Assembly: GCF_030385785.1 (NCBI RefSeq)
Contig: NZ_JAUEDK010000007.1
Location: 62,001 to 126,000 of the forward strand
Direction: 5' to 3'
Source: Crenobacter oryzisoli
GTDB taxonomy: Bacteria; Pseudomonadota; Gammaproteobacteria; Burkholderiales; Chromobacteriaceae
DNA length: 64,000 bases
The notes beneath the pieces were generated by a model. The model searched no databases. It saw only the letters and a list, made by a program, of their open reading frames with translations, and was not told the origin of the DNA. The position numbers and the translations under genes are program-made. Shown piece by piece: positions 1 to 64,000 of this stretch (positions are counted from its first letter, which is position 1; every line of letters starts with the position of its first letter).

Positions 1-688
1 TGTGCAGCGTGCCGAGCACCAGGTGGCCGGTTTCGGCGGCGCTCAGCGCCAGCCGGATCGTCGCCGTATCGCGCAGTTCGCCGACCATGATCACGTCCGG
101 GTCCTCGCGCAGAGCGCTTCGCAGCGCATTGTCGAAGCTGAGCGTCTGCGTGCCCAGTTCCCGCTGGCTGACGAGGCAGCGCCGGCTCTCGTGGACGAAC
201 TCGATCGGATCCTCGATGGTCACGATGTGGCCGTTGCGGCTGTCGTTGATGTGGTCGAGCATGGCGGCGAGCGTGCTCGACTTGCCCGAGCCGGTCGGCC
301 CCGTCACCAGCACCAGGCCGTGCGGGTAGTCGGCGATTTCCCACAGGATGGGCGGTGCACCCAGCTCGGCCAGCGTCGGCACCCGGGGCGGGATGTGGCG
401 GAACACCGCCGCCATGCCGCGCTGCTGCATGAAGGCGTTGATGCGAAAGCGCGCAAGGCCGGGCTGTTCGAAGGCGAAGTCGACTTCCAGCATCTCGTCC
501 AGGCGTTGGCGCTGTGCGTCGTCCAGGATGCCATGCAGCATGTTGCGCAACCCTTCCGGTGCCAGCGCTGTCAGCTGGGTGCGGCGCAGCTCACCGTGCA
601 CGCGCAGCATCGGCGGCAGGCCGGCCGACAGGTGCAGGTCGGATGCCCGGTGCTTAACGGCGAGCGCCAGCAGTTCGGCGATGTTCAT
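1..688 (-). CDS. pilT: Type IV pilus retraction ATPase PilT (partial, C-terminus off window)
   Basis: Hexameric cytoplasmic ATPase that depolymerises type IV pili, powering twitching motility and DNA uptake. The first 229 codons are present, from an ATG at 688, and the frame runs off the left edge. Visible are the PilT-type N-terminus (SDLHLSAGLPP near residue 17), the Walker A loop GPTGSGKS near residues 130-137, the Asp-box region EDPIEFVHES and the Walker B stretch ALREDPDVIMVGELRD. The order fits PilT better than PilB because the PilB N-terminal domain is absent. PilU is a paralogue that cannot be fully excluded without the C-terminus. It is divergent from yggS-proC-yggT, an arrangement common in beta- and gammaproteobacteria. 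Confidence 0.93.
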   Translation of the reverse strand, partial: MNIAELLALAVKHRASDLHLSAGLPPMLRVHGELRRTQLTALAPEGLRNMLHGILDDAQRQRLDEMLEVDFAFEQPGLARFRINAFMQQRGMAAVFRHIPPRVPTLAELGAPPILWEIADYPHGLVLVTGPTGSGKSSTLAAMLDHINDSRNGHIVTIEDPIEFVHESRRCLVSQRELGTQTLSFDNALRSALREDPDVIMVGELRDTATIRLALSAAETGHLVLGTLH

Positions 689-748
689 TGGCGGTCCTTC
701 GTGGTGATTCGCAAAGTATGATGTTGACATTTATCCTAGCCAAGCAAA

Positions 749-778
749 AGCCGGCGGGCCAAGAGGGCACCGCCGGCT
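749..778 (-). terminator. Intrinsic terminator of the 69-aa gene
   Basis: A 9-bp stem (AGCCGGCGG with CCGCCGGCT) and 12-nt loop. On the minus strand it is followed by TTTTGCTT. It lies just past the stop codon of the small gene at 799-1008. Confidence 0.6.
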
Positions 779-798
779 GCTAGCAAGCAGAGGCCAGC

Positions 799-1008
799 TT
801 AGGCGACGGTGTTCACCTGGGTGCCAACGGTGCCGCTGGTGACCAGCGTCGGCGAGGTCTGGGCGGTGCTGGAGGCCTGGCTGTCGGCAGCCTTGTGACC
901 GCCGTGATGGCGATGGCGGTGAACTTCCTGGCCCTGTTGAGTCTGCTGGGTTTGTTGGGTCTGTTGAGCGACTTGAGTCGCACTGCTGGAGATGCTGGAA
1001 ATCGACAT
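799..1008 (-). CDS. Small Gln/Thr- and His-rich hypothetical protein, 69 aa
   Basis: I do not recognise a family. The ATG at 1008 is preceded by AAAGGATC at good spacing, so I prefer it to longer upstream starts. The protein begins with a Ser-rich stretch (MSISSISSSATQ), then a QQT tandem (about residues 15-25), then a His/Arg patch (HRHRHHGGHK, about residues 30-39), and ends in a Ser/Thr-rich tail. It has no signal peptide or membrane segment, so it is probably cytosolic and disordered, perhaps metal-binding through the His patch (inference). It is a single-gene unit with its own terminator and an AT-rich upstream region. Confidence 0.55.
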   Translation of the reverse strand: MSISSISSSATQVAQQTQQTQQTQQGQEVHRHRHHGGHKAADSQASSTAQTSPTLVTSGTVGTQVNTVA

Positions 1009-1320
1009 CGTCGATCCTTTCGTTCTGATCGTTCTGACAATAGGGTTCATTGTTATTGCGCGCCCGTCGTGCAGGCGCACCGCCATTGTGGATAGTTGAG
1101 CGGCATAGCCAAGTGGTCTTAACAAAGATTTACAAATAGTAGAAGGACTTTACAATTACCTGACAGAGCCGTTGCCGCAGCACAACGGTCGGCGGGTCGG
1201 GCTGCCGATGCGGTCGGCGTGTATCGACGTGATGGCGCTTCCACTTATAATTCTGTCATTCCATTACCGTCGTTCCGGGTCGTTGCCCGGCGACGACGAC
1301 CCGGAGACACAAGGAAGGCC
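1009..1320. other. Intergenic region between the 69-aa gene and yggS; candidate yggS promoter
   Basis: No gene seen in 312 bases. The part around 1110-1170 is strikingly AT-rich for this genome and probably holds the promoter of the 69-aa gene. A perfect TATAAT sits at 1246-1251, about 70 nt before yggS, but no good -35 hexamer precedes it at 16-18 bp. Confidence 0.4.
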
Positions 1321-2022
1321 ATGGATCACCCGATTTCCCGCGCATTGACCGACGTCGGTGCGCGGCTGGCCGCCGCTGAGCAGGTGGCGGGCCGGCCCGC
1401 CGGCAGCGTGACGCTGCTGGCGGTCAGCAAGACCTTTCCCGAGCCGGCGCTGCGCGCGGCGTATGCCGCCGGAGCCCGGCAGTTCGGCGAAAACTATGTG
1501 CAGGAGCTCACCGTCAAGGCGGCCGCGCTGGCCGACCTGCCCGATCTCGTCTGGCACTTCATCGGCCCCCTGCAGTCGAACAAAACCCGGCCGGTCGCGG
1601 AGCTGGCCCACTGGGTGCATTCGGTCGACAGGCTGAAGATCGCCGAGCGGCTGGCGGCGCAGCGCCCCGAGCACTTGCCGGCGTTGAACGTCTGCCTGCA
1701 GGTGAACGTCTCGGGCGAAGCGAGCAAGAGCGGCTGTACGCCGGAAGAGCTACCGAGGCTGGCTCGCGCGGTGGCGGCATTGCCGCGTCTGACCCTGCGG
1801 GGCCTGATGTGCATCCCCGAGCCGACGCCGGACACGGCGCGGCAGGCGGCGCAGTTCGCCTTGCTGCGCGAGTTACGCGATCAGCTGGTCGCGGACGGTC
1901 TGGCGCTCGATACGCTGTCGATGGGCATGTCGGCCGATCTGGAGGTAGCGGTGGCCGAGGGCTCGACGATAGTGCGGGTCGGCACCGCGATCTTTGGTGC
2001 GCGTGACTATTCTCACTCTTGA
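1321..2022 (+). CDS. yggS: YggS/PLPHP family pyridoxal-phosphate homeostasis protein
   Basis: Single-domain PLP-binding TIM-barrel protein (233 aa) that buffers free pyridoxal phosphate and affects amino-acid and keto-acid balance. It is not a racemase. Visible family signatures are the PLP-lysine strand LLAVSKTF (Lys near residue 37), FGENYVQE, WHFIGPLQSNKTR, VNVSGEASKSGC and the phosphate-binding LSMGMSADLEVAVAEGSTIVRVGTAIFG split over the C-terminus. The ATG at 1321 follows AAGGAAGG; an in-frame upstream extension to 1219 has no support. It is followed by proC and yggT, the usual conserved group. Confidence 0.95.
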   Translation: MDHPISRALTDVGARLAAAEQVAGRPAGSVTLLAVSKTFPEPALRAAYAAGARQFGENYVQELTVKAAALADLPDLVWHFIGPLQSNKTRPVAELAHWVHSVDRLKIAERLAAQRPEHLPALNVCLQVNVSGEASKSGCTPEELPRLARAVAALPRLTLRGLMCIPEPTPDTARQAAQFALLRELRDQLVADGLALDTLSMGMSADLEVAVAEGSTIVRVGTAIFGARDYSHS

Positions 2023-2185
2023 GCCGCCCTTTGCCGCAGCAAACGATTAATAATCTAAGAGCCGCTGACAACACCCGGCGTAGCGGTCCCAGCTTGGCGT
2101 TCCAGTACAGGGAGTACGTCAAGACAGGGCAACAACGCTGGGCAGGTTATGTGAGTGGCTCCAATAAATAGAGAGGACCCGGAAC

Positions 2186-2989
2186 ATGCAGATTACCTTC
2201 ATCGGTGGCGGCAACATGGCCACCGCCATCATCGGCGGGCTGGTCAAGCAGGGTGGCCACCAGATCCATGTGGTCGACCCGAACGCCGATCGCCGCGACG
2301 CGCTGTCCGCGCTGCAGGGGGTCACCGCCGGTGAGGCGGTGCCAGCGTTGTCGGCCGACGAAGTGGTGGTGCTGGCGGTGAAGCCGCAGCAGCTCAAGGG
2401 GGTGTGCGAGGCGTTGTCGGCGACGCTGAACGGCGCGCTGGTGGTGTCGATCGCTGCCGGCATCCGCTTGGAGGCGCTGAGCCGCTGGCTCGGCGGCCAT
2501 ACCCGCATCGTGCGGGTGATGCCGAACACCCCGGCGATGGTCGGCAAGGGCGTGTCGGGCCTGTTCGCCGACACGGCAGTCGGCGAGGCCGACCGCAAGG
2601 CCGCCGACGCGATCATGGCCGCGACCGGCGTGACGCTGTGGCTGGCCGACGAGGAAGGCATCGACGACATCACCTCCGTCTCCGGCAGCGGTCCGGCCTA
2701 TGTATTCTACTTCATGGAAGGCATGATCAACGCGGCGTGCGAGGTGGGCTTCTCCGAAGCCGAGGCGCGCCGGCTGGTGCTGGCTACCTTCGAGGGCGCG
2801 GTGGCGCTGGCGCAGTCGACCGACACCGACATTGCGCAATTGCGCGCCAACGTGACCTCCAAGGGTGGCACTACCGAGCGCGCGATCGCGCGCTTCGATG
2901 CCGAGCTCGTCAAGGCGGCGATTGTGCAGGGCGCGCGCGACTGCCGTGCCCGCTCGATCGAGCTGGGCGAACAACTGAGCCGGGACTGA
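2186..2989 (+). CDS. proC: Pyrroline-5-carboxylate reductase
   Basis: Last step of proline synthesis: reduces 1-pyrroline-5-carboxylate to L-proline with NAD(P)H. The protein has 267 aa, the usual length. An N-terminal Rossmann fold (FIGGGNMATAIIGGL) and the C-terminal dimerisation/active-site signature around SVSGSGPAYVFYFMEGM are clear. The start ATG is preceded by AGAGGAC. It is separated from yggT by only 4 nt, so the two are almost certainly cotranscribed. Confidence 0.96.
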   Translation: MQITFIGGGNMATAIIGGLVKQGGHQIHVVDPNADRRDALSALQGVTAGEAVPALSADEVVVLAVKPQQLKGVCEALSATLNGALVVSIAAGIRLEALSRWLGGHTRIVRVMPNTPAMVGKGVSGLFADTAVGEADRKAADAIMAATGVTLWLADEEGIDDITSVSGSGPAYVFYFMEGMINAACEVGFSEAEARRLVLATFEGAVALAQSTDTDIAQLRANVTSKGGTTERAIARFDAELVKAAIVQGARDCRARSIELGEQLSRD

Positions 2990-2993
2990 GCCT

Positions 2994-3575
2994 ATGCTGG
3001 CCGAAACCCTGCAGTTCCTGATCAAGACGCTGGCCGACCTGTTCACGCTGGTGCTGCTGTTGCGCTTCTACCTGCAGGTGGCGCGCATGCCGTTCAAGCA
3101 CCCGCTGGCGCAGTTCTGCCTGGCGTTGACCAACTTCGCGGTGCTGCCGGCGCGCAAGCTGATCCCGAGCGTGAAGGGCTACGACAGTGCGACACTGGCG
3201 CTCGCCTGGCTGGTCTGCCTCGTCGCCAACGTGATCGTGCTGGCGCTCAACCCCTGGCCGTACAACTTCGCCGCGCCGCAGACCTGGCTGTCACTAGCGC
3301 TGTTGTCGGTACTCGACGTGTTCAAGCAGTCGCTGTATCTGTTGATGGGCGCGGTGCTGGTGCAGGCGATCATGTCGTGGGTGAACCCGTACAACGCGAT
3401 GACGCCTATTCTCGACGCGCTGACCCGGCCGTTCCTTAAACCGCTGCGCCGCTTCGCGGTCGGCGGCTTTGATCTGTCGCCCCTGGTATTGTTCCTCTTG
3501 ATCCAGGTGGTGCTGATGCTGCCGGTACGCTTTGTCGAGCTGTCGCTGGTCGAGCAGCTGAAGCTGGTGGTGTGA
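2994..3575 (+). CDS. yggT: YggT family integral membrane protein
   Basis: Inner-membrane protein of 193 aa made of two YGGT repeats, each with paired hydrophobic helices (about residues 1-30 and 60-85, then 95-120 and 155-185), joined by polar loops such as RMPFKHPLAQF and VNPYNAMTPILDALTRPFL. In E. coli YggT is linked to osmotic tolerance; the biochemical role is unknown. It lies 4 nt after proC, and its TGA overlaps the ATG of the cytochrome c gene, so the block is one operon. Confidence 0.9.
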   Translation: MLAETLQFLIKTLADLFTLVLLLRFYLQVARMPFKHPLAQFCLALTNFAVLPARKLIPSVKGYDSATLALAWLVCLVANVIVLALNPWPYNFAAPQTWLSLALLSVLDVFKQSLYLLMGAVLVQAIMSWVNPYNAMTPILDALTRPFLKPLRRFAVGGFDLSPLVLFLLIQVVLMLPVRFVELSLVEQLKLVV

Positions 3576-3892
3576 TGCGGGACCACGCGATGAAGCATCT
3601 GCTCTGCCTGGCGGTGTTCGTCTTCTGGGCCGGCGCAGCGCATGCCAACCCGCAGCTTGCGCAGAAGTACAGCTGCACTGCCTGCCATACTGCCGACAAG
3701 AAGATGGTCGGTCCGTCCTGGCAGGAGGTCGGCCGGCGGTACACCGGTGACAAGGGAGCCGCTGCGAAACTCGCCGCCAGGGTGAAGGCGGGGGGCTCCG
3801 GTGTATGGGGCCCGGTGCCGATGCCGCCCAACCCGCAGATCGGCGATGCCGATCTGAAGACGCTGGTGCAGTGGATACTGACGCAGAAGTGA
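3575..3892 (+). CDS. Class I monohaem cytochrome c (c551/c552 type), periplasmic
   Basis: Small soluble electron carrier. Translation could start at 3575 (TGATG overlap with yggT, which I chose) or at 3590, the first codon of MKHLLCLAVFVFWAGAAHA. Either start gives a cleavable signal peptide ending AHA. The mature part has one haem site (CTACH) and the distal methionine in PVPMPPN, the typical c551 arrangement, with a C-terminal helix DLKTLVQWILTQK. The closest known type is Pseudomonas cytochrome c551, the donor to nitrite or terminal reductases. The partner here is not visible. Confidence 0.88.
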   Translation: MRDHAMKHLLCLAVFVFWAGAAHANPQLAQKYSCTACHTADKKMVGPSWQEVGRRYTGDKGAAAKLAARVKAGGSGVWGPVPMPPNPQIGDADLKTLVQWILTQK

Positions 3893-3911
3893 GCACTGCC
3901 ACTTCCCCCCC

Positions 3912-3940
3912 ACAGCCGCCCTATCGGGCGGCTGTCTTTA
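3912..3940 (+). terminator. Intrinsic terminator of yggS-proC-yggT-cyt c
   Basis: A 10-bp perfect stem, ACAGCCGCCC with GGGCGGCTGT, with a TATC loop, followed by CTTTATT. Confidence 0.85.
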
Positions 3941-4223
3941 TTGGTGCCGGCGGTGCGATCCGGCCGGCATCACGGACAATGCAGGCGCTGCCGGCCGGGG
4001 AAAGTGGTCTTTATCTTGGTCGAAAATCGTGTCATTGTCATGGATGACCGGGTGAGCCGGGTGGGGTGGCCATAATTGGGCTTGTTTGCAGATACGGATG
4101 GGCTATACCTGTGTCAGCCTTGTGACAAGCACCGAGCATGGTTCAAGATGGTTGCTTATTCTCCGAGCGGTCGGTAATCTTGCCTCCCTGTTTGCCTACC
4201 AACTTTTTGATGGAAGCCTAACT
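3941..4223 (+). other. Leader/upstream region of dksA
   Basis: Apart from the terminator just before it, I see no gene in this stretch. An open frame upstream of dksA (from about 4086) is only an N-terminal extension without a ribosome site. The region is AT-richer near 4160-4220 and presumably holds the dksA promoter; no convincing hexamer pair stands out. Confidence 0.3.
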
Positions 4224-4640
4224 ATGGCCAAGCTGACCGAACAAGACATCCTCAATTGGAATGGCGGCGACGACGACTACATGAACGCCGAGCACCTTGA
4301 ATTCTTCAAGGAACTGTTGTTGCAGTTGCAGCAGGAAATGCTGAGCAACGCCAACGCCACGGCGAACCACCTGCAGGAGCAGGAAGCGACGCCGGACCCG
4401 GCCGACCGCGCCACGCTGGAAGAGGAATACGCGCTGGAACTGCGTACCCGCGATCGCGAGCGCAAGCTGCTGCAGAAGATCGGCGCCTCGCTGCGCCAGA
4501 TCGAAGATGGCTCTTACGGCTATTGCGAAGACACCGGCGAGCCGATCGGCCTGAAGCGCCTCTTGGCCCGCCCGACTGCCACGCTGTCGGTCGAGGCGCA
4601 GGAGCGCCGCGAGCGGATGAAACGCCAGTACGCGGACTGA
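4224..4640 (+). CDS. dksA: RNA polymerase-binding transcription factor DksA
   Basis: Binds the RNA polymerase secondary channel and, with ppGpp, drives the stringent response at rRNA and amino-acid promoters. The ATG at 4224 follows GGAAG, giving 138 aa. There is a coiled coil (about residues 30-105) and a C-terminal globular part. The zinc-finger region retains only the first cysteine (GYCEDTGEP); the other three positions of the E. coli C4 finger are Thr, Ser and Ala (CEDT, LSVEA). This cysteine-poor form is, from memory, found in several beta- and alphaproteobacterial DksA proteins, so zinc is probably not bound. A strong terminator follows. Confidence 0.93.
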   Translation: MAKLTEQDILNWNGGDDDYMNAEHLEFFKELLLQLQQEMLSNANATANHLQEQEATPDPADRATLEEEYALELRTRDRERKLLQKIGASLRQIEDGSYGYCEDTGEPIGLKRLLARPTATLSVEAQERRERMKRQYAD

Positions 4641-4661
4641 TCCGCCGCGCGCCGAGCACCG

Positions 4662-4688
4662 ACGCCGCCCTCGAGGGCGGCGTTTTGC
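4662..4688 (+). terminator. Intrinsic terminator of dksA
   Basis: Perfect 9-bp stem ACGCCGCCC with GGGCGGCGT around TCGA, followed by TTTTGCTTT. Confidence 0.88.
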
Positions 4689-4775
4689 TTTGTCGGACAT
4701 ACTTGTCGCAGTGCGCAAAATACGGGTAGTCTGTGTCCATACCTAAATGAATACCCGGACATCAGAGAAACCGCC

Positions 4776-5852
4776 ATGCAACGCCAGACCGACGACGTCA
4801 GAATCCGCGAAATCAAAGAACTGCTGCCGCCGATCGCGCACCTGTACGAGCTGCCGATCAACGAGTCGGCTTCCGAGCTGATCTACACCACCCGCCGAGA
4901 GATCGCCGCCCTGCTGCGCGGTGAGGACGATCGCCTGCTGGTGGTGATCGGCCCGTGCTCGATCCACGATACCCAGGCCGCCGAAGAGTACGCCGAGCGC
5001 CTCATGAAGCTGCGCCGCGAGTACGCGCGCGAGCTGGTGGTGGTGATGCGCGTCTATTTCGAGAAACCGCGCACCACGGTGGGCTGGAAGGGCTTGATCA
5101 ACGATCCGCACCTGAACGAGAGCTACGACATCAACGCTGGCCTGCGCATCGCGCGCAAGCTGCTGCTCAACCTGAACAGCATGGGCATGCCGGCGGCGAC
5201 CGAGTTCCTCGACATGATCACCCCGCAGTACTTCGCCGACCTGATCTCCTGGGGCGCCATCGGCGCGCGCACCACCGAGAGCCAGGTGCACCGCGAACTG
5301 GCGTCTGGTCTGTCCTGTCCGGTGGGCTTCAAGAACGGCACCGATGGCAACCTGAAGATCGCCGTCGACGCGATCCGCGCTGCCAGCCAGCCGCACCACT
5401 TCCTGTCGGTGACCAAGACCGGCCACTCGGCCATTGTCTCCACCGGCGGCAACCCGGACTGCCACGTGATTCTGCGCGGCGGCAAAGAGCCGAACTACTC
5501 GGTCGACCACGTGCGCGCCGCGGCGGGCGAGCTGGCCGCGGTGGGCTTGGCGCAGAAGCTGATGGTCGACTTCAGCCACGCCAACAGCCGCAAGGACTAC
5601 AAGCGCCAGATGGAAGTGGCCGAGGACGTGGCAAGCCAGCTCGCCAACGGCGACACCCACATCTTCGGCGTGATGGTGGAAAGCCACCTGGTGGAAGGTC
5701 GCCAGGACCAGAAGCCGGGCTGCGAGCTGGCCTACGGTCAGAGCATCACCGACGCCTGCATCGGCTGGGACGACACCGAGAAGCTGGTGAAGACGCTGGC
5801 CGACGCGGTCAGCGCGCGCCGCGCGAAGCTCGGCACGCCGGCCGGCAAGTAA
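4776..5852 (+). CDS. aroG: 3-deoxy-7-phosphoheptulonate (DAHP) synthase, class I, AroG type
   Basis: First committed step of the shikimate pathway: condenses phosphoenolpyruvate and erythrose 4-phosphate. The 358 aa match AroG/F/H length. Diagnostic motifs include LLVVIGPCSIHD, MRVYFEKPRTTVGWKGLINDP as two adjoining blocks, GARTTESQVHRELASG, VGFKNGTDG and DFSHANSRKDY. Which aromatic amino acid inhibits it cannot be read from sequence alone; it is most like the Phe-sensitive AroG group. The start has only a weak ribosome site (CAGAGA). It is monocistronic between two terminators. Erythrose 4-phosphate links it to the tkt gene in this window. Confidence 0.95.
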   Translation: MQRQTDDVRIREIKELLPPIAHLYELPINESASELIYTTRREIAALLRGEDDRLLVVIGPCSIHDTQAAEEYAERLMKLRREYARELVVVMRVYFEKPRTTVGWKGLINDPHLNESYDINAGLRIARKLLLNLNSMGMPAATEFLDMITPQYFADLISWGAIGARTTESQVHRELASGLSCPVGFKNGTDGNLKIAVDAIRAASQPHHFLSVTKTGHSAIVSTGGNPDCHVILRGGKEPNYSVDHVRAAAGELAAVGLAQKLMVDFSHANSRKDYKRQMEVAEDVASQLANGDTHIFGVMVESHLVEGRQDQKPGCELAYGQSITDACIGWDDTEKLVKTLADAVSARRAKLGTPAGK

Positions 5853-5871
5853 GTCCGTCGACTCCACAAAA

Positions 5872-5900
5872 AACGCCCGGCCATGTGCCGGGCGTTTTGC
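5872..5900 (+). terminator. Intrinsic terminator of aroG
   Basis: 10-bp stem AACGCCCGGC with GCCGGGCGTT around a 5-nt loop, then TTGC. Confidence 0.88.
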
Positions 5901-5904
5901 ATGG

Positions 5905-5920
5905 TGTTTCACGTGGAACA
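5905..5920 (+). other. parS: parS-like ParB binding site 1
   Basis: TGTTTCACGTGGAACA. On the minus strand this reads TGTTCCACGTGAAACA, an exact match to the bacterial chromosomal parS consensus TGTTNCACGTGAAACA. It is intergenic, directly after the aroG terminator. Confidence 0.82.
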
Positions 5921-6055
5921 TGGCGCGGCCGCTCGCACGTGTCGCGCCGGGACGGCGTCGAGCTGACCTGCATCAAACCGGGCTGCGGGCTGGGTAACGG
6001 CCATGGCGTGGCGTTGGCTAGACTATCGGCATCGCAACCCGTTCCGGAGTGTCCG

Positions 6056-7963
6056 ATGTCCCGCCTGCCCGTCTCGATGTCCCTGACCACCCTCGCCGCC
6101 CTGTTCGCCAGCCACGCCGTGTTCGCCATGCCGACCGGCCCGGACTACATCGACGACAGCCAGTTCCTGAGCGCCGCCAAGACGCGGGTGCTGCCGCCGG
6201 ATATCCCGTGGCAGGGCAAGAGCCTGGCCTTCGCGGTGAAACCGGACGACGCTTGGGCGACGCCGCTCGAGGCTTCGAACTTTACCCGCACGCCGCGCTA
6301 CACCGACACGGTGGCCTATCTGGAACGGCTGGCGCGCGCTAAGCCGGGGCTGATCGAGCTGGTGACGCTGCCGGAGAAGACCGACGAGGGCCGGCCGTTC
6401 GTGATGGCGGTGGTGTCGACCAGCGCCGACAAGTCGCCGGCCGGGCTGAAGAAGAGCGGCAAGCCGACCCTGTACATCGAGGCCGGCATCCACCCGGGCG
6501 AAGCCAACGGCAAGGACGCCGGGCTGATGATGCTGCGCGACATGACGGTGCGCGGCACCCAGGCGGGCCTGCTCGACCAAGTCAACCTGCTGTTCGTGCC
6601 GACGGTGAACATCGACGGCGACATGCGCTACGGCAAGTACGGCCGCATCAACCAGCACGGCCCGGACGAGACCGGCTGGCGCGTCAACGCGCGCAACCTC
6701 AACCTGAACCGCGACTTCGCCAAGCTGGACAGCCCGGAGATCCGCAACGTCGCCTACGCGCTCGACCATTACGACCCGGACTTCTTCATCGACACACACA
6801 GCTCCGACGGCATCAACTACCAGTACGACGTCACCTACTGCAACAACGGCACCGGCTGGTCGCCGGCCGCCAATGCCTGGATGGACAAGGTGATGACGCC
6901 GAAGGTGTTCAAGACGCTGGAGGACTACGGCCACATCCCGAACGTGTGCATCTCGATGAACGACAACGAGAAGCCGGAGAAGGGCTACTACCCCTACTAC
7001 TCGGACTTGGCGCGCTTCTCCAACCAGTACGCCGACATCCGCGGCATCCCGGGCATCCTGGTCGAGCTGCATGCGATCAAGCCGTACAAGCAGCAGGTGC
7101 TCGGCAACTACACGCTGTATCAGGCGCTGTTCGAGACCATCGCCGCCAACCAGGACGGCCTGCACCGCGCGACCGCCGAAGACCGCGCGCGGCTGAAGGC
7201 GCAGAAACAGGTGACGCTGACCTGGAAGGAGGCGGCCGGCAAGCCGCAGCTGGTCGACTTCAAGGGCGTAGTGGCGCAGCAGGTGAAGTCGCCGATCACC
7301 GGCGACACGGTGACGCTGTGGACCAACCAGCCTAAGACCTACCGGGTGCCGCTGACGCCGCTGACCGAGCCGGACCTGGTGGTGAGCCGGCCGAAGGGCT
7401 ATGTGGTGCCGGTCGAGTACCGCGACGTGATCGCGCGCTTGAAGGCGCACGGCATCGCGATGACCACCTTCGACAAGCCGACCACGCTGGACGTCACCGT
7501 CTACCGCATCGACGACATCAAGCTCGGCACGCCGTTCGAGCCGGACCGCGAGTCGGCCGACAAGATCCCCGGCTACGAGGGCCGGCTGCTGATCGACGGC
7601 AAGCCGGTGGCGCAGCAGCGCCGCGTCACCTACGCGCCGGGCTCGGTACGCATCGATACCGATCAGCGCCTCGGCGTACTGGCGATGGATTTGCTGGAGC
7701 CGGCCAGCCCGGATTCCTTCCTGCACTGGGGCTTCTTCAACGCCACGCTGACCTCGGCCGAGGCGCCGGAAACCTATGTGATGGAGCCGATGGCGCGCAA
7801 GATGTTGGCCGAAAGCCCGGCACTGAAGCGCGAATTCGAGGCCAAGCTGAAGCGCGATCCGGCCTTCGCCAAGGACCGCAATGCGCGGCTCAACTGGTTC
7901 TACGAGCGCACCCCGTTCGTCGACACCAACCGCTTCCTCTACCCGGTCGGCACGCTCAAGTAA
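6056..7963 (+). CDS. Secreted M14-family zinc carboxypeptidase
   Basis: Exported metallopeptidase of 635 aa. MSRLPVSMSLTTLAALFA followed by SHAVFA is a Sec signal peptide, so the product is periplasmic or extracellular. Zinc ligands are visible: HPGE (IEAGIHPGEANGKD, near residue 145) and the second His in DTHSSDG; the catalytic Glu is probably in GILVELHA. The substrate-binding Arg/Asn pair lies in VNARNLNLNRDF. The catalytic domain fills about the first 370 residues, and a beta-rich C-terminal region of about 250 residues may be an accessory domain. The start chosen is the ATG at 6056, after a GGAGTG; the frame is open much further upstream but overlaps aroG. The substrate is unknown. Confidence 0.9.
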   Translation: MSRLPVSMSLTTLAALFASHAVFAMPTGPDYIDDSQFLSAAKTRVLPPDIPWQGKSLAFAVKPDDAWATPLEASNFTRTPRYTDTVAYLERLARAKPGLIELVTLPEKTDEGRPFVMAVVSTSADKSPAGLKKSGKPTLYIEAGIHPGEANGKDAGLMMLRDMTVRGTQAGLLDQVNLLFVPTVNIDGDMRYGKYGRINQHGPDETGWRVNARNLNLNRDFAKLDSPEIRNVAYALDHYDPDFFIDTHSSDGINYQYDVTYCNNGTGWSPAANAWMDKVMTPKVFKTLEDYGHIPNVCISMNDNEKPEKGYYPYYSDLARFSNQYADIRGIPGILVELHAIKPYKQQVLGNYTLYQALFETIAANQDGLHRATAEDRARLKAQKQVTLTWKEAAGKPQLVDFKGVVAQQVKSPITGDTVTLWTNQPKTYRVPLTPLTEPDLVVSRPKGYVVPVEYRDVIARLKAHGIAMTTFDKPTTLDVTVYRIDDIKLGTPFEPDRESADKIPGYEGRLLIDGKPVAQQRRVTYAPGSVRIDTDQRLGVLAMDLLEPASPDSFLHWGFFNATLTSAEAPETYVMEPMARKMLAESPALKREFEAKLKRDPAFAKDRNARLNWFYERTPFVDTNRFLYPVGTLK

Positions 7964-7983
7964 GTCACCGGTTTCGGCGTGGC

Positions 7984-8391
7984 TCAGCCGCCTTCGCCCG
8001 CCACGCGCGGCCCCGGCCATTCCGGGCGCGCGGCCGGGTCGACCACGGTCATGCCGACGCCCTCGGTGGCGCGCACCGGCACGTCGTGCGGGTCGAAGTC
8101 GTCGAGGCAGAAAACGTTCACCCCGTAGTGATCCGGTGCGGCGCGCTTGCGATGGAAGGTGTAGATGCCGCAGCGCGAGCAGAAATAGTGCTTCGCCCTG
8201 TGTGTGTTCCACTGGTAGAGGCTCAGTGCGTCCTCGCCCTGCAGGACGGTCAACTGGCTCTCGTGCACCTTTGCCATCAGTGCGTTCTTCTTCACGCACA
8301 GCGAGCAGTCGCAGGTGGTCAGCTCGGTGATGGCGGCATCGATGCGAAAGCGCACCGCGCCGCAATGACAGGAACCGTGGTACTGGGGCAT
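7984..8391 (-). CDS. GFA (glutathione-dependent formaldehyde-activating) family zinc protein
   Basis: A 135-aa single-domain protein with the GFA fold. Zinc-binding cysteines are in CHCG (near residue 9), CDCSLC (near residue 28) and FCSRCG (near residue 70). The founding member catalyses or accelerates glutathione-formaldehyde adduct formation, but most small homologues have no proven activity. The ATG at 8391 follows AGGAGAA, so longer upstream readings are rejected. It is convergent with the M14 peptidase. Confidence 0.85.
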   Translation of the reverse strand: MPQYHGSCHCGAVRFRIDAAITELTTCDCSLCVKKNALMAKVHESQLTVLQGEDALSLYQWNTHRAKHYFCSRCGIYTFHRKRAAPDHYGVNVFCLDDFDPHDVPVRATEGVGMTVVDPAARPEWPGPRVAGEGG

Positions 8392-8588
8392 CGCATTCTC
8401 CTGAAGGATTCGACCAACCTTATTGAGGGCGAAGAGGATGAAGCGTGTTCGGCGAAACGCTCGGGGATGCGAGGCTCGCTCGGACAATGGGGTAGGTCCA
8501 TCGTAGCGGCCTGTTCGGGTGGCGAACAGTACCAAAATGCCGGCCCGGCCGGTCGTGACCGGAGCCGCTGCGCGTTTGAGGCTGTGTG

Positions 8589-9179
8589 TCAGCGCGGCCC
8601 GGTCTCGAGCGCGGCGAGCGCTTCGGGGGTGTTCAGGTTGGGGAACGACTCGGTGAAGAATGCCTCGCGGGTGTGAAGGCCGGCCAGCCAGTCGCGCAGG
8701 CGGCGGCTGTCGCCCGAGAGGAACTCGAGCAGCTGCGGCAGTACGCGGCGGTTAAGCAGCGCCAACGTCGGGTGCAGCGAGTGCGCGTCGCAGGCGATGA
8801 CCGCGTCGGTCTTGTCGCCCTGGCGCTCGGCAAACAGCCGCGCGACGAAGTCGGCCGGCAGCCGTGCCACGTCGCAGGGCATCGTCACGAGCCAGTCGTG
8901 GCGGGCGTGCGCGAGGCCCTCGGCCAGACCGGCCAGCGGGCCTTGGAAGCCGGGCAGGCTGTCGGTCAGCACCGGATGGCCGAAGCCGGCATAGACGTCG
9001 AGGTGGCGGTTGGCCGAAATCAGGATCTCGGCCGGCGCCGGGGTCTGTGCGGCCAGGGCGTCGAGCGCGTGCGCGATCAGCGGCCGACCGGCCAACAGCT
9101 GCAGGCCCTTGTCGGCGCCGCCGAAGCGGCGCGCGCTGCCGCCTGCCAGCACCAGCGCCGAATAGGCGGGCACGCTCAT
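8589..9179 (-). CDS. mobA: Molybdenum cofactor guanylyltransferase MobA
   Basis: Transfers GMP from GTP to molybdopterin-Mo to give the MGD cofactor of DMSO-reductase-family enzymes. The protein has 196 aa. The N-terminal nucleotide loop LVLAGGSARRFGGADKGL is characteristic; the metal-site Asp lies in MPCDVARLP. Its start overlaps the stop of moaE by 4 nt (9176-9179), indicating translational coupling in a clcA-moaD-moaE-mobA transcript. Confidence 0.93.
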   Translation of the reverse strand: MSVPAYSALVLAGGSARRFGGADKGLQLLAGRPLIAHALDALAAQTPAPAEILISANRHLDVYAGFGHPVLTDSLPGFQGPLAGLAEGLAHARHDWLVTMPCDVARLPADFVARLFAERQGDKTDAVIACDAHSLHPTLALLNRRVLPQLLEFLSGDSRRLRDWLAGLHTREAFFTESFPNLNTPEALAALETGPR

Positions 9180-9640
9180 TGCGCCATCCAGCGCGCCGCC
9201 GCTTCGTCGTCGCTGTCCTTCGCGTCGACCCAGCGACTCGTGCCGTCCCGGTAGTACTCTTTCTTCCAGAACGGTGCGCGCGTCTTCAGATAGTCCATCA
9301 GGAATTCGCAGGCGGCGAACGCGTCGCGGCGGTGGCCGGACGCCACCACTACCAGCACGATCGGCTCGCCCAGCGGCAGGTAGCCGACGCGGTGGATGAT
9401 GGTCGCGGCGGTCAGCGGCCAGCGCTCGCGCGCCTCGCCGACGATGCGGCCGAGCTCGGCCTCGGTCATGCCCGGGTAGTGCTCGAGTTCCAACGCAGTG
9501 ACGTGGGCGTCGTCGCCGTAGTTGCGCACCAGGCCGACGAAGCTGGCGATGGCGCCGGCCGCCGGGTTGCCGGACAAGGCGGCGATCTCGGCACCGGGCT
9601 CGAACTCGGCGTGGCCGACCCGTATCGTGAAGTCGCCCAT
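9176..9640 (-). CDS. moaE: Molybdopterin synthase catalytic subunit MoaE
   Basis: Large subunit of molybdopterin synthase; with thiocarboxylated MoaD it converts cyclic pyranopterin monophosphate to molybdopterin. Recognised by SFVGLVRNYG, LELEHYPGMTEAEL, HRVGYLPLGE, VVASGHRRDAF and the active-site Lys region LKTRAPFWKKEYY. 154 aa, the usual length. One nt separates it from moaD, and its end overlaps mobA. moaA and moaC are not in this window. Confidence 0.95.
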   Translation of the reverse strand: MGDFTIRVGHAEFEPGAEIAALSGNPAAGAIASFVGLVRNYGDDAHVTALELEHYPGMTEAELGRIVGEARERWPLTAATIIHRVGYLPLGEPIVLVVVASGHRRDAFAACEFLMDYLKTRAPFWKKEYYRDGTSRWVDAKDSDDEAAARWMAQ

Positions 9641-9641
9641 C

Positions 9642-9893
9642 TCAGCCCCCGGTCACCGGTGGGAAGATCGCCACCTCGTCGCCGGCGGAAAGCGCGGTGT
9701 CGCGGCTTGCCATCGTCTGGTTGACTGCGACGCGGAACACCCGGCCGGTGCCGAGCTCGTCGGCCCAGACGCCGCCGCGCGCGGCCAGTTCGGCCAGCAG
9801 CTCGGCGACGCTGGCCGCGCCGCTGTCGAGCGTTTCGCCGCCGCGGCCGAAGGTGTCCTTCAGTCGGGCGAAGTAGATCAGGTTCAGGGTCAT
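9642..9893 (-). CDS. moaD: Molybdopterin synthase sulfur carrier subunit MoaD
   Basis: Ubiquitin-like 83-aa protein ending in the required Gly-Gly (PPVTGG), which is adenylated by MoeB and thiocarboxylated to donate sulfur to MoaE. The ATG at 9893 follows GGAG; a longer reading to 9950 lacks homology. Also visible are IYFARLKDTFGRG and AVNQTMASRDTALSAGDEVA, typical MoaD segments. Confidence 0.93.
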   Translation of the reverse strand: MTLNLIYFARLKDTFGRGGETLDSGAASVAELLAELAARGGVWADELGTGRVFRVAVNQTMASRDTALSAGDEVAIFPPVTGG

Positions 9894-9963
9894 GCTGCGC
9901 ACTCCGCGATAGATTGTTTCAAGTGTAAAGAATGCGGCGTTCCAGGCCAATGCATCGTGCGGA

Positions 9964-11715
9964 CTAATCTGCCGGACGGACGCTGGGCCGGCGCCATAGC
10001 GCGTGGCGCTCGGCGTGCTGCTCCTCTGCGTGGAAGGCCAGCGAGGTCTTGAGCAGGTCGCTGCGGGTGATTAGGCCGACGAGGCGCCCGTCGGGGCTGT
10101 CGAGCACCGCGAGCCGCTCCAGCCCCTGCTGGGCGAGCCGGCTCGCCAGCACCCGGCCGCTGTCGCCGGGCAAGGCGAACGGCTGGTCGGCCGCGTCGAT
10201 CAGGCCGGCGAGCTGCGTGCCGGCCGGGTGCGCGGCGGCGAGATGGATAAGGGTCAGCTCGTCGAGCAGGCCGAGGTAGCGTTCCCCGTCGAGCACCGGG
10301 TAGGCGCGGTGCCGGCCCGGCCCGAACTGCCGTGCGGCTTCGGACAACGTCATCGTGGCAGGCAGGGTGACGAGCTCGCGGCTCATCAGCTCGTCGGCGT
10401 GGCTGCGCTCCATCGGGTCGACCGCGTACTCGCGGAAGATGTGCCGGCCGCGCCGCGCGATCTTCTCGGTGAGGATGGAGCGGCGCATCACGCGAACCGT
10501 CAGCGCGTACGACACGGTGCAGGCGAGCAGTACCGGCAGCAGCGCATCGACGTCGTGCGTCAGCTCCAGTGCGAATGCGGCGGCGGTCAGCGGTGCGCCC
10601 AAGGTGCCTGCCAGCATCGCCGCCATCGCCACCAGCGGCCACAGCGCGGCGTGGCTGCCCGGGAACAGCGCGGCGAGCAGCGTGCCGAGGCCGGCGCCCA
10701 TCATCAAGAGCGGCGCCAGCACCCCGCCCGAGGTACCGGAACCGAGTGCGACCACCCAGATCAGGCATTTCACCAGCAGCAGGCCGGCGACGATGCCGAG
10801 CGCCAGGTGGCCGTTCAGCAGGTCGCCGATCACGTCGTAGCCGACGCCGAGCGCACGCGGCTCGAAGTAGCCGCCGATGCCGACCGCGAGGCCGCCGAGT
10901 GCCGGCCACCACATCCAGTGCAGCGGCAGGCGGTGGAACGCATCCTCGACCTTGTAGAGCAGCGCCGACAGGGTGGCGGCCAGGGCGCCGGCGAGCAGGC
11001 CGGCAAGCGCGCTGAGCGGCAGGGCGGACAGCGGCGGCGTGGCGGTGGCAAGCGGGAACAGCGGGCCGCTGTCGATCAGGAAGGGGCGCAGGAATGCGGC
11101 GACGGCGGCGGCCAGCGCCACCGGCACCAGGCTCCTCGGACGCAGCTCGAACAGTAACAGTTCGACGGCCAGCAGGATGGCAGCGAGCGGGGTACCGAAC
11201 ACCGCGGTCATGCCCGCGGCGGCGCCGGCGACCAGCAGCGTCTTGCGCTCGGCGGAGGTGAGCCGGATCTGCTGCGCGATCAGCGAGCCGATCGCGCCGC
11301 CGGTCATGATGATCGGCCCCTCGGCGCCGAACGGGCCGCCGCTGCCGATGACGATGCCGGACGACAGCGGTTTGAGGATGGCCACCTTCGCCGACATCTT
11401 GCTCTGGCCGAACAGGATCGCCTCGAGTGCTTCGGGGATGCCGTGGCCGCGGATCTTGTCCGAGCCGAAGCGCGCCATCAGCCCGACGATCAGGCCACCG
11501 AGCACCGGCACCAGGATCACGGCGAGGCCGAGGGTGTGGCCGGCCGGCGAGCGCGCGGCGGTCGACAGCGTCTGATAGAAGAACAGGTTGGTGAAGAAGC
11601 GGATCAGCGTCAAAAGCAGCCAGGCGCCGCCGCTGGCGAGCACGCCGATCCCCAGCGCCAGCCCGACCAGTCGGGTCTGGCCGGGGGCGAGGGCAAAGTC
11701 GCGTTTGTGGTTCAT
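9964..11715 (-). CDS. clcA: CLC-family chloride channel/transporter with C-terminal CBS pair
   Basis: Polytopic inner-membrane anion channel or H+/Cl- antiporter, 583 aa. The selectivity-filter segments are present: a variant of GSGIP (RGHGIPEA), the gating glutamate segment GGPFGAEGPIIMTGGAIGS, and GSGTSGGVLAPLLMMG. After about 430 residues of membrane domain come two CBS motifs (about 450-505 and 515-570), which in such proteins bind adenine nucleotides. The ATG at 11715 follows GGAAA. It sits 70 nt upstream of moaD on the same strand, so it may head a Moco operon. The transported anion is not certain. The gene name is by family only. Confidence 0.87.
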   Translation of the reverse strand: MNHKRDFALAPGQTRLVGLALGIGVLASGGAWLLLTLIRFFTNLFFYQTLSTAARSPAGHTLGLAVILVPVLGGLIVGLMARFGSDKIRGHGIPEALEAILFGQSKMSAKVAILKPLSSGIVIGSGGPFGAEGPIIMTGGAIGSLIAQQIRLTSAERKTLLVAGAAAGMTAVFGTPLAAILLAVELLLFELRPRSLVPVALAAAVAAFLRPFLIDSGPLFPLATATPPLSALPLSALAGLLAGALAATLSALLYKVEDAFHRLPLHWMWWPALGGLAVGIGGYFEPRALGVGYDVIGDLLNGHLALGIVAGLLLVKCLIWVVALGSGTSGGVLAPLLMMGAGLGTLLAALFPGSHAALWPLVAMAAMLAGTLGAPLTAAAFALELTHDVDALLPVLLACTVSYALTVRVMRRSILTEKIARRGRHIFREYAVDPMERSHADELMSRELVTLPATMTLSEAARQFGPGRHRAYPVLDGERYLGLLDELTLIHLAAAHPAGTQLAGLIDAADQPFALPGDSGRVLASRLAQQGLERLAVLDSPDGRLVGLITRSDLLKTSLAFHAEEQHAERHALWRRPSVRPAD

Positions 11716-11813
11716 CGTCGATTTCCGTGAGGGTGAGTAAGTGTTGCGCGCCCGGGTTGACCCGCGGACGGGAGCGGTTAGCATGGGGGCCTGTTCCGTA
11801 TCGAGGTCCCTCC

Positions 11814-12224
11814 ATGTCTATGCCGCCGCTTGCCAAGGCCGATTACGAAGCGCTCGCCGAATTCCGCTACCAGTTGCGCCGTTTCCTGCGCTTCAGCGAG
11901 GAAGTCGCCCAGGAGCACGGGATCACCGTGCTGCAGTACCTGTTGCTCTTGCAGGTGAAGGGCTATCCGGACCGCGAATGGGCGACCGTCGCCGAGCTGG
12001 CCGAACGGTTGCAGTCACACCACCACAGCGTGGTGGCGCTGGTGTCGCGTTGCGAAAAGGCCGGCCTCGTCGAGCGCCGCCCCGGGCGCAGCGACCAGCG
12101 TTGCGTCGAGGTGCACCTGACCGGGCATGGCGAGGCGCTGCTGGCCGAGCTGGCGCTGCGCCACCAGCAGCAGCTGGCCGAGGTGCAGGGCGAGCTGAAG
12201 ATCCCTGCGATCGGCAAACGCTGA
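11814..12224 (+). CDS. MarR-family transcriptional regulator
   Basis: Dimeric winged-helix DNA-binding protein of 136 aa. The wHTH is visible in WATVAELAERLQSHHHSVVALVSRCEKAGLVERR (written here in overlapping blocks: ATVAELAERLQSHHHSV, VSRCEKAGLVERR) and the wing RSDQRCVEVHLTGHG. The ATG at 11814 follows GAGG; a second ATG at 11820 is possible. It is divergent from clcA, with about 100 nt between starts. A palindromic operator candidate at 12274-12290 lies 50 nt past its stop, in front of the HPP gene, so it may regulate that neighbour (inference). Confidence 0.85.
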   Translation: MSMPPLAKADYEALAEFRYQLRRFLRFSEEVAQEHGITVLQYLLLLQVKGYPDREWATVAELAERLQSHHHSVVALVSRCEKAGLVERRPGRSDQRCVEVHLTGHGEALLAELALRHQQQLAEVQGELKIPAIGKR

Positions 12225-12267
12225 GCATCGCGAGTTGTCGGCGTTGTTGATCTGGCGCAAGTCCGGC

Positions 12268-12295
12268 TTGACTGTATCACAATACGATATAAAAT
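12268..12295 (+). promoter_or_regulatory. Promoter with operator-like 17-mer in the spacer, upstream of the HPP gene
   Basis: TTGACT at 12268-12273, then GTATCACAATACGATAT (12274-12290), then TAAAAT at 12290-12295, a 16-bp spacer. GTAT-N4-ATAC is an inverted repeat. The same 17-mer, reverse-complemented, lies in the spacer of another candidate promoter at 58791-58807. Confidence 0.6.
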
Positions 12296-12427
12296 TTTCC
12301 GTCATTGCCTGCGCCGACGCGCGGTCGGCGCCGCCGTTGTGACGGTTTCCCGACACCGTGCGCGGTTCGGGCCCGATCAACCCGCCGCCCGCCGAATGTT
12401 CGGCACGCGGCCTGATGTGACTTCCCC

Positions 12428-13567
12428 ATGTCCTCCCTCCTGCAATTGTTCGCCTGGCGGCGCTGGTGGCCCGAGCCGATGGCGCTGAGCCCGGCGCAGA
12501 AGATCAAGGCCGGTCTTGCCGCGCTGTTGGCGATCGGCGTGTCGGCGGCCGTTACCCACTGGACGGTCGGCAACGCGCCGTGGCTGGCCGCGTCAATGGG
12601 CGCCGCCTCGGTGATCCTGTTCGTGCTGCCGGCCAGCCCACTGGCGCAGCCGTGGTCCTTCGTCGGCGGCCACCTGGTGTCGGCCGCCATCGGCGTGGCG
12701 TGTGCCAAGCTGATCGGCGTGCCGGTGCTGGCGTGCGCCTGCGCGGTCGGCTTCTCGATCATGGCGATGACCTTCCTGCGCTGCCTGCACCCGCCGGCCG
12801 GCTCGATCGCGCTGATGGGGGTGATCGGTGGCCCGGCGATCAAGGCGCTCGGCTTTGCCTTCGTGGTGAGCCCGGTGCTGTTCAACTCGCTGCTGATGCT
12901 GGGCATGGCGCTGATCCTCAACAATCTGTGGCTGCGCCATCCCTACCCGCGCCCGCTGCCGGTGGCCAACCCGCACCAGGTGGCCGACGCGCCGCCACTG
13001 GCGCGGCTGGGCGTGCAGGCCGACGATCTCGACGCGGCGCTGGCGCACTATGGCGAACTACTCGACGTCGGACGCGACGACCTGGCCGGCGTGCTGGCGC
13101 TGGCACAGCGCTACGCCGCCGCGCGCGCCCACCACGGGCTCACCTGCGCCGACATCATGAGTCGCGACCTGGTGACGGTGGCGCCGGACAGCTCGCTGCA
13201 GGAGGCCTGGCGCAAGCTGCGCCGCCATCGCGTGCGTGCGCTGCCGGTAGTCGACGCCGAGCATCGCGTGCTCGGCGTGCTGGCGCTGGTCGATTTCCTG
13301 AAGCGGCTGGACGGCCGCCCCGAGGGGCTGCGCTCGCGGCTGATGAAGCGCTTTGGCCAACGTGGCCGGGCGTCGGAGGTGGGGGCGGTCATGACGTCGC
13401 CGGTGGTGTGCGTCGCCGCCACGCAGCCCATCGTCGACGTGGTACCGCTCCTGTCCGACCATGGTCTGCACCACCTGCCGGTGCTCGACGACGCCGGCCG
13501 GTTGGTGGGGCTGGTGACGCAGTCGGATCTGATTGCAGCGCTGTATTCGGGGGTGGCGGCGGCGTGA
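12428..13567 (+). CDS. HPP-family membrane protein with C-terminal CBS domain pair
   Basis: The 379-aa protein has an N-terminal HPP domain of about five membrane helices (residues about 20-175). It contains the family's His-Pro-Pro in CLHPPAGSIALMGVIGG and GAASVILFVLPASPLAQPW. Two CBS motifs follow: about 235-290 (TCADIMSRDLVTVAPDSS) and about 320-375 (VGAVMTSPVVCVAATQPIVD). Plastid and cyanobacterial HPP proteins act as nitrite transporters. CBS domains suggest nucleotide gating, as in the nearby clcA. No ribosome site precedes the ATG at 12428, so the start is uncertain. It is driven by a candidate promoter at 12268. Confidence 0.85.
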   Translation: MSSLLQLFAWRRWWPEPMALSPAQKIKAGLAALLAIGVSAAVTHWTVGNAPWLAASMGAASVILFVLPASPLAQPWSFVGGHLVSAAIGVACAKLIGVPVLACACAVGFSIMAMTFLRCLHPPAGSIALMGVIGGPAIKALGFAFVVSPVLFNSLLMLGMALILNNLWLRHPYPRPLPVANPHQVADAPPLARLGVQADDLDAALAHYGELLDVGRDDLAGVLALAQRYAAARAHHGLTCADIMSRDLVTVAPDSSLQEAWRKLRRHRVRALPVVDAEHRVLGVLALVDFLKRLDGRPEGLRSRLMKRFGQRGRASEVGAVMTSPVVCVAATQPIVDVVPLLSDHGLHHLPVLDDAGRLVGLVTQSDLIAALYSGVAAA

Positions 13568-13932
13568 GTATTGGTGGCTGACCCCGCATGACGCTGGCCA
13601 CCATGATCGATCAATGGGGCGGTTTGACAGCCTCTGCGACGCTCGTCGCCATTCCTTGCTTGCAGGTGTAGTGGCAGGGAATCCAGTGTCCCATACCGGA
13701 GCGCTGGCTCATTTCGGCGACGACTGGCGGAACGGTGCGGTGGATGCCGTTTCGTCTAAACCCTAGCGGGACGTGGGCGGCTAGCCTCGGCCGGCCCCTG
13801 CCGCTTTTTTAGGCACCGTCCGGCGCGCCGCGTCTGCTGGCGACGCGCCGAATCTGGCAAAATGGCGGGTCGCGGCCGTCGGCATGCGTGCCATGTCGGC
13901 GCGCACGGCAGGACGCGACAGATGCAAGGACC
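13568..13932. other. Intergenic region between the HPP gene and the radical SAM gene
   Basis: 365 bases without a supportable gene. Open frames here lack ribosome sites and homology. I see no clear terminator or promoter. Confidence 0.4.
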
Positions 13933-15882
13933 ATGGATCAAAGCAGTCGCACGTCGCAGCGCGCCCTCGAAGTGGCAGAACACGAGGGCCTGAAGGTCTT
14001 GTCGGTGATCCCGCCGATGACCCAGCTCAACACCCCCTACCCGTCCACCGCCTACCTGACCGGCTTCCTGCGCTCGCGCGGCGTCGACGCGGTGCAGGAG
14101 GACCTGGCGCTGGCACTGGTGCTGCGGTTGTTTTCGCGCGAGGGCATGGCGCTGCTGCGTGACGCGGTCGACGCGCTGCCGGTGCGGCGCCGTTCGGCCA
14201 GCGTGGTGTCCTTCGACGAGCAGTTCGAGCGCTACGAGGCCACCATCGCGCCGACCATCGCCTTCCTGCAGGGGCGCGACTCCACCGTCAGCCACCGCAT
14301 CTGCACCCGCAACTTCCTGCCCGAGGGGCCGCGCTTTGCCTCGCTGGACGTCTACATCGACGAGGACGGCGGCGACCCGCTCGCCTGGGCGTTCGGCGCG
14401 CTGGGCAGCCAGGACCGCGCCCGCCACTTGGCCACGTTGTATCTGAACGACCTGGCCGACGTGCTGCGCGACGCGGTGGATTCGCGCTTCGAGTTCGTCC
14501 GCTATGCCGAGTCGCTGGCGATGAGCCAGCCCACTTTCGAACCGCTGGCGCGCGCGCTGGCCGCCGCTCCGACCCTGGTCGACCGGGAGCTGGAAGCGCT
14601 GACGCTGGCGGCCATCGAACGCCACCGTCCCGATCTGGTGCTACTGTCGGTGCCGTTCCCCGGCGCGGTGTACGCGGCGTTCCGCATCGCCCAGACCATC
14701 AAGCGCCACCACCCGGCGATCCGCCTCGCCTTCGGCGGCGGTTTCGCCAACACCGAGCTGCGCGAGCTGGCCGAACCGCGCGTGTTCGACTACTTCGACT
14801 TCGTCACGCTGGACGCCGGCGAGCGCCCGCTGTTGGCGCTGCTGGAACACCTGCAGGGCAAGCGCTCGGCGTCCCGGCTGGTACGCACCTTCGTGCGCGA
14901 CGAGGAAGGCCAGGTGCGCTACCGTCACTTCCCCGAACCGGACGTGCCATTCGAGGACTGGGGCACGCCGACCTGGGACGGGCTGCCGCTCGACCGCTAC
15001 CTGTCGCTCTTGGACATGCTCAACCCAATGCACCGGCTGTGGAGCGACGGGCGCTGGAACAAGCTGACCGTCGCCCACGGCTGCTACTGGAAGAAGTGCA
15101 GCTTCTGCGACGTGTCGCTCGACTACATCTCGCGCTATGAGACCGCGTCGGCCACCGAGCTGGTCGATCGCATCGAGCAGATCATCGCCGAGACCGGCCA
15201 GACCGGCTTCCACTTCGTCGACGAGGCTGCGCCGCCGAAGATGCTCAAGGCGCTGGCCGAAGAGCTGCTGCGCCGCAAGGTGGCGATCTCGTGGTGGGGC
15301 AATATCCGCTTCGAGAAGTCGTTCACCCCGGAGCTGTGCCAGCTATTGGCCGAATCGGGCTGCATCGCGATCTCCGGCGGCCTGGAGGTCGCATCCGACC
15401 GGCTGCTGAAACTGATGAAGAAAGGCGTGTCGGTCGACCAGGTCGCGCGCGTCACCTACGGCTTCGCCGAGGCCGGCATCCTGGTGCATGCCTACCTGAT
15501 GTATGGCTTCCCGACCCAGACGGTGCACGATACCGTCGACGCGCTCGAATACGTGCGCCAGCTGTTCGAGGCCGGCTGCATCCAGTCCGGCTTCTTCCAC
15601 CGCTTCTCCTGTACCGTGCATTCGCCGGTGGGGCAGAACCCGGAGGAATACGGCATCGAGCTGGTGCCGCTGCCGCCGGGCGACTTCGCCAAGAACGACA
15701 TCGGCTTCATCGACCCGACCGACGTCGACCACGACGCGCTGGGCAAGGCGCTCAACAAGGCGCTGTACAACTACATGCACGGCATCATGCTCGACGAGGA
15801 CGTGCGGCGCTGGTTCCACGGCAAGGTGCCGCGCCCGCGGGTGCCCAAGCACTTCATCGAGCGCGCGCTGATGGGGCGCTAG
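13933..15882 (+). CDS. B12-binding-type radical SAM protein
   Basis: 649 aa. The N-terminal half (about 20-330) resembles the cobalamin-binding Rossmann region of class B radical SAM enzymes (LKVLSVIPPMTQLNTPYPS; LLSVPFPGAVYAAFRIAQ; RLAFGGGFAN), although no DxHxxG is seen. The radical SAM core follows, with iron-sulfur cysteines in HGCYWKKCSFCD (near residue 380), then EAAPPKML, ISWWGNIRFEKSF and ISGGLEVASDRLL. The cysteine spacing is CX4CX2C, not the canonical CX3CX2C. The ATG at 13933 follows AAGGA. The substrate is unknown; such enzymes methylate or rearrange unactivated carbons. The gene stands alone and ends at a terminator. Confidence 0.85.
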   Translation: MDQSSRTSQRALEVAEHEGLKVLSVIPPMTQLNTPYPSTAYLTGFLRSRGVDAVQEDLALALVLRLFSREGMALLRDAVDALPVRRRSASVVSFDEQFERYEATIAPTIAFLQGRDSTVSHRICTRNFLPEGPRFASLDVYIDEDGGDPLAWAFGALGSQDRARHLATLYLNDLADVLRDAVDSRFEFVRYAESLAMSQPTFEPLARALAAAPTLVDRELEALTLAAIERHRPDLVLLSVPFPGAVYAAFRIAQTIKRHHPAIRLAFGGGFANTELRELAEPRVFDYFDFVTLDAGERPLLALLEHLQGKRSASRLVRTFVRDEEGQVRYRHFPEPDVPFEDWGTPTWDGLPLDRYLSLLDMLNPMHRLWSDGRWNKLTVAHGCYWKKCSFCDVSLDYISRYETASATELVDRIEQIIAETGQTGFHFVDEAAPPKMLKALAEELLRRKVAISWWGNIRFEKSFTPELCQLLAESGCIAISGGLEVASDRLLKLMKKGVSVDQVARVTYGFAEAGILVHAYLMYGFPTQTVHDTVDALEYVRQLFEAGCIQSGFFHRFSCTVHSPVGQNPEEYGIELVPLPPGDFAKNDIGFIDPTDVDHDALGKALNKALYNYMHGIMLDEDVRRWFHGKVPRPRVPKHFIERALMGR

Positions 15883-15901
15883 TCGCCAGTCGACAGGACA
15901 G

Positions 15902-15927
15902 AACGGCAGCCCATGGGCTGCCGTTTT
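15902..15927 (+). terminator. Intrinsic terminator of the radical SAM gene
   Basis: Self-complementary stem AACGGCAGCC with GGCTGCCGTT around CATG, followed by TTC. Confidence 0.82.
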
Positions 15928-16044
15928 CATTGGCGGGGGCCATTCCGGCCCTTCTTCTCCCCCCTGCTCCCTGGCATCGTGACCGGCCCGGGGCCGGGCG
16001 AATTTCGGTATCCTGACCCTCTGTACAGGTTTTCGGGATGCTTC

Positions 16045-16785
16045 ATGCTGTTAGGACTCGTTCTTATCGCCGGCCTCTGGGCCGGTCTGCAAAACGCCCT
16101 CGCCGGTGGCGGCTCGTTCGTGACGCTGCCGGCGCTGATCTTGTCGGGCATGACGCCGTTGGCCGCCAACATCACGTCCACCGTGGCCCTGTTCCCTGGG
16201 CAGATGACGTCGGGTCTGGCGGGACGCCGGCTGGTGACCGGCGCGGGCCGGCTGCCGTTCTGGGCGCTGTTCGCGATCAGCATTGTCGGCGGTGCCGTGG
16301 GCGGTCTGTTGCTGTTGAATACCTCGTCGGCCGTGTTTGCCCACCTCGTACCCTGGCTGGTGCTGTTCGCCACCACCGTCTTCGCGTGGGGCAGCTTCTT
16401 TCGCAAGCAGAGCGACGCCATGGTGCATCTGGGGCCGGGTGGCACGGCCATCGCCCAGTTCCTGATCGCGATCTACGGCGGCTATTTCGGCGGCGGCATC
16501 GGCTTTTTGATGATCGCGGCGCTGACGATGGCGGGGCTGCCGACCCGCAACGCCGGCGCGACGAAGAACGCGCTGGCCGGGGTGATGAACGCGTCGGCGG
16601 TGGCGCTGTTTGTGACCTCGTCACTGTTGCACTGGCGTGAAGCGATCACGCTGGGCAGCGGCGCGATCGTCGGGGGCTTGCTGGGCTCGTGGGCATTGCA
16701 CCGGGTCAACGAGAAGGTGTTGCGCGTCGCGATCGTGTGCATCGGGGCGGCGCTGACCGTGGGACTGTTCCTGAAGCCGGTCTGA
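16045..16785 (+). CDS. TauE/SafE (TSUP) family membrane exporter
   Basis: Polytopic inner-membrane protein of 246 aa with about eight helices. It has the two Gly/Asn-rich half-repeats typical of TSUP: QNALAGGGSFVTLPALI with NITSTVALFPGQ, and GGYFGGGIGFLMIAAL with NAGATKNALAG. Family members export sulfite, sulfoacetate or other small organic anions. The ATG at 16045 puts a hydrophobic helix at the very N-terminus; longer frames upstream overlap the preceding terminator and are rejected. No partner gene indicates the substrate. Confidence 0.88.
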   Translation: MLLGLVLIAGLWAGLQNALAGGGSFVTLPALILSGMTPLAANITSTVALFPGQMTSGLAGRRLVTGAGRLPFWALFAISIVGGAVGGLLLLNTSSAVFAHLVPWLVLFATTVFAWGSFFRKQSDAMVHLGPGGTAIAQFLIAIYGGYFGGGIGFLMIAALTMAGLPTRNAGATKNALAGVMNASAVALFVTSSLLHWREAITLGSGAIVGGLLGSWALHRVNEKVLRVAIVCIGAALTVGLFLKPV

Positions 16786-16897
16786 GCATGGGAATACGCC
16801 CCGAATAAATCGGGTGGGCGGCGGGCTCCGCCGCGATGTTCATGCTGCTGGCGCAGGCCGTTGTGAAGCCGGCGGTCCATACCTCGAGGACACCACA

Positions 16898-17053
16898 GTG
16901 CATGCCGCCAAGAAAACCGGCGAGGTCGCCCAGGAAGCCGCCCACGGCACTACCCATGCCGCCAAGGCGGTCGGCCATGGTGTAGTGAGCAAGGCCCGCG
17001 AGGGCTATCAGGCGGCCAAGCGGGCGGTGCACAAGGCGATGCAGTCGGCGTAA
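16898..17053 (+). CDS. Small Ala/Lys/His-rich protein, 51 aa (GTG start)
   Basis: No family recognised. A GTG at 16898 preceded by GAGGA at 8-nt spacing opens a frame rich in Ala, Lys, His and Gly (HAAKKTGEVAQEAAHGTTHA, then KAVGHGVVSKAREGYQ). The composition recalls hydrophilic LEA-like or H1-like small proteins and predicts an amphipathic or disordered helix. It has no signal peptide. The longer upstream frame (from 16814) lacks a ribosome site. It lies immediately before parS site 2 and a terminator. Confidence 0.5.
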   Translation: MHAAKKTGEVAQEAAHGTTHAAKAVGHGVVSKAREGYQAAKRAVHKAMQSA

Positions 17054-17060
17054 GCCTCCG

Positions 17061-17074
17061 GTTCCACGTGAAAC
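17061..17074 (+). other. parS: parS-like ParB binding site 2
   Basis: GTTCCACGTGAAAC, an exact match to the 14-bp core GTTNCACGTGAAAC. It is intergenic between the 51-aa gene and the convergent prfA terminator. Confidence 0.85.
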
Positions 17075-17096
17075 TCCGCGCCCGAGCACGGGCACA

Positions 17097-17127
17097 AAAA
17101 AAGGTTGGCCACTCGGCCAACCTTTTT
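17097..17127. terminator. Bidirectional terminator between the 51-aa gene and prfA
   Basis: AAGGTTGGCC and GGCCAACCTT pair around ACTC, with A- and T-runs on the two sides, so it can stop transcription from both directions. It shares the AAAAAGGTTGGC core with the hairpins at 54905 and 55924. Confidence 0.9.
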
Positions 17128-17149
17128 CATTTCTCTCACTTTGCGTCGC

Positions 17150-18226
<1,077 letters not shown>

Positions 18227-19483
18227 TCAGACATCACTCCGGTTCAATCGGTAAAGCCGCGCGATGGTATCGATCAGCGCGTCCTGCTCGTCGCCGCGCG
18301 CTTGCGACAGCGCTTGCGTCGGCGGGTGCAGCAATTTGTTGGTCAGCTGTTTGGACAGGGCCTCGAGCACCTGTTCGGCCGGCTCGCCCTTGGCGAGCTG
18401 CTTGAGCGCCGCGTCAAGCGCGTGGCGGCGGATCCGCTCGCCCTCGTCGCGCAGCGCGCGGATCGTCGGCACGCTGTCGCGCTGCTTGAGCCAGCCGAGG
18501 AATTCGTCGACGCGCTCGCGGATGATCACCTCGGCCTGCTCGGCCGCCACCTGGCGCGCCTCGCGGCCGACCTCGACGATGTTGGCGATGTCGTCGACGC
18601 TATAGAGGAACACGTCGTTCAGCTCGGCGACCTCGGCCTCGATATCGCGCGGTACCGCGAGATCGAGCATGAACATCGGCCGGTGGCGGCGCGCCTTGAT
18701 CGCGCGCTCGACCAGACCCTTGCCGACGATGGGCAGGGTGCTCGCGGTGGACGACACCACCACGTCGTAGCGCGCCAGCGACTCGGGCAGCTCGGACAGC
18801 AGCATCGCGTTGCCGTTAAGCTGGGCCGCGAGCTTCTCGCCGCGCTCCAGCGTGCGGTTGGCGACGGTGATACAGGACGGGTTGCGCGCGGCGAAGTGGG
18901 TGGCGACCAGCTCAATCATCTCGCCGGCGCCGATGAACAGCACCTTCAGCTCCGAGATGGTCGGGAAGATCTGCTCGGCCAGCTTCACCGCGGCGGCGGC
19001 CATCGACACCGAACTCGCGCCGATCGCGGTCTTGCTGCGCACTTCCTTGGCGACCGCGAAGGTGCGCTGGAACAGGCCATTCAGCATGGTGCCGAGCGTG
19101 CCCTCGTGCTCGGCGACGCGTATCGCGTCCTTGATCTGGCCGAGGATCTGCGTCTCGCCCAGCACCATCGAGTCGAGCCCGGAGGCGACGCGGAACGCGT
19201 GGCGCGCGGCCGACGAGGCGTCGAGCCGGTACAGGTACGGCGCGAGCTCGGCCGCGTCCATGTGGTGGAACGCCGCGAGCCACGCCAGCGCGGCGTCCGG
19301 GTCGTTGGCCGCACAGTACACCTCGGTGCGGTTACAGGTCGACACGATCGCCGCTTCGCGCGCCGCGTGCGAGCCGACCAGGCTGGCCAGCGCCGACGGC
19401 AGCGTCTCCGCCGGAAAAGCGAGCTTTTCGCGGATGGCGAGCGGGGCGGTATGGTGGTTCAGACCGAAGGCGACCAGATGCAT
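18227..19483 (-). CDS. hemA: Glutamyl-tRNA reductase
   Basis: First step of the C5 pathway to tetrapyrroles: NADPH-dependent reduction of glutamyl-tRNA(Glu) to glutamate-1-semialdehyde. 418 aa. The catalytic cysteine is in [11 protein letters not shown] (near residue 50); [19 protein letters not shown] and the NADPH fold [18 protein letters not shown] are clear. It is divergent from pdxH and directly precedes prfA. The start lacks a strong ribosome site but matches the family N-terminus [15 protein letters not shown]. Confidence 0.97.
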
Positions 19484-19666
19484 CGGGACGAGGCAACAGC
19501 GTTGACAAAGGGCTGATTTTACATCAAGAGGACGTCATCGTGGCGGCCAACACCGCCAGGCGCCGATCGGCGCGCGCCGGATTCGGTTCGGCGGCGATAG
19601 TGACACTCGCCGTTTTGACGCGGCGGTTCTAAGATACCAGCCATCTTGCCAATGGAGAGCTGTCCC

Positions 19667-20308
19667 ATGCCGTTGAATCTGGCCGATATCCGCAAGGAAT
19701 ACTCGCAACACGAACTGTCACCGGAGGATTGTCTGCCCGATCCGGTCGCGCAGTTCGAAGTCTGGCTGCACGAGGCGGTGCGGGCCGAGGTCAACGAACC
19801 GACCGCGATGCATCTGGCGACCGTCGGCGCCGACGGTCGTCCCTCGGCGCGCATTGTGCTGCTCAAGGGCGTCGAGGATGGCCAACTGGTGTTTTACACC
19901 AATTACCAAAGCCGCAAGGGCCAGGCGCTGGTTGCCCATCCGTTCGCGGCGCTGACCTTCTTCTGGCCGGAGCTGGAGCGCCAGGTGCGCATCGAGGGCC
20001 GGGTCGAGAAGGTGGCGGCGGACGTGTCGGATGCCTATTTCGCGAGCCGGCCGTACAGCAGCCGGCTCGGTGCCTGGGCGTCGGAGCAGAGCCAGGAGAT
20101 CCCGGCCAAGAGCACGCTGGTGAAGCGGGCGGCGATGTTCGGGGTGAAGTACCCGCTGAACGTGCCGCGTCCGGAGCACTGGGGCGGTTTCGCATTGCTG
20201 CCGGATCGGGTGGAGTTCTGGCAAGGCAGGCCGAGCCGGCTGCACGACCGGGTGCAGTATACGCTGCAGGATGACGGCAGCTGGCGGCGGGCGCGTCTGG
20301 CGCCGTGA
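19667..20308 (+). CDS. pdxH: Pyridoxine/pyridoxamine 5'-phosphate oxidase
   Basis: FMN enzyme making pyridoxal phosphate from PNP or PMP, in the cytosol. 213 aa from the ATG at 19667, which follows GGAGA. FMN and substrate motifs include [52 protein letters not shown] and the C-terminal [14 protein letters not shown]. It is functionally linked to yggS, the PLP-buffer protein in this window. A strong terminator follows. Confidence 0.96.
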
Positions 20309-20348
20309 TGGGCGTTGGGCGGGCGTTACCTGCCCGTTGCGATGTGTG

Positions 20349-20393
20349 AGCTTGGCCGAACGGACGTGGTTGTTCGTTCGGCCAAGCTTTTTG
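20349..20393 (+). terminator. Intrinsic terminator of pdxH
   Basis: 14-bp perfect stem AGCTTGGCCGAACG with CGTTCGGCCAAGCT, 12-nt loop, then TTTTTG. Confidence 0.9.
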
Positions 20394-20480
20394 TATTGCG
20401 GTGATTGGTAGGATGGGTGGAGGGGCTGGTGGCGCAACCCATCATGCTTTCTGGCAAACATGGGAAGCAGATTGTGGGTT

Positions 20481-21164
20481 TGTCGGTCTCGCCCGACCGG
20501 CGACCTCCTTTCTTTGCTTCGCCAAAGAAAAGGAGGCAAAGAAAGGCGACCCCCGCGACGCCGGCCCGCTTTGCGGGCTGCCCTGCGGGCGCCACGGCCA
20601 ACGGGCGGCTGCGCAACTCGCGCCGGCGTTGCCGGCACTCGAGCAGTGCTCGCCGACATCCCCCGTTGGCCGCGCCGTCCTCGGCGGCGTCGAAGGGGAT
20701 GGGGAGGTTGTCGGTGGCAATCGCTCAGTTTGTTTGGAAAAACAGTGGGTTGCTTGGGCTGGCTACGGCTGTGGGCAAAATGGCTCATCGGCATCTTGCT
20801 GTGGATAACCGCAAAAGTTGGTCGAACGGCGTCATCTCATCGGAGAGGACGGATTCGGTCAGTGTTGATGAGTCAGTCCCAAACCTGGTATCGCTTTTAA
20901 AACCTACCGACTCTACTACCGCCGCAATCGACCTGCCCCTCCCCCTTTGCGCTGCCGAGCGATCGTCAAGCGGCCAGGTTTTAAGCCGCCGCATGTTCGA
21001 GCGGGCGGACGTTAGCCGCCCGCGAGTTCGGCGGCGCCTGGCCGCTTGGCAGGCGCGAGGGAAGCCGAAGGCCTGCGCATCGGGGGTCGCCTTCTTTTGT
21101 CTACTTTTCTTGGCGAAGCAAGAAAAGTAGACCGCCCCGCCGGGCGGGACCGGCGCTGCGACAA
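20481..21164. repeat. Large inverted-repeat intergenic element, copy 1 (about 684 bp)
   Basis: Non-coding element whose two halves are diverged inverted repeats. The left end begins TGTCGGTCTCGCCCGACC and the right end is its degenerate reverse complement. Just inside are two hairpins: 20504-20536 (loop CTTCGC) and 21099-21132 (14-bp perfect stem, loop GCGAAG). Copy 2 lies at 46688-47415 in the same orientation and shares long stretches such as GCTGCCGAGCGATCGTCAAG near the right half. The centre contains a DnaA-box 9-mer (20800-20808). Upstream, 20410-20443 forms GATGGGT...ACCCATC. Open frames here are Arg/Pro-rich artefacts. There is no transposase. Confidence 0.75.
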
Positions 21165-21193
21165 TTCCCATCAATGCTGGCCGAAAGCGCGGT

Positions 21194-21229
21194 AAAAATC
21201 GGCCGAACTGGCATCACACCCGTTCGGCC
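21194..21229 (-). terminator. Intrinsic terminator of parC
   Basis: On the minus strand GGCCGAAC pairs with GTTCGGCC, followed by TTTTT (complement of 21194-21198). Confidence 0.78.
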
Positions 21230-21281
21230 AACCTTAACTAGCGGCGCAAACCATCACGCGCCGGCGCCTGGCGCCTATCCC

Positions 21282-23645
<2,364 letters not shown>

Positions 23646-23719
23646 AGGCGCGGACACTGCATACCGCATTACGGTGGCATGCTATGTTGTTTGGGGTAAC
23701 GATATCGGAGGATTCTACT

Positions 23720-24190
23720 ATGGCCAGCCAATTGCAGTGGCAGTGCCACCGCTTCGACGGCTTCACGCCGCTCGGCCTGTATCAGGTGTTGCAGCTGCGC
23801 GACCAGGTGTTCGTGGTCGAGCAGCGCTCGATCTACGGTGACATCGACGGCACCGACCTCGATTGCTGGCACTTGTGCGGCCGCGACGGCGATGGCGAGT
23901 TGGCGGCCTACGCGCGGCTGATCGCACCGGACGAGAAATACCCGGGGGCGGTGGCGATCGGCCGGGTGGTGGTGGCGCCGGCGTTGCGCGGCCACGGCCT
24001 GGGCCGCCAGCTGATGGCCGAGGCGATCGCCCAGTGCGCGCGGCTGTGGCCGGGCGTGCCGATGGCGCTGTCTGCGCAGATCGCCGCGCAGGAGCTGTAC
24101 CGCCAGTTCGGCTTTGAGACGGAGGGCGAGCCGTACGACGACGGCGGCATCCTGCATATCGACATGCGCCGCCCGGCTGCGGCGGCCTGA
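23720..24190 (+). CDS. elaA: ElaA-type GNAT family N-acetyltransferase
   Basis: Acetyl-CoA-dependent acyltransferase of 156 aa. The start is fixed by GGAGG eight nt before the ATG. ElaA-like features are LYQVLQLRDQVFVVEQRSIYGDIDGTD and the GNAT acetyl-CoA loop AIGRVVVAPALRGHGLGRQL, with C-terminal LYRQFGFETEGEPYDDGGILHIDM (blocks quoted separately: LYRQFGFETEGEPYDD, GGILHIDM). The physiological substrate is unknown. It is divergent from parC. A conserved hairpin follows 12 nt after the stop. Confidence 0.9.
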   Translation: MASQLQWQCHRFDGFTPLGLYQVLQLRDQVFVVEQRSIYGDIDGTDLDCWHLCGRDGDGELAAYARLIAPDEKYPGAVAIGRVVVAPALRGHGLGRQLMAEAIAQCARLWPGVPMALSAQIAAQELYRQFGFETEGEPYDDGGILHIDMRRPAAAA

Positions 24191-24202
24191 GCGTCGCTCA
24201 CG

Positions 24203-24278
24203 GCGCCCTCCCGGCGTGGTTGTCCTGCCTCGCCGTACTACTCGTACTGTCTTCGGCAGGACGCCTAGCCGGGGGCGC
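24203..24278 (+). repeat. 3'-UTR hairpin family, copy R1 (after elaA)
   Basis: Outer stem GCGCCC/GGGCGC plus CCGG, inner stem GTCCTGCC/GGCAGGAC, apical GTAC-TACTC-GTAC. It has the same architecture as R2 (28400) and R3 (45852) with compensatory stem changes. There is no T-tract, so it is not a standard terminator. Confidence 0.75.
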
Positions 24279-24304
24279 TTCGCTGTGTGTCTGAGCGATT
24301 AGAC

Positions 24305-24350
24305 CCAGAAAGCAACAACGCCGGCGGATCTCGCGATCGCGCCGGCGTTG
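24305..24350 (-). terminator. Intrinsic terminator of the BPSS1780-type gene
   Basis: CAACGCCGGCG pairs with CGCCGGCGTTG. On the minus strand it is followed by TTGCTTTC. A longer outer arm GACCCAGAA/TTCTGGGTC extends toward the stop codon. Confidence 0.75.
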
Positions 24351-24371
24351 TGATTCTGGGTCAGCGATTCT

Positions 24372-25115
24372 TCAGCTCGGCAGCGGCTCGCCGAACACAT
24401 CCCGCCACGCGGTATAGCCGGTCACGTACATCACCGGGAACCACAAGAGCAGGCCCAGGCCCAGCGGCAGCAGCGCCAGGCCGAACAGCACCGTCATCAT
24501 CACACCGCAGACCAGCATCGCCGGCCAGTTGAGCAGGCCGCCGCGCACGCCGGCCTTCACCGCGGCCCAGGCGCCCTGCCCGGACAGCGTCACCAAGGGC
24601 GGCGCGAACCAGGTCGCCGCGCCGATCGCGAAGCCGAGCACCACCGCCAGCACGAACAGCACGATGCTGAAGCCGAAACCGGCGCTGGCACTGTCGGCGG
24701 CCACCTTGGCGCCGATGCCCAGCGCCGAGCCGACCAAGCCGATCACCAACAGCGCGGCCGCCACCAGCACGATGCAGAACAGCGCCACGCCGAACAGCGG
24801 CTGCAGCGCGCGGCGGAAGCCCTCGAACAGGTCGGAGAGCTCCAGCTCGCCGCCCTGGCTCGCCTTGTGCGCGGCCAGCACAAAGCCGCCGGCGAACACC
24901 GGCGAGAGCAGGAACGACAGCACCTGGCCGATGCCGGGCACCAGGCTCATCGCCAGGTTGATCACGATGAAGGTCAGCGCCAGCAGCACCCAGGTCAACG
25001 GCTGCGGACGGACCAGGTAAAACGCCTCGACGATCCAGCGCCAACCGCGGCTGGCACCGACCTTGCGGGGGGTGACGCCGGCCGGCGGCGGGTAAACAGA
25101 ATCGGGCAGACTCAA
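24372..25115 (-). CDS. BPSS1780-family multi-pass membrane protein
   Basis: 247-aa inner-membrane protein with about six hydrophobic helices, beginning after a basic cytosolic N-terminus (TPRKVGASRGWRWIVEAFYL). The pattern matches the uncharacterised betaproteobacterial BPSS1780 family (LVRPQPLTWVLLAL; SPVFAGGFVLAAHKASQGGE; ATWFAPPLVTLSGQGAWAAV). The start codon is TTG at 25115, chosen because a near-perfect AGGAGGATC precedes it at ideal spacing. Function unknown. It is divergent from tkt. Confidence 0.83.
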   Translation of the reverse strand: MSLPDSVYPPPAGVTPRKVGASRGWRWIVEAFYLVRPQPLTWVLLALTFIVINLAMSLVPGIGQVLSFLLSPVFAGGFVLAAHKASQGGELELSDLFEGFRRALQPLFGVALFCIVLVAAALLVIGLVGSALGIGAKVAADSASAGFGFSIVLFVLAVVLGFAIGAATWFAPPLVTLSGQGAWAAVKAGVRGGLLNWPAMLVCGVMMTVLFGLALLPLGLGLLLWFPVMYVTGYTAWRDVFGEPLPS

Positions 25116-25210
25116 TTGATCCTCCTGCGTGGGGCAGCTCGATAGGCCGCCATACTATTGAAAAGCTTGACCAAAATGACGGCGAGGTCAAGAAAGGTGC
25201 GGCGCGGCAG

Positions 25211-25240
25211 GTTGCCGCAACGCGACAAAATCGGGGATAA
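25211..25240 (+). promoter_or_regulatory. Candidate tkt promoter
   Basis: TTGCCG (25211-25216), 18-bp spacer, GATAAT (25235-25240), 80 nt before the tkt ATG. The -10 lies inside a perfect palindrome GGGGATAATCCCC (25232-25244), a possible operator. Confidence 0.45.
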
Positions 25241-25319
25241 TCCCCTGATTTCGCGACGCTTCCATTACCCGATGCCAGCGTCGTTTCCGGTATTTCACAG
25301 TCTCGAGGTTTTTTCCGAC

Positions 25320-27308
25320 ATGGTCACCCGAACCGAGCTTGCCAACGCGATCCGTTTCCTGTCGATGGACGCGGTAGAACAGGCCAAATCCGGTCACCCC
25401 GGCGCCCCGATGGGCATGGCCGACATCGCCGAAGTGCTCTGGCGCGATTTCCTCTCGCACAATCCGGCCAATCCGAACTGGGCCAACCGCGACCGCTTCG
25501 TGTTGTCGAACGGTCACGGTTCGATGCTGATCTACAGCCTGCTGCACCTGACCGGTTACGACCTGTCGGTCGACGACCTGAAACAATTCCGCCAGCTGCA
25601 CAGCAAGACCCCGGGCCACCCGGAGTACGGCTACGCGCCTGGCATCGAAACCACCACCGGTCCGCTCGGACAGGGTATCACCAATGCGGTCGGCATGGCG
25701 CTGGCCGAGAAGATGCTGGCCGCCCAGTTCAACCGTGACGGCCACACCGTGGTCGACCACAACACCTGGGCCTTCCTCGGCGACGGCTGCCTGATGGAAG
25801 GCATCTCGCATGAGGCATGTAGCCTGGCCGGCACCTGGGGCCTGGGCAAGCTGATCGCGTTCTGGGACGACAACGGCATTTCCATCGACGGCGACGTCGA
25901 CGGCTGGTTCACCGACAACACCCCGGCGCGCTTCGAGGCGTACGGCTGGCAGGTGATCAAGAACGTCAACGGCCACGATCCGGTCGAAATCGCCACCGCA
26001 ATCCAGACTGCCAAGAAGACCAGCGACCGTCCGACGCTGATCTGCTGCAAGACCACCATCGGCCACGGCGCTCCGAACAAGCAGGGCGGCCACGACGTGC
26101 ACGGTGCACCGCTGGGCGCGGCCGAGATCGCCGCCGCGCGCGAGCACCTGAACTGGCCGCACGTGCCGTTCGAGCTCCCGGCCGACATCTACGCCGCCTG
26201 GGGCGCCCGCGACGCCGGTGCCGCGCGCGAAACCGAGTGGAACCAGCGTTTCGCCGCCTACCGCGCCGCCTACCCGGAACTGGCCGCCGAGTTCGAACGC
26301 CGCATGGCGGGCGAGCTGCCGGCCGACTGGGAAGCCATCAAGGCCGCCGCGATCGCCAAGATCGCCGACGCGGCCCAGACCGTCGCCACCCGCAAGGCCA
26401 GCCAGATCGCCATCGAGGCGTTCTCGCCGAGCTTCCCGGAATTCGTCGGCGGTTCCGCCGACCTGACCGGCTCGAACCTGACCAACTGGACCGGTTCGAA
26501 GTGGATCGACAAGGAAGGCAACGGCAACTACATCAGCTACGGCGTGCGCGAATTCGGCATGGCCGCGATCATGAACGGCATGACGCTGCACGGCGGCCTG
26601 CGCCCGTACGGCGGCACCTTCCTGATGTTCAGCGAATACGCGCGCAACGCGCTGCGCATGGCTGCGCTGATGAAGATCAACCCGATCTTCGTGTTCACCC
26701 ACGACTCGATCGGCCTCGGCGAAGACGGCCCGACCCACCAGCCGGTGGAGCAGACCGCCACGCTGCGCTACATCCCGAACATGGACACCTGGCGTCCGTG
26801 CGACACCACCGAGGCCGCCGTGGCCTGGGCGCACGCGATCGAGCAGAAGACCCGCCCGTCCAGCCTGATCCTCAGCCGTCAGAACCTGCCGTTCGTTTCA
26901 CGTGAAACCCAGCAGGTCGCCGACATCGCGAAAGGCGGCTACGTGCTGCGCGACGCGGCCGGCGCCCGTGCCGTGCTGATCGCCACCGGTTCCGAAGTGG
27001 ACCTGGCGCTGAAGGCGCAGGAAGCGCTCGCGGCCGAAGGCATCGCGGTACGCGTGGTGTCGATGCCGTCGACCAATGTGTTCGACCGCCAGGACAAGGC
27101 CTACCAGCAGAGCGTGCTGCCAGCCGGTATCCCGCGTGTCGCGATCGAAGCCGGCGTGTCCGACTTCTGGCGCAAGTACGTCGGCCTGGAAGGCGACGTG
27201 GTCGGCATCGACACCTTCGGTGAATCGGCCCCGGCCGGCGTGTTGTTCAAGGAATTCGGCTTTACCGTGGACAACGTCGTCGAAAAAACCAAGAACGTGA
27301 TCCAGTAA
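25320..27308 (+). CDS. tkt: Transketolase
   Basis: Thiamine-diphosphate enzyme moving two-carbon units between sugar phosphates in the pentose phosphate pathway. 662 aa from the ATG at 25320, equal to the family's usual length. Motifs are [55 protein letters not shown] and the substrate loop [19 protein letters not shown]. It starts the tkt-gap-pgk cluster. A perfect parS core is embedded in the reading frame at 26895 (encoding VSRE). A frame opening further upstream has no homology. Confidence 0.96.
26895..26908 (+). other. parS: parS-like ParB binding site 3 (inside tkt)
   Basis: GTTTCACGTGAAAC, a perfect 14-bp palindrome matching the parS core. It lies within the tkt coding sequence. Confidence 0.88.
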
Positions 27309-27315
27309 AGCAATC

Positions 27316-27350
27316 AGGCCGACCCGGCACGACGATCGGGCGGCCTTTTC
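27316..27350 (+). terminator. Terminator or attenuating hairpin between tkt and gap
   Basis: AGGCCGACCCG and CGGGCGGCCT pair with one mismatch, then TTTTC. It may only partly terminate, since gap follows 20 nt later with no obvious promoter of its own. Confidence 0.6.
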
Positions 27351-27368
27351 ATCATTTTGGGAGAGAAA

Positions 27369-28382
27369 ATGACCATCCGTGTTGCGATCAATGGCTACGG
27401 CCGTATCGGCCGTCAGGCCCTGCGCTCGATCTACGAATACAACCTGCGCGGCGACTTCGAAATCGTGGCGGTGAACGCCTCGGGCGATCTCGCCACCAAC
27501 GCGCACCTGACCAAGTTCGACACCGTGCACGGCCGCTTCGCCGCCGAGGTGAGCCACGACGAGAAGAACCTGATCGTCGACGGCGACGTGATCCCGTTCT
27601 TCTCCACCCGCGACCCGCGCGAGCTGCCGTGGAAGGCGCTGAACGTCGACCTGGTGCTCGAGTGCACCGGCGCGTTCACCTCGAAAGAGAAGTGCCAGCT
27701 GCATATCGACGCCGGCGCCAAGAAGGTGCTGATCTCGGCCCCGGGCGGTGACGACGTCGACGCCACCATCGTGTACGGCGTGAACCACGACGTGCTCACC
27801 AGCGACATGACCGTGGTGTCGAACGCCTCGTGCACCACCAACTGTCTGGCGCCGGTGGCCAAGGCGCTGAACGACGAGATCGGCATCGTGAAGGGCCTGA
27901 TGACCACCATCCACGCCTTCACCAACGACCAGGTGCTGACCGACGTGCGTCACAAGGACCTGCGCCGCGCCCGCTCGGCCACCGAGAACATGATCCCGAC
28001 CAAGACCGGCGCGGCCAAGGCCGTGGGCCTGGTGCTGCCGGAATTGAAGGGCAAGCTGGACGGTTTCGCGGTGCGCGTGCCGACCATCAACGTGTCGCTC
28101 GTGGATCTGACCTTCGAAGCCGGCCGCGACACCACCGTCGACGAAGTGAACGCCATCGTCAAGGCCGCCTCCGAAGGCAAGATGAAGGGCACGCTGGGCT
28201 ACAACACCCTGCCGCTGGTTTCCAGCGACTTCAATCACAGCACCGAAGGCTCGGTGTTCGACGCCACGCTGACCAAGGTGTCCAACGGCAACATGGTGAA
28301 GGTGCTGGCCTGGTACGACAACGAGTGGGGCTTCTGCCAGCAGATGCTGCGCACTGCCCGCGCGATGTTCGCCGCCAAGTAA
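27369..28382 (+). CDS. gap: Glyceraldehyde-3-phosphate dehydrogenase, type I (probably NADP-tolerant)
   Basis: Interconverts glyceraldehyde 3-phosphate and 1,3-bisphosphoglycerate. 337 aa from the ATG at 27369 after GGGAGAG. It has the NAD fold [14 protein letters not shown], catalytic Cys in [12 protein letters not shown] (near residue 154) and WYDNEWGF. The cofactor loop reads [10 protein letters not shown] instead of the NDL type seen in strictly NAD-dependent enzymes; loss of that Asp is associated with NADP use and with anabolic GapB/Gap2 enzymes. With tkt and pgk alongside, a gluconeogenic or Calvin-type role is plausible (inference). Confidence 0.94.
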
Positions 28383-28399
28383 GCGCTGCTTCAAAGCCC

Positions 28400-28464
28400 T
28401 TCCGGCGCTGTCGCCCTGCCCTTCCGTACTTTAGGTACTGTCTGCGCAGGGCACCTGGCCGGAA
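28400..28464 (+). repeat. 3'-UTR hairpin family, copy R2 (after gap)
   Basis: Outer stem TTCCGG/CCGGAA, inner stem GCCCTGC/GCAGGGC, apical GTAC-TTTAG-GTAC. It starts 17 nt after the gap stop codon and has the same architecture as R1 and R3. Confidence 0.75.
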
Positions 28465-28568
28465 CCGTTGTGCCGGGTTGTGAGCCGCTCTGCGCAAGCT
28501 CTGCCCCACTATTGTCCACGCCGCGCCCTGCGTTCCACGCCCCGCGCGGCGTCCGTACGGATGGAATC

Positions 28569-29750
28569 ATGCAATTCAAGAAACTGACCGACCTGGATCT
28601 CGCCGGCAAGCGCGTGCTGATCCGCGTCGACATGAACGTGCCGGTGAAACACGGCCTGATCGGGGACGACACCCGCATCCGCGCCAGCCTGCCGTCGATC
28701 CACTACTGCCTGGAAAAAGGCGCCGGCGTGGTGCTGATGACCCACCTGGGCCGTCCGACCGAAGGCGAGCCGAAGCCGGAAGACAGCCTCGCCCCAGTGG
28801 CGGTGCGCCTGTCCGAACTGCTCGGCCAGACCGTGCCGGTGAACAAGAGCTGGCAGGAGCGCCCGCTGGAAGTGCAGCCGGGCCAGGTGGTGCTGCTGGA
28901 AAACGTGCGCCTGAACCGCGGCGAGAAGAAGAACAACGAGGAGCTGGGCCGCGCCTACGCCAGCCTGTGCGACGTGTTCGTCAACGACGCGTTCGGTACC
29001 GCGCACCGCGCCGAGGCCTCGACCCACGCGGTCGCCCAGTTCGCCCCGGTGGCCTGTGCCGGCATCCTGCTGTCGGCCGAGCTCGACGCGCTGTCCAAGG
29101 CGCTGGAAGCGCCGGCCCGCCCGCTGGTGGCGATCGTCGCCGGCTCCAAGGTGTCGACCAAGCTGACCATCCTGGAGAGCCTGGCCGACAAGGTCGACCA
29201 GCTGATCGTCGGCGGCGGCATTGCCAACACCTTCCTGCTGGCCGAAGGCCATGGCATCGGCAAGAGCCTGGCCGAGCCGGAACTGGTGGCCGAGGCGAAG
29301 AAGGTGATCGCCAAGATCCGCGCCCACGGTGGCGACGTGCCGTTGCCGTCCGACGTGGTGGTGGCGGCCGAGTTCTCGGAGAACGCCGACGACACCCTGA
29401 AGCACGTCGACGAGGTGACCAAGAACGACATGATCCTCGACATCGGACCGGCTTCGGCCGAGGCGCTGGCCGAGATCGTCGAGCGCGCCGGCACCGTGGT
29501 GTGGAACGGCCCGGTCGGCGTGTTCGAGTTCGACCAGTTCGCCGGCGGCACCGAGGCGCTGGCGCACGCCATCGCCGAATCGCCGGCGTTCTCGATCGCC
29601 GGTGGTGGCGACACCCTGGCGGCGATCGCCAAGTTCGGCGTCACCGACAAGATCAGCTACATCTCCACCGGCGGCGGTGCCTTCCTCGAGTTTCTCGAGG
29701 GCAAGGAACTGCCGGCCGTGGCGATCCTGAGCGCACGCGCGCAGGACTGA
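28569..29750 (+). CDS. pgk: Phosphoglycerate kinase
   Basis: Interconverts 1,3-bisphosphoglycerate/ADP and 3-phosphoglycerate/ATP. 393 aa from the ATG at 28569 (GGATGGA upstream). Family landmarks are [80 protein letters not shown] and the C-terminal [13 protein letters not shown] with [13 protein letters not shown]. Next to gap, with the R2 hairpin between them. Confidence 0.97.
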
Positions 29751-29821
29751 GCGAAGGGAATGACATTGGGTTAGCCGGAGAGGATTAATGCATAATGCAT
29801 TTTTTCTTTAAGGTTGACCCG

Positions 29822-30703
29822 ATGTTTACAAACATTTCCCCGGAAGGATGGCGCCGCGGCAGTCGTGCCGCGGCCTTGTTCATGGTGCTGCTCGCCAGCG
29901 CCTGCGGCAAAAAGGACATGCCGCCCGATGGCAGCGGGGCACCGCTCGAGGCCAGTTCGCCCGCGGCGACCATCGCGGCCATGGCCGACAAGGCCGGTCG
30001 GCTGGTGGCGATGAATCACCTGATCGGCGTCGTCACCGACGGCGACAAGCAGGAGAAAGCCTGGCTGGCCATTCTGGCGCAGTGCGCCGAACTGGACTGC
30101 TACGCGCGAAAGGCCAGCTTCGGCGGCGACGAGGACGCCCCCGCCCATCTGGAACTGAGCGTGGCGCGGCCCGATGTGGATAAAATGGTCGGCACGATCC
30201 GCGCGCAGGGCAAGGTGCGCAGTTACCAGCTCGAGCAGCAGGATCGTACCGAGGACATGGTCGCGCTGAACGAGCAAATCCGCTCACAGCAGGCATTACG
30301 CGATAAACTGCAAGCCGAGCAACCCAAGGCTACGCCGGGGGGCGCGACGGCGAGCCCGTTGGCCGAACAGCAGGAAGCGGCCCGGCAGAACATGGCACAG
30401 CTAACGGCCCAGCAGGCCGCCCTGAGCCTGGCGGTGCGCCGCGATACAGTCGTTGTCGATCTGAGCGCCGAGGGCGGGGCCTGGCAGTCGAAAACCTGGC
30501 AGCCGGTCGCCAAGGCGTGGGCCGCTTCGGCCGGGCTGTTCGCGTCGAGCCTCGGCGTGGTGCTGAGCGTGGTGGCCTGTGTGGCGCCGTGGGCCCTGGC
30601 GCTGTTGCTGCTGATCGCGCTGGTGCGCGCCGTGCGTCGCTATTGCTTTACCCCCCGGTCTGGCGCGCTGCCGGTGCCGGAAGCCGAACAAAGGACGGAT
30701 TGA
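29822..30703 (+). CDS. DUF4349-like lipoprotein with C-terminal membrane anchor
   Basis: 293 aa. The N-terminal signal with lipobox LLASACGKK predicts a lipid-anchored protein. Residues about 160-210 form a Gln/Ala-rich coiled coil (LNEQIRSQQALRDKLQAEQ; AARQNMAQLTAQQAALSLAV). Near the C-terminus is a strong membrane helix (about 245-275) followed by basic residues. This lipobox, coil and helix order is that of DUF4349 proteins of unknown function. The ATG at 29822 follows AAGG; an upstream in-frame ATG at 29795 is possible. One nt separates its stop from the RhtB gene start, so they are coupled. Confidence 0.72.
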   Translation: MFTNISPEGWRRGSRAAALFMVLLASACGKKDMPPDGSGAPLEASSPAATIAAMADKAGRLVAMNHLIGVVTDGDKQEKAWLAILAQCAELDCYARKASFGGDEDAPAHLELSVARPDVDKMVGTIRAQGKVRSYQLEQQDRTEDMVALNEQIRSQQALRDKLQAEQPKATPGGATASPLAEQQEAARQNMAQLTAQQAALSLAVRRDTVVVDLSAEGGAWQSKTWQPVAKAWAASAGLFASSLGVVLSVVACVAPWALALLLLIALVRAVRRYCFTPRSGALPVPEAEQRTD

Positions 30704-30704
30704 G

Positions 30705-31340
30705 ATGCCCATCGATACCTGGTTGCTGTTCATCGGTACCGTGTTCTTCGTGTCGGCCACGCCCGGCCCGAACATGCTGCTGGCGATGACGCACGGCATC
30801 CACTACGGCGTGCGCCGCACGCTGGCGACCTGTGCCGGCCTGATGAGCGGGCTGGCGATCATCATGTTCGGTTCGGCAGCGGGCCTGGGCGCGCTGTTGG
30901 CGACGTCGGCGCTGCTGTTCAGCGTGGTGAAGTACGCCGGCGCGGCGTATCTGATTTACCTCGGCATTCGGACCTGGCGCGCTGCGCCGACGCCGGTCGA
31001 GGAAAGCGCGCTGGCCGAGCCGGCGCGGCTGCCGAGCGCTTGGCAGCGCTTTCGCACCGGTTTCCTGGTGTCGATGAGCAATCCCAAGGCATTCATCTTC
31101 TTCACCGCGCTGTTCCCGCAGTTCATGGACGCGAAGCTGCCGCAGGGTCCGCAGCTGGCGGTGCTGGCGGCGAGCTTCTTCGTGATCGAGAGCGTCTGGC
31201 AGCAGATCTACGCCGGCGGCGGTCAGAAGATGGCGCGCTGGCTGAACAATGCGCGGCGCCTGAAGATGGTCAACAAGGTATCCGGCGGCTGCTTCGTCAG
31301 CGCCGGCGCTCTGCTGACCAGCGTGTCGCGGCACGCCTGA
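30705..31340 (+). CDS. LysE/RhtB-family amino-acid exporter
   Basis: 211-aa inner-membrane protein with about six helices. The family signature at the N-terminus, VFFVSATPGPNMLLAMTHGI, and the mid-protein SMSNPKAFIFFTALFPQFM are diagnostic for RhtB-type exporters of homoserine, threonine or related amino acids. It overlaps the end of the DUF4349 gene context (GAG spacing) with AAAGGA as ribosome site. It is inserted, with the lipoprotein gene, between pgk and fba. Confidence 0.9.
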   Translation: MPIDTWLLFIGTVFFVSATPGPNMLLAMTHGIHYGVRRTLATCAGLMSGLAIIMFGSAAGLGALLATSALLFSVVKYAGAAYLIYLGIRTWRAAPTPVEESALAEPARLPSAWQRFRTGFLVSMSNPKAFIFFTALFPQFMDAKLPQGPQLAVLAASFFVIESVWQQIYAGGGQKMARWLNNARRLKMVNKVSGGCFVSAGALLTSVSRHA

Positions 31341-31421
31341 CGGTACAATAGCGCACGACAACCCCGACAACGACGCGGCGCCGACGGCGACGCGTCCCCC
31401 CGATTACCCTGGAGACACAGT

Positions 31422-32486
31422 ATGGCACTCGTTTCGATGCGACAGCTGCTGGACCACGCCGCCGAGTTCGGCTACGGTCTGCCGGCGTTCAACGTGAACA
31501 ACCTCGAGCAGATGCGCGCAATCATGGAAGCGGCCGACAAGGTCGACGCTCCGGTGATCGTGCAGGCTTCGGCCGGCGCGCGCAAATACGCCGGCGCCCC
31601 GTTCCTGCGCCACCTGATCCTGGCCGCGGTCGAAGAATTCCCGCACATCCCGGTGGTGATGCACCAGGACCACGGCACCAGCCCGGACGTATGCCAACGC
31701 TCGATCCAGCTGGGCTTCAGCTCGGTGATGATGGATGGCTCGCTGAAGAGCGACGGCAAGACCCCGGCCGACTATGCGTACAACGTCGACGTGACCCGCA
31801 CCGTGGTCAACTTCGCCCACGCCTGCGGCGTGTCGGTGGAAGGCGAGATTGGTTGCCTGGGTAGCCTGGAAACCGGCATGGCCGGTGAGGAAGACGGCGT
31901 CGGCGCCGAGGGCGTGCTCGATCACTCGCAGCTGCTGACCGACCCGGAAGAAGCGGCGCAGTTCGTGAAGGACACCGGCGTGGACGCGCTGGCGATCGCG
32001 ATCGGCACCAGCCACGGCGCCTACAAGTTCACCCGTCCGCCGACGGGCGACATCCTGGCGATCGACCGCATCAAGGCGATCCACGCGCGCCTGCCGAACA
32101 CCCACCTGGTGATGCACGGCAGCTCGTCGGTGCCGCAGGAATGGCTGGCGATCATCAACGAGTTCGGCGGCGAAATGCCGGAAACCTACGGTGTGCCGGT
32201 GGAAGAGATCGTCGAGGGCATCAAGCACGGCGTGCGCAAGGTGAACATCGACACCGACCTGCGCCTGGCATCGACCGGCGCGGTGCGCCGCTTCCTGGCG
32301 CAGAACCCGTCCGAGTTCGACCCGCGCAAGTTCCTGGCGGTATCGACCGTGGCGATGCGCGACATCTGCATCGCGCGCTACGAAGCGTTCGGCGCGGCCG
32401 GCATGGCCAGCAAGATCAAGGCGATCAACCTCGACACCATGGCGGCCAAGTACGCCAAGGGTGAGCTGGCGCAGATCGTCAAGTAA
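31422..32486 (+). CDS. fba: Fructose-bisphosphate aldolase, class II (CbbA/Fba type)
   Basis: Zinc-dependent aldol cleavage or condensation of fructose 1,6-bisphosphate. 354 aa, with [25 protein letters not shown] quoted as [14 protein letters not shown] and [11 protein letters not shown]. Zinc ligands are in [10 protein letters not shown] and [11 protein letters not shown]-terminal [13 protein letters not shown] and [13 protein letters not shown] bind phosphate. The ATG follows GGAGACACAG. A TACAAT at 31344 could be its own -10. Its terminator is split by a MITE. Confidence 0.96.
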
Positions 32487-32507
32487 GCGGGGATCGAACC
32501 CCTAGCA

Positions 32508-32671
32508 ATGCCGCCCGAGGGGCGTAATGCCGTTCACTTAAGCCGTTCAGTCCGGATTTTAGCTTCGAAGAACGCTTGGAAGTAACAAAAAAGCACCGTT
32601 TTTCCACCTTGGTGGGCGGTGCTTTTTCCTTAAGTGAACGGCATTAGCCCGAGGGGCGGCATTTTTTTTGT
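32508..32671 (+). terminator. fba intrinsic terminator, split by a MITE
   Basis: The left arm ATGCCGCCC (32508-32516) plus GAGGGGCG is followed by the 122-bp MITE. The right arm GGGCGGCAT (32654-32662) with TTTTTTTT comes after it. Removing the MITE and one target copy restores a perfect GC hairpin with an eight-T tail. Confidence 0.8.
32525..32646 (+). mobile_element. 122-bp MITE, copy A
   Basis: 18-bp perfect terminal inverted repeats TAATGCCGTTCACTTAAG / CTTAAGTGAACGGCATTA, flanked by the 12-bp duplication GCCCGAGGGGCG. It is identical over all 122 bp to copy B (46399-46520), which is inverted. It contains the hairpin GCACCG...CGGTGC with A- and T-runs on both sides (about 32588-32628), an intrinsic terminator. 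11-13 bp target duplications are typical of IS4-group transposition, so the parent element is probably of that group (inference). Confidence 0.92.
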
Positions 32672-32775
32672 CTCTTTGAGATAGGGGCTCCGTGAGTCCG
32701 GGGGCTGCCATGGGGTTCGTCAATGTTGGCCGACCCGGCGAGCCCCGCCGGGTAGCGATGGCCTTCCAGAAAACC

Positions 32776-32789
32776 GTTTCACGTGAAAC
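32776..32789 (+). other. parS: parS-like ParB binding site 4
   Basis: GTTTCACGTGAAAC, a perfect palindromic parS core. It is intergenic between fba and the chemoreceptor gene. Confidence 0.9.
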
Positions 32790-32796
32790 CGGCATG

Positions 32797-32820
32797 AAAA
32801 ACGCCGCCCGAGGGCGGCGT
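32797..32820 (-). terminator. Intrinsic terminator of the chemoreceptor gene
   Basis: ACGCCGCCC/GGGCGGCGT stem; on the minus strand it ends in TTTTT. Confidence 0.85.
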
Positions 32821-32840
32821 GTCGTTGAGTGGCTGGAAGC

Positions 32841-34466
32841 TTAGATCCGGAAGCGGCTGACCGCCTGCTCCATTCGCTGAGCCAGCTCGGCCATCTCGCA
32901 GGTCGCGTCGTTGGCGCGACGTGCCGCTTCGGCGTTGTCGCCCGACATGCCGGCGATCCGCTCGACCTGGCCGGCGATCTCGTTGCTGGCAACGCTCTGC
33001 TCCTTCAACGAGCCGGAGATCTCGTGGTTCACCGACACCACGCGCTCGGCGTTCTGCTGGATGCCGGTCATCGCCTCGCCGGACTCCTGGGCCAGCTGCA
33101 CCCCGGATTCGACGCGCGACACCGCGGTCTGCATCGCGCGGATCGACTGGTCAGCGCTGCCCTGGATGGAGCTGATCATCTCGGCGATCTCCTGGGTAGA
33201 GCTGGCGGTCTTCTCGGCGAGTTTGCGCACCTCGTCGGCAACCACCGCGAAGCCACGGCCCTGCTCGCCGGCACGCGCCGCTTCGATCGCCGCGTTCAGC
33301 GCCAGCAGATTGGTCTGGTCGGCGATATCCTTGATCACGCCGATGATCGTCGAGATGTTGCCGACCTGGCTGCCGAGCGTCTCGAGCGTGGCGGCGGTGT
33401 CGTTGACCGCGCCGGCGATGGTGCGGATCTCGTCGGTGGCGCGGCCGATCACCTCGCTGGCGGCGCGCGATTCGTCGCCGCTTGCCTGCGTCAGCTGCAG
33501 CGCCTCGCCGGCGTTGTCCGACACATGGTTGATGCTGACGGTCAGCTGTTCGATCGCGGCGGCCATTGCGGATGCCGCCTCGGCCTGCTGGCCGGAACCG
33601 GTCGACACCTGGTTGGCCGAGTCGCGGATCCGGCCGCTCGCCTGGCTCAGCGCCTGCGCGTGCTCGCGGATGTTGTGGATCATGCTGGCCAGATCGCGCT
33701 GCATACATGAGATGCTGCCGAGTAGGCTGTCGTCGCTGCCGCTGATCTCGAGGCGATGATTGAGGTTGCCGGCGCTGATCTCGCGCACGGCCTCGACCGC
33801 GTACGCCGGTTCGCCGCCGAGTTGGGTGAGGATGCGGCGCGTGATCAGCGTCATCATGCCAACCAAGAGCAGCATCACCGCGCCGATAATCAGGCCAACG
33901 CGCAGCACGCTGTTCCAGAAGTGCTCGTTCAGGTCGTCGACGTAGATACCGGTGGCGGTGTACCAGCCCCAGGGTGCGAATTCGGCCGCGTAACCGATCT
34001 TCGGTTTCGGCTCGCCGCCGACGGCCTTCGGAAACGCGTACTGGATATAGCCCTTGCCGCCGTCGCGTTTGAGCATGGTTTCCCAGGCCTCACCGAGGTC
34101 GATGCCATCGGCGGTCTTCGCGCCGCGCAGCGACTTGCCGATGAACTGCGGGGCGGTGGCGGTGGCGCGCTCGATCATGTCGCGGTCGAACACGAAGTAG
34201 TCGCCGTTTTCGCCGTAGCGGGTATGGTTGACCATGTCGACCGCCAGCGCTTGTGCCTGTGCACGGGTCAGCTCGCCGCGTTGCACGCGCGCTTCGAGCC
34301 GAGCGAACTGTGCGTTGACGGTGTCGACCAGATCGGCCAGTTGATTCTTGCGTGCATCGATCAGCGCGCTGTGCTGTGAGTAGATCAGCGAGCCGGTGAC
34401 CAGCGCCATGCCGACCATGGTGATCGCCACCGCCGAGAACAGGCGGGTTCGTAATGTCATTTTCAT
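32841..34466 (-). CDS. Methyl-accepting chemotaxis protein with periplasmic Cache domain
   Basis: 541-aa transmembrane chemoreceptor. Helix 1 spans about residues 8-30. The periplasmic region about 31-185 is a single Cache sensor ([25 protein letters not shown]). Helix 2 is about 187-210, followed by HAMP ([20 protein letters not shown]) and the cytoplasmic hairpin with its tip [20 protein letters not shown]. Methylation helices flank the tip. No C-terminal CheR-tethering pentapeptide is present (ends RFRI). The ligand is not predictable; Cache receptors often sense small organic acids or amino acids. It is single and has its own terminator. Confidence 0.93.
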
Positions 34467-34651
34467 TAAGGCATGCTTCCGGGTGAAGTTGGGGGCGACA
34501 TCTTGTTATCGGCCTGGGCGTTGGGAGCTGGAGCGGGCCGCCGCGGCACCAGGTGGGGCTGGCTAGGGGTAGTTCAGCAAGAATCGGGTCGAAACGGGCG
34601 GGTCGGCCACTTACACTCGACACATGGAATTCCGGTAGGAGGTAGTCTGTC

Positions 34652-35539
34652 ATGTTGTCAGACAATGAAGATGGCTTGCAAGCGAGAGATTATCAGCGAA
34701 TCGCGAGTGCGATCGGCTGGTTGACCCGGCACGCCGAGGAGCAGCCGGCTCTCGCCGAACTGGCCGGCGCGTTGAATCTGTCCGAGAGCCATTTGCAGCG
34801 CTTGTTCACCCGGCTCGCCGGGGTCAGTCCGAAGCGCTTCGTCCAGCACCTGACGCTGTCGGCGGCCAAGGCGCGACTCGCCGACGGCGGAGCGCTGCTG
34901 CCGCATGCTTACGCGCTCGGCCTGTCGGGCGGCGGGCGCCTGCACGACCTGTTCGTCACGCTCGAAGCGATGACGCCGGGCGAGTACCGTGCCGGCGGCG
35001 CCGGCTTGACGCTGCGCTGGGGCGTGCATGCGACCCGCTTTGGCCCGGTGGTGATCGCCATGAGTCCGCGTGGCGTCTGCTTGGTCGAGTTCGTCGATGA
35101 CGACGCGCCGGCGGTGTTGCGCGTGGCACAGCGTTGGCCGAATGCGCGGCTCGTCGGCGAGCCGGCAGCGACCGCGACCATCGCGACACGGCTGTTCGAG
35201 CCGCTCGCCGCCGCGTCCGGCCAGCCGCTGCCTCTGCTGGTGAAGGGTAGCAACTTTCAGCTGCAGGTATGGCGCGCGCTGCTGACCATCCCCTATGGTG
35301 AGCTTGCCAGCTACCGGCAGATCGCCGCCGCGATCGGCCAGCCGGGCGCGAGCCGCGCGGTCGGCAACGCCGTCGGCGCCAACCCGCTTGCCTGGCTGAT
35401 TCCCTGTCACCGGGTGATCCGCGCCGAGGGGGCACTCGGCGACTACCGCTGGGGCCTTGAGCGCAAGGCCGCACTGATTGGCTGGGAGGCGGCCGAGGTC
35501 GATCGCGCCGCCGAGCCCGCCACCGCCGAGGAGGCATGA
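34652..35539 (+). CDS. Ada-type protein: AraC helix-turn-helix plus O6-alkylguanine-DNA alkyltransferase
   Basis: 295 aa. Residues about 15-115 are an AraC-like DNA-binding domain (LAGALNLSESHLQRLFTRLA; GVSPKRFVQ). Residues about 205-285 are the suicide alkyltransferase, with active cysteine in the PCHRV motif (LAWLIPCHRVIRAEG) and SRAVGNAVGANP. The N-terminal zinc domain of true Ada, which accepts methyl from phosphotriesters, is missing, so methyl-dependent activation as in E. coli Ada is unlikely. The ATG follows AGGAGGT. It overlaps the EamA gene start, so they are cotranscribed. Confidence 0.9.
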   Translation: MLSDNEDGLQARDYQRIASAIGWLTRHAEEQPALAELAGALNLSESHLQRLFTRLAGVSPKRFVQHLTLSAAKARLADGGALLPHAYALGLSGGGRLHDLFVTLEAMTPGEYRAGGAGLTLRWGVHATRFGPVVIAMSPRGVCLVEFVDDDAPAVLRVAQRWPNARLVGEPAATATIATRLFEPLAAASGQPLPLLVKGSNFQLQVWRALLTIPYGELASYRQIAAAIGQPGASRAVGNAVGANPLAWLIPCHRVIRAEGALGDYRWGLERKAALIGWEAAEVDRAAEPATAEEA

Positions 35540-36432
35540 TGGAGCGTCAGGACCTGATGTCGTTGCTGTTGCTCGCCGCGCTGTGGGGCGCGTCGTTCCT
35601 GTTTATGCGCGTCGCCGCACCGCTGTTCGGCCCGCCCGCGCTGATCGCGCTGCGCGTCGGCCTGGCGGGGCTGGTGCTGCTGCCCTTGCTGCTGTGGTCG
35701 GGTGAATGGCGTTATTTCAGGAGCCACGCCGGCCCGCTCGCGCTGATGGGCGTGCTGAACCTGGCCCTGCCCTTCTTGCTGATCGCCTGGGCGCTGCTCA
35801 GCCTGCCGGCCGGCGTCGGCTCGGTGCTCAACGCCACCACTCCACTGATGACCGCACTGCTCGCGTGGCCGATGGCGCGCGAGCCGCTGACGCGGCGCCG
35901 GCTGGTCGGGCTGCTGCTAGGGCTCTCTGGCGTGGTGGTATTGGTGGTAGGCAAGGGAGGTTTCATCGGCGACCACAACGCCGGGCCGCTACCGGTACTG
36001 GCGATGCTCGGCGCGACCGCGAGCTACGGTGTCGCTGCGCACCTGGCGCGTCGCCTGCTGGTCGGGGTGCCGCCGCGGGTGTCGACTTGCGGCAGCCTGA
36101 TGGTGGCGAGCCTGTTGCTGCTGCCGCTGGCGGCGAGCCATTGGCCCGTTGCAGTCATCCCGCGAGAGGGCTGGATGGCGGTGGCGGGGCTGGCGCTCGG
36201 CAGCACCGCGTTCGCCTACCTGCTCTATTACCGGCTGCTGGCGCGGCTCGGCGCCACCCGTGCGGTGACGGTGACGTATCTGGTGCCGCTGTTCGGGGTG
36301 CTGTGGGGCGTGCTGCTGCTTGGGGAGACGCTGCGGCCGGCGATGCTCGTCGGCGCCCTGCTGATCCTCGCCGGGGTGGCGTGGACGCAGGGGGCGGTAT
36401 CGTTCGGCAGGCTGGCGAAGAACCCGCGCTGA
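35539..36432 (+). CDS. EamA/DMT-family transporter
   Basis: 297-aa inner-membrane protein with ten predicted helices from two EamA repeats (GASFLFMRVAAPLFGPPALI; LVGLLLGLSGVVVLV; ATRAVTVTYLVPLFGVLWGV). Members export metabolites such as amino acids or nucleobases. Of two adjacent ATGs (35536, 35539) I choose 35539 because AGGAGG is better spaced. It overlaps the last codon of the alkyltransferase gene, so the pair may share a damage-related regulon (inference). Confidence 0.88.
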   Translation: MERQDLMSLLLLAALWGASFLFMRVAAPLFGPPALIALRVGLAGLVLLPLLLWSGEWRYFRSHAGPLALMGVLNLALPFLLIAWALLSLPAGVGSVLNATTPLMTALLAWPMAREPLTRRRLVGLLLGLSGVVVLVVGKGGFIGDHNAGPLPVLAMLGATASYGVAAHLARRLLVGVPPRVSTCGSLMVASLLLLPLAASHWPVAVIPREGWMAVAGLALGSTAFAYLLYYRLLARLGATRAVTVTYLVPLFGVLWGVLLLGETLRPAMLVGALLILAGVAWTQGAVSFGRLAKNPR

Positions 36433-36473
36433 GCACCCTCCCCTCCCGGTCGCCTCGCCGTGCCGACACGGAT

Positions 36474-36507
36474 AAGACAACGCCCCCGATACCGGGGGCG
36501 TTGTCTT
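36474..36507. terminator. Bidirectional terminator between the EamA gene and envZ
   Basis: Perfect stem AAGACAACGCCCCC with GGGGGCGTTGTCTT, a short loop, convergent genes on both sides. T-run quality is modest. Confidence 0.75.
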
Positions 36508-36516
36508 GTGGCGTGT

Positions 36517-37842
36517 TTATTGGCGCGGCAGGGTCACCTGCACGGCGAAGCCGCCATCGTCCGGGTCGAGAAAGCGCAGCACGCCTTCGTGCTGCTTGAC
36601 GATGCGCGACACGATCGCCAGGCCCAGACCGCTGCCGCCGTCGGTGCCGCGGTGCTCGGCCAGTCGCTCGAACGGTGCCAGCGCCGCCTCGCGTTGCGCG
36701 GCGGCGATGCCCGCCCCCTGGTCGGTGACGGTCAGCCTGACGCCGGCGTCGTCGGCGTCCACCGTCACCACGATCGGCGTCGCCCCGTAGCGGCGCGCGT
36801 TCTCGATCAGGTTCGACAGCAGCCGCTCCATCGCCAGCGGGTCGAGCTGCAGTTCTGCGTCGGTATGGCGCTCCAGATGCACGTCCAGGTCTTCGCGCCT
36901 GAAGCGCGCCACCACGCTGTCGGCCAGCTCGGCCAAGGCGACCGGCTCACGGTGCAGGACCTCCTCGCTGCGCGCGAAGTCGATGAACTGGCGGACGATG
37001 CGCGATAGCTCGTCGATGTCGTCGAGCATCCCCTCGCGGTCGGTGTTGTCCGGCTGCAGTTCGACGCTGAGCTTCAGCCGGGTCAGCGGGGTGCGCAGGT
37101 CGTGCGACAGCCCGGCCAGCATCAGCCGGCGCTCGCGCGCGGCGGCGTCGAGCGCGACGACCATGCTGTTGAAACGCCGGGTGAAGCTGACGATTTCGTG
37201 CGGGCCGGTCGGCGGCACCGGAGCCGGCGTCTGGCCCTCGCCGAGCTGGTGCGCGGCGCCAGCCAGCCGTATCAGCGGCCGAGTGACCCGCCACGCGATC
37301 AGGAACGCGACGACCATCGCCAGCAGCGACGCCAGCGTCGCCGCCAGCCAGATCGCGTGGGTGGTCCCGCCGGTGAAGCGGCCGAGCGGCAGCACCAGCC
37401 AGTACTGCTCACCCACCACGTGGACGGACACCCACAGCTCGTTGCGGTCGCCGAGGCGGCGCCAGCGTACCGGCACCGGTTCGCCGAGCCCTACCGACAG
37501 CCGCTCGCGCAACGCGGTACCGAGCGACGGCATCCTGTCCGAGAACTCGATGCCGTTGGCGGCATCGTTCGGCAGCAGCTGCGGCAGGCCGGGACGGTTG
37601 TACGATTCGAGGAAACGCGGCCGCTCGGCGCGCGGCAGCACGTCGAGCATGCCTTCCAGGTCGGCCAAGGTGTTGACCACCTCGGTATAGAGCTGCTGGC
37701 TGACCAGATGGGTGCGCTCGCGCGCCGCCAGCCACAGCGTGAACGTCTGGCTGCTGATCACCGTCAGTACAACCAGCAGCACCAGCCGGAAAAACAGCGT
37801 GTCGGTAGCGCGGCGCAGCCGGGTCAGCCCCCTCATTCTCAT
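36517..37842 (-). CDS. envZ: EnvZ-type osmosensing histidine kinase
   Basis: 441-aa membrane sensor kinase partner of OmpR. Helix 1 is about residues 15-38, a periplasmic domain about 39-155, helix 2 about 157-180, then HAMP (RVTRPLIRLAGAAHQL). The phosphorylated His is in the H-box AGLSHDLRTPLTRLKL (near residue 240). The N box NLIENARRYG and G boxes DQGAGIA and GSGLGLAIV are present. The start overlaps the ompR stop by 4 nt (ATGA at 37839-37842). A longer reading upstream overlaps ompR and is rejected. Confidence 0.93.
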   Translation of the reverse strand: MRMRGLTRLRRATDTLFFRLVLLVVLTVISSQTFTLWLAARERTHLVSQQLYTEVVNTLADLEGMLDVLPRAERPRFLESYNRPGLPQLLPNDAANGIEFSDRMPSLGTALRERLSVGLGEPVPVRWRRLGDRNELWVSVHVVGEQYWLVLPLGRFTGGTTHAIWLAATLASLLAMVVAFLIAWRVTRPLIRLAGAAHQLGEGQTPAPVPPTGPHEIVSFTRRFNSMVVALDAAARERRLMLAGLSHDLRTPLTRLKLSVELQPDNTDREGMLDDIDELSRIVRQFIDFARSEEVLHREPVALAELADSVVARFRREDLDVHLERHTDAELQLDPLAMERLLSNLIENARRYGATPIVVTVDADDAGVRLTVTDQGAGIAAAQREAALAPFERLAEHRGTDGGSGLGLAIVSRIVKQHEGVLRFLDPDDGGFAVQVTLPRQ

Positions 37843-38564
37843 TCGCGCGGCTGCCCGTCCGGCACGAAGACGTAGCCGTAGCCCCACACCGTCTGGATGT
37901 GGCGCGCACCGTTGTCGCCGCTGTCGAGCGCTTTCCGGAGCCGCGACACGTGTACGTCGATGCTGCGATCGAGCGAGTCGCCGCCGCCCTTGCCCAGCGC
38001 CATTTCCATCAGCTGTTCGCGCGTCAGCGGCCGGCGCGGGTGGGCGGCCAGCACGGCCAGCACCGCGTACTCGGCGCTGGTCAGCGCGACCAGTTGATCG
38101 TTGCGGCACAGCTCGCGACGTCCCAGGTGCAGCACGAACTGGCCGAATTCGATCACATCGTCGGCGGTGTGGCTGGCGGTGAGCGCCGGGGTGGCGCGGT
38201 GGCGGCGCAGCACGGCCTGCACCCGGGCGGTCAGCTCGCGTGGGTTGAACGGCTTGGCGAGGTAGTCGTCGGCGCCCATCTCGAGGCCGAGGATGCGGTC
38301 GATGTCCTCGCCGCGTGCGGTCAGCATGATCACCGGCAGGTTCTCGCCCTGCGCGCGCAGCCTGCGCACCACCGCCAGCCCATCCTCGCCCGGCATCATC
38401 ACGTCGAGTACCAACAGGTCGGGGCGGTTGCGCGACAGCTTGCGGTCGAGGTCGCGCGAGTCGGGCAGCGTATCGACACTGAAGCCTTGCTGGGACAGGT
38501 AGCGGCTGAGCAGGTCGCGCAGTTTGGCGTCGTCGTCGACGACGAGGATCTTGGCGTTGTCCAT
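37839..38564 (-). CDS. ompR: Response regulator OmpR
   Basis: 241 aa: an N-terminal receiver (acidic pocket VVDDDAKLRDL, phospho-Asp in LLVLDVMMPGEDGL, Lys in DYLAKPFNPREL) and a C-terminal winged helix (LTSAEYAVLAVLAAHPRRPL; DRSIDVHVSRLRKAL; IQTVWGYGYVFVPDG). The last segment is close to enterobacterial OmpR. Start at 38564 (MDNAKILVVDD). The divergent region upstream carries three CTCGTTAACA-type repeats that may be its own operators. Confidence 0.95.
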   Translation of the reverse strand: MDNAKILVVDDDAKLRDLLSRYLSQQGFSVDTLPDSRDLDRKLSRNRPDLLVLDVMMPGEDGLAVVRRLRAQGENLPVIMLTARGEDIDRILGLEMGADDYLAKPFNPRELTARVQAVLRRHRATPALTASHTADDVIEFGQFVLHLGRRELCRNDQLVALTSAEYAVLAVLAAHPRRPLTREQLMEMALGKGGGDSLDRSIDVHVSRLRKALDSGDNGARHIQTVWGYGYVFVPDGQPRE

Positions 38565-38674
38565 GGTGATGCCTGTGGTGAACGGGGCGGGCCGGCGTGA
38601 TGCGGGCATGCCCGATATCGTTGGGATGGTATCAGGGTAGCGTGTTCGAGAACGCCGGTCAGCTCTGCCCGGTC

Positions 38675-38747
38675 AATAATCGTTAACAGGGGGCCGCGAC
38701 GACATACTCGTTAACATTCGGCCGGCGTTTACACTCGTTAACATTCC
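38675..38747. promoter_or_regulatory. Three direct repeats, candidate OmpR operators
   Basis: AATCGTTAACAG (38678-38689), then ACTCGTTAACATTC at 38706-38719 and again at 38733-38746, the last two 27 bp apart. They lie between divergent ompR and a secreted-protein gene. The GTTTAC...TAACAT appearance is similar to enterobacterial OmpR sites. Confidence 0.55.
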
Positions 38748-38810
38748 GCGCGGCTTCGCACACGCCCAGGCAACACCTGATGGCTAGACTGCTTTCATCC
38801 GGAGGAGCAA

Positions 38811-39188
38811 ATGACGATACATCGACTGAGCTTGACCCTGCTTGGCGTGGCGTTGATGGCGGCGAGCGCCGGCTATGCGCTGGCGGGCGAGCGCGACACC
38901 GAGCAGCCGCGCGCGGCGCTCACCGCCTTCGTCGCCGCGGTCGAGTCCGGTGCGTTGACCGACGCCGAGCTGGCCGAGCTGGCTTCGCAGCGGGCGATGC
39001 TGAACCGCCGCTGGGAAGCCATCCGAGCAGGCGGCCAGCCGTTGAGTGCCGACCAGCAGGAGGCACTGCGGCAGGATGGCATCGTCTACTCGGCCACAGT
39101 CCGGGCGTTGGCCGAAAACGGCGTACGCGGGCCGGCGCGCAGCGAAGACGAGGTGCACGCGGCGCTGATCCGCTTCATGCCGGCCTAG
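38811..39188 (+). CDS. Small secreted protein of unknown function, 125 aa
   Basis: No family recognised. The start is secure: GGAGGAG precedes the ATG. Residues 1-25 are a Sec signal peptide (LSLTLLGVALMAASAGYALA). The mature part is helical and acidic (ALTAFVAAVESGALTDAELA; RWEAIRAGGQPLSADQQEAL) with no cysteines. It is likely a periplasmic helical protein. It is divergent from ompR across a repeat-rich control region, so OmpR control is plausible (inference). Confidence 0.75.
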   Translation: MTIHRLSLTLLGVALMAASAGYALAGERDTEQPRAALTAFVAAVESGALTDAELAELASQRAMLNRRWEAIRAGGQPLSADQQEALRQDGIVYSATVRALAENGVRGPARSEDEVHAALIRFMPA

Positions 39189-39373
39189 GCCGAGCGACGA
39201 GAAGAGCCAGTAAAAATCGGTGCCCAGGGATCTTTGCTCGTTGTTTTCAACCCAGGTCCGGCGCGCGTTTCTTCGTGATTCAGGCGACGCGCGGCCGGTG
39301 GTCCACTTAACCCATCCTACGCCTGAGGAAGCCTGTATCCCCGACATCTCCGACATCGGTATAGAATCGAACT
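39189..39373. other. Intergenic region with a partial copy of a repeat end
   Basis: No gene seen. AACCCATCCTACG at 39309-39321 is the reverse complement of CGTAGGATGGGTT, the sequence also found as GTAGGATGGGTGGAG just outside both large inverted-repeat elements (about 20409 and 46619). Confidence 0.45.
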
Positions 39374-39721
39374 ATGATACGTAGCATGCTTTGTGGTGGG
39401 TTACTGCTACTTGTCCTGACGAATGCACCAGCCTTTGCCGGGCCGCCTCCATGGGCCGGCCACGGTGGGCAGGGGCAGCAGGATTCGGGACAGGATCGTT
39501 ACCGCCTGCGAAACCTGCGCTTGCAAGAAGCGATCCGCAACGGCGATATCAGCCCGGATGACGCGCGCCAGTCGCGCCGACAGGAGCAGGAGCGCTGGCA
39601 GCAGCACCAGCGCGATCAGCAGGACCGACCCGCGTTTGACGAAGGCCGCGACCCGTCGCGGCGGGGAGCGCCCAGCAATCGCTGGCGCGACCGCCTGCGC
39701 GATAACTATCAACGCGACTGA
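39374..39721 (+). CDS. Small secreted Gln/Arg-rich protein, 115 aa
   Basis: Unrecognised. A signal peptide (about 1-22, ending APAFA) is followed by a very polar Gln/Arg/Asp-rich chain (GGQGQQDSGQDRYRLRNLRL; RQEQERWQQHQRDQQDR). The region LQEAIRNGDISPDDARQSRR resembles a short helical hairpin seen in other periplasmic small proteins. No strong ribosome site; TATAGA at about 39360 could be a close -10. It is part of a run of three small exported proteins next to ompR. Confidence 0.65.
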   Translation: MIRSMLCGGLLLLVLTNAPAFAGPPPWAGHGGQGQQDSGQDRYRLRNLRLQEAIRNGDISPDDARQSRRQEQERWQQHQRDQQDRPAFDEGRDPSRRGAPSNRWRDRLRDNYQRD

Positions 39722-39947
39722 GCCCGTCGAACGCGTCGCTTGCCGAGCAAGGCCGTTTTGACGTTAGGGAACCTCAAGAACCATCGCGACCTGCTCGCAG
39801 GCGGGGCGATTGGCGCAGCTACCGGAATGGGCGCTTTGCCCTGGGGCCTGGCCGAGCGGATGCCGTATCCGCACGCGCAAAGCGCCGCCCAGCGAAGCTG
39901 TCGCGCAGCAGGTTTGTCGAGGTGTCGATAGCCAGGGGAGTCGCGTG

Positions 39948-40385
39948 ATGCGCAGGATCGCCGGAATCGCCGTGCTGTTCGGAGGGCTGCTGCTTGGCAC
40001 CACCGCCTCCGCTGCCGCCGTATCCGATTGCCGCAACGCCATCGCGCCGCAACGCTGCGAAATCGCCCGCCAGGGCATGCTGTCCTGTTCCGATCTGCCG
40101 CCGGAACAGCAACGTGCCTGCCAACAGGAATACACCCCCCCGCTCAATTGCCGCCGTTCCCGCGACAGCCGCCGCTGCGACAGCCTGGTCGCCGCACAGC
40201 AGAGCTGCGACCGCTTCAGCGGCGCCGAGCGGCGCCAGTGCATCCGTGCCCGGCTCACTCCCCCTGACTGTTCGCGCGCCGCCGATCAGGCGCGCTGCCG
40301 CCGTCAGGTCGAGGCCGACAACGCCTGCGCCGAGAGCTTCGGCAACGAGCGTCGCCGCTGCGTGAAGGGCCGCTACGGCTATTGA
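39948..40385 (+). CDS. Secreted cysteine-repeat protein, 145 aa, three CX8CX9CX10C units
   Basis: No family recognised. The start ATG at 39948 follows GGGGAG. A signal peptide ends near TASA (residue 22). The mature protein has exactly 12 cysteines in three 40-residue units, C-X8-C-X9-C-X10-C joined by X9 linkers, without a single spacing exception; the rest is Arg/Gln/Ala-rich and helix-forming. This predicts stacked disulfide-stapled helical hairpins in the periplasm or outside the cell. It has no membrane segment beyond the signal. It is the third of three small exported proteins in a row. Confidence 0.8.
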   Translation: MRRIAGIAVLFGGLLLGTTASAAAVSDCRNAIAPQRCEIARQGMLSCSDLPPEQQRACQQEYTPPLNCRRSRDSRRCDSLVAAQQSCDRFSGAERRQCIRARLTPPDCSRAADQARCRRQVEADNACAESFGNERRRCVKGRYGY

Positions 40386-40498
40386 GCCAGCCTGGTTCCG
40401 CCCCCAAGAGTCTGGTTGGAGTCTGCCGCGTGCGGTTTTCAAGGAAGATATCGGCACGCTAGGCGCGGGAGCCCCGGTCAGGGCCGCACAGCAAGAGG

Positions 40499-41068
40499 CT
40501 ATTCCCTGCACCACCATGCCAGCAGCGCCGCCAGACACTCCGGCCAGCGCTGCAGGCGGTGGTCGTCGCCGTTGAACACCGTCTGGCGGCAGCCGGCGAA
40601 ATGCAACGCCGCCTCGCGCCAGTTCAGCGTCTCGTCGGCGCTGCCGAGCACCAGCCAGTAACGCCGCGGGTCGGGCCGGGCGATGTAGGCGGCCTTCAGT
40701 TCGGCCAGGTGCTGGGTGGTCAGCGTGTAATCCTCGCCAGTGTATGGATTGTGCTGCGGGCCGAGGTGGTCGGTGAGCAACGCGAACGGCCGCACCGCCG
40801 GGTTGATCAGCACCGCGCGCCGGTCGTAGCGTTCGGCCAAGTAGGTCGCGTAATAGCCGCCCAGCGAGCTACCGATCAGCAGCGTGTCGGGCGGCAGGCG
40901 GTCGATCAGCGTGCCGGCGAGCGCGAGAGCGGCGGCCGGCGCATACGGCAGCGTCGGGCAGTGGAACGCGATCTCGGGAGCGTGGACCGCGAGCCAGGCG
41001 GCGGTTTCGCGCGCCTTGGCCGATTGCGAGCTGGAATTGAAACCGTGCAGGTAGAGGACGGCGGGCAT
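40499..41068 (-). CDS. yqiA: YqiA/YcfP-family alpha/beta-hydrolase
   Basis: 189-aa esterase-type protein. YLHGFNSSSQSAKA forms the oxyanion region and the nucleophile elbow is LIGSSLGGYYATYLAER (Ser near residue 70). The C-terminal GDDHRLQRWPE supplies the His. The family has acyl-CoA or palmitoyl esterase activity in E. coli, with an unclear physiological role. The ATG at 41068 follows GGAG; an upstream in-frame extension to 41149 has no homology. Confidence 0.88.
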   Translation of the reverse strand: MPAVLYLHGFNSSSQSAKARETAAWLAVHAPEIAFHCPTLPYAPAAALALAGTLIDRLPPDTLLIGSSLGGYYATYLAERYDRRAVLINPAVRPFALLTDHLGPQHNPYTGEDYTLTTQHLAELKAAYIARPDPRRYWLVLGSADETLNWREAALHFAGCRQTVFNGDDHRLQRWPECLAALLAWWCRE

Positions 41069-41215
41069 CGGATGCTCCGGTGGCTGGGCTTGGCCGAAGC
41101 GTAGCCCGCAGCGGCGGCGCTGCCAAGACGGCAGCGCCGGACCCGGCAATGAGGGACCGGTCGGGCTCGGCGCAGTCCGCAGGCACTTCCCCTTACCTGC
41201 GGCCTTGCCGTGCGC

Positions 41216-41992
41216 TTAGCGGTTACCCTGCCACTGGTAGCGGCGGAAGATGGTCTTGATCTCGCCGGTGCGCTTCAGGTCGGCGATCGCCTGATTGAGC
41301 TGCGCAACCGACCAGGCCGATTTCGGCGCCACCGCGCACATCGTCGGCAGCATCGTCAGCGTCATCGGGTGCATCTTCACCTGCCGCGCCTCCTTCGGGT
41401 GGCTTTGCGCCCACGAGGCCAGCTCCAGCTCCGAGTTGATCACCACGTCGGTGACCCCGACCAGCAGCGACTTCATCTGCAGGTCGGCGCGGGTATCGCT
41501 GACCTTGGTGGCCTGGCGGCTATGCCACAGCGGCTCGACGCTGGCGTACGAGTAGCCGAGGATGGTGCCGACCCGGTGGCCGGCCAGCTGGTCGACGCGC
41601 TGGATGTTGGGCATGTCGGTCTTGCTGACGATGCGCTCGATCTGCGGGTAGATCTCGTTGGTCCAGCCGAGCTTGTCCGGGCTGCGATACCAGGCCGGGT
41701 TGGCGTTGCACACCACGTCGACGCGACTTTGCTCGATGCTGCTGTCGATCCGCTTGCGCGATAGCACCTGGTAGCGCGCCTGGGTGCCGAGCGCGCGCGC
41801 CAGCGAGTCGCCGATTTCCTTCGACAGCCCGCCTACTAGTCCCGGCTCGTCGCCGCCGGACAGTTTGACAATGGCCGGGCCATCCGACTCCGCGACTCCG
41901 ATGGTCAGTGCAGGCGGCTCGGCAGCATGAACCTGGGAGCAGGCCCACAATCCCCCCAATAGCACCGGTAGTGCCTTATGAATCAACCGCAT
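41216..41992 (-). CDS. Orphan periplasmic solute-binding protein (SBP family 3)
   Basis: 258 aa with a signal peptide ending VHA (about residue 23). The mature chain has the bilobed family-3 pattern (TIGVAESDGPAIV; GLVGGLSKEIGDSLARAL; YQVLSRKRIDSSIEQSRVDV; LAGHRVGTILGYSYASVEPL). Such proteins usually feed amino acids to an ABC permease, but no permease or ATPase gene lies nearby, so it may serve a remote transporter or be a sensor. Start at 41992 chosen for the signal peptide. It is divergent from metH. Confidence 0.85.
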   Translation of the reverse strand: MRLIHKALPVLLGGLWACSQVHAAEPPALTIGVAESDGPAIVKLSGGDEPGLVGGLSKEIGDSLARALGTQARYQVLSRKRIDSSIEQSRVDVVCNANPAWYRSPDKLGWTNEIYPQIERIVSKTDMPNIQRVDQLAGHRVGTILGYSYASVEPLWHSRQATKVSDTRADLQMKSLLVGVTDVVINSELELASWAQSHPKEARQVKMHPMTLTMLPTMCAVAPKSAWSVAQLNQAIADLKRTGEIKTIFRRYQWQGNR

Positions 41993-42108
41993 ATCTTTGT
42001 GCCTTGTTGTTATTAACGGTGCCGGGTGAGGCGATGGCGACATGGTAAGATGCCTGCAACACACGGCGCTATGCCGTACATATCTAGCCGTTACTTGCCC
42101 ATATTGCC

Positions 42109-45831
<3,723 letters not shown>

Positions 45832-45851
45832 GCGTCGATGACAAACCCCTC

Positions 45852-45914
45852 CCTGCGTTGTTGCGCTGCCCTGCCGTACTACTTGTACTGTCTGCGGCAG
45901 CGCGTCTAGCCAGG
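45852..45914 (+). repeat. 3'-UTR hairpin family, copy R3 (after metH)
   Basis: Outer stem CCTG/CAGG, inner stem GCGCTGCC/GGCAGCGC, apical GTAC-TACTT-GTAC. It starts 20 nt after the metH stop. The core CTGCCGTACTACTTGTACTG is close to the core I remember from neisserial Correia repeats (CCGTACTATTTGTACTGTC). Confidence 0.78.
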
Positions 45915-45970
45915 ATCGCTTCGCTGGGATTTGTCGGCGACGCCAAGCCCCACGCTGGCCAAATCCGTCC

Positions 45971-45995
45971 AAGCCACCCTTCGGGGTGGCTTTTT
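45971..45995 (+). terminator. Intrinsic terminator of metH
   Basis: AAGCCACCC/GGGTGGCTT stem with a short TTCG-type loop and TTTTT. It is some 60 nt beyond R3, showing that R3 is not itself the terminator. Confidence 0.88.
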
Positions 45996-46108
45996 GCTGC
46001 GTTCGTCGGCGCGGCGGCGCCATCGTTCCTGTCGGCCGGCTGGGCGGCGCCTAACATGGAAGGGTAAGGCTCCCCGCCGGGGCGCCGGCTAACCCGAGGA
46101 GAAGGCCC

Positions 46109-46327
46109 ATGTTTCCCGAATACAGCGAGCTGATCGCTCGCCTGCGCCAGGAAGACCCGCAATTTGGCCAATTGTTTGATCAGCACTGTGCGCTCGACGA
46201 GCGCATTCGCAACATGGAGGAGCGCATCGAGCTGGCCAGCTCGATGGAGATCGAGGTGTTGAAGAAGGAAAAGCTGCACCTTAAGGACATGCTTTACTTC
46301 CGGCTGAAAAGCGTCGCCCCGCACTGA
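46109..46327 (+). CDS. YdcH family (DUF465) small coiled-coil protein
   Basis: 72-aa helical protein of the DUF465 family (LIARLRQEDPQFGQLFDQH; LDERIRNMEERIELA; EVLKKEKLHLKDML). Two helices fold back as a coiled-coil hairpin; function unknown. The ATG follows GAGGAGAAGG. It is monocistronic. A MITE has inserted 71 nt after the stop codon. Confidence 0.9.
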   Translation: MFPEYSELIARLRQEDPQFGQLFDQHCALDERIRNMEERIELASSMEIEVLKKEKLHLKDMLYFRLKSVAPH

Positions 46328-46398
46328 TGAGTTGTCGGCGGCGTTGATTGTGGAGGTCCGGCACGACCTGCCCTTGCCCTGAAGGCAGAGCCGAGGGG

Positions 46399-46520
46399 TA
46401 ATGCCGTTCACTTAAGGAAAAAGCACCGCCCACCAAGGTGGAAAAACGGTGCTTTTTTGTTACTTCCAAGCGTTCTTCGAAGCTAAAATCCGGACTGAAC
46501 GGCTTAAGTGAACGGCATTA
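46399..46520 (-). mobile_element. 122-bp MITE, copy B
   Basis: Reverse complement of copy A with no differences over 122 bp. It is flanked by the 11-bp duplication GAGCCGAGGGG. The target resembles the copy A target (both contain CCGAGGGG). The internal terminator hairpin is at about 46416-46458. Confidence 0.92.
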
Positions 46521-46687
46521 GAGCCGAGGGGGCCGTTTGCTATGCCCACCTCCTGCTCGGGTAGCGTCTTGCCGGCGCTGCCGGTGCGGCTGCTCGAACG
46601 GTTGCCGTTGGCTCAACACGTAGGATGGGTGGAGACGCTGGTGTCGTCCCCCTCTTGTTGTTTGGCCAAGGTGAGTGGGAATTGCTG

Positions 46688-47415
46688 CCTTGTCGGTCTC
46701 GCCCGACCGGCGAGTTCCTTTTAGCTACGCAGCAACTTCGTTGTCTTGCTTCGCCAAGAAAAGGAACCAAAAGAAGGCGACCCCCGCGACGACGGCCCGC
46801 TATGCGGGTGGCCCTGCGGGCGCCACGGCCAACGGGAGGCTGCGCAACTCGCACCGACTGCGTCGGTACTCGGACAGTGCTCGCGACTACCCCCGTTGGC
46901 CGCACCGTCCTCGGCGGCGGCGAAGGGGATGGAGGTGGTTGTTTGCAACTGACGTGAAGGGGCTCGGTTTACCCCGTGGCCTTGCGGCGTGATGGCTGCG
47001 TTTTCTGGTCTCTGTGGATAAAGTTCAGGTTGGCGACTTTGCTGTGGATAAGCGAAGGTTGGCTGAACAGGATGGCTGCAACTTCGATTAAGTGTCCGGT
47101 TGGTGAAAGCGTCGTTGTTCGGCAAACGTTAAGTGCGCATAGAGTATGCCGCGACGTTTTCCTTACGTTGTCCCAACCGCTGCAGTCGACTTGCTCACCC
47201 CCCTTCTGCGCTGCCGAGCGATCGTCAAGCGGCCAGGTCTTAAGCCGCCGCTTGTTTGAGCACCGCGATGTTAGCGCGGGGCGAGTTCGGCGGCGCCTGG
47301 CCGCTTGGCAGGCGCGAGGGAAGCCGAAGGCCCGCGCGGTGGGGTCGTCTCTCTTTGGGTACTTTCTTTGACGAAGCAAAGAAAGTACCTCGCCGGTCGG
47401 GCGAGACCGACAAGG
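46688..47415. repeat. Large inverted-repeat intergenic element, copy 2 (728 bp)
   Basis: Bounded by perfect 27-bp terminal inverted repeats (46688-46714 beginning CCTTGTCGGTCTCGCC; 47389-47415 its exact reverse complement). Subterminal hairpins: left 46714-46767, with a 22-nt insertion that is itself hairpin-like, and right 47358-47389 (13-bp perfect stem, loop ACGAAG). The middle has two perfect DnaA-box 9-mers (47013-47021 and 47043-47051). It is homologous to copy 1 at 20481 in both halves. No ORF with a ribosome site or homology, no transposase. Confidence 0.8.
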
Positions 47416-47499
47416 CAACGGGGCCCCGCAATGTTGGCCGCAGGGACGGACGGCTTAATGCAAGCGCTGAGCAACCTTGGGCTGACCCCTACCCCCAAT

Positions 47500-47525
47500 A
47501 AAAAAAGCCGCCCTCGCGGACGGCT
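47500..47525 (-). terminator. Intrinsic terminator of the amino-acid racemase gene
   Basis: On the minus strand AGCCGTCC...GGGCGGCT forms a stem followed by TTTTTTT. Confidence 0.87.
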
Positions 47526-47577
47526 TCCACTCCCCTCTTCCGGGCCTCCTTCACCCGGCCGGCTGAACCGGGAGCCC

Positions 47578-48804
47578 TCAGTTCTTCAGGATCTTCGGAT
47601 TCGAGTTGCCCCACACCGTGTACAAGTCGGCCAGCAGTGCGCCGTTGATGTTCTCAACCTCGTCCTGGGTGATCTCGGCCTTGCCCTGCTTGCCGAACAG
47701 CACCACCTCGTCGCCGGCCTTCACGCCCGGCACGTCGGTCACGTCGACCATCAGCGTGTTCATCGACACCTTGCCCACCACCGGCACGCGCTGGCCGTCG
47801 ATCAGCACGAAGCCCTTGTTGGTGAACACGCGGCGGTAGCCGTCCGAATAGCCGACCGGGATGTTCGCGAGCTTCGAATCGCGCTTCAGTGTGAAGGTGC
47901 GGTCATAGCCGACGGTGTTGCCGGCCGGGTAGCTGTTCACCGTCGCGACGCGCGACTTGAACTGCATCACGCGCTGGTACTCGGTGCGCGACGGCACGGT
48001 GTCGCCGAACAGCGCGCCGCCCGGGCGCACCATGTCCAGGCGTGCTTCCGGCACTTCCAGTGTCGCGAACGAGTTGGCGCAGTGCACCGTCACCTTCTTG
48101 CGGTCGAGCTTGCTGTGGGCGAACAGCCAGTCCACGTCCTGGTTGAACACCGCCAGGCCCTTCTTGACGTCGTCCTTGTCCTCGACCGGGAAGTGCGTCA
48201 TCACGCCGACCACCTTCAGACCGCGCTGCTCGGTCATCGCGACCGCGTCCTGTTTGCCCTGCTCGGTGGCCATGTCCACGCCATTGCGGCTCATGCCCGC
48301 CGAGTTCAGCGCCAGGTGTACTTTCAGCGTGCGGCCGTGGCGGCGTGCCAGCTCCCCGGCTTCGCGGGCCAGTTCGGCGTTGCCCATCAGCTCTTCCATG
48401 TTGTACTTCAGCGCGGCGTTGATCTCCTGCAGCGTGGCGGTGCGCACCCGCACCAGTCGGCCCTTGAAGCCGCTGGCGCGCACCACGCGCGCCTCCTCAT
48501 TGCTGGCGATGCCCACGCACGGCACACCGGTCTTGATGATGGTCGGCATCAGCAGGCCGATGCCGTGGCCGTACGCGTCGGCCTTCAGGATCGCGCAGAT
48601 CTGCGACTTGCCGCCCAGCTCCTTCTGCAGCGTGCGGATATTGTGCTCGAATGCGGCACGGTCGATCTCCACCCAGGCGTTGCTGGCGGCGACGCTGACG
48701 GCGGCCTTGCCGTTGCTGGTGGTGAGCGGCGGTGCGGCCTGCACCTGGCCATTCAGGAACGCCAGGCCCAGGGCCAGCGACAACACGGTACGGGTCATTT
48801 TCAT
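47578..48804 (-). CDS. bsr: Periplasmic broad-spectrum amino-acid racemase (BsrV/Alr-like)
   Basis: PLP-dependent racemase of 408 aa related to alanine racemase, but with a cleavable signal peptide (MKMTRTVLSLALGLAFLNG, cleaved after VQA). This is the hallmark of Bsr enzymes that make non-canonical D-amino acids in the periplasm for cell-wall remodelling. PLP-Lys is in CAILKADAYGHGIG; the catalytic Tyr is in NTVGYDRTFTL; KVSMNTLMVDVTDV is the C-terminal signature. The ATG at 48804 follows GGAGAG. It ends at a strong terminator and is not beside cell-wall genes. Confidence 0.9.
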   Translation of the reverse strand: MKMTRTVLSLALGLAFLNGQVQAAPPLTTSNGKAAVSVAASNAWVEIDRAAFEHNIRTLQKELGGKSQICAILKADAYGHGIGLLMPTIIKTGVPCVGIASNEEARVVRASGFKGRLVRVRTATLQEINAALKYNMEELMGNAELAREAGELARRHGRTLKVHLALNSAGMSRNGVDMATEQGKQDAVAMTEQRGLKVVGVMTHFPVEDKDDVKKGLAVFNQDVDWLFAHSKLDRKKVTVHCANSFATLEVPEARLDMVRPGGALFGDTVPSRTEYQRVMQFKSRVATVNSYPAGNTVGYDRTFTLKRDSKLANIPVGYSDGYRRVFTNKGFVLIDGQRVPVVGKVSMNTLMVDVTDVPGVKAGDEVVLFGKQGKAEITQDEVENINGALLADLYTVWGNSNPKILKN

Positions 48805-49020
48805 GGTCGTTGCTCTCTCCACGGGGCCGTGGCCGGCCCCTGCTTGTTATGAACGGCAGCGGGCCGATGTATGGAAAGTCATGCCATACAAATCGGTTTT
48901 GCTGCTAGGAGATGCTATGGCCATGGTTGCGGCGCGTCATTTGTTATCGCGACAAAAATATTCAATTTTCAACTTTTTGCTTCGCAAAAAAACGCTATTG
49001 GGATAGATAAGGGAGCTGGC
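48805..49020. other. Intergenic region upstream of the racemase gene
   Basis: AT-rich for this genome around 48930-49000, including a small hairpin TTTTTGC-TTCG-CAAAAA near 48974-48990. It probably contains the racemase promoter. The only coding candidate is the 29-codon frame at 48917. Confidence 0.35.
48917..49006 (+). CDS. Possible 29-aa basic peptide
   Basis: An ATG at 48917 preceded by AGGAG at 7 nt opens 29 codons (MAMVAARHLLSRQKYSIFNF, then LLRKKTLLG). The peptide is basic and amphipathic. A bidirectional terminator follows at 49026. There is no homology evidence; it could be chance. Confidence 0.25.
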   Translation: MAMVAARHLLSRQKYSIFNFLLRKKTLLG

Positions 49021-49025
49021 AATGA

Positions 49026-49051
49026 GAAAGGCAGCCTGATGGCTGCCTTTC
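49026..49051. terminator. Terminator between the racemase upstream region and the NSNGL-repeat gene
   Basis: Perfect 11-bp stem GAAAGGCAGCC/GGCTGCCTTTC with a TGAT loop. It serves the minus-strand gene ending at 49070. Confidence 0.75.
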
Positions 49052-49069
49052 TTCTGGCCGGGACGCAGA

Positions 49070-49645
49070 TCAGTTCTGCGTGGGCTGTTTCGGCGCTGGG
49101 TTAGTGCTGGGTGACTGGCCCGCTACGTCATTCTTCGTGGCGTTCAGGCTGTGCCGGTCGGCGGCACGCTCTTGCCCCTTGTCGTGATCCGCCGCCCTCA
49201 GCCCATTCGAGTTCAGCGCGCCCTTGTTGCTGACGTGCGCCAGGTTATGCGCTTTGTCGCTCTTCAAGTCGTGCCGGTCAGCGGCACGCTCTTGCCCTTC
49301 GTCGCGATCCGCCGCCTTCAGCCCATTCGAGTTCAGCGTCTTCTTGCTGCCGATGTGCGTCTTGCTGTGGTGATGGGTTTTGCCGCTCTTCGAGCTGTGC
49401 CGATCAGCGGCCCGCTCGCGTCCCTTGTCGCGGTCCGTCGCATTCAGCCCGTTCGAGTTCCGCACGCTTTTGCTGCTGACAGGTGCAGCGGCGTTGCCGC
49501 TGGCATGGTTCGCGCTATGCGCGCTGCCATCATGTCCGCCGCCATGGCCGCCACCGCTACCATGACCATTGCCGCCGGCGAAGGCGAGGCTGCCCGCCCC
49601 AAAGAGGGCCACTGCCGCCACTACGGCCAGAGTCTTGCTCGACAT
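49070..49645 (-). CDS. Secreted repeat protein with three NSNGLxAxDxDxGxERAADRH units, 191 aa
   Basis: The signal peptide (about 1-23, ending LAFA) is fixed by the ATG at 49645 after GGGAGAA. After it comes a Gly/His-rich stretch (GGNGHGSGGGHGGGHDGS), then three repeats at residues 63-83, 105-125 and 145-165, each close to NSNGLKAADRDEGQERAADR, separated by Ser/Lys/His linkers. Asp/Asn-rich repeats with nearby His clusters suggest metal binding (inference). Similar Asn-Gly/Asp repeats occur in small exported proteins of other proteobacteria, function unknown. Confidence 0.8.
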   Translation of the reverse strand: MSSKTLAVVAAVALFGAGSLAFAGGNGHGSGGGHGGGHDGSAHSANHASGNAAAPVSSKSVRNSNGLNATDRDKGRERAADRHSSKSGKTHHHSKTHIGSKKTLNSNGLKAADRDEGQERAADRHDLKSDKAHNLAHVSNKGALNSNGLRAADHDKGQERAADRHSLNATKNDVAGQSPSTNPAPKQPTQN

Positions 49646-49893
49646 GTTTGTTCTCCCGTTATCGTTGCCGGATTGCTGATGCCTTGTGCACCGCATGTAA
49701 ATGCACGGTTAGCATATGTAAAGTTGGCGGCAAGGACTGTTAAGGAGTGTTAACAATTGATAAGGCGGGGGCGGTGCGGAAGCCGGGGAGCGGACTGGGT
49801 TGGTGTGACTGGTGTGGAATGGGCCAGCTGTACCCCGCGTCGGCGGCGGGGTCACAGGTTGTCTTGGCGACGGCTACTGTAGGGTTACTCGGT

Positions 49894-50112
49894 TCATTTC
49901 ATCGCGTTCCACTTCAGGATCGCTTCCTTCTTGTTGTCGGTCTGCGGGCCGATCGCGGTGCAGTTGCCGTAGCCCAGGTAGCCGCTGCACTGCACCCAGA
50001 AGCGGTGCGAGCCGGAGCGGCCCAGTTCCGCGGGAGCGCCGCACTTCGGGCAGGGTTTCGGGGTGAGCGGCGTCGGGTTGTTCATGGCGGGTTTGAAGTC
50101 TTTGGTCATCAT
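49894..50112 (-). CDS. Lar-like zinc-ribbon protein, 72 aa
   Basis: PCPKCGAPAELG and VQCSGYLGYGNCTAIGPQ hold four cysteines of a zinc ribbon, and the C-terminal EAILKWNAMK matches the Lar (restriction-alleviation) family ending. In phages Lar-type proteins modulate type I restriction, but chromosomal homologues are uncharacterised. Two tandem ATGs at the start and an internal ATG at 50085 all lack a ribosome site, so the exact N-terminus is uncertain. Confidence 0.65.
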   Translation of the reverse strand: MMTKDFKPAMNNPTPLTPKPCPKCGAPAELGRSGSHRFWVQCSGYLGYGNCTAIGPQTDNKKEAILKWNAMK

Positions 50113-50359
50113 GTGTTCATGATACGGCGCGGGACGCGCCGCTCCTAGCCTATCGCGACCAGTACGACCGGGGGCGCAGTTACCGGCGCCGCGGCGAGGA
50201 GCCGGGTTCGCCGTGGGCTGAACGGGTGCTGGCTTGAAAACGCACGGCCGGCTGCCCGATGGCGCCGTCCTGTCGTTGCGGGCATGTCGGACTCGGCTAT
50301 GCTTCAGGAATATTTGTGCGCTGCGTCAGGTGCCGCACCACTTATCAAGGAGTGTTCCG
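50113..50359. other. Intergenic region upstream of the HSL-type hydrolase
   Basis: No gene or terminator seen. An in-frame extension of the hydrolase to 50234 is rejected because AAGGAG fixes the start at 50360. Confidence 0.3.
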
Positions 50360-51295
<936 letters not shown>

Positions 51296-51366
51296 CTACC
51301 GATAGCTCTTCCTTGCTTGTGGCTCGCCGGGTCGAGCCCAGCGTGCGGGCTTCCGGGCTGGCTGTG

Positions 51367-51936
51367 CTATTCGGCTGTGCCAGCCCCCGCCAATAGTACG
51401 TTCTTGGTGAATACGAGCGGCGTGCTGCCGGGGTTAAGGTAGGTGTAGCGGCAGTCGGAAGCATAGGCGATGGAGTCGCCGGCGCTGAGCTGGCGCACCT
51501 CTTCGGGCAGTTCCAGCCGCAGCGTGCCGGCCACCACGTAGACGATCTCGTGGCTGCCGGCCGGGTCGGCATCGGCGTCGTAGCGTTCGCCGGCCCCCAG
51601 CTGCCACTGCCACAACTCCACCGTCTGGCGGCCCTGGCGCACGCTCTGCAACAGCGTGCCGTGGCTGTCGCTGCGCTGCCAGACCCGCACCGGGCTGGCC
51701 GGGTCGGTGCCGGCCTCGTGCACGAGCTCGGCGAAACTTAGCCCCAGCGCGCTGGCGAGGCGATCGAGCGTGGCGAGGCTGACATTGCTCTCCCCCGCTT
51801 CGATATTGACCAGCATGCGTCGGCTGACGCCGGCGGCGGCGGCGAGCTTTTCCTGGCTCAGTCCCTTGCGCTGGCGGGCGGCGCGCAGGTTGGCCGACAC
51901 GGTGAGGATCACGGGCAAGGTGGCGGAATCGGTCAT
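51367..51936 (-). CDS. XRE-cupin transcriptional regulator
   Basis: 189 aa: an N-terminal Cro/CI helix-turn-helix (about 15-70: LRAARQRKGLSQEKLAAAAG, VSRRMLVNIEAGESNVS) and a C-terminal cupin sensor (about 110-180: HEIVYVVAGTLRLELPEE; GDSIAYASDCRYTYLNPG). Such regulators sense small metabolites and often repress a divergent exporter. The ATG at 51936 is the predicted transcription start of the promoter in the adjacent palindrome, so the mRNA may be leaderless. A GTG at 51954 lies inside the operator and is less likely. Confidence 0.88.
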   Translation of the reverse strand: MTDSATLPVILTVSANLRAARQRKGLSQEKLAAAAGVSRRMLVNIEAGESNVSLATLDRLASALGLSFAELVHEAGTDPASPVRVWQRSDSHGTLLQSVRQGRQTVELWQWQLGAGERYDADADPAGSHEIVYVVAGTLRLELPEEVRQLSAGDSIAYASDCRYTYLNPGSTPLVFTKNVLLAGAGTAE

Positions 51937-51940
51937 TTGA

Positions 51941-51980
51941 GCACTATATTGCACATTGATGAATATGTGCAGTATAGTGC
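51941..51980. promoter_or_regulatory. 40-bp inverted-repeat operator with face-to-face promoters
   Basis: Arms GCACTATATTGCACAT and ATGTGCAGTATAGTGC pair with one mismatch around an 8-nt spacer. Plus promoter: TTGCAC (51949-51954), 18 bp, TATAGT (51973-51978). Minus promoter: CTGCAC (51972-51967), 18 bp, TATAGT (51948-51943). Binding at the palindrome would block both genes. Confidence 0.8.
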
Positions 51981-52011
51981 ACCAATCCGTCTTACATTGT
52001 CGAGACTTCCC

Positions 52012-52911
52012 ATGAGTGCCACCACCTGCCTGGACGCGCTGCCGCCGCGTCGTTCCCTATTGCCCGATGCCGTGCTGGTCGTCATCACGATGATCTGGGG
52101 CGGCACCTTCCTGGGGGTACAGACCGCGCTGCAGTGGGCCGGGCCGTACGGCTTCGTCGCGCTGCGCTTCGGCGCCGGCGCGCTGATCGCGATGGTGCTG
52201 GCGCGCCGAACGCTGAGCGGTCTGACCCGCGCCGAGCTGCGCGCCGGTGCCGTGGTGGGCAGCGTGCTGTTTTTCAGCTACTCACTGCAGACGCTCGGTC
52301 TCGCCCACATCGCCAGCAGCAAGTCGGCGTTCCTGACCGCGCTGTACGTACCGTTGGTGCCGCTGTTCAGCTGGCTGCTGTTCCGTCACCGCCCGGCACT
52401 GGCCGCCTGGGGCGGCGTGCTGATCGCGTTTGTCGGGCTGCTGTTGCTGTCCGACCCGCGCGGGCTGGACTTCCATTTCGGCATCGGCGAATGGCTGACG
52501 ATCGCGGGGGCGGCGGCGATCGCGCTGGAGATCTGTCTGGTCGGCCGCTACGCCGGGCGTTGCGAGCCGCGCCGGGTGACGGTGGTGCAACTGGCGGTGG
52601 TGTCGCTGCTGGCGACGGCGGCGATGCTGGTCAGCGGCGAGTCGCTGCCGCAGCCGACGCCGGGCCTGATCGGCTGCGTGCTGGCGCTGGGCCTCTCCAC
52701 CGCGGCGATCCAGGTGGCGATGAACTGGGCGCAGAAGACCGTGCCGGCCACCCGCGCGACGATCATCTTCGCGATGGAGCCGGTGTGGGCGGGGCTGGTC
52801 GGCTGGCTGGCCGGCGAGACGCTGACGGTGCTGGCGATCAGTGGCGCAGCGCTGATCGTGGCGAGTGTGCTGGTCAGTCAGCTGGGGGTGAAGGATACGG
52901 CCACAGCCTGA
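52012..52911 (+). CDS. EamA/DMT-family exporter, target of the divergent regulator
   Basis: 299-aa permease of ten helices with two EamA repeats (VVITMIWGGTFLGVQTALQW; ASSKSAFLTALYVPLVPLFS; TRATIIFAMEPVWAGLVGWL). The ATG at 52012 follows a weak GAGA. It is transcribed away from the XRE-cupin gene through the shared palindrome, so its expression is probably induced by the regulator's cupin ligand, which may also be its export substrate (inference). Confidence 0.9.
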   Translation: MSATTCLDALPPRRSLLPDAVLVVITMIWGGTFLGVQTALQWAGPYGFVALRFGAGALIAMVLARRTLSGLTRAELRAGAVVGSVLFFSYSLQTLGLAHIASSKSAFLTALYVPLVPLFSWLLFRHRPALAAWGGVLIAFVGLLLLSDPRGLDFHFGIGEWLTIAGAAAIALEICLVGRYAGRCEPRRVTVVQLAVVSLLATAAMLVSGESLPQPTPGLIGCVLALGLSTAAIQVAMNWAQKTVPATRATIIFAMEPVWAGLVGWLAGETLTVLAISGAALIVASVLVSQLGVKDTATA

Positions 52912-52933
52912 GCGTTCGACCAATCCCGACAAG

Positions 52934-52962
52934 CAAACAGCCCGGCATCGCCGGGCTGTTTG
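52934..52962. terminator. Bidirectional terminator between the EamA gene and the YgjP-type gene
   Basis: CAAACAGCCCGGC/GCCGGGCTGTTTG stem with a 3-nt loop. Confidence 0.85.
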
Positions 52963-52971
52963 CATTGGGAC

Positions 52972-53469
52972 TCAGCCGCCCTGGCGCTGCCAGGTCAGCC
53001 AGACGCGCAGGTCGAACTCGCGCTGGTGGTAGTCCGGCTCCATGTGGCAGCACAGCTGGTAGAAGGCCTTGTTGTGGTCCTTCTCCTTCAGGTGAGCCAG
53101 CTCGTGCACCACCAGCATGCGCAGGAAGTCCTCCGGCGCATCGCGGAACAGGCTGGCGACGCGAATCTCATTCTTGCTCTTGAGCTTGCCGCCCTGCACC
53201 CGCGCGACGAAGGTGTTGGTGCCGAGCGTGTGCTGCACCGGGTCGAGGCGGTTGTCGTACAGCACCTTGGAAAGCGGCGACGTGTTGCGCAGATAGCGCT
53301 GGCGCAGCGCCTCGACGTAGTCGTACAGCGCGCGGTCGGTCTGGACCGGGTGCGCCGATTCGGGGTAGCGCTGCGCCAGCCAGTCGCCGAGCCGGCCGGT
53401 GTCCAGCAGCGCCTGCACGCGCTGCTGCAGCTCGGCCGAATAGCCGGCGAGATAGGGTAAGGACGCCAT
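52972..53469 (-). CDS. YgjP-type (M48-like) zinc metallopeptidase
   Basis: 165 aa with the metal motif VVHELAHLKEKDHNKAFY (HExxH plus a downstream His), typical of the YgjP/WLM fold. The upstream part (YLRNTSPLSKVLYDNRLDPV; SKNEIRVASLF) matches M48-like DUF45 proteins. It has no signal peptide or membrane helix. The function of the family is unknown, possibly intracellular proteolysis. Confidence 0.85.
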   Translation of the reverse strand: MASLPYLAGYSAELQQRVQALLDTGRLGDWLAQRYPESAHPVQTDRALYDYVEALRQRYLRNTSPLSKVLYDNRLDPVQHTLGTNTFVARVQGGKLKSKNEIRVASLFRDAPEDFLRMLVVHELAHLKEKDHNKAFYQLCCHMEPDYHQREFDLRVWLTWQRQGG

Positions 53470-53551
53470 GGCGGTCGAAAAGAAAAACAGGCCGCCATTG
53501 TAGCGCGTCGTCCGGCGGCCGGGTGCGGAACGCCGCCGGGCGGGGTTGCGG

Positions 53552-53905
53552 TCAGCGCAGGGCGGCGTCCTGTTCGACCAGGTACGCGGCGATCGCCGCC
53601 TGCCAGCGCGGCGCGAGCCCCGCCTCCCCGCAGGCCGGCAGCTTACGGCGCGGTTGCTCCTTCAATTGCAGATCGGCGCCATCCGCATCGAACCACAGCT
53701 CGCCTTCGGCGAAGCGGCGGTACTGCAGCGGCTCACGCTCCATCGCGCGAAAGGTCAATGCAAGCGGCGATGCACCGTCCAGCCACAGCCAGTGGTAGAC
53801 CCGGTTCTTCGGGCTGTCGGGGGGCAGGTCGAGGCGCTTGATTTCGACCAGCGCGGCGTGCTCGTCGGCAAAGGCAAACAGGGGGCGAAAAGTCGGGGTC
53901 GGCAT
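53552..53905 (-). CDS. Conserved hypothetical protein, 117 aa
   Basis: Unrecognised. The ATG at 53905 follows CGGAGCC; a longer reading to 54007 is Ala/Pro-rich and probably untranslated. The mature region has mixed beta/alpha character (FADEHAALVEIKRLDLPPDS; NRVYHWLWLDGASPLALTF; ELWFDADGADLQLK). No membrane segment, motif or cysteines. It is probably in the same transcript as the YgjP-type gene downstream. Confidence 0.6.
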   Translation of the reverse strand: MPTPTFRPLFAFADEHAALVEIKRLDLPPDSPKNRVYHWLWLDGASPLALTFRAMEREPLQYRRFAEGELWFDADGADLQLKEQPRRKLPACGEAGLAPRWQAAIAAYLVEQDAALR

Positions 53906-54383
53906 GGCAGGCTCCGGGCAAACGCAGGGGACGAGGGACGAGGTCGGCCGAACGGCCGACAGCGTTGGCAGTATGGCAAGGTGGCGGCGGGTGGCCAAGG
54001 CTGACATGCCTCCTCCCTGCCGGGCGGTCGCCTGACGGCCGTGTCATGCCGCGGCATCATGCGCCGCAGCAATGCGCTCAACGCGTGGTGGCGCGGTGCG
54101 GGGCGAGCCTGGCGGGGCGCGTCATATGGCAAGGCAGCATCGCAACACGGCATGGCGGGCCAGCGACGCTTAACGACATCGCTAACAACCCCCGGTGCCG
54201 TGCCCTCGCGTGTAGTGGATCAAACGGCACAAGCCGCTGGCAAGGCCGAGCGACAAAGTCAGCAGGGCGTTGTTAGCGGCGCTTAATATTTGCTAACACA
54301 GATTCACAGGACATACCTACCGACCCGCCTATACTCCTCCCTCGCCAGCAGTGCCTGCTGCTTCTCTCGGAGATTCGCCCAAC
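53906..54383. other. Intergenic region upstream of the glycine-zipper gene
   Basis: No supportable gene in 478 bases. The right end is AT-rich and holds GTTAGC/GCTAAC half-sites: GCTAACAA near 54179, and TGTTAGC (54271-54277) with GCTAACA (54292-54298) as an inverted repeat with a 14-nt spacer. This may be an operator of the 54384 gene. Confidence 0.4.
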
Positions 54384-54875
54384 ATGAAAAGAATTCTGCT
54401 CACCGCCCTGCTGCTGGCTGCCGCCGGCGCCGAGGCCGCTACCTTTACCGATTACGCCACCGTCGTGCGCAGCGACCCCCAATACAGCACCGTCACGGAC
54501 AACTGCCCGGCACCGGTGCAGAACAGCGGCGACGTCACCAGCGCCGTCGGCGGGCTGATGACCGGCGAGAACGGCGGCGCGCTGCTCGGCGGCATCGTCG
54601 GCGGTGTGCTCGGCAACCAGGTCGGCGGTGGCCGTGGCCGCACCGCCGCCACCATCGTCGGCGCGCTCGGCGGTGCGATGGCTGGTCGCCAGATCGCCCA
54701 AAACCGCACCGGTGTCCAGCCGCAACCGGTGGCACAAGCCTGCACCAGCCACCAGGCGGTGACCGGCTACGCGGTCACCTACGAATACCGCGGCCAGCGC
54801 GAGACGGTCACCATGCCGTACAATCCGGGCAAGAAACTGGAACTGACGGTCAGCGCGCAGCCGGTGGTGCGCTGA
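54384..54875 (+). CDS. Glycine-zipper 2TM-domain protein, exported
   Basis: 163 aa. The signal peptide ends GAEA (about residue 21), with no lipobox. A Gly-rich zipper follows (about 75-115: GGALLGGIVGGVLGNQVGGG; GALGGAMAGRQIAQN), the double-helix motif of SlyB/YcfJ-type envelope proteins. A C-terminal beta segment (GYAVTYEYRGQRETVTMPYN) is also YcfJ-like. It likely sits in or at the outer membrane and affects envelope integrity. The ATG follows GGAGA. Confidence 0.85.
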   Translation: MKRILLTALLLAAAGAEAATFTDYATVVRSDPQYSTVTDNCPAPVQNSGDVTSAVGGLMTGENGGALLGGIVGGVLGNQVGGGRGRTAATIVGALGGAMAGRQIAQNRTGVQPQPVAQACTSHQAVTGYAVTYEYRGQRETVTMPYNPGKKLELTVSAQPVVR

Positions 54876-54904
54876 ACCCCGATTTTGCATAATCGACATA
54901 ACGA

Positions 54905-54936
54905 CAAAAAAGGTTGGCTTTGGCCAACCTTTTTTG
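54905..54936. terminator. Bidirectional terminator after the glycine-zipper gene
   Basis: AAAAAAGGTTGGC pairs with GCCAACCTTTTTT around a short loop. It shares the core with 17097 and 55924. Confidence 0.9.
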
Positions 54937-55010
54937 TTTCAACCATCCGAGCGTGCAGGCGTCTCGGAGACAAGTGCTGGCATGCCGACAAGAGCGGGTT
55001 GGATTTCTGG

Positions 55011-55787
55011 TCAGTTGAAGCGGATAGAGGCGAGGGTCTTTTGTTCGCGGTCTTCGAAGTCATCGATGTAGTTGGGACTGACCATAAGGTAGCGCCTACC
55101 GTTGCTGATCACGGCTATCGAGCAGTCCCACTGACGTGAGACGCCGCAGCTATAAGTGCCCTTGACCCCCTGCCAGCCTATGCCAGAGAGCTTGGTGGTC
55201 GGAACATAGTTGATGGATCCACCAAGCTCTGTTTCGCTAGCCGTTACCCACTGGCCCTTTTGCTTCTTGAAGAGTTCACTGGATTCCAGGGCGCGTTTCA
55301 AATCACCTTCTCCCAGGCTAAATAGCAAGATTTCTCCGTAAGTTATCTTGTGTTCGCCCAGCTCGAATCGTGGGCCGCTCGTGGTGACGGTTTTTCGTTT
55401 CAGGTCAACCGTCACGGTGTGGTTGGCGGGATAGCGGAACTGGACGCCCAGGGCCTCGTTGCGGAAGGTCTTCCACGGAGCCGGCTTCAGTGCCTTCAGC
55501 TCGTCCAGCCGTTGTTGATAGGAGGCCGCGAGGCAGGCCGCATCGTGGCAGGTTTTGCGCACGCTTTTCAGCCAAGCGATCTGGCTCTTTTGCACTACTG
55601 TTGGGTTGTTCACGGTTTCGAGCGCGTTTTCATACGCCACGGCTAACTGCTCATCCAACTTCGAGACGGGCGGTGAGGTGCAGATCAGTTTTTCAATTGG
55701 GGAGGTGTCCTGCACGCAATTGAAACTGGCAGCCAGTGCCATCGGTGCTACGGTTAGGTTGGCGAGGGTAAGGACGATTTTGTGCAT
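55011..55787 (-). CDS. LprI/DUF1311-type exported protein, 258 aa
   Basis: A signal peptide (about 1-19, ending LAA) is followed by an LprI N-terminal-like domain (SFNCVQDTSPIEKLICTSPP; LDEQLAVAYENALETV; QIAWLKSVRKTCHDAACLAA) with four conserved cysteines. The founding Mycobacterium LprI inhibits lysozyme; other DUF1311 proteins have varied or unknown roles. The C-terminal half (about 110-258) is a beta-rich region of unknown fold with one further Cys pair (TYSCGVSRQWDCSIAV). The ribosome site is weak. It is convergent with the glycine-zipper gene. Confidence 0.75.
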   Translation of the reverse strand: MHKIVLTLANLTVAPMALAASFNCVQDTSPIEKLICTSPPVSKLDEQLAVAYENALETVNNPTVVQKSQIAWLKSVRKTCHDAACLAASYQQRLDELKALKPAPWKTFRNEALGVQFRYPANHTVTVDLKRKTVTTSGPRFELGEHKITYGEILLFSLGEGDLKRALESSELFKKQKGQWVTASETELGGSINYVPTTKLSGIGWQGVKGTYSCGVSRQWDCSIAVISNGRRYLMVSPNYIDDFEDREQKTLASIRFN

Positions 55788-55923
55788 GTACTGGCCGATC
55801 CTAAATATCCAAATGGCATTATTTTGGGCGTGGCCAGAGTGCTTGTAAAGGAGGCTGGATGATTAGGAGCCTTGACCCTCACGCCATGTCTGCTGCCAGA
55901 GCGGACAGGAAGGCGTGCAACAA

Positions 55924-55950
55924 AAAAGGTTGGCTTCAGCCAACCTTTAT
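55924..55950 (-). terminator. Intrinsic terminator of the CitA-type symporter gene
   Basis: AAAGGTTGGC/GCCAACCTTT stem with a TTCA loop; on the minus strand it ends in TTTTTTG. Confidence 0.85.
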
Positions 55951-55969
55951 TTTGGAGCAGGGACTTCGC

Positions 55970-57271
55970 TCAGACCGTGGCGTTCGCCTCGCCGTGCACG
56001 TGGGAGCGGCCGGCGCGCATCAGGCGCAGCGTAGCGAACAGCGCGCACACCGCCGCCACGCTCAGCCACACGCCCGGCATCGCCTTGTTGCCGGTGGCGT
56101 GGATCAGGTAGGTGGAGATCGCCGGGGTGAAGCCGCCGAAGATCGCGGTGGCCAGGCTGTAGGCCAGCGAGAAACCGGTGGTGCGCACCGCCGGCGGCAT
56201 CACTTCGGTCAGCGCCACCACCATCGCGCCGTTGTAGCTGGCGTAGATGAACGACAGCCACAGTTCGACCAGCAGCAGGCGGCCGAACGACGGGTCGCTG
56301 GTCAGCCACAGCATGGTCGGGTAGGCGGTCACCAGCATCAGCACGGTGAAGGCGATCAACAGCGGCTTGCGGCCGACCCGGTCGGAGAACATGCCCATCA
56401 CCGGCAGCCAGAAGAAGTTGGAGATACCGACGCAGACGGTGACGATCAGGTTGTCGACCTCGCCGAGCTTCAGCACTTCCTTGCCGAAGGTCGGGGTGTA
56501 GGCGGTGATCATGTAGAACGACACGGTGGTCATCATCACCAGGAAGGCGCCGTTGAGCACCAGGCCCCAGTTCTGGCGGATCGAGGCGAAGATCTGGCCG
56601 AGGGTCGGATGCTGCTTGCGCTGCTTGAACGCCTCGGTCTCCTGCAGCGAACGGCGGATGATGAACAGGAACGGCACGATCAGGCAGCCGACCAGGAACG
56701 GTACGCGCCAGCCCCACTCGATCATCACCTCCTTCGGCAGCAGGCTGTGCAGCAGCACGCCCAACAGCGCGGCGAAGATCACCGCCACCTGCTGGCTGGC
56801 CGACTGCCAGCTCACATAGAAGCCCTTGTTGCCCTTGGTGGCGATTTCGGCGAGGTACACCGATACGCCGCCCAGCTCCACGCCGGCCGAGAAGCCCTGC
56901 AGCAGCCGGCCGACCAGCACCAACAGCGGCGCGGCGATGCCGATGCTGGCGTAGCCGGGCACACAGGCGATCAACAGCGTGCCGGCGGCCATCAGGCCCA
57001 GCGTCACCAGCAGGCCGACGCGGCGGCCGTGGCGGTCGATGAAGGCGCCGAGCACGATCGCGCCCAGCGGTCGCATCAGGAAGCCGGCGCCGAAGGTGAC
57101 CAGCGACAGCATCAGCGAGGCGAATTCGCTGCCGGCGGGGAAGAAGGTGTGGGCGATGGCGGTGGCGTAGAAGCCATACACCATGAAGTCATACATCTCG
57201 AGGAAGTTGCCGCTGACGACACGGAACACCGTGCGCGCCTGCGACTGGCGGGTTGGGGTGGAACTGGACAT
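55970..57271 (-). CDS. citA: CitA-like MFS citrate/tricarboxylate:H+ symporter
   Basis: 433-aa transporter with 12 helices of the metabolite:H+ symporter branch of the MFS. It is strikingly similar to enterobacterial CitA as I recall it ([60 protein letters not shown]-like [18 protein letters not shown]). It probably imports citrate or tricarballylate for growth. The ATG at 57271 is chosen from homology. It is divergently spaced from lrp with a perfect palindrome between. Confidence 0.88.
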
Positions 57272-57400
57272 GGGGTTTCTCGCTCTGGGGGCCGGGGCCC
57301 GAGTTATGGGGGGGCGCCGCGTGTTGTTCTTCGGGGCGCGGTCGCCGGACACCTATCCTTGCGAGTTGAACTGTAGCGCTGGGCCGGCATGTCGACACCT

Positions 57401-57414
57401 TAGGGAATTCCCTA
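57401..57414. promoter_or_regulatory. Perfect 14-bp palindrome TAGGGAATTCCCTA upstream of citA
   Basis: TAGGGAATTCCCTA lies 130 nt before the citA start. It is a possible regulator operator. Confidence 0.4.
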
Positions 57415-57459
57415 GCTGGGCCGGATGTCATGCGCTGGCGTGACGATGCTGCGGCGCAA

Positions 57460-57490
57460 TAATAAACCCTGCAGAAACCAGGGTTTATTA
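57460..57490 (-). terminator. Intrinsic terminator of the Lrp-family gene
   Basis: 12-bp perfect stem TAATAAACCCTG/CAGGGTTTATTA with a 7-nt loop. AT-rich outer pairs continue as TTTATTATT on the minus strand. Confidence 0.72.
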
Positions 57491-57504
57491 GGGGCAACGG
57501 CCGT

Positions 57505-57960
57505 TCAGTCGGCGCGCAGCGCGAACGGCTGCAGCGGCCGGATCGGGATCGGCGTCGACAGGATCAGCGCGGTGCGAGTCTCGCCCAAGTGGTTGACGCG
57601 CGCCAGCGTCGCCTCCAGGTGGGCGACGTCGCGGCAGGCCAGGCGGAACACGTAGGAGTCCTGTCCGGTGACGTGGTGGCACTCCAGCACCTCGGGCATC
57701 TCGTCGAGCAGCGCCAGCAGCGTCGCCTTGTAAGGCTGCGGTACGGTGATGCCGATCAGCGCCTGCAGCGGATAGCCAAGCTTGTCGGCCGCCACCTCGG
57801 CACGGTAACCGCGAATCACCCCGGCTTCCTCCAGCCGGCGCAGCCGCTCCGACACCGCCGGCACCGACAGGCCGGCGACCTGGGCCAACTCGGTCAACGA
57901 CAGCCGTGCATTGGCCTGCAGCGCGGCGAGCATCTTCCAGGCCTTGCCGTCGATTTCCAT
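57505..57960 (-). CDS. Lrp/AsnC-family transcriptional regulator
   Basis: 151 aa: an N-terminal HTH (LSLTELAQVAGLSVPAVSER; LRRLEEAGVIRGYRAEV) and a C-terminal RAM ligand-binding domain (about 70-150: LIGITVPQPYK; VLECHHVTGQDSYVFRLACRD). The ATG at 57960 follows AAGGAGA. It is divergent from a LysE-family exporter gene, the standard layout in which the regulator senses an amino acid and activates its export. Confidence 0.92.
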   Translation of the reverse strand: MEIDGKAWKMLAALQANARLSLTELAQVAGLSVPAVSERLRRLEEAGVIRGYRAEVAADKLGYPLQALIGITVPQPYKATLLALLDEMPEVLECHHVTGQDSYVFRLACRDVAHLEATLARVNHLGETRTALILSTPIPIRPLQPFALRAD

Positions 57961-58087
57961 TTTTCTGTCTCCTTGGTTGTTAACGAAAAAATAGCAGCCG
58001 AAAATGCCATCTTGCCTTAAATCCGGCATGGGCAAGCGGGCGGGCGGCGCTCACACTGATCACGACAAATCACGCGAGGATAGACTC

Positions 58088-58708
58088 ATGAGCGGGGTGG
58101 CATTGTTCAGTCAGGCACTATTGGTCGGTTGGGCGATTGCGGCACCGGTCGGGCCGATCGGGCTGTTGGTGATCGAGCGTACGTTGCGGTACGGCCGCGC
58201 GGCGGGCCTGGTGACCGGGCTCGGCGCCGCGTCGGCCGACGCGCTGTACGCCACCGTCGGCGTGGCTGGCCTCGGCATGCTGACCGCCTGGCTGACCCGG
58301 CTGGCCCTACCGCTAGCGCTGTTCGGCAGCGGCTTCCTGATCTGGCTAGGAGTGGCCACGCTGCGGCGCGCGCCGGCCGAACGGGCGGCGGCCGGGGCCG
58401 GAGCGGGTCTCGCCGGCTATGCCGTCAGCGCGTTCGCGCTGACGCTAAGCAACCCGCTGACCGTGCTGTCGTTCGTCGCGGTGTTTGCCGGGCTGGCCGG
58501 GCGACAGGCGCCCGGCGCGGTGGCCGGTGTGGTGATGATCACCGGAGTGTTTTGCGGGTCGGTGCTGTGGTGGCTGATGTTGGCCGGCACGGTCGGCTGG
58601 TTGGGCGGCAAGCTGTCGACGTGCTGGCGGCGACGGATCGACACCCTGTGCGGTTTGCTGCTGCTGGGCTTCGGGGCGGCGCTTGGCGTGCGGGCGCTGC
58701 TCGGCTGA
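58088..58708 (+). CDS. LysE-family amino-acid exporter
   Basis: 206-aa inner-membrane protein with about six helices. The family signature near the N-terminus, IAAPVGPIGLLVIERTLRYG, and the mid-protein ALTLSNPLTVLSFVAVFAGL are typical. The ATG at 58088 follows GAGGA. It is divergent from the Lrp-family gene by about 130 bp. The substrate is not determined; basic or branched amino acids are likely. A parS site follows at 58728. Confidence 0.9.
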   Translation: MSGVALFSQALLVGWAIAAPVGPIGLLVIERTLRYGRAAGLVTGLGAASADALYATVGVAGLGMLTAWLTRLALPLALFGSGFLIWLGVATLRRAPAERAAAGAGAGLAGYAVSAFALTLSNPLTVLSFVAVFAGLAGRQAPGAVAGVVMITGVFCGSVLWWLMLAGTVGWLGGKLSTCWRRRIDTLCGLLLLGFGAALGVRALLG

Positions 58709-58727
58709 GTGGCGGCCCGGTCGGCGG

Positions 58728-58741
58728 GTTCCACGTGAAAC
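58728..58741 (+). other. parS: parS-like ParB binding site 6
   Basis: GTTCCACGTGAAAC, an exact core match, intergenic after the LysE-family gene. Confidence 0.86.
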
Positions 58742-58784
58742 GACCCATGGGGTACAGGGTTTGACACGGGTCAAGAATCCGACG

Positions 58785-58814
58785 TTGCAAATATCGTATT
58801 GTGATACGCATATT
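58785..58814 (+). promoter_or_regulatory. Candidate promoter with the shared 17-mer in the spacer
   Basis: TTGCAA (58785-58790), then ATATCGTATTGTGATAC (58791-58807), then CATATT (58809-58814). The 17-mer is the exact reverse complement of that at 12274-12290. It probably drives the 58836 gene. Confidence 0.5.
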
Positions 58815-58835
58815 TACGACATGATGTTTGCCGTT

Positions 58836-59213
58836 ATGAAACCATTTCGCATTGCAGTGATAGGCGCAGGCGAAACCGGCACTCCGCTGCTGGCTGCCTT
58901 GCTGAGCGCCCCCTACGTCGAGCTGGTCGGCGTTGCCGAACTCGACCATGCAACTGCCGGCGTCCAGATGGCGCTGGCCCACGGCGTCTATGTCACCCGC
59001 GACTTCACCGAGCTGGCCCGGCGTGGTGACGACATCGACATCCTGATCGATGTCACCGGCGTCCCCAGCGTGCGCGAGACGCTGCGCCGGCTGATGCGGG
59101 AAACCGGCAATGACCACACCTTGATCATGCACGAGCGTATCGCCTTGCTGTTGATGTCGCTGGGCTGCGGCCGACTGGCGGACTCCCGGCACGAGTTGGT
59201 CGGTTACGCCTGA
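58836..59213 (+). CDS. Small NAD(P)-binding oxidoreductase-like protein, 125 aa
   Basis: A stand-alone Rossmann domain (FRIAVIGAGETGTPLLAALL; ELVGVAELDHATAGVQMALA; ILIDVTGVPSVRETLRRLM), with no catalytic C-terminal domain as found in full oxidoreductases. It resembles the nucleotide-binding half of homoserine or dihydrodipicolinate dehydrogenases. Such single domains often act as redox or ligand sensors (inference). No ribosome site is visible, and several ATGs are in frame (58821, 58824, 58836), so the N-terminus is uncertain. It has its own operator-like promoter. Confidence 0.7.
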   Translation: MKPFRIAVIGAGETGTPLLAALLSAPYVELVGVAELDHATAGVQMALAHGVYVTRDFTELARRGDDIDILIDVTGVPSVRETLRRLMRETGNDHTLIMHERIALLLMSLGCGRLADSRHELVGYA

Positions 59214-59390
59214 GCCGGGTCGGCGGCGTGTGATGCCGGGCATAAGGGTTTATCGTCGGGCCCCCCGCTGCCTTTCTTCGCCCTGTAATGACCGTTCGGA
59301 CGAGTCGTGCCGTGTGGCGGCGACGGACGGTGCGAGGTGCCGTGTAACGCCTGCTTAAAGGAGCTATCACATACTCAGGAGGGATCGGCC

Positions 59391-59927
59391 ATGTCTCGTT
59401 CTGGGTGCGTGCTCATGGGCTTGTTGCTCGGCGGCCTGCTGTCGCCAGCGCAGGCCGTCGATTTGATCAGCGGTTCGGTTGGCGTGATGACCCTGCCGAA
59501 TGGGCCGGGGGGCGTCGACGACTATCGCGTCGGGCTGGGCTGGGTGCTGCCATGGCAGTGGTGGGACAACAGCATCGGTGTGCTGCAAACCCGCGCCGAG
59601 CTGGTCGGCGGCTACACCCGGACCACACTCGATCCGGTGTGGACTCTGATCGCCGCTCCCGTGCTGCACTACCAGTTCAAGACCTCGCGCCCCGACTCGG
59701 GGCCGTTTATCGAACTGAGCGTCGGCGTCGCAGTGATGAACAACCCCAAATGGTCCGACTCTCGCGACCTGAATACCCACTGGCAGTTCGCCGACCGGTT
59801 CGGCATCGGCTACGCCTTGGGCCACCATGAGCTGAGCGCCAACTACCTTCACCTCTCCAACGCCGACATCAGCAGGCCGAACCCGGGGGGCGATCTCGGG
59901 ATGCTGCGCTACAGCTACCGCTTCTGA
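59391..59927 (+). CDS. pagL: Lipid A 3-O-deacylase PagL
   Basis: 178-aa outer-membrane beta-barrel. The ATG follows AGGAGG. The signal peptide ends PAQA (residue 22). The C-terminal motif YLHLSNADISRPNPG supplies the catalytic His and Ser (near residues 154 and 156). At the position 12 residues after the Ser, where the Pseudomonas enzyme has its Glu as I recall, this sequence has Asp (GGD). Removal of the 3-position acyl chain from lipid A softens innate immune recognition. It is followed 7 nt later by a LysR remnant on the other strand. Confidence 0.85.
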   Translation: MSRSGCVLMGLLLGGLLSPAQAVDLISGSVGVMTLPNGPGGVDDYRVGLGWVLPWQWWDNSIGVLQTRAELVGGYTRTTLDPVWTLIAAPVLHYQFKTSRPDSGPFIELSVGVAVMNNPKWSDSRDLNTHWQFADRFGIGYALGHHELSANYLHLSNADISRPNPGGDLGMLRYSYRF

Positions 59928-59933
59928 TGCGGT

Positions 59934-60329
59934 TCAGCCCGGCGTCTCGCCCTGCAGCAGCGGTATTGCCAGGGCGAAATCGGACAGGTGCTCGAGCAGC
60001 ACCCTCACCTTGCGCGGCAACTGCTGCTGCGGCCATACCGCGTAGATCGGACGTTGCGGCGTGCGCCAGCCGGGCAAGAGCCGCACCAGCCGGCCGCTCT
60101 CGATCGCCTCGTGACAAAACGGCAGCGGGCAGTACAAGAGTCCCTGCCCCGCTTCGGCGAGGCTTACCGCCAACGCCAGCTCGTTGAGCCGGCAGCGCCC
60201 TGCGGGGGACAGTTCGATCTGTTCCTTGCCGACGCGAATCGCCAGGTCGGCGCCGTGCCGCCACAGGTCCTCGTTCTGATTGCTTAGCGTCAATTCCAGC
60301 CGGATCGCCGGCCAGGCGGCACACGCCAC
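59934..60329 (-). pseudogene. Remnant of a LysR-family regulator (effector domain only, internally deleted)
   Basis: The 131-codon frame resembles only the C-terminal ligand-binding part of LysR regulators: RLELTLSNQNEDLWRHGADL, AIRVGKEQIELSPAGR, then LALAVSLAEAGQGLLYCPLP, SGRLVRLLPGW. The first 90 or so residues with the helix-turn-helix are missing, and the middle is shortened (the usual 60-70 residues between the DLAIRVG and AGQGL segments are reduced to about 25). It cannot bind DNA, so it is decaying. No ribosome site is seen. Confidence 0.75.
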
Positions 60330-60346
60330 CTGTTAGCCGGCGCATG

Positions 60347-60377
60347 CAAAAACAGCTTGGTCGTCGACCAGGCTGTT
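60347..60377 (-). terminator. Intrinsic terminator of srkA
   Basis: AACAGCCTGGTC pairs with GACCAAGCTGTT on the minus strand, followed by TTTTTGC. Confidence 0.83.
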
Positions 60378-60393
60378 GTCTGTCAGGAGGGGC

Positions 60394-61383
60394 TCACACC
60401 GGCCACAGCGGCGGCTCGTCCATCAGCGCGATCTGCTCGCGCAATTCCAGGATGCGGTCTTGCCAGTAGCGCGGGCTGTCGAACCAGGGGAAGGCGGCCG
60501 GAAACGCCGGGTCGTGCCAGCGCCGCGCCAGCCACGCGCTGTAGTGGATCAGCCGCAGCGTGCGCAGCGCTTCGATCAGGTAGAGCTCGCGGCCATCGAA
60601 CTCGCGGAAGTCCTCGTAGCCGGCCAACAGGTCGGCGAGCTGGCGGCTCTGCTCGGCGCGCTCGCCGGACAGCAGCATCCACAAGTCCTGCACCGCCGGG
60701 CCCGTGCGGCAGTCGTCGAAGTCGACGAAGTGCGGGCCGGCATCGGTCCACAGCACGTTGCTGGCGTGGCAGTCGCCGTGCAGCCGCAGCATCGCGACGT
60801 TGCCGGCGCGCTCGTAGCAGCGCGCCACACCGTCGAGCGCCTGGCGCGCGACGCCCAGATACACTTCGCGCAGGTCCGGCGGCAGGAAGTCACTGCCGGT
60901 GAGGAAGGCGAGCGGCTCCTCGCCGAAGCTGTCCGCATCGAGCGTCGGCCGCTCGGTGAACGGCTTGATCTCGCCGACCGCGTGGATGCGGCCGAGGAAG
61001 CGGCCCAGCCATTCGAGCACGTCGGCGCGGTCGAGCTCCGGGGCACGCCCGCCGCGGCGCGGGTAGACCGCGAAGCGAAAGCCGGCATGGCTATGCAGCG
61101 TCTCGCCGCCGAACGCCAGCGGTGCGACGACCGGAATCTCGCGTTCGGCCAGCTCGGCGACGAAGGCGTGCTCCTCGCGGATCTGCGCGTCGCTCCAGCG
61201 CTCGGGGCGGTAGAACTTGGCGATCAGCGGGGGGGCATCGTCCAGGCCGACCTGGTAGACGCGGTTTTCATAACTGTTGAGCGCGAGCAGGCTGCCGCTG
61301 ACCGGCAGGCCGAGGCCTTCCAGGGCGGAGAGCAGCGTGTCCGGCGTCAGCGCGGCGAACGGGGGGGCGAGGTGGGCGGTCAT
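60394..61383 (-). CDS. srkA: Stress response kinase A (SrkA/YihE)
   Basis: 329-aa protein kinase of the APH-like fold that counters stress-induced cell death in E. coli. The N-terminal lobe has LNSYENRVYQVGLDD and PLIAKFYRPERW (ATP Lys); the catalytic loop is LRLHGDCHASNVLW (near residue 200) and the metal Asp is in PHFVDFDDCRTGPAVQD. The C-terminal ELYLIEALRTLRLIHYSAWL is family-typical. It is monocistronic with its own terminator. Confidence 0.94.
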   Translation of the reverse strand: MTAHLAPPFAALTPDTLLSALEGLGLPVSGSLLALNSYENRVYQVGLDDAPPLIAKFYRPERWSDAQIREEHAFVAELAEREIPVVAPLAFGGETLHSHAGFRFAVYPRRGGRAPELDRADVLEWLGRFLGRIHAVGEIKPFTERPTLDADSFGEEPLAFLTGSDFLPPDLREVYLGVARQALDGVARCYERAGNVAMLRLHGDCHASNVLWTDAGPHFVDFDDCRTGPAVQDLWMLLSGERAEQSRQLADLLAGYEDFREFDGRELYLIEALRTLRLIHYSAWLARRWHDPAFPAAFPWFDSPRYWQDRILELREQIALMDEPPLWPV

Positions 61384-61504
61384 GGTGTCATTATACGGCC
61401 GCCGCCGTGATGCGATTGCAAACCGTTACCACAATCCCGTGGCGTCGGCCGCGGCGGCGGAGTAGGCTTTGTTGGATTGTTCCCTGACGTGACTATCAGC
61501 CATC

Positions 61505-62743
61505 ATGAGTAATCCCCCGCCTCCCGAATCTTCCTCACTACGCCACTTTCCGCTGTTCTGGCGCTTCTGGTTTGCCCGGGTCTGCCTGACCAGCGGTTTC
61601 CAGGTCCTCACCGTTGCGATCGGCTGGCAAGTCTACTCGCTGACGCATTCCGCGCTCGACCTCGGCCTGGTCGGCCTGTTGCAGTTCGTGCCGCGCGTGC
61701 TCCTGGTGCTGGTGACCGGCACCGTGGCCGACCGCTACGACCGGCGCCGCATCGTCGCCGTCAGCATGGCGGTGCAGGCACTGGTCGCCGCGCTGCTGCT
61801 GATGGGCAGTCGTCACTGGGGCTTCGCGACCAGCCGCGAGCTGATCTTCGCGCTGTCGGTGCTGATCGGCGTGTGCCGCGCGTTCGACATGCCGACGATG
61901 CAGGCACTGCTGCCGAACGTGGTGCCGCCACAGCTGCTGGCGCCGGCGATCGCCGCGGCCGCTTCGGCCAACGAGGCGGCAACGATACTTGCGCCGGCGC
62001 TGGGCGGTTTCCTGTACGCGATCGGCGCCGCCTTCACCTATGGGCTGGATCTGGCCATCTACCTGATCGGCATGGTGCTGGTCGCCACCCTCAATGCACG
62101 GCGCAGTGAGTCCGTGCGCGAGAAGCCCTCGTTCGATTCGCTGCTGGTCGGGGTGCGCTTCATCTGGAGTCGGCCGGACGTGCTCGGCGCGATCTCGCTC
62201 GATTTGTTCGCGGTGCTGCTCGGCGGCGCCACCGCGCTGTTGCCGATCTACGCCGGCGAGATCCTGCACACCGGGCCGTGGGGACTGGGGCTGCTGCGCT
62301 CGGCACCGGCGGTGGGCGCGCTGGCGATGTCAGCCTGGCTGATGCGCTACCCGGTGAGGCACCGGGTCGGCTACGTGATGTTCGCGGCGGTGGCGGTGTT
62401 CGGCCTTGCGACCATCGTGTTCGGTCTGTCCGAGCACTTTGCGCTGTCGCTGTGTGCGCTGGTGGTGCTCGGTGCCTCGGACATGATCAGCGTGGTGATC
62501 CGCAGCACCTTCATCCAGCTGGAGACCCCGGATGAAATGCGTGGCCGGGTCAGCGCAGTCAACTCGCTGTTCATTGGTGCGTCCAATCAGCTGGGCGAAT
62601 TCGAGTCCGGCATCACCGCCGCGGCGTTCGGCACCGTGCCGGCGGTGGTGCTCGGCGGCGTCGGCACCCTGGTGGTGGTGGGGCTGTGGATGCGCTGGTT
62701 TCCGGCGCTGGCGCAACGCGACACGCTACAGCGGACGAGGTAA
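61505..62743 (+). CDS. EntS-type MFS exporter
   Basis: 412-aa permease with 12 helices (FWFARVCLTSGFQVLTVAIG; VTGTVADRYDRRRIVAVSMA; GVRFIWSRPDVLGAISLDLF; DEMRGRVSAVNSLFIGASNQ). The last motif and overall pattern match the MFS branch that includes the enterobactin exporter EntS and drug exporters. No siderophore genes are nearby, so the substrate is unknown. Start at 61505, no strong ribosome site. Confidence 0.85.
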   Translation: MSNPPPPESSSLRHFPLFWRFWFARVCLTSGFQVLTVAIGWQVYSLTHSALDLGLVGLLQFVPRVLLVLVTGTVADRYDRRRIVAVSMAVQALVAALLLMGSRHWGFATSRELIFALSVLIGVCRAFDMPTMQALLPNVVPPQLLAPAIAAAASANEAATILAPALGGFLYAIGAAFTYGLDLAIYLIGMVLVATLNARRSESVREKPSFDSLLVGVRFIWSRPDVLGAISLDLFAVLLGGATALLPIYAGEILHTGPWGLGLLRSAPAVGALAMSAWLMRYPVRHRVGYVMFAAVAVFGLATIVFGLSEHFALSLCALVVLGASDMISVVIRSTFIQLETPDEMRGRVSAVNSLFIGASNQLGEFESGITAAAFGTVPAVVLGGVGTLVVVGLWMRWFPALAQRDTLQRTR

Positions 62744-62824
62744 GCAAAAATAATTTGGCATTAAAATATCCTAGTCGTGCATCATGTCTTAATCACAAGA
62801 TGATGATGCCGCCGGGGAGGCTTC

Positions 62825-64000
62825 ATGTTCTGGATCGACAGCCCGACCAGTTATTTGATACAGACCTGCTACAGCGTGGTGGTAACGCTGACCATGCTGT
62901 TGCTGTGGCGCAGCAACCGCGGGGAAAAGGAGTTGCTGACCTGGACGCTCGGCGGCCTGGCCAACACGCTGTTTTCGCTGCTGGTGACGTATCGCGACCA
63001 CCTGCCGCTGCTGTTCAGTGTGCCCGTGCTCAACAGTCTGTCGTTCGGCTTCGTGGCCGCATTGTGGTTCGGGCTGCGCCAGTCGCACGGCAAGACGCTG
63101 CCGTGGCGTGGCTCCGCGGCAGGGCTGGCGGTGGCACTCGCAGCGTTGCTTGCCGCCACGCTCGACGATCTACTGCGCGTCCGCTTGCTGGTGGCGACCA
63201 TGACGATGCTGCTGCTATGCGCTGCGATGGCTTGGGAGGTCCGTTCGACGCGCCGCCTGCTCAAGTCGCCCGGTCATACCTTGAGTGCGCTGGTGCTTGG
63301 TCTCCTGATGGCCGTGTTTATCGTGCGTTTCGCCATGATCGTGGCCGCACCGGCCGACTTCGATCTGCGTGCCAACGCCAGCCAGCACGCACTGCAGTTC
63401 GCGGCCAACCTGCTGTTCTTCGCGCTGGTGCTTGGCGGGCTGTTGATCTCCAATGAAAAGCTGCTGTCTCGGATCGCCAGCCTGGCCGAGCGCGATGCGC
63501 TGACCGGACTCTACAACCGGCGTGCCCTGCTCGGCTTGGCCGAACGGCAGGTCGGGCAGCAGGCGCTGCTCGCGGTGCTGATGATCGACCTGGACCATTT
63601 CAAGACCATCAACGATCGCTACGGCCATGCTGGCGGCGATGCGGCGCTGCGCCAGTTCGCCGAGCGGCTGAGCCAGTGCTGTCGGCGCGGCGACCTGATC
63701 GGCCGCTATGGTGGCGAGGAGTTTTGCGTGGTGCTGCCGGGTACCTCCGTGAGCGAGGCACAGCGGGTGGCGGAACGCTTGCGCACGGCGATGGCTGCCG
63801 AACCGGTGGCGTTCGGTGAACACCGCATCGCATTGACGGTCAGCATCGGGCTGGCCTGCCTGCGTCCCGACCTTGACCGGCTAGAGCCGCTGCTGGCGGC
63901 TGCCGACGCTGCGCTCTACCAGGCCAAGCGGGGCGGGCGAAACCGGGTCGAGCTGGCCGGGCAACGGGTCGGGGTAGCGCCGCGGGAGATGGCATCAGTC
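62825..64000 (+). CDS. Diguanylate cyclase with N-terminal membrane sensor (partial, runs off the right edge)
   Basis: 392 codons are open to the end of the window without a stop. The ATG at 62825 follows GGGAGG. The first 215 or so residues contain about six hydrophobic helices (a 6TM-type sensor, IQTCYSVVVTLTMLLLW; LLVATMTMLLLCAAMAWEV). The GGDEF domain follows, with the signature RYGGEEF (near residues 294-300), metal Asp in LMIDLDHFKTINDRYGHAGG, and the inhibitory c-di-GMP site RxxD (RRGD) five residues before the GG. It makes c-di-GMP, promoting attachment over motility. Confidence 0.92.
   Translation, partial: MFWIDSPTSYLIQTCYSVVVTLTMLLLWRSNRGEKELLTWTLGGLANTLFSLLVTYRDHLPLLFSVPVLNSLSFGFVAALWFGLRQSHGKTLPWRGSAAGLAVALAALLAATLDDLLRVRLLVATMTMLLLCAAMAWEVRSTRRLLKSPGHTLSALVLGLLMAVFIVRFAMIVAAPADFDLRANASQHALQFAANLLFFALVLGGLLISNEKLLSRIASLAERDALTGLYNRRALLGLAERQVGQQALLAVLMIDLDHFKTINDRYGHAGGDAALRQFAERLSQCCRRGDLIGRYGGEEFCVVLPGTSVSEAQRVAERLRTAMAAEPVAFGEHRIALTVSIGLACLRPDLDRLEPLLAAADAALYQAKRGGRNRVELAGQRVGVAPREMASV

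Follow-up and report, generated by a model that had tools for sequence, protein, structure and literature searches.

What leads a short mobile element to settle exactly within the terminator of a gene? The question is raised by the window analysed here, a stretch of 64,000 nucleotides of the Crenobacter oryzisoli genome, in which one of two copies of a MITE (copy A, Table 1) lies 26 bp (stop codon to left duplication) downstream of fba, which we take to encode fructose-bisphosphate aldolase. Removal of the MITE and of one duplication gives the site AATGCCGCCCGAGGGGCGGCATTTTTTTT, which folds as RNA into a perfect 10-bp stem with a 3-nt loop and eight Ts (-17.4 kcal/mol), starting 20 bp past the fba stop codon. 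This reconstruction confirms the initial annotation, in which the same deletion had been said to rebuild a perfect fba hairpin with eight Ts, and it shows that the MITE splits the fba terminator at its apex. At this site TTT is present on the right while AAA is absent on the left. In G001, a genome of the same genus whose fba is 96 % identical over the 587 bases queried, the terminator is intact (AATGCCGCCCCAAGGGGCGGCATTTTTT) and carries no element.

Table 1. The two MITE copies of the window and the fba terminator (positions are those of the window)
Feature	Position	Strand	Details and basis
fba	31422..32486	+	ORF of 354 aa; gene whose terminator was hit
Split fba terminator, left part	32507..32524	+	AATGCC + duplication; intact orthologous terminator in same-genus G001
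Target-site duplication of copy A, left	32513..32524	.	12 bp, GCCCGAGGGGCG
MITE copy A	32525..32646 (T32525-A32646)	.	122 bp; repeat and duplication comparison
Terminal inverted repeat, left	32525..32542	+	18 bp, TAATGCCGTTCACTTAAG
Terminator-like hairpin inside the MITE	32587..32627	.	A6-GCACCG...CGGTGC-T5; RNA fold, both strands
Terminal inverted repeat, right	32629..32646	-	18 bp, CTTAAGTGAACGGCATTA
Target-site duplication of copy A, right	32647..32658	.	12 bp, GCCCGAGGGGCG
Split fba terminator, right part	32647..32669	+	with T8; sequence
Target-site duplication of copy B, left	46388..46398	.	11 bp, GAGCCGAGGGG
MITE copy B	46399..46520	.	reverse orientation to copy A, downstream of ydcH; sequence comparison
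Target-site duplication of copy B, right	46521..46531	.	11 bp, GAGCCGAGGGG

The element has the traits of a MITE: it is 122 bp long, contains no transposase gene, has inverted repeats, is flanked by duplications of 10-13 bp and occurs in 24 copies. Indeed, a search of the whole genome yielded 23 full copies and one that is split between contigs C2 and C116, the outer flanks of which have a common 13-bp duplication; judged from its letters, the sequence that interrupts this copy is presumably an IS110-type element. The two parts of the split copy (L024, C116:123-222, and L025, C2:466-493) share their duplication at a terminator apex. Once rebuilt, 23 of the 24 sites reach a hairpin score of at least 15, the sole exception being that of copy B, and 22/24 do so with a stricter score confined to the site itself. 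None of the 23 placed copies lies inside a predicted ORF, as judged by a home-made gene caller that is based on third-position GC and can miss genes. The initial annotation had proposed to collect all genomic copies and to see how many lie in terminators, most copies in genes or at non-terminator sites being the outcome that would speak against its idea; the collection places 23/24 at the apex of a terminator-like hairpin. Five sites were looked up in G001: at fba, L013, L016 and L022 an intact terminator without insertion was found, and the flank of copy B, the fifth, could not be followed there.

Copy B lies downstream of a gene that we take to be ydcH. Its site is the weakest hairpin among the 24 own sites (score 9.4), with AAA still present on one flank and TT on the opposite one. 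Being the one poor hairpin of the set, it has to be withdrawn as the second terminator example that it had initially been taken for. The word CCGAGGGG is present at both window sites, as had been noted, but it is not a shared target word, since among 50 unique sites only the 2 of the window contain it; its presence at both looks like a coincidence. The window holds other repeats as well. The blocks 20471-21126 and 46681-47413, 26 kb apart, form an intergenic mosaic of direct and inverted copies that are 70-92 % alike by piece, the second block starting about 160 bp from copy B, and a 97-nt unit occurs three times at 49143-49485 (77-85 % identical, spaced 120-126 bp).

The geometry of the target was read from 50 unique sites with both flanks known (54 before the removal of four elements read from both strands; L154, which is without a matching duplication, was left out of the site counts). 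Counted from the cut, A stands at -7, -6 and -5 in 82, 90 and 94 % of these sites and T at +5, +6 and +7 in 92, 92 and 82 %, which makes the A and T tracts the most conserved columns. Strict AAA and TTT are found together at 16/24 own sites, 11/26 sites of other genomes and 5/15 sites of E. coli IS4; at least two of three As together with at least two of three Ts are found at 24/24, 22/26 and 13/15, respectively, against a background of 1.3 % of the intergenic positions in this genome. The duplications measure 9-14 bp overall, mostly 11-12. Because the A and T columns stand at a fixed distance and the duplications are of 9-14 bp, the target is AAA-N4-[duplication]-N4-TTT with a GC-rich and self-complementary middle, which is how an intrinsic terminator is built, and the cuts lie around its apex. 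By sequence, most sites have this make-up: they lie downstream of a gene and consist of a GC stem-loop with a T-run after it. The cut position varies to a similar degree around the apex (sd 0.87 and 0.85) and when counted from the A- or T-tract (sd 1.06 and 1.30), so that either may be the feature that sets the cut. A relation between duplication length and tract spacing (rho 0.30, p 0.05) was not used as evidence.

How unusual such sites are was gauged on a 464-kb sample made up of the window and 20 further stretches of this genome, in which intergenic DNA accounts for about 18 % of positions. The hairpin score alone is weak evidence because 14.8 % of 20,000 random positions reach 15; its combination with the tracts is not, as a score of at least 15 with AAA and TTT nearby on their respective sides is found at 0.015 % of random positions, and a hairpin with either tract, the class to which the fba site belongs, at 0.4 %. 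The same 464 kb contain 59 intergenic AAAN17-21TTT clusters, hereafter ruler sites, of which 21 are hairpins, as against 23/24 of the targets (binomial 8e-10, or 2e-8 for 22/24, with sites taken as independent and the 59 clusters unmatched for GC content next to the cuts). When right halves were re-dealt among the own sites, mean pairing fell from 21.9 to 11.2 (sd 0.73), and likewise from 18.3 to 9.5 for the sites of other genomes and from 19.3 to 10.9 for those of IS4. Self-complementarity is thus a property within each site and not of a consensus. Intervals between convergent genes hold 19 of the 23 placed copies versus 4.2 % of background positions. Since 10 of the 21 ruler sites with a hairpin are also found between convergent genes, the excess of the MITE shrinks to a Fisher p of 0.025; beyond what terminators as such explain it is modest, and we dropped it as main evidence.

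Which transposase could move the MITE? At contig ends of this genome there are fragments of an IS whose ends are those of the MITE. The N-terminal fragment of its transposase matches Nterm_IS4 (PF13006, 2.5e-29) and the C-terminal one DDE_Tnp_1 (PF01609, 9.9e-10), both above the curated cut-off, and NF033592 (IS4) is the best match of both, with 114.4 and 96.6 bits against a cut-off of 115 that applies to the whole protein. The Y-2-R-3-E-6-K motif is present in the C-terminal fragment (YQERWHIETSYRELK), and the ends of partner and MITE, TAATG, agree with the -AATR of subgroup IS4. Judged by these sequence traits, the partner is an IS4-subgroup insertion sequence. No complete copy was found in this assembly, in which its open frames reach at most 239 aa apart from a distant gene on C51; elements of 1427 bp with the same repeat occur in Thaumasiovibrio, and the length of subgroup IS4 is 1400-1650 bp. 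Among the partner ends examined, a subset of all matches comprising 21 distinct left and 4 right ends, AAA is in place at 20/21 left ends versus 3.7 % of the background, and an inner hairpin with a score of at least 8 at 21/21 versus 27 % of intergenic positions with AAA. Four of these left ends are joined to right ends through identical duplications of 12-13 bp. The MITE and the partner IS have inverted repeats and target type in common, and the MITE is probably mobilised in trans by this resident IS. The more distant IS4-like gene on C51 (L165, C51:15000-18500; 48 % identity, 457-aa open frame) belongs to an element whose ends resemble those of E. coli IS4 (AATGCCAGTCAGTTAAG) and whose flanks look terminator-like by eye.

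The inverted repeat is not confined to Crenobacter: at least 109 stretches from other genomes contain it, most of them, judging from the titles, of gammaproteobacteria and Chromobacterium relatives and a few of other phyla. The foreign matches number at least 113; 28 were paired into elements (24 distinct) by a duplication with at most one mismatch, doubtful pairs that combine a single mismatch with a poor inverted repeat (e.g. L062 and L112) being kept, and 85 are unpaired. Among the matches listed, 112 ends were counted after one with less than 30 bases of flank was dropped; not all are independent, some being both ends of one element. AAA is in place at 95 of these 112 ends versus 13.5 % of the background, and 17 are without it. 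An inner hairpin is found in 64 of the 95 with AAA, versus 17.9 % of position-matched AAA controls, and the other 31 are without an inner hairpin of score 8; at loci below 50 % GC the inner hairpin is found in 39/59 versus 15.5 % of controls. Again among the matches listed, 21/26 paired sites outside this genome pass the strict score of 15 and 5/26 fall below it. Pairing therefore matters beyond the tracts, as indicated by the ruler sites, by these foreign AAA-matched controls and by the loss on re-dealing. In Elusimicrobia MAGs (L052, L067, L083 and L121) the same 17-bp repeat stands beside other sequences, with mixed target types, and may represent a separate MITE lineage or chance.

The target of E. 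coli IS4 itself is AAAN20TTT, a spacing equal to the 4 + 12 + 4 bp between the tracts described here, and an IS4 insertion is known in the pheST attenuator, which contains a terminator; to our knowledge, no general terminator rule was drawn from these cases. In the open-licence literature we found no paper giving AAAN20TTT and no published statement of the terminator-target rule or of older forms of it, which may be published elsewhere. From 2739 E. coli records that contain IS4 we sampled 24, one place per record: K-12 and 23 chosen from 60 listed, favouring several copies or varied identity. One place (L239), whose duplication was not found, was left out, and the bamD and adhE alleles were merged by hand, which gives 12 loci. 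Nine of them are terminator hairpins, named after their annotated neighbours: crr/pdxK, pstS/glgP, ymcF/cold-shock gene, bamD, fumB, adhE, glcA, a TerD-family gene and metK. The remaining three, the K-12 site (L217), an oxidoreductase gene and yicI, are poor hairpins, the two in genes being L219 and L224. Without merging, there are 14 distinct site sequences, 11 of which score at least 15 (15 and 12 with a wider window). Because copy B, 5/26 sites of other genomes and 3/12 E. coli loci are poor hairpins, the hairpin seems to be favoured rather than obligatory. With these exceptions, the core idea of the initial annotation, that of an element targeting terminator hairpins, is supported and turns out to be wider, since it extends to the partner IS, to other genera and to E. 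coli IS4. The terminator after bamD is occupied by IS4 in several records (L222, L227, L233 and L240) and that after adhE in both orientations (L234, L237 and L239); both are perhaps recurrent IS4 sites.

These elements also carry hairpins of their own. The MITE core GCACCG...CGGTGC is flanked by A- and T-runs and folds at -16.0 kcal/mol on the + strand and -14.5 kcal/mol on the - strand. A simple terminator scan recognised in it a 5-pair stem on the + strand only, with hits about as in shuffles, and is not very informative, since it accepts only loops of 3-8 and the MITE hairpin is two-tiered. From the strong bidirectional terminator described initially, the hairpin, its A- and T-runs and the folds on both strands are retained; the scan gives a short stem and one strand, and strong termination in both directions is a prediction. 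At its left end the partner IS has a 14-bp hairpin followed by Ts (-20.3 kcal/mol), and IS4 has a similar fold (-18.7 kcal/mol) at the end that carries the transposase stop codon. In two genomes of the same family (G015 and G052), in Chromobacterium amazonense and in C. piscinae, related MITEs keep GCACCG...CGGTGC and the T-run, even though that of G052 is only 73 % identical over its whole length; the hairpin may thus be of use to the element. An end hairpin with a T-run was recognised in 50/106 foreign ends among the matches listed, those with less than 60 bases inside being left out. It is plausible that insertion is transcriptionally neutral, as had been suggested for fba, and such replacement hairpins fit this. 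The related MITEs (L089, L111, L123, L134 and L084 in Chromobacterium, L151-L154 in G015 and G052) are nearly the same length; apart from the conserved hairpin their sequence differs, and their sites are mostly terminator-like.

We propose, with a probability of roughly 87 %, that the MITE is a passenger of the IS4 subgroup and that the transposase picks self-complementary sites of the form AAA-N4-[9-14 bp]-N4-TTT, in practice intrinsic terminators. The MITE would be non-autonomous and would depend on an IS of which this genome has many copies, the terminators picked here lying mostly between convergent genes. The two cuts would fall some 4 bp inward of the A-tract and of the T-tract, and the duplicated 9-14 bp would then correspond to the apex of the hairpin (loop and inner stem), with a length that varies by site. 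The terminator hit would be split and the element would supply a hairpin with a T-run; in the MITE this hairpin is internal, and the partner IS and E. coli IS4 each have theirs at one end. This proposal builds on features documented by the sequences themselves, namely the target geometry, the terminator-like form of the sites, the pairing within each site, the family of the partner and some empty sites. We infer that the transposase recognises the hairpin or dyad directly, and termination would be preserved after insertion. The preference for terminators seems to lie with the IS4-subgroup transposase and not to be a peculiarity of the MITE, and selection may sharpen the terminator pattern as well. 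A broader version, in which IS4-subgroup transposases, that of E. coli IS4 included, are guided by the structure of a terminator dyad or extruded cruciform flanked by an A-tract and a T-tract and the elements carry replacement terminators, a ‘safe harbour’ at gene ends that this DDE transposon class would have evolved convergently with group IIC introns, is tentative and to us somewhat less probable than its opposite.

Other explanations have to be weighed against this proposal. The transposase could read a sequence ruler only, made of an A-tract, about 20 bp and a T-tract, with terminators being common among such non-genic sites. Indeed, no columns are more conserved than those of the tracts (A in 82-94 % at -7..-5, T in 82-92 % at +5..+7), the exceptions with a poor hairpin (copy B and E. 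coli L217, L219 and L224) retain at least two of three As and two of three Ts, and AAAN20TTT is the IS4 target of the older literature. However, a ruler alone leaves unexplained that only 21/59 ruler sites are hairpins versus 23/24 targets, that self-complementarity resides within each site and is lost when halves are re-dealt, and that hairpins are also enriched in genomes below 50 % GC, and we consider it unlikely. It is less likely still that termination as a process, and not DNA sequence or structure, attracts the transposase, through paused RNA polymerase, an RNA-DNA hybrid or local supercoiling. The 19/23 own copies between convergent genes would suit such an attraction, and a passage of the paper on REP targeting (PMC1525189) brings up, for Tn5 and ISRm22, supercoiling in the intervals between convergent genes, but cuts that are symmetric and keep a fixed distance from both tracts speak for direct contacts with DNA, and sites with little terminator character are used too.

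Finally, insertion could be near random, with selection sparing only those copies that fell into harmless terminators. While the lack of own copies in predicted genes and their position mostly between convergent genes would be expected from such a process, and while a passage of a paper on Pseudomonas fluorescens repeats argues likewise for tail-to-tail positions, selection alone would hardly put the duplication on the apex with cuts about 4 bp inside both tracts. Moreover, only a hairpin-sized part of the roughly 18 % of intergenic positions is used, and some IS4 copies persist inside genes. This last explanation seems to us very improbable, and targeting of the self-complementary site by the transposase is the reading that we retain.

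How does this targeting compare with known systems? The survey of De Palmenaer et al. (2008, PMC2266710) gives, in the part concerning subgroup IS4, ends in -AATR, duplications of 10-13 bp and the YREK motif, and the partner resembles this subgroup in its -AATR ends, its YREK motif and duplications within that range. The word terminator is absent from the main text of that survey, its target Figure 3 aside. According to a passage of Tobes and Pareja (2006, PMC1525189), the IS4-family element ISRm22, assigned to subgroup IS4Sa (in the relevant part of PMC2266710), lies in REP palindromes at all its copies, with insertion at the axis of palindromy. Insertion into the axis of a palindrome is thus shared with the elements studied here, whereas ISRm22 has a conserved REP target and direct repeats of six bases. 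A single conserved target sequence of the REP type was not found for our elements: the target letters vary freely between sites, and what persists is the pairing and the tracts.

Group IIC introns make use of terminator-type hairpins, as stated in a section of a review (PMC3898094), but they rely on a reverse transcriptase and, by the title of a reference therein, insert after terminators, whereas here a DDE transposase would act and insertion is into the apex. Our elements are not such introns, as the partner encodes a DDE transposase and the MITE has inverted repeats and target duplications. Other bacterial MITEs, in passages of a review (PMC10969869) and of the paper on MITEAba12 (PMC6382973), are likewise short and geneless, with target duplications and ends common with those of a resident IS. 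MITEAba12 differs by its preference for AT-rich targets without a sequence trend and, according to the passage concerned, by its lack of a predicted terminator. That terminators could be formed by MITEs is considered conceivable in a passage of the same review (PMC10969869), which cites the SPRITE repeat.

If this reading is true, the founding IS4 subgroup gains a target rule that makes biological sense: to land in gene ends and to replace what was broken. The rule may explain the specificity that the 2008 survey termed spectacular, and it predicts where new copies land. It would also make the DDE transposase of the IS4 subgroup a direct test case for the reading of DNA secondary structure by such an enzyme. 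Should the replacement terminators function, these would be mobile elements that make their own insertion tolerable, and landing in a terminator while bringing along a stop signal could let such an element spread with little harm.
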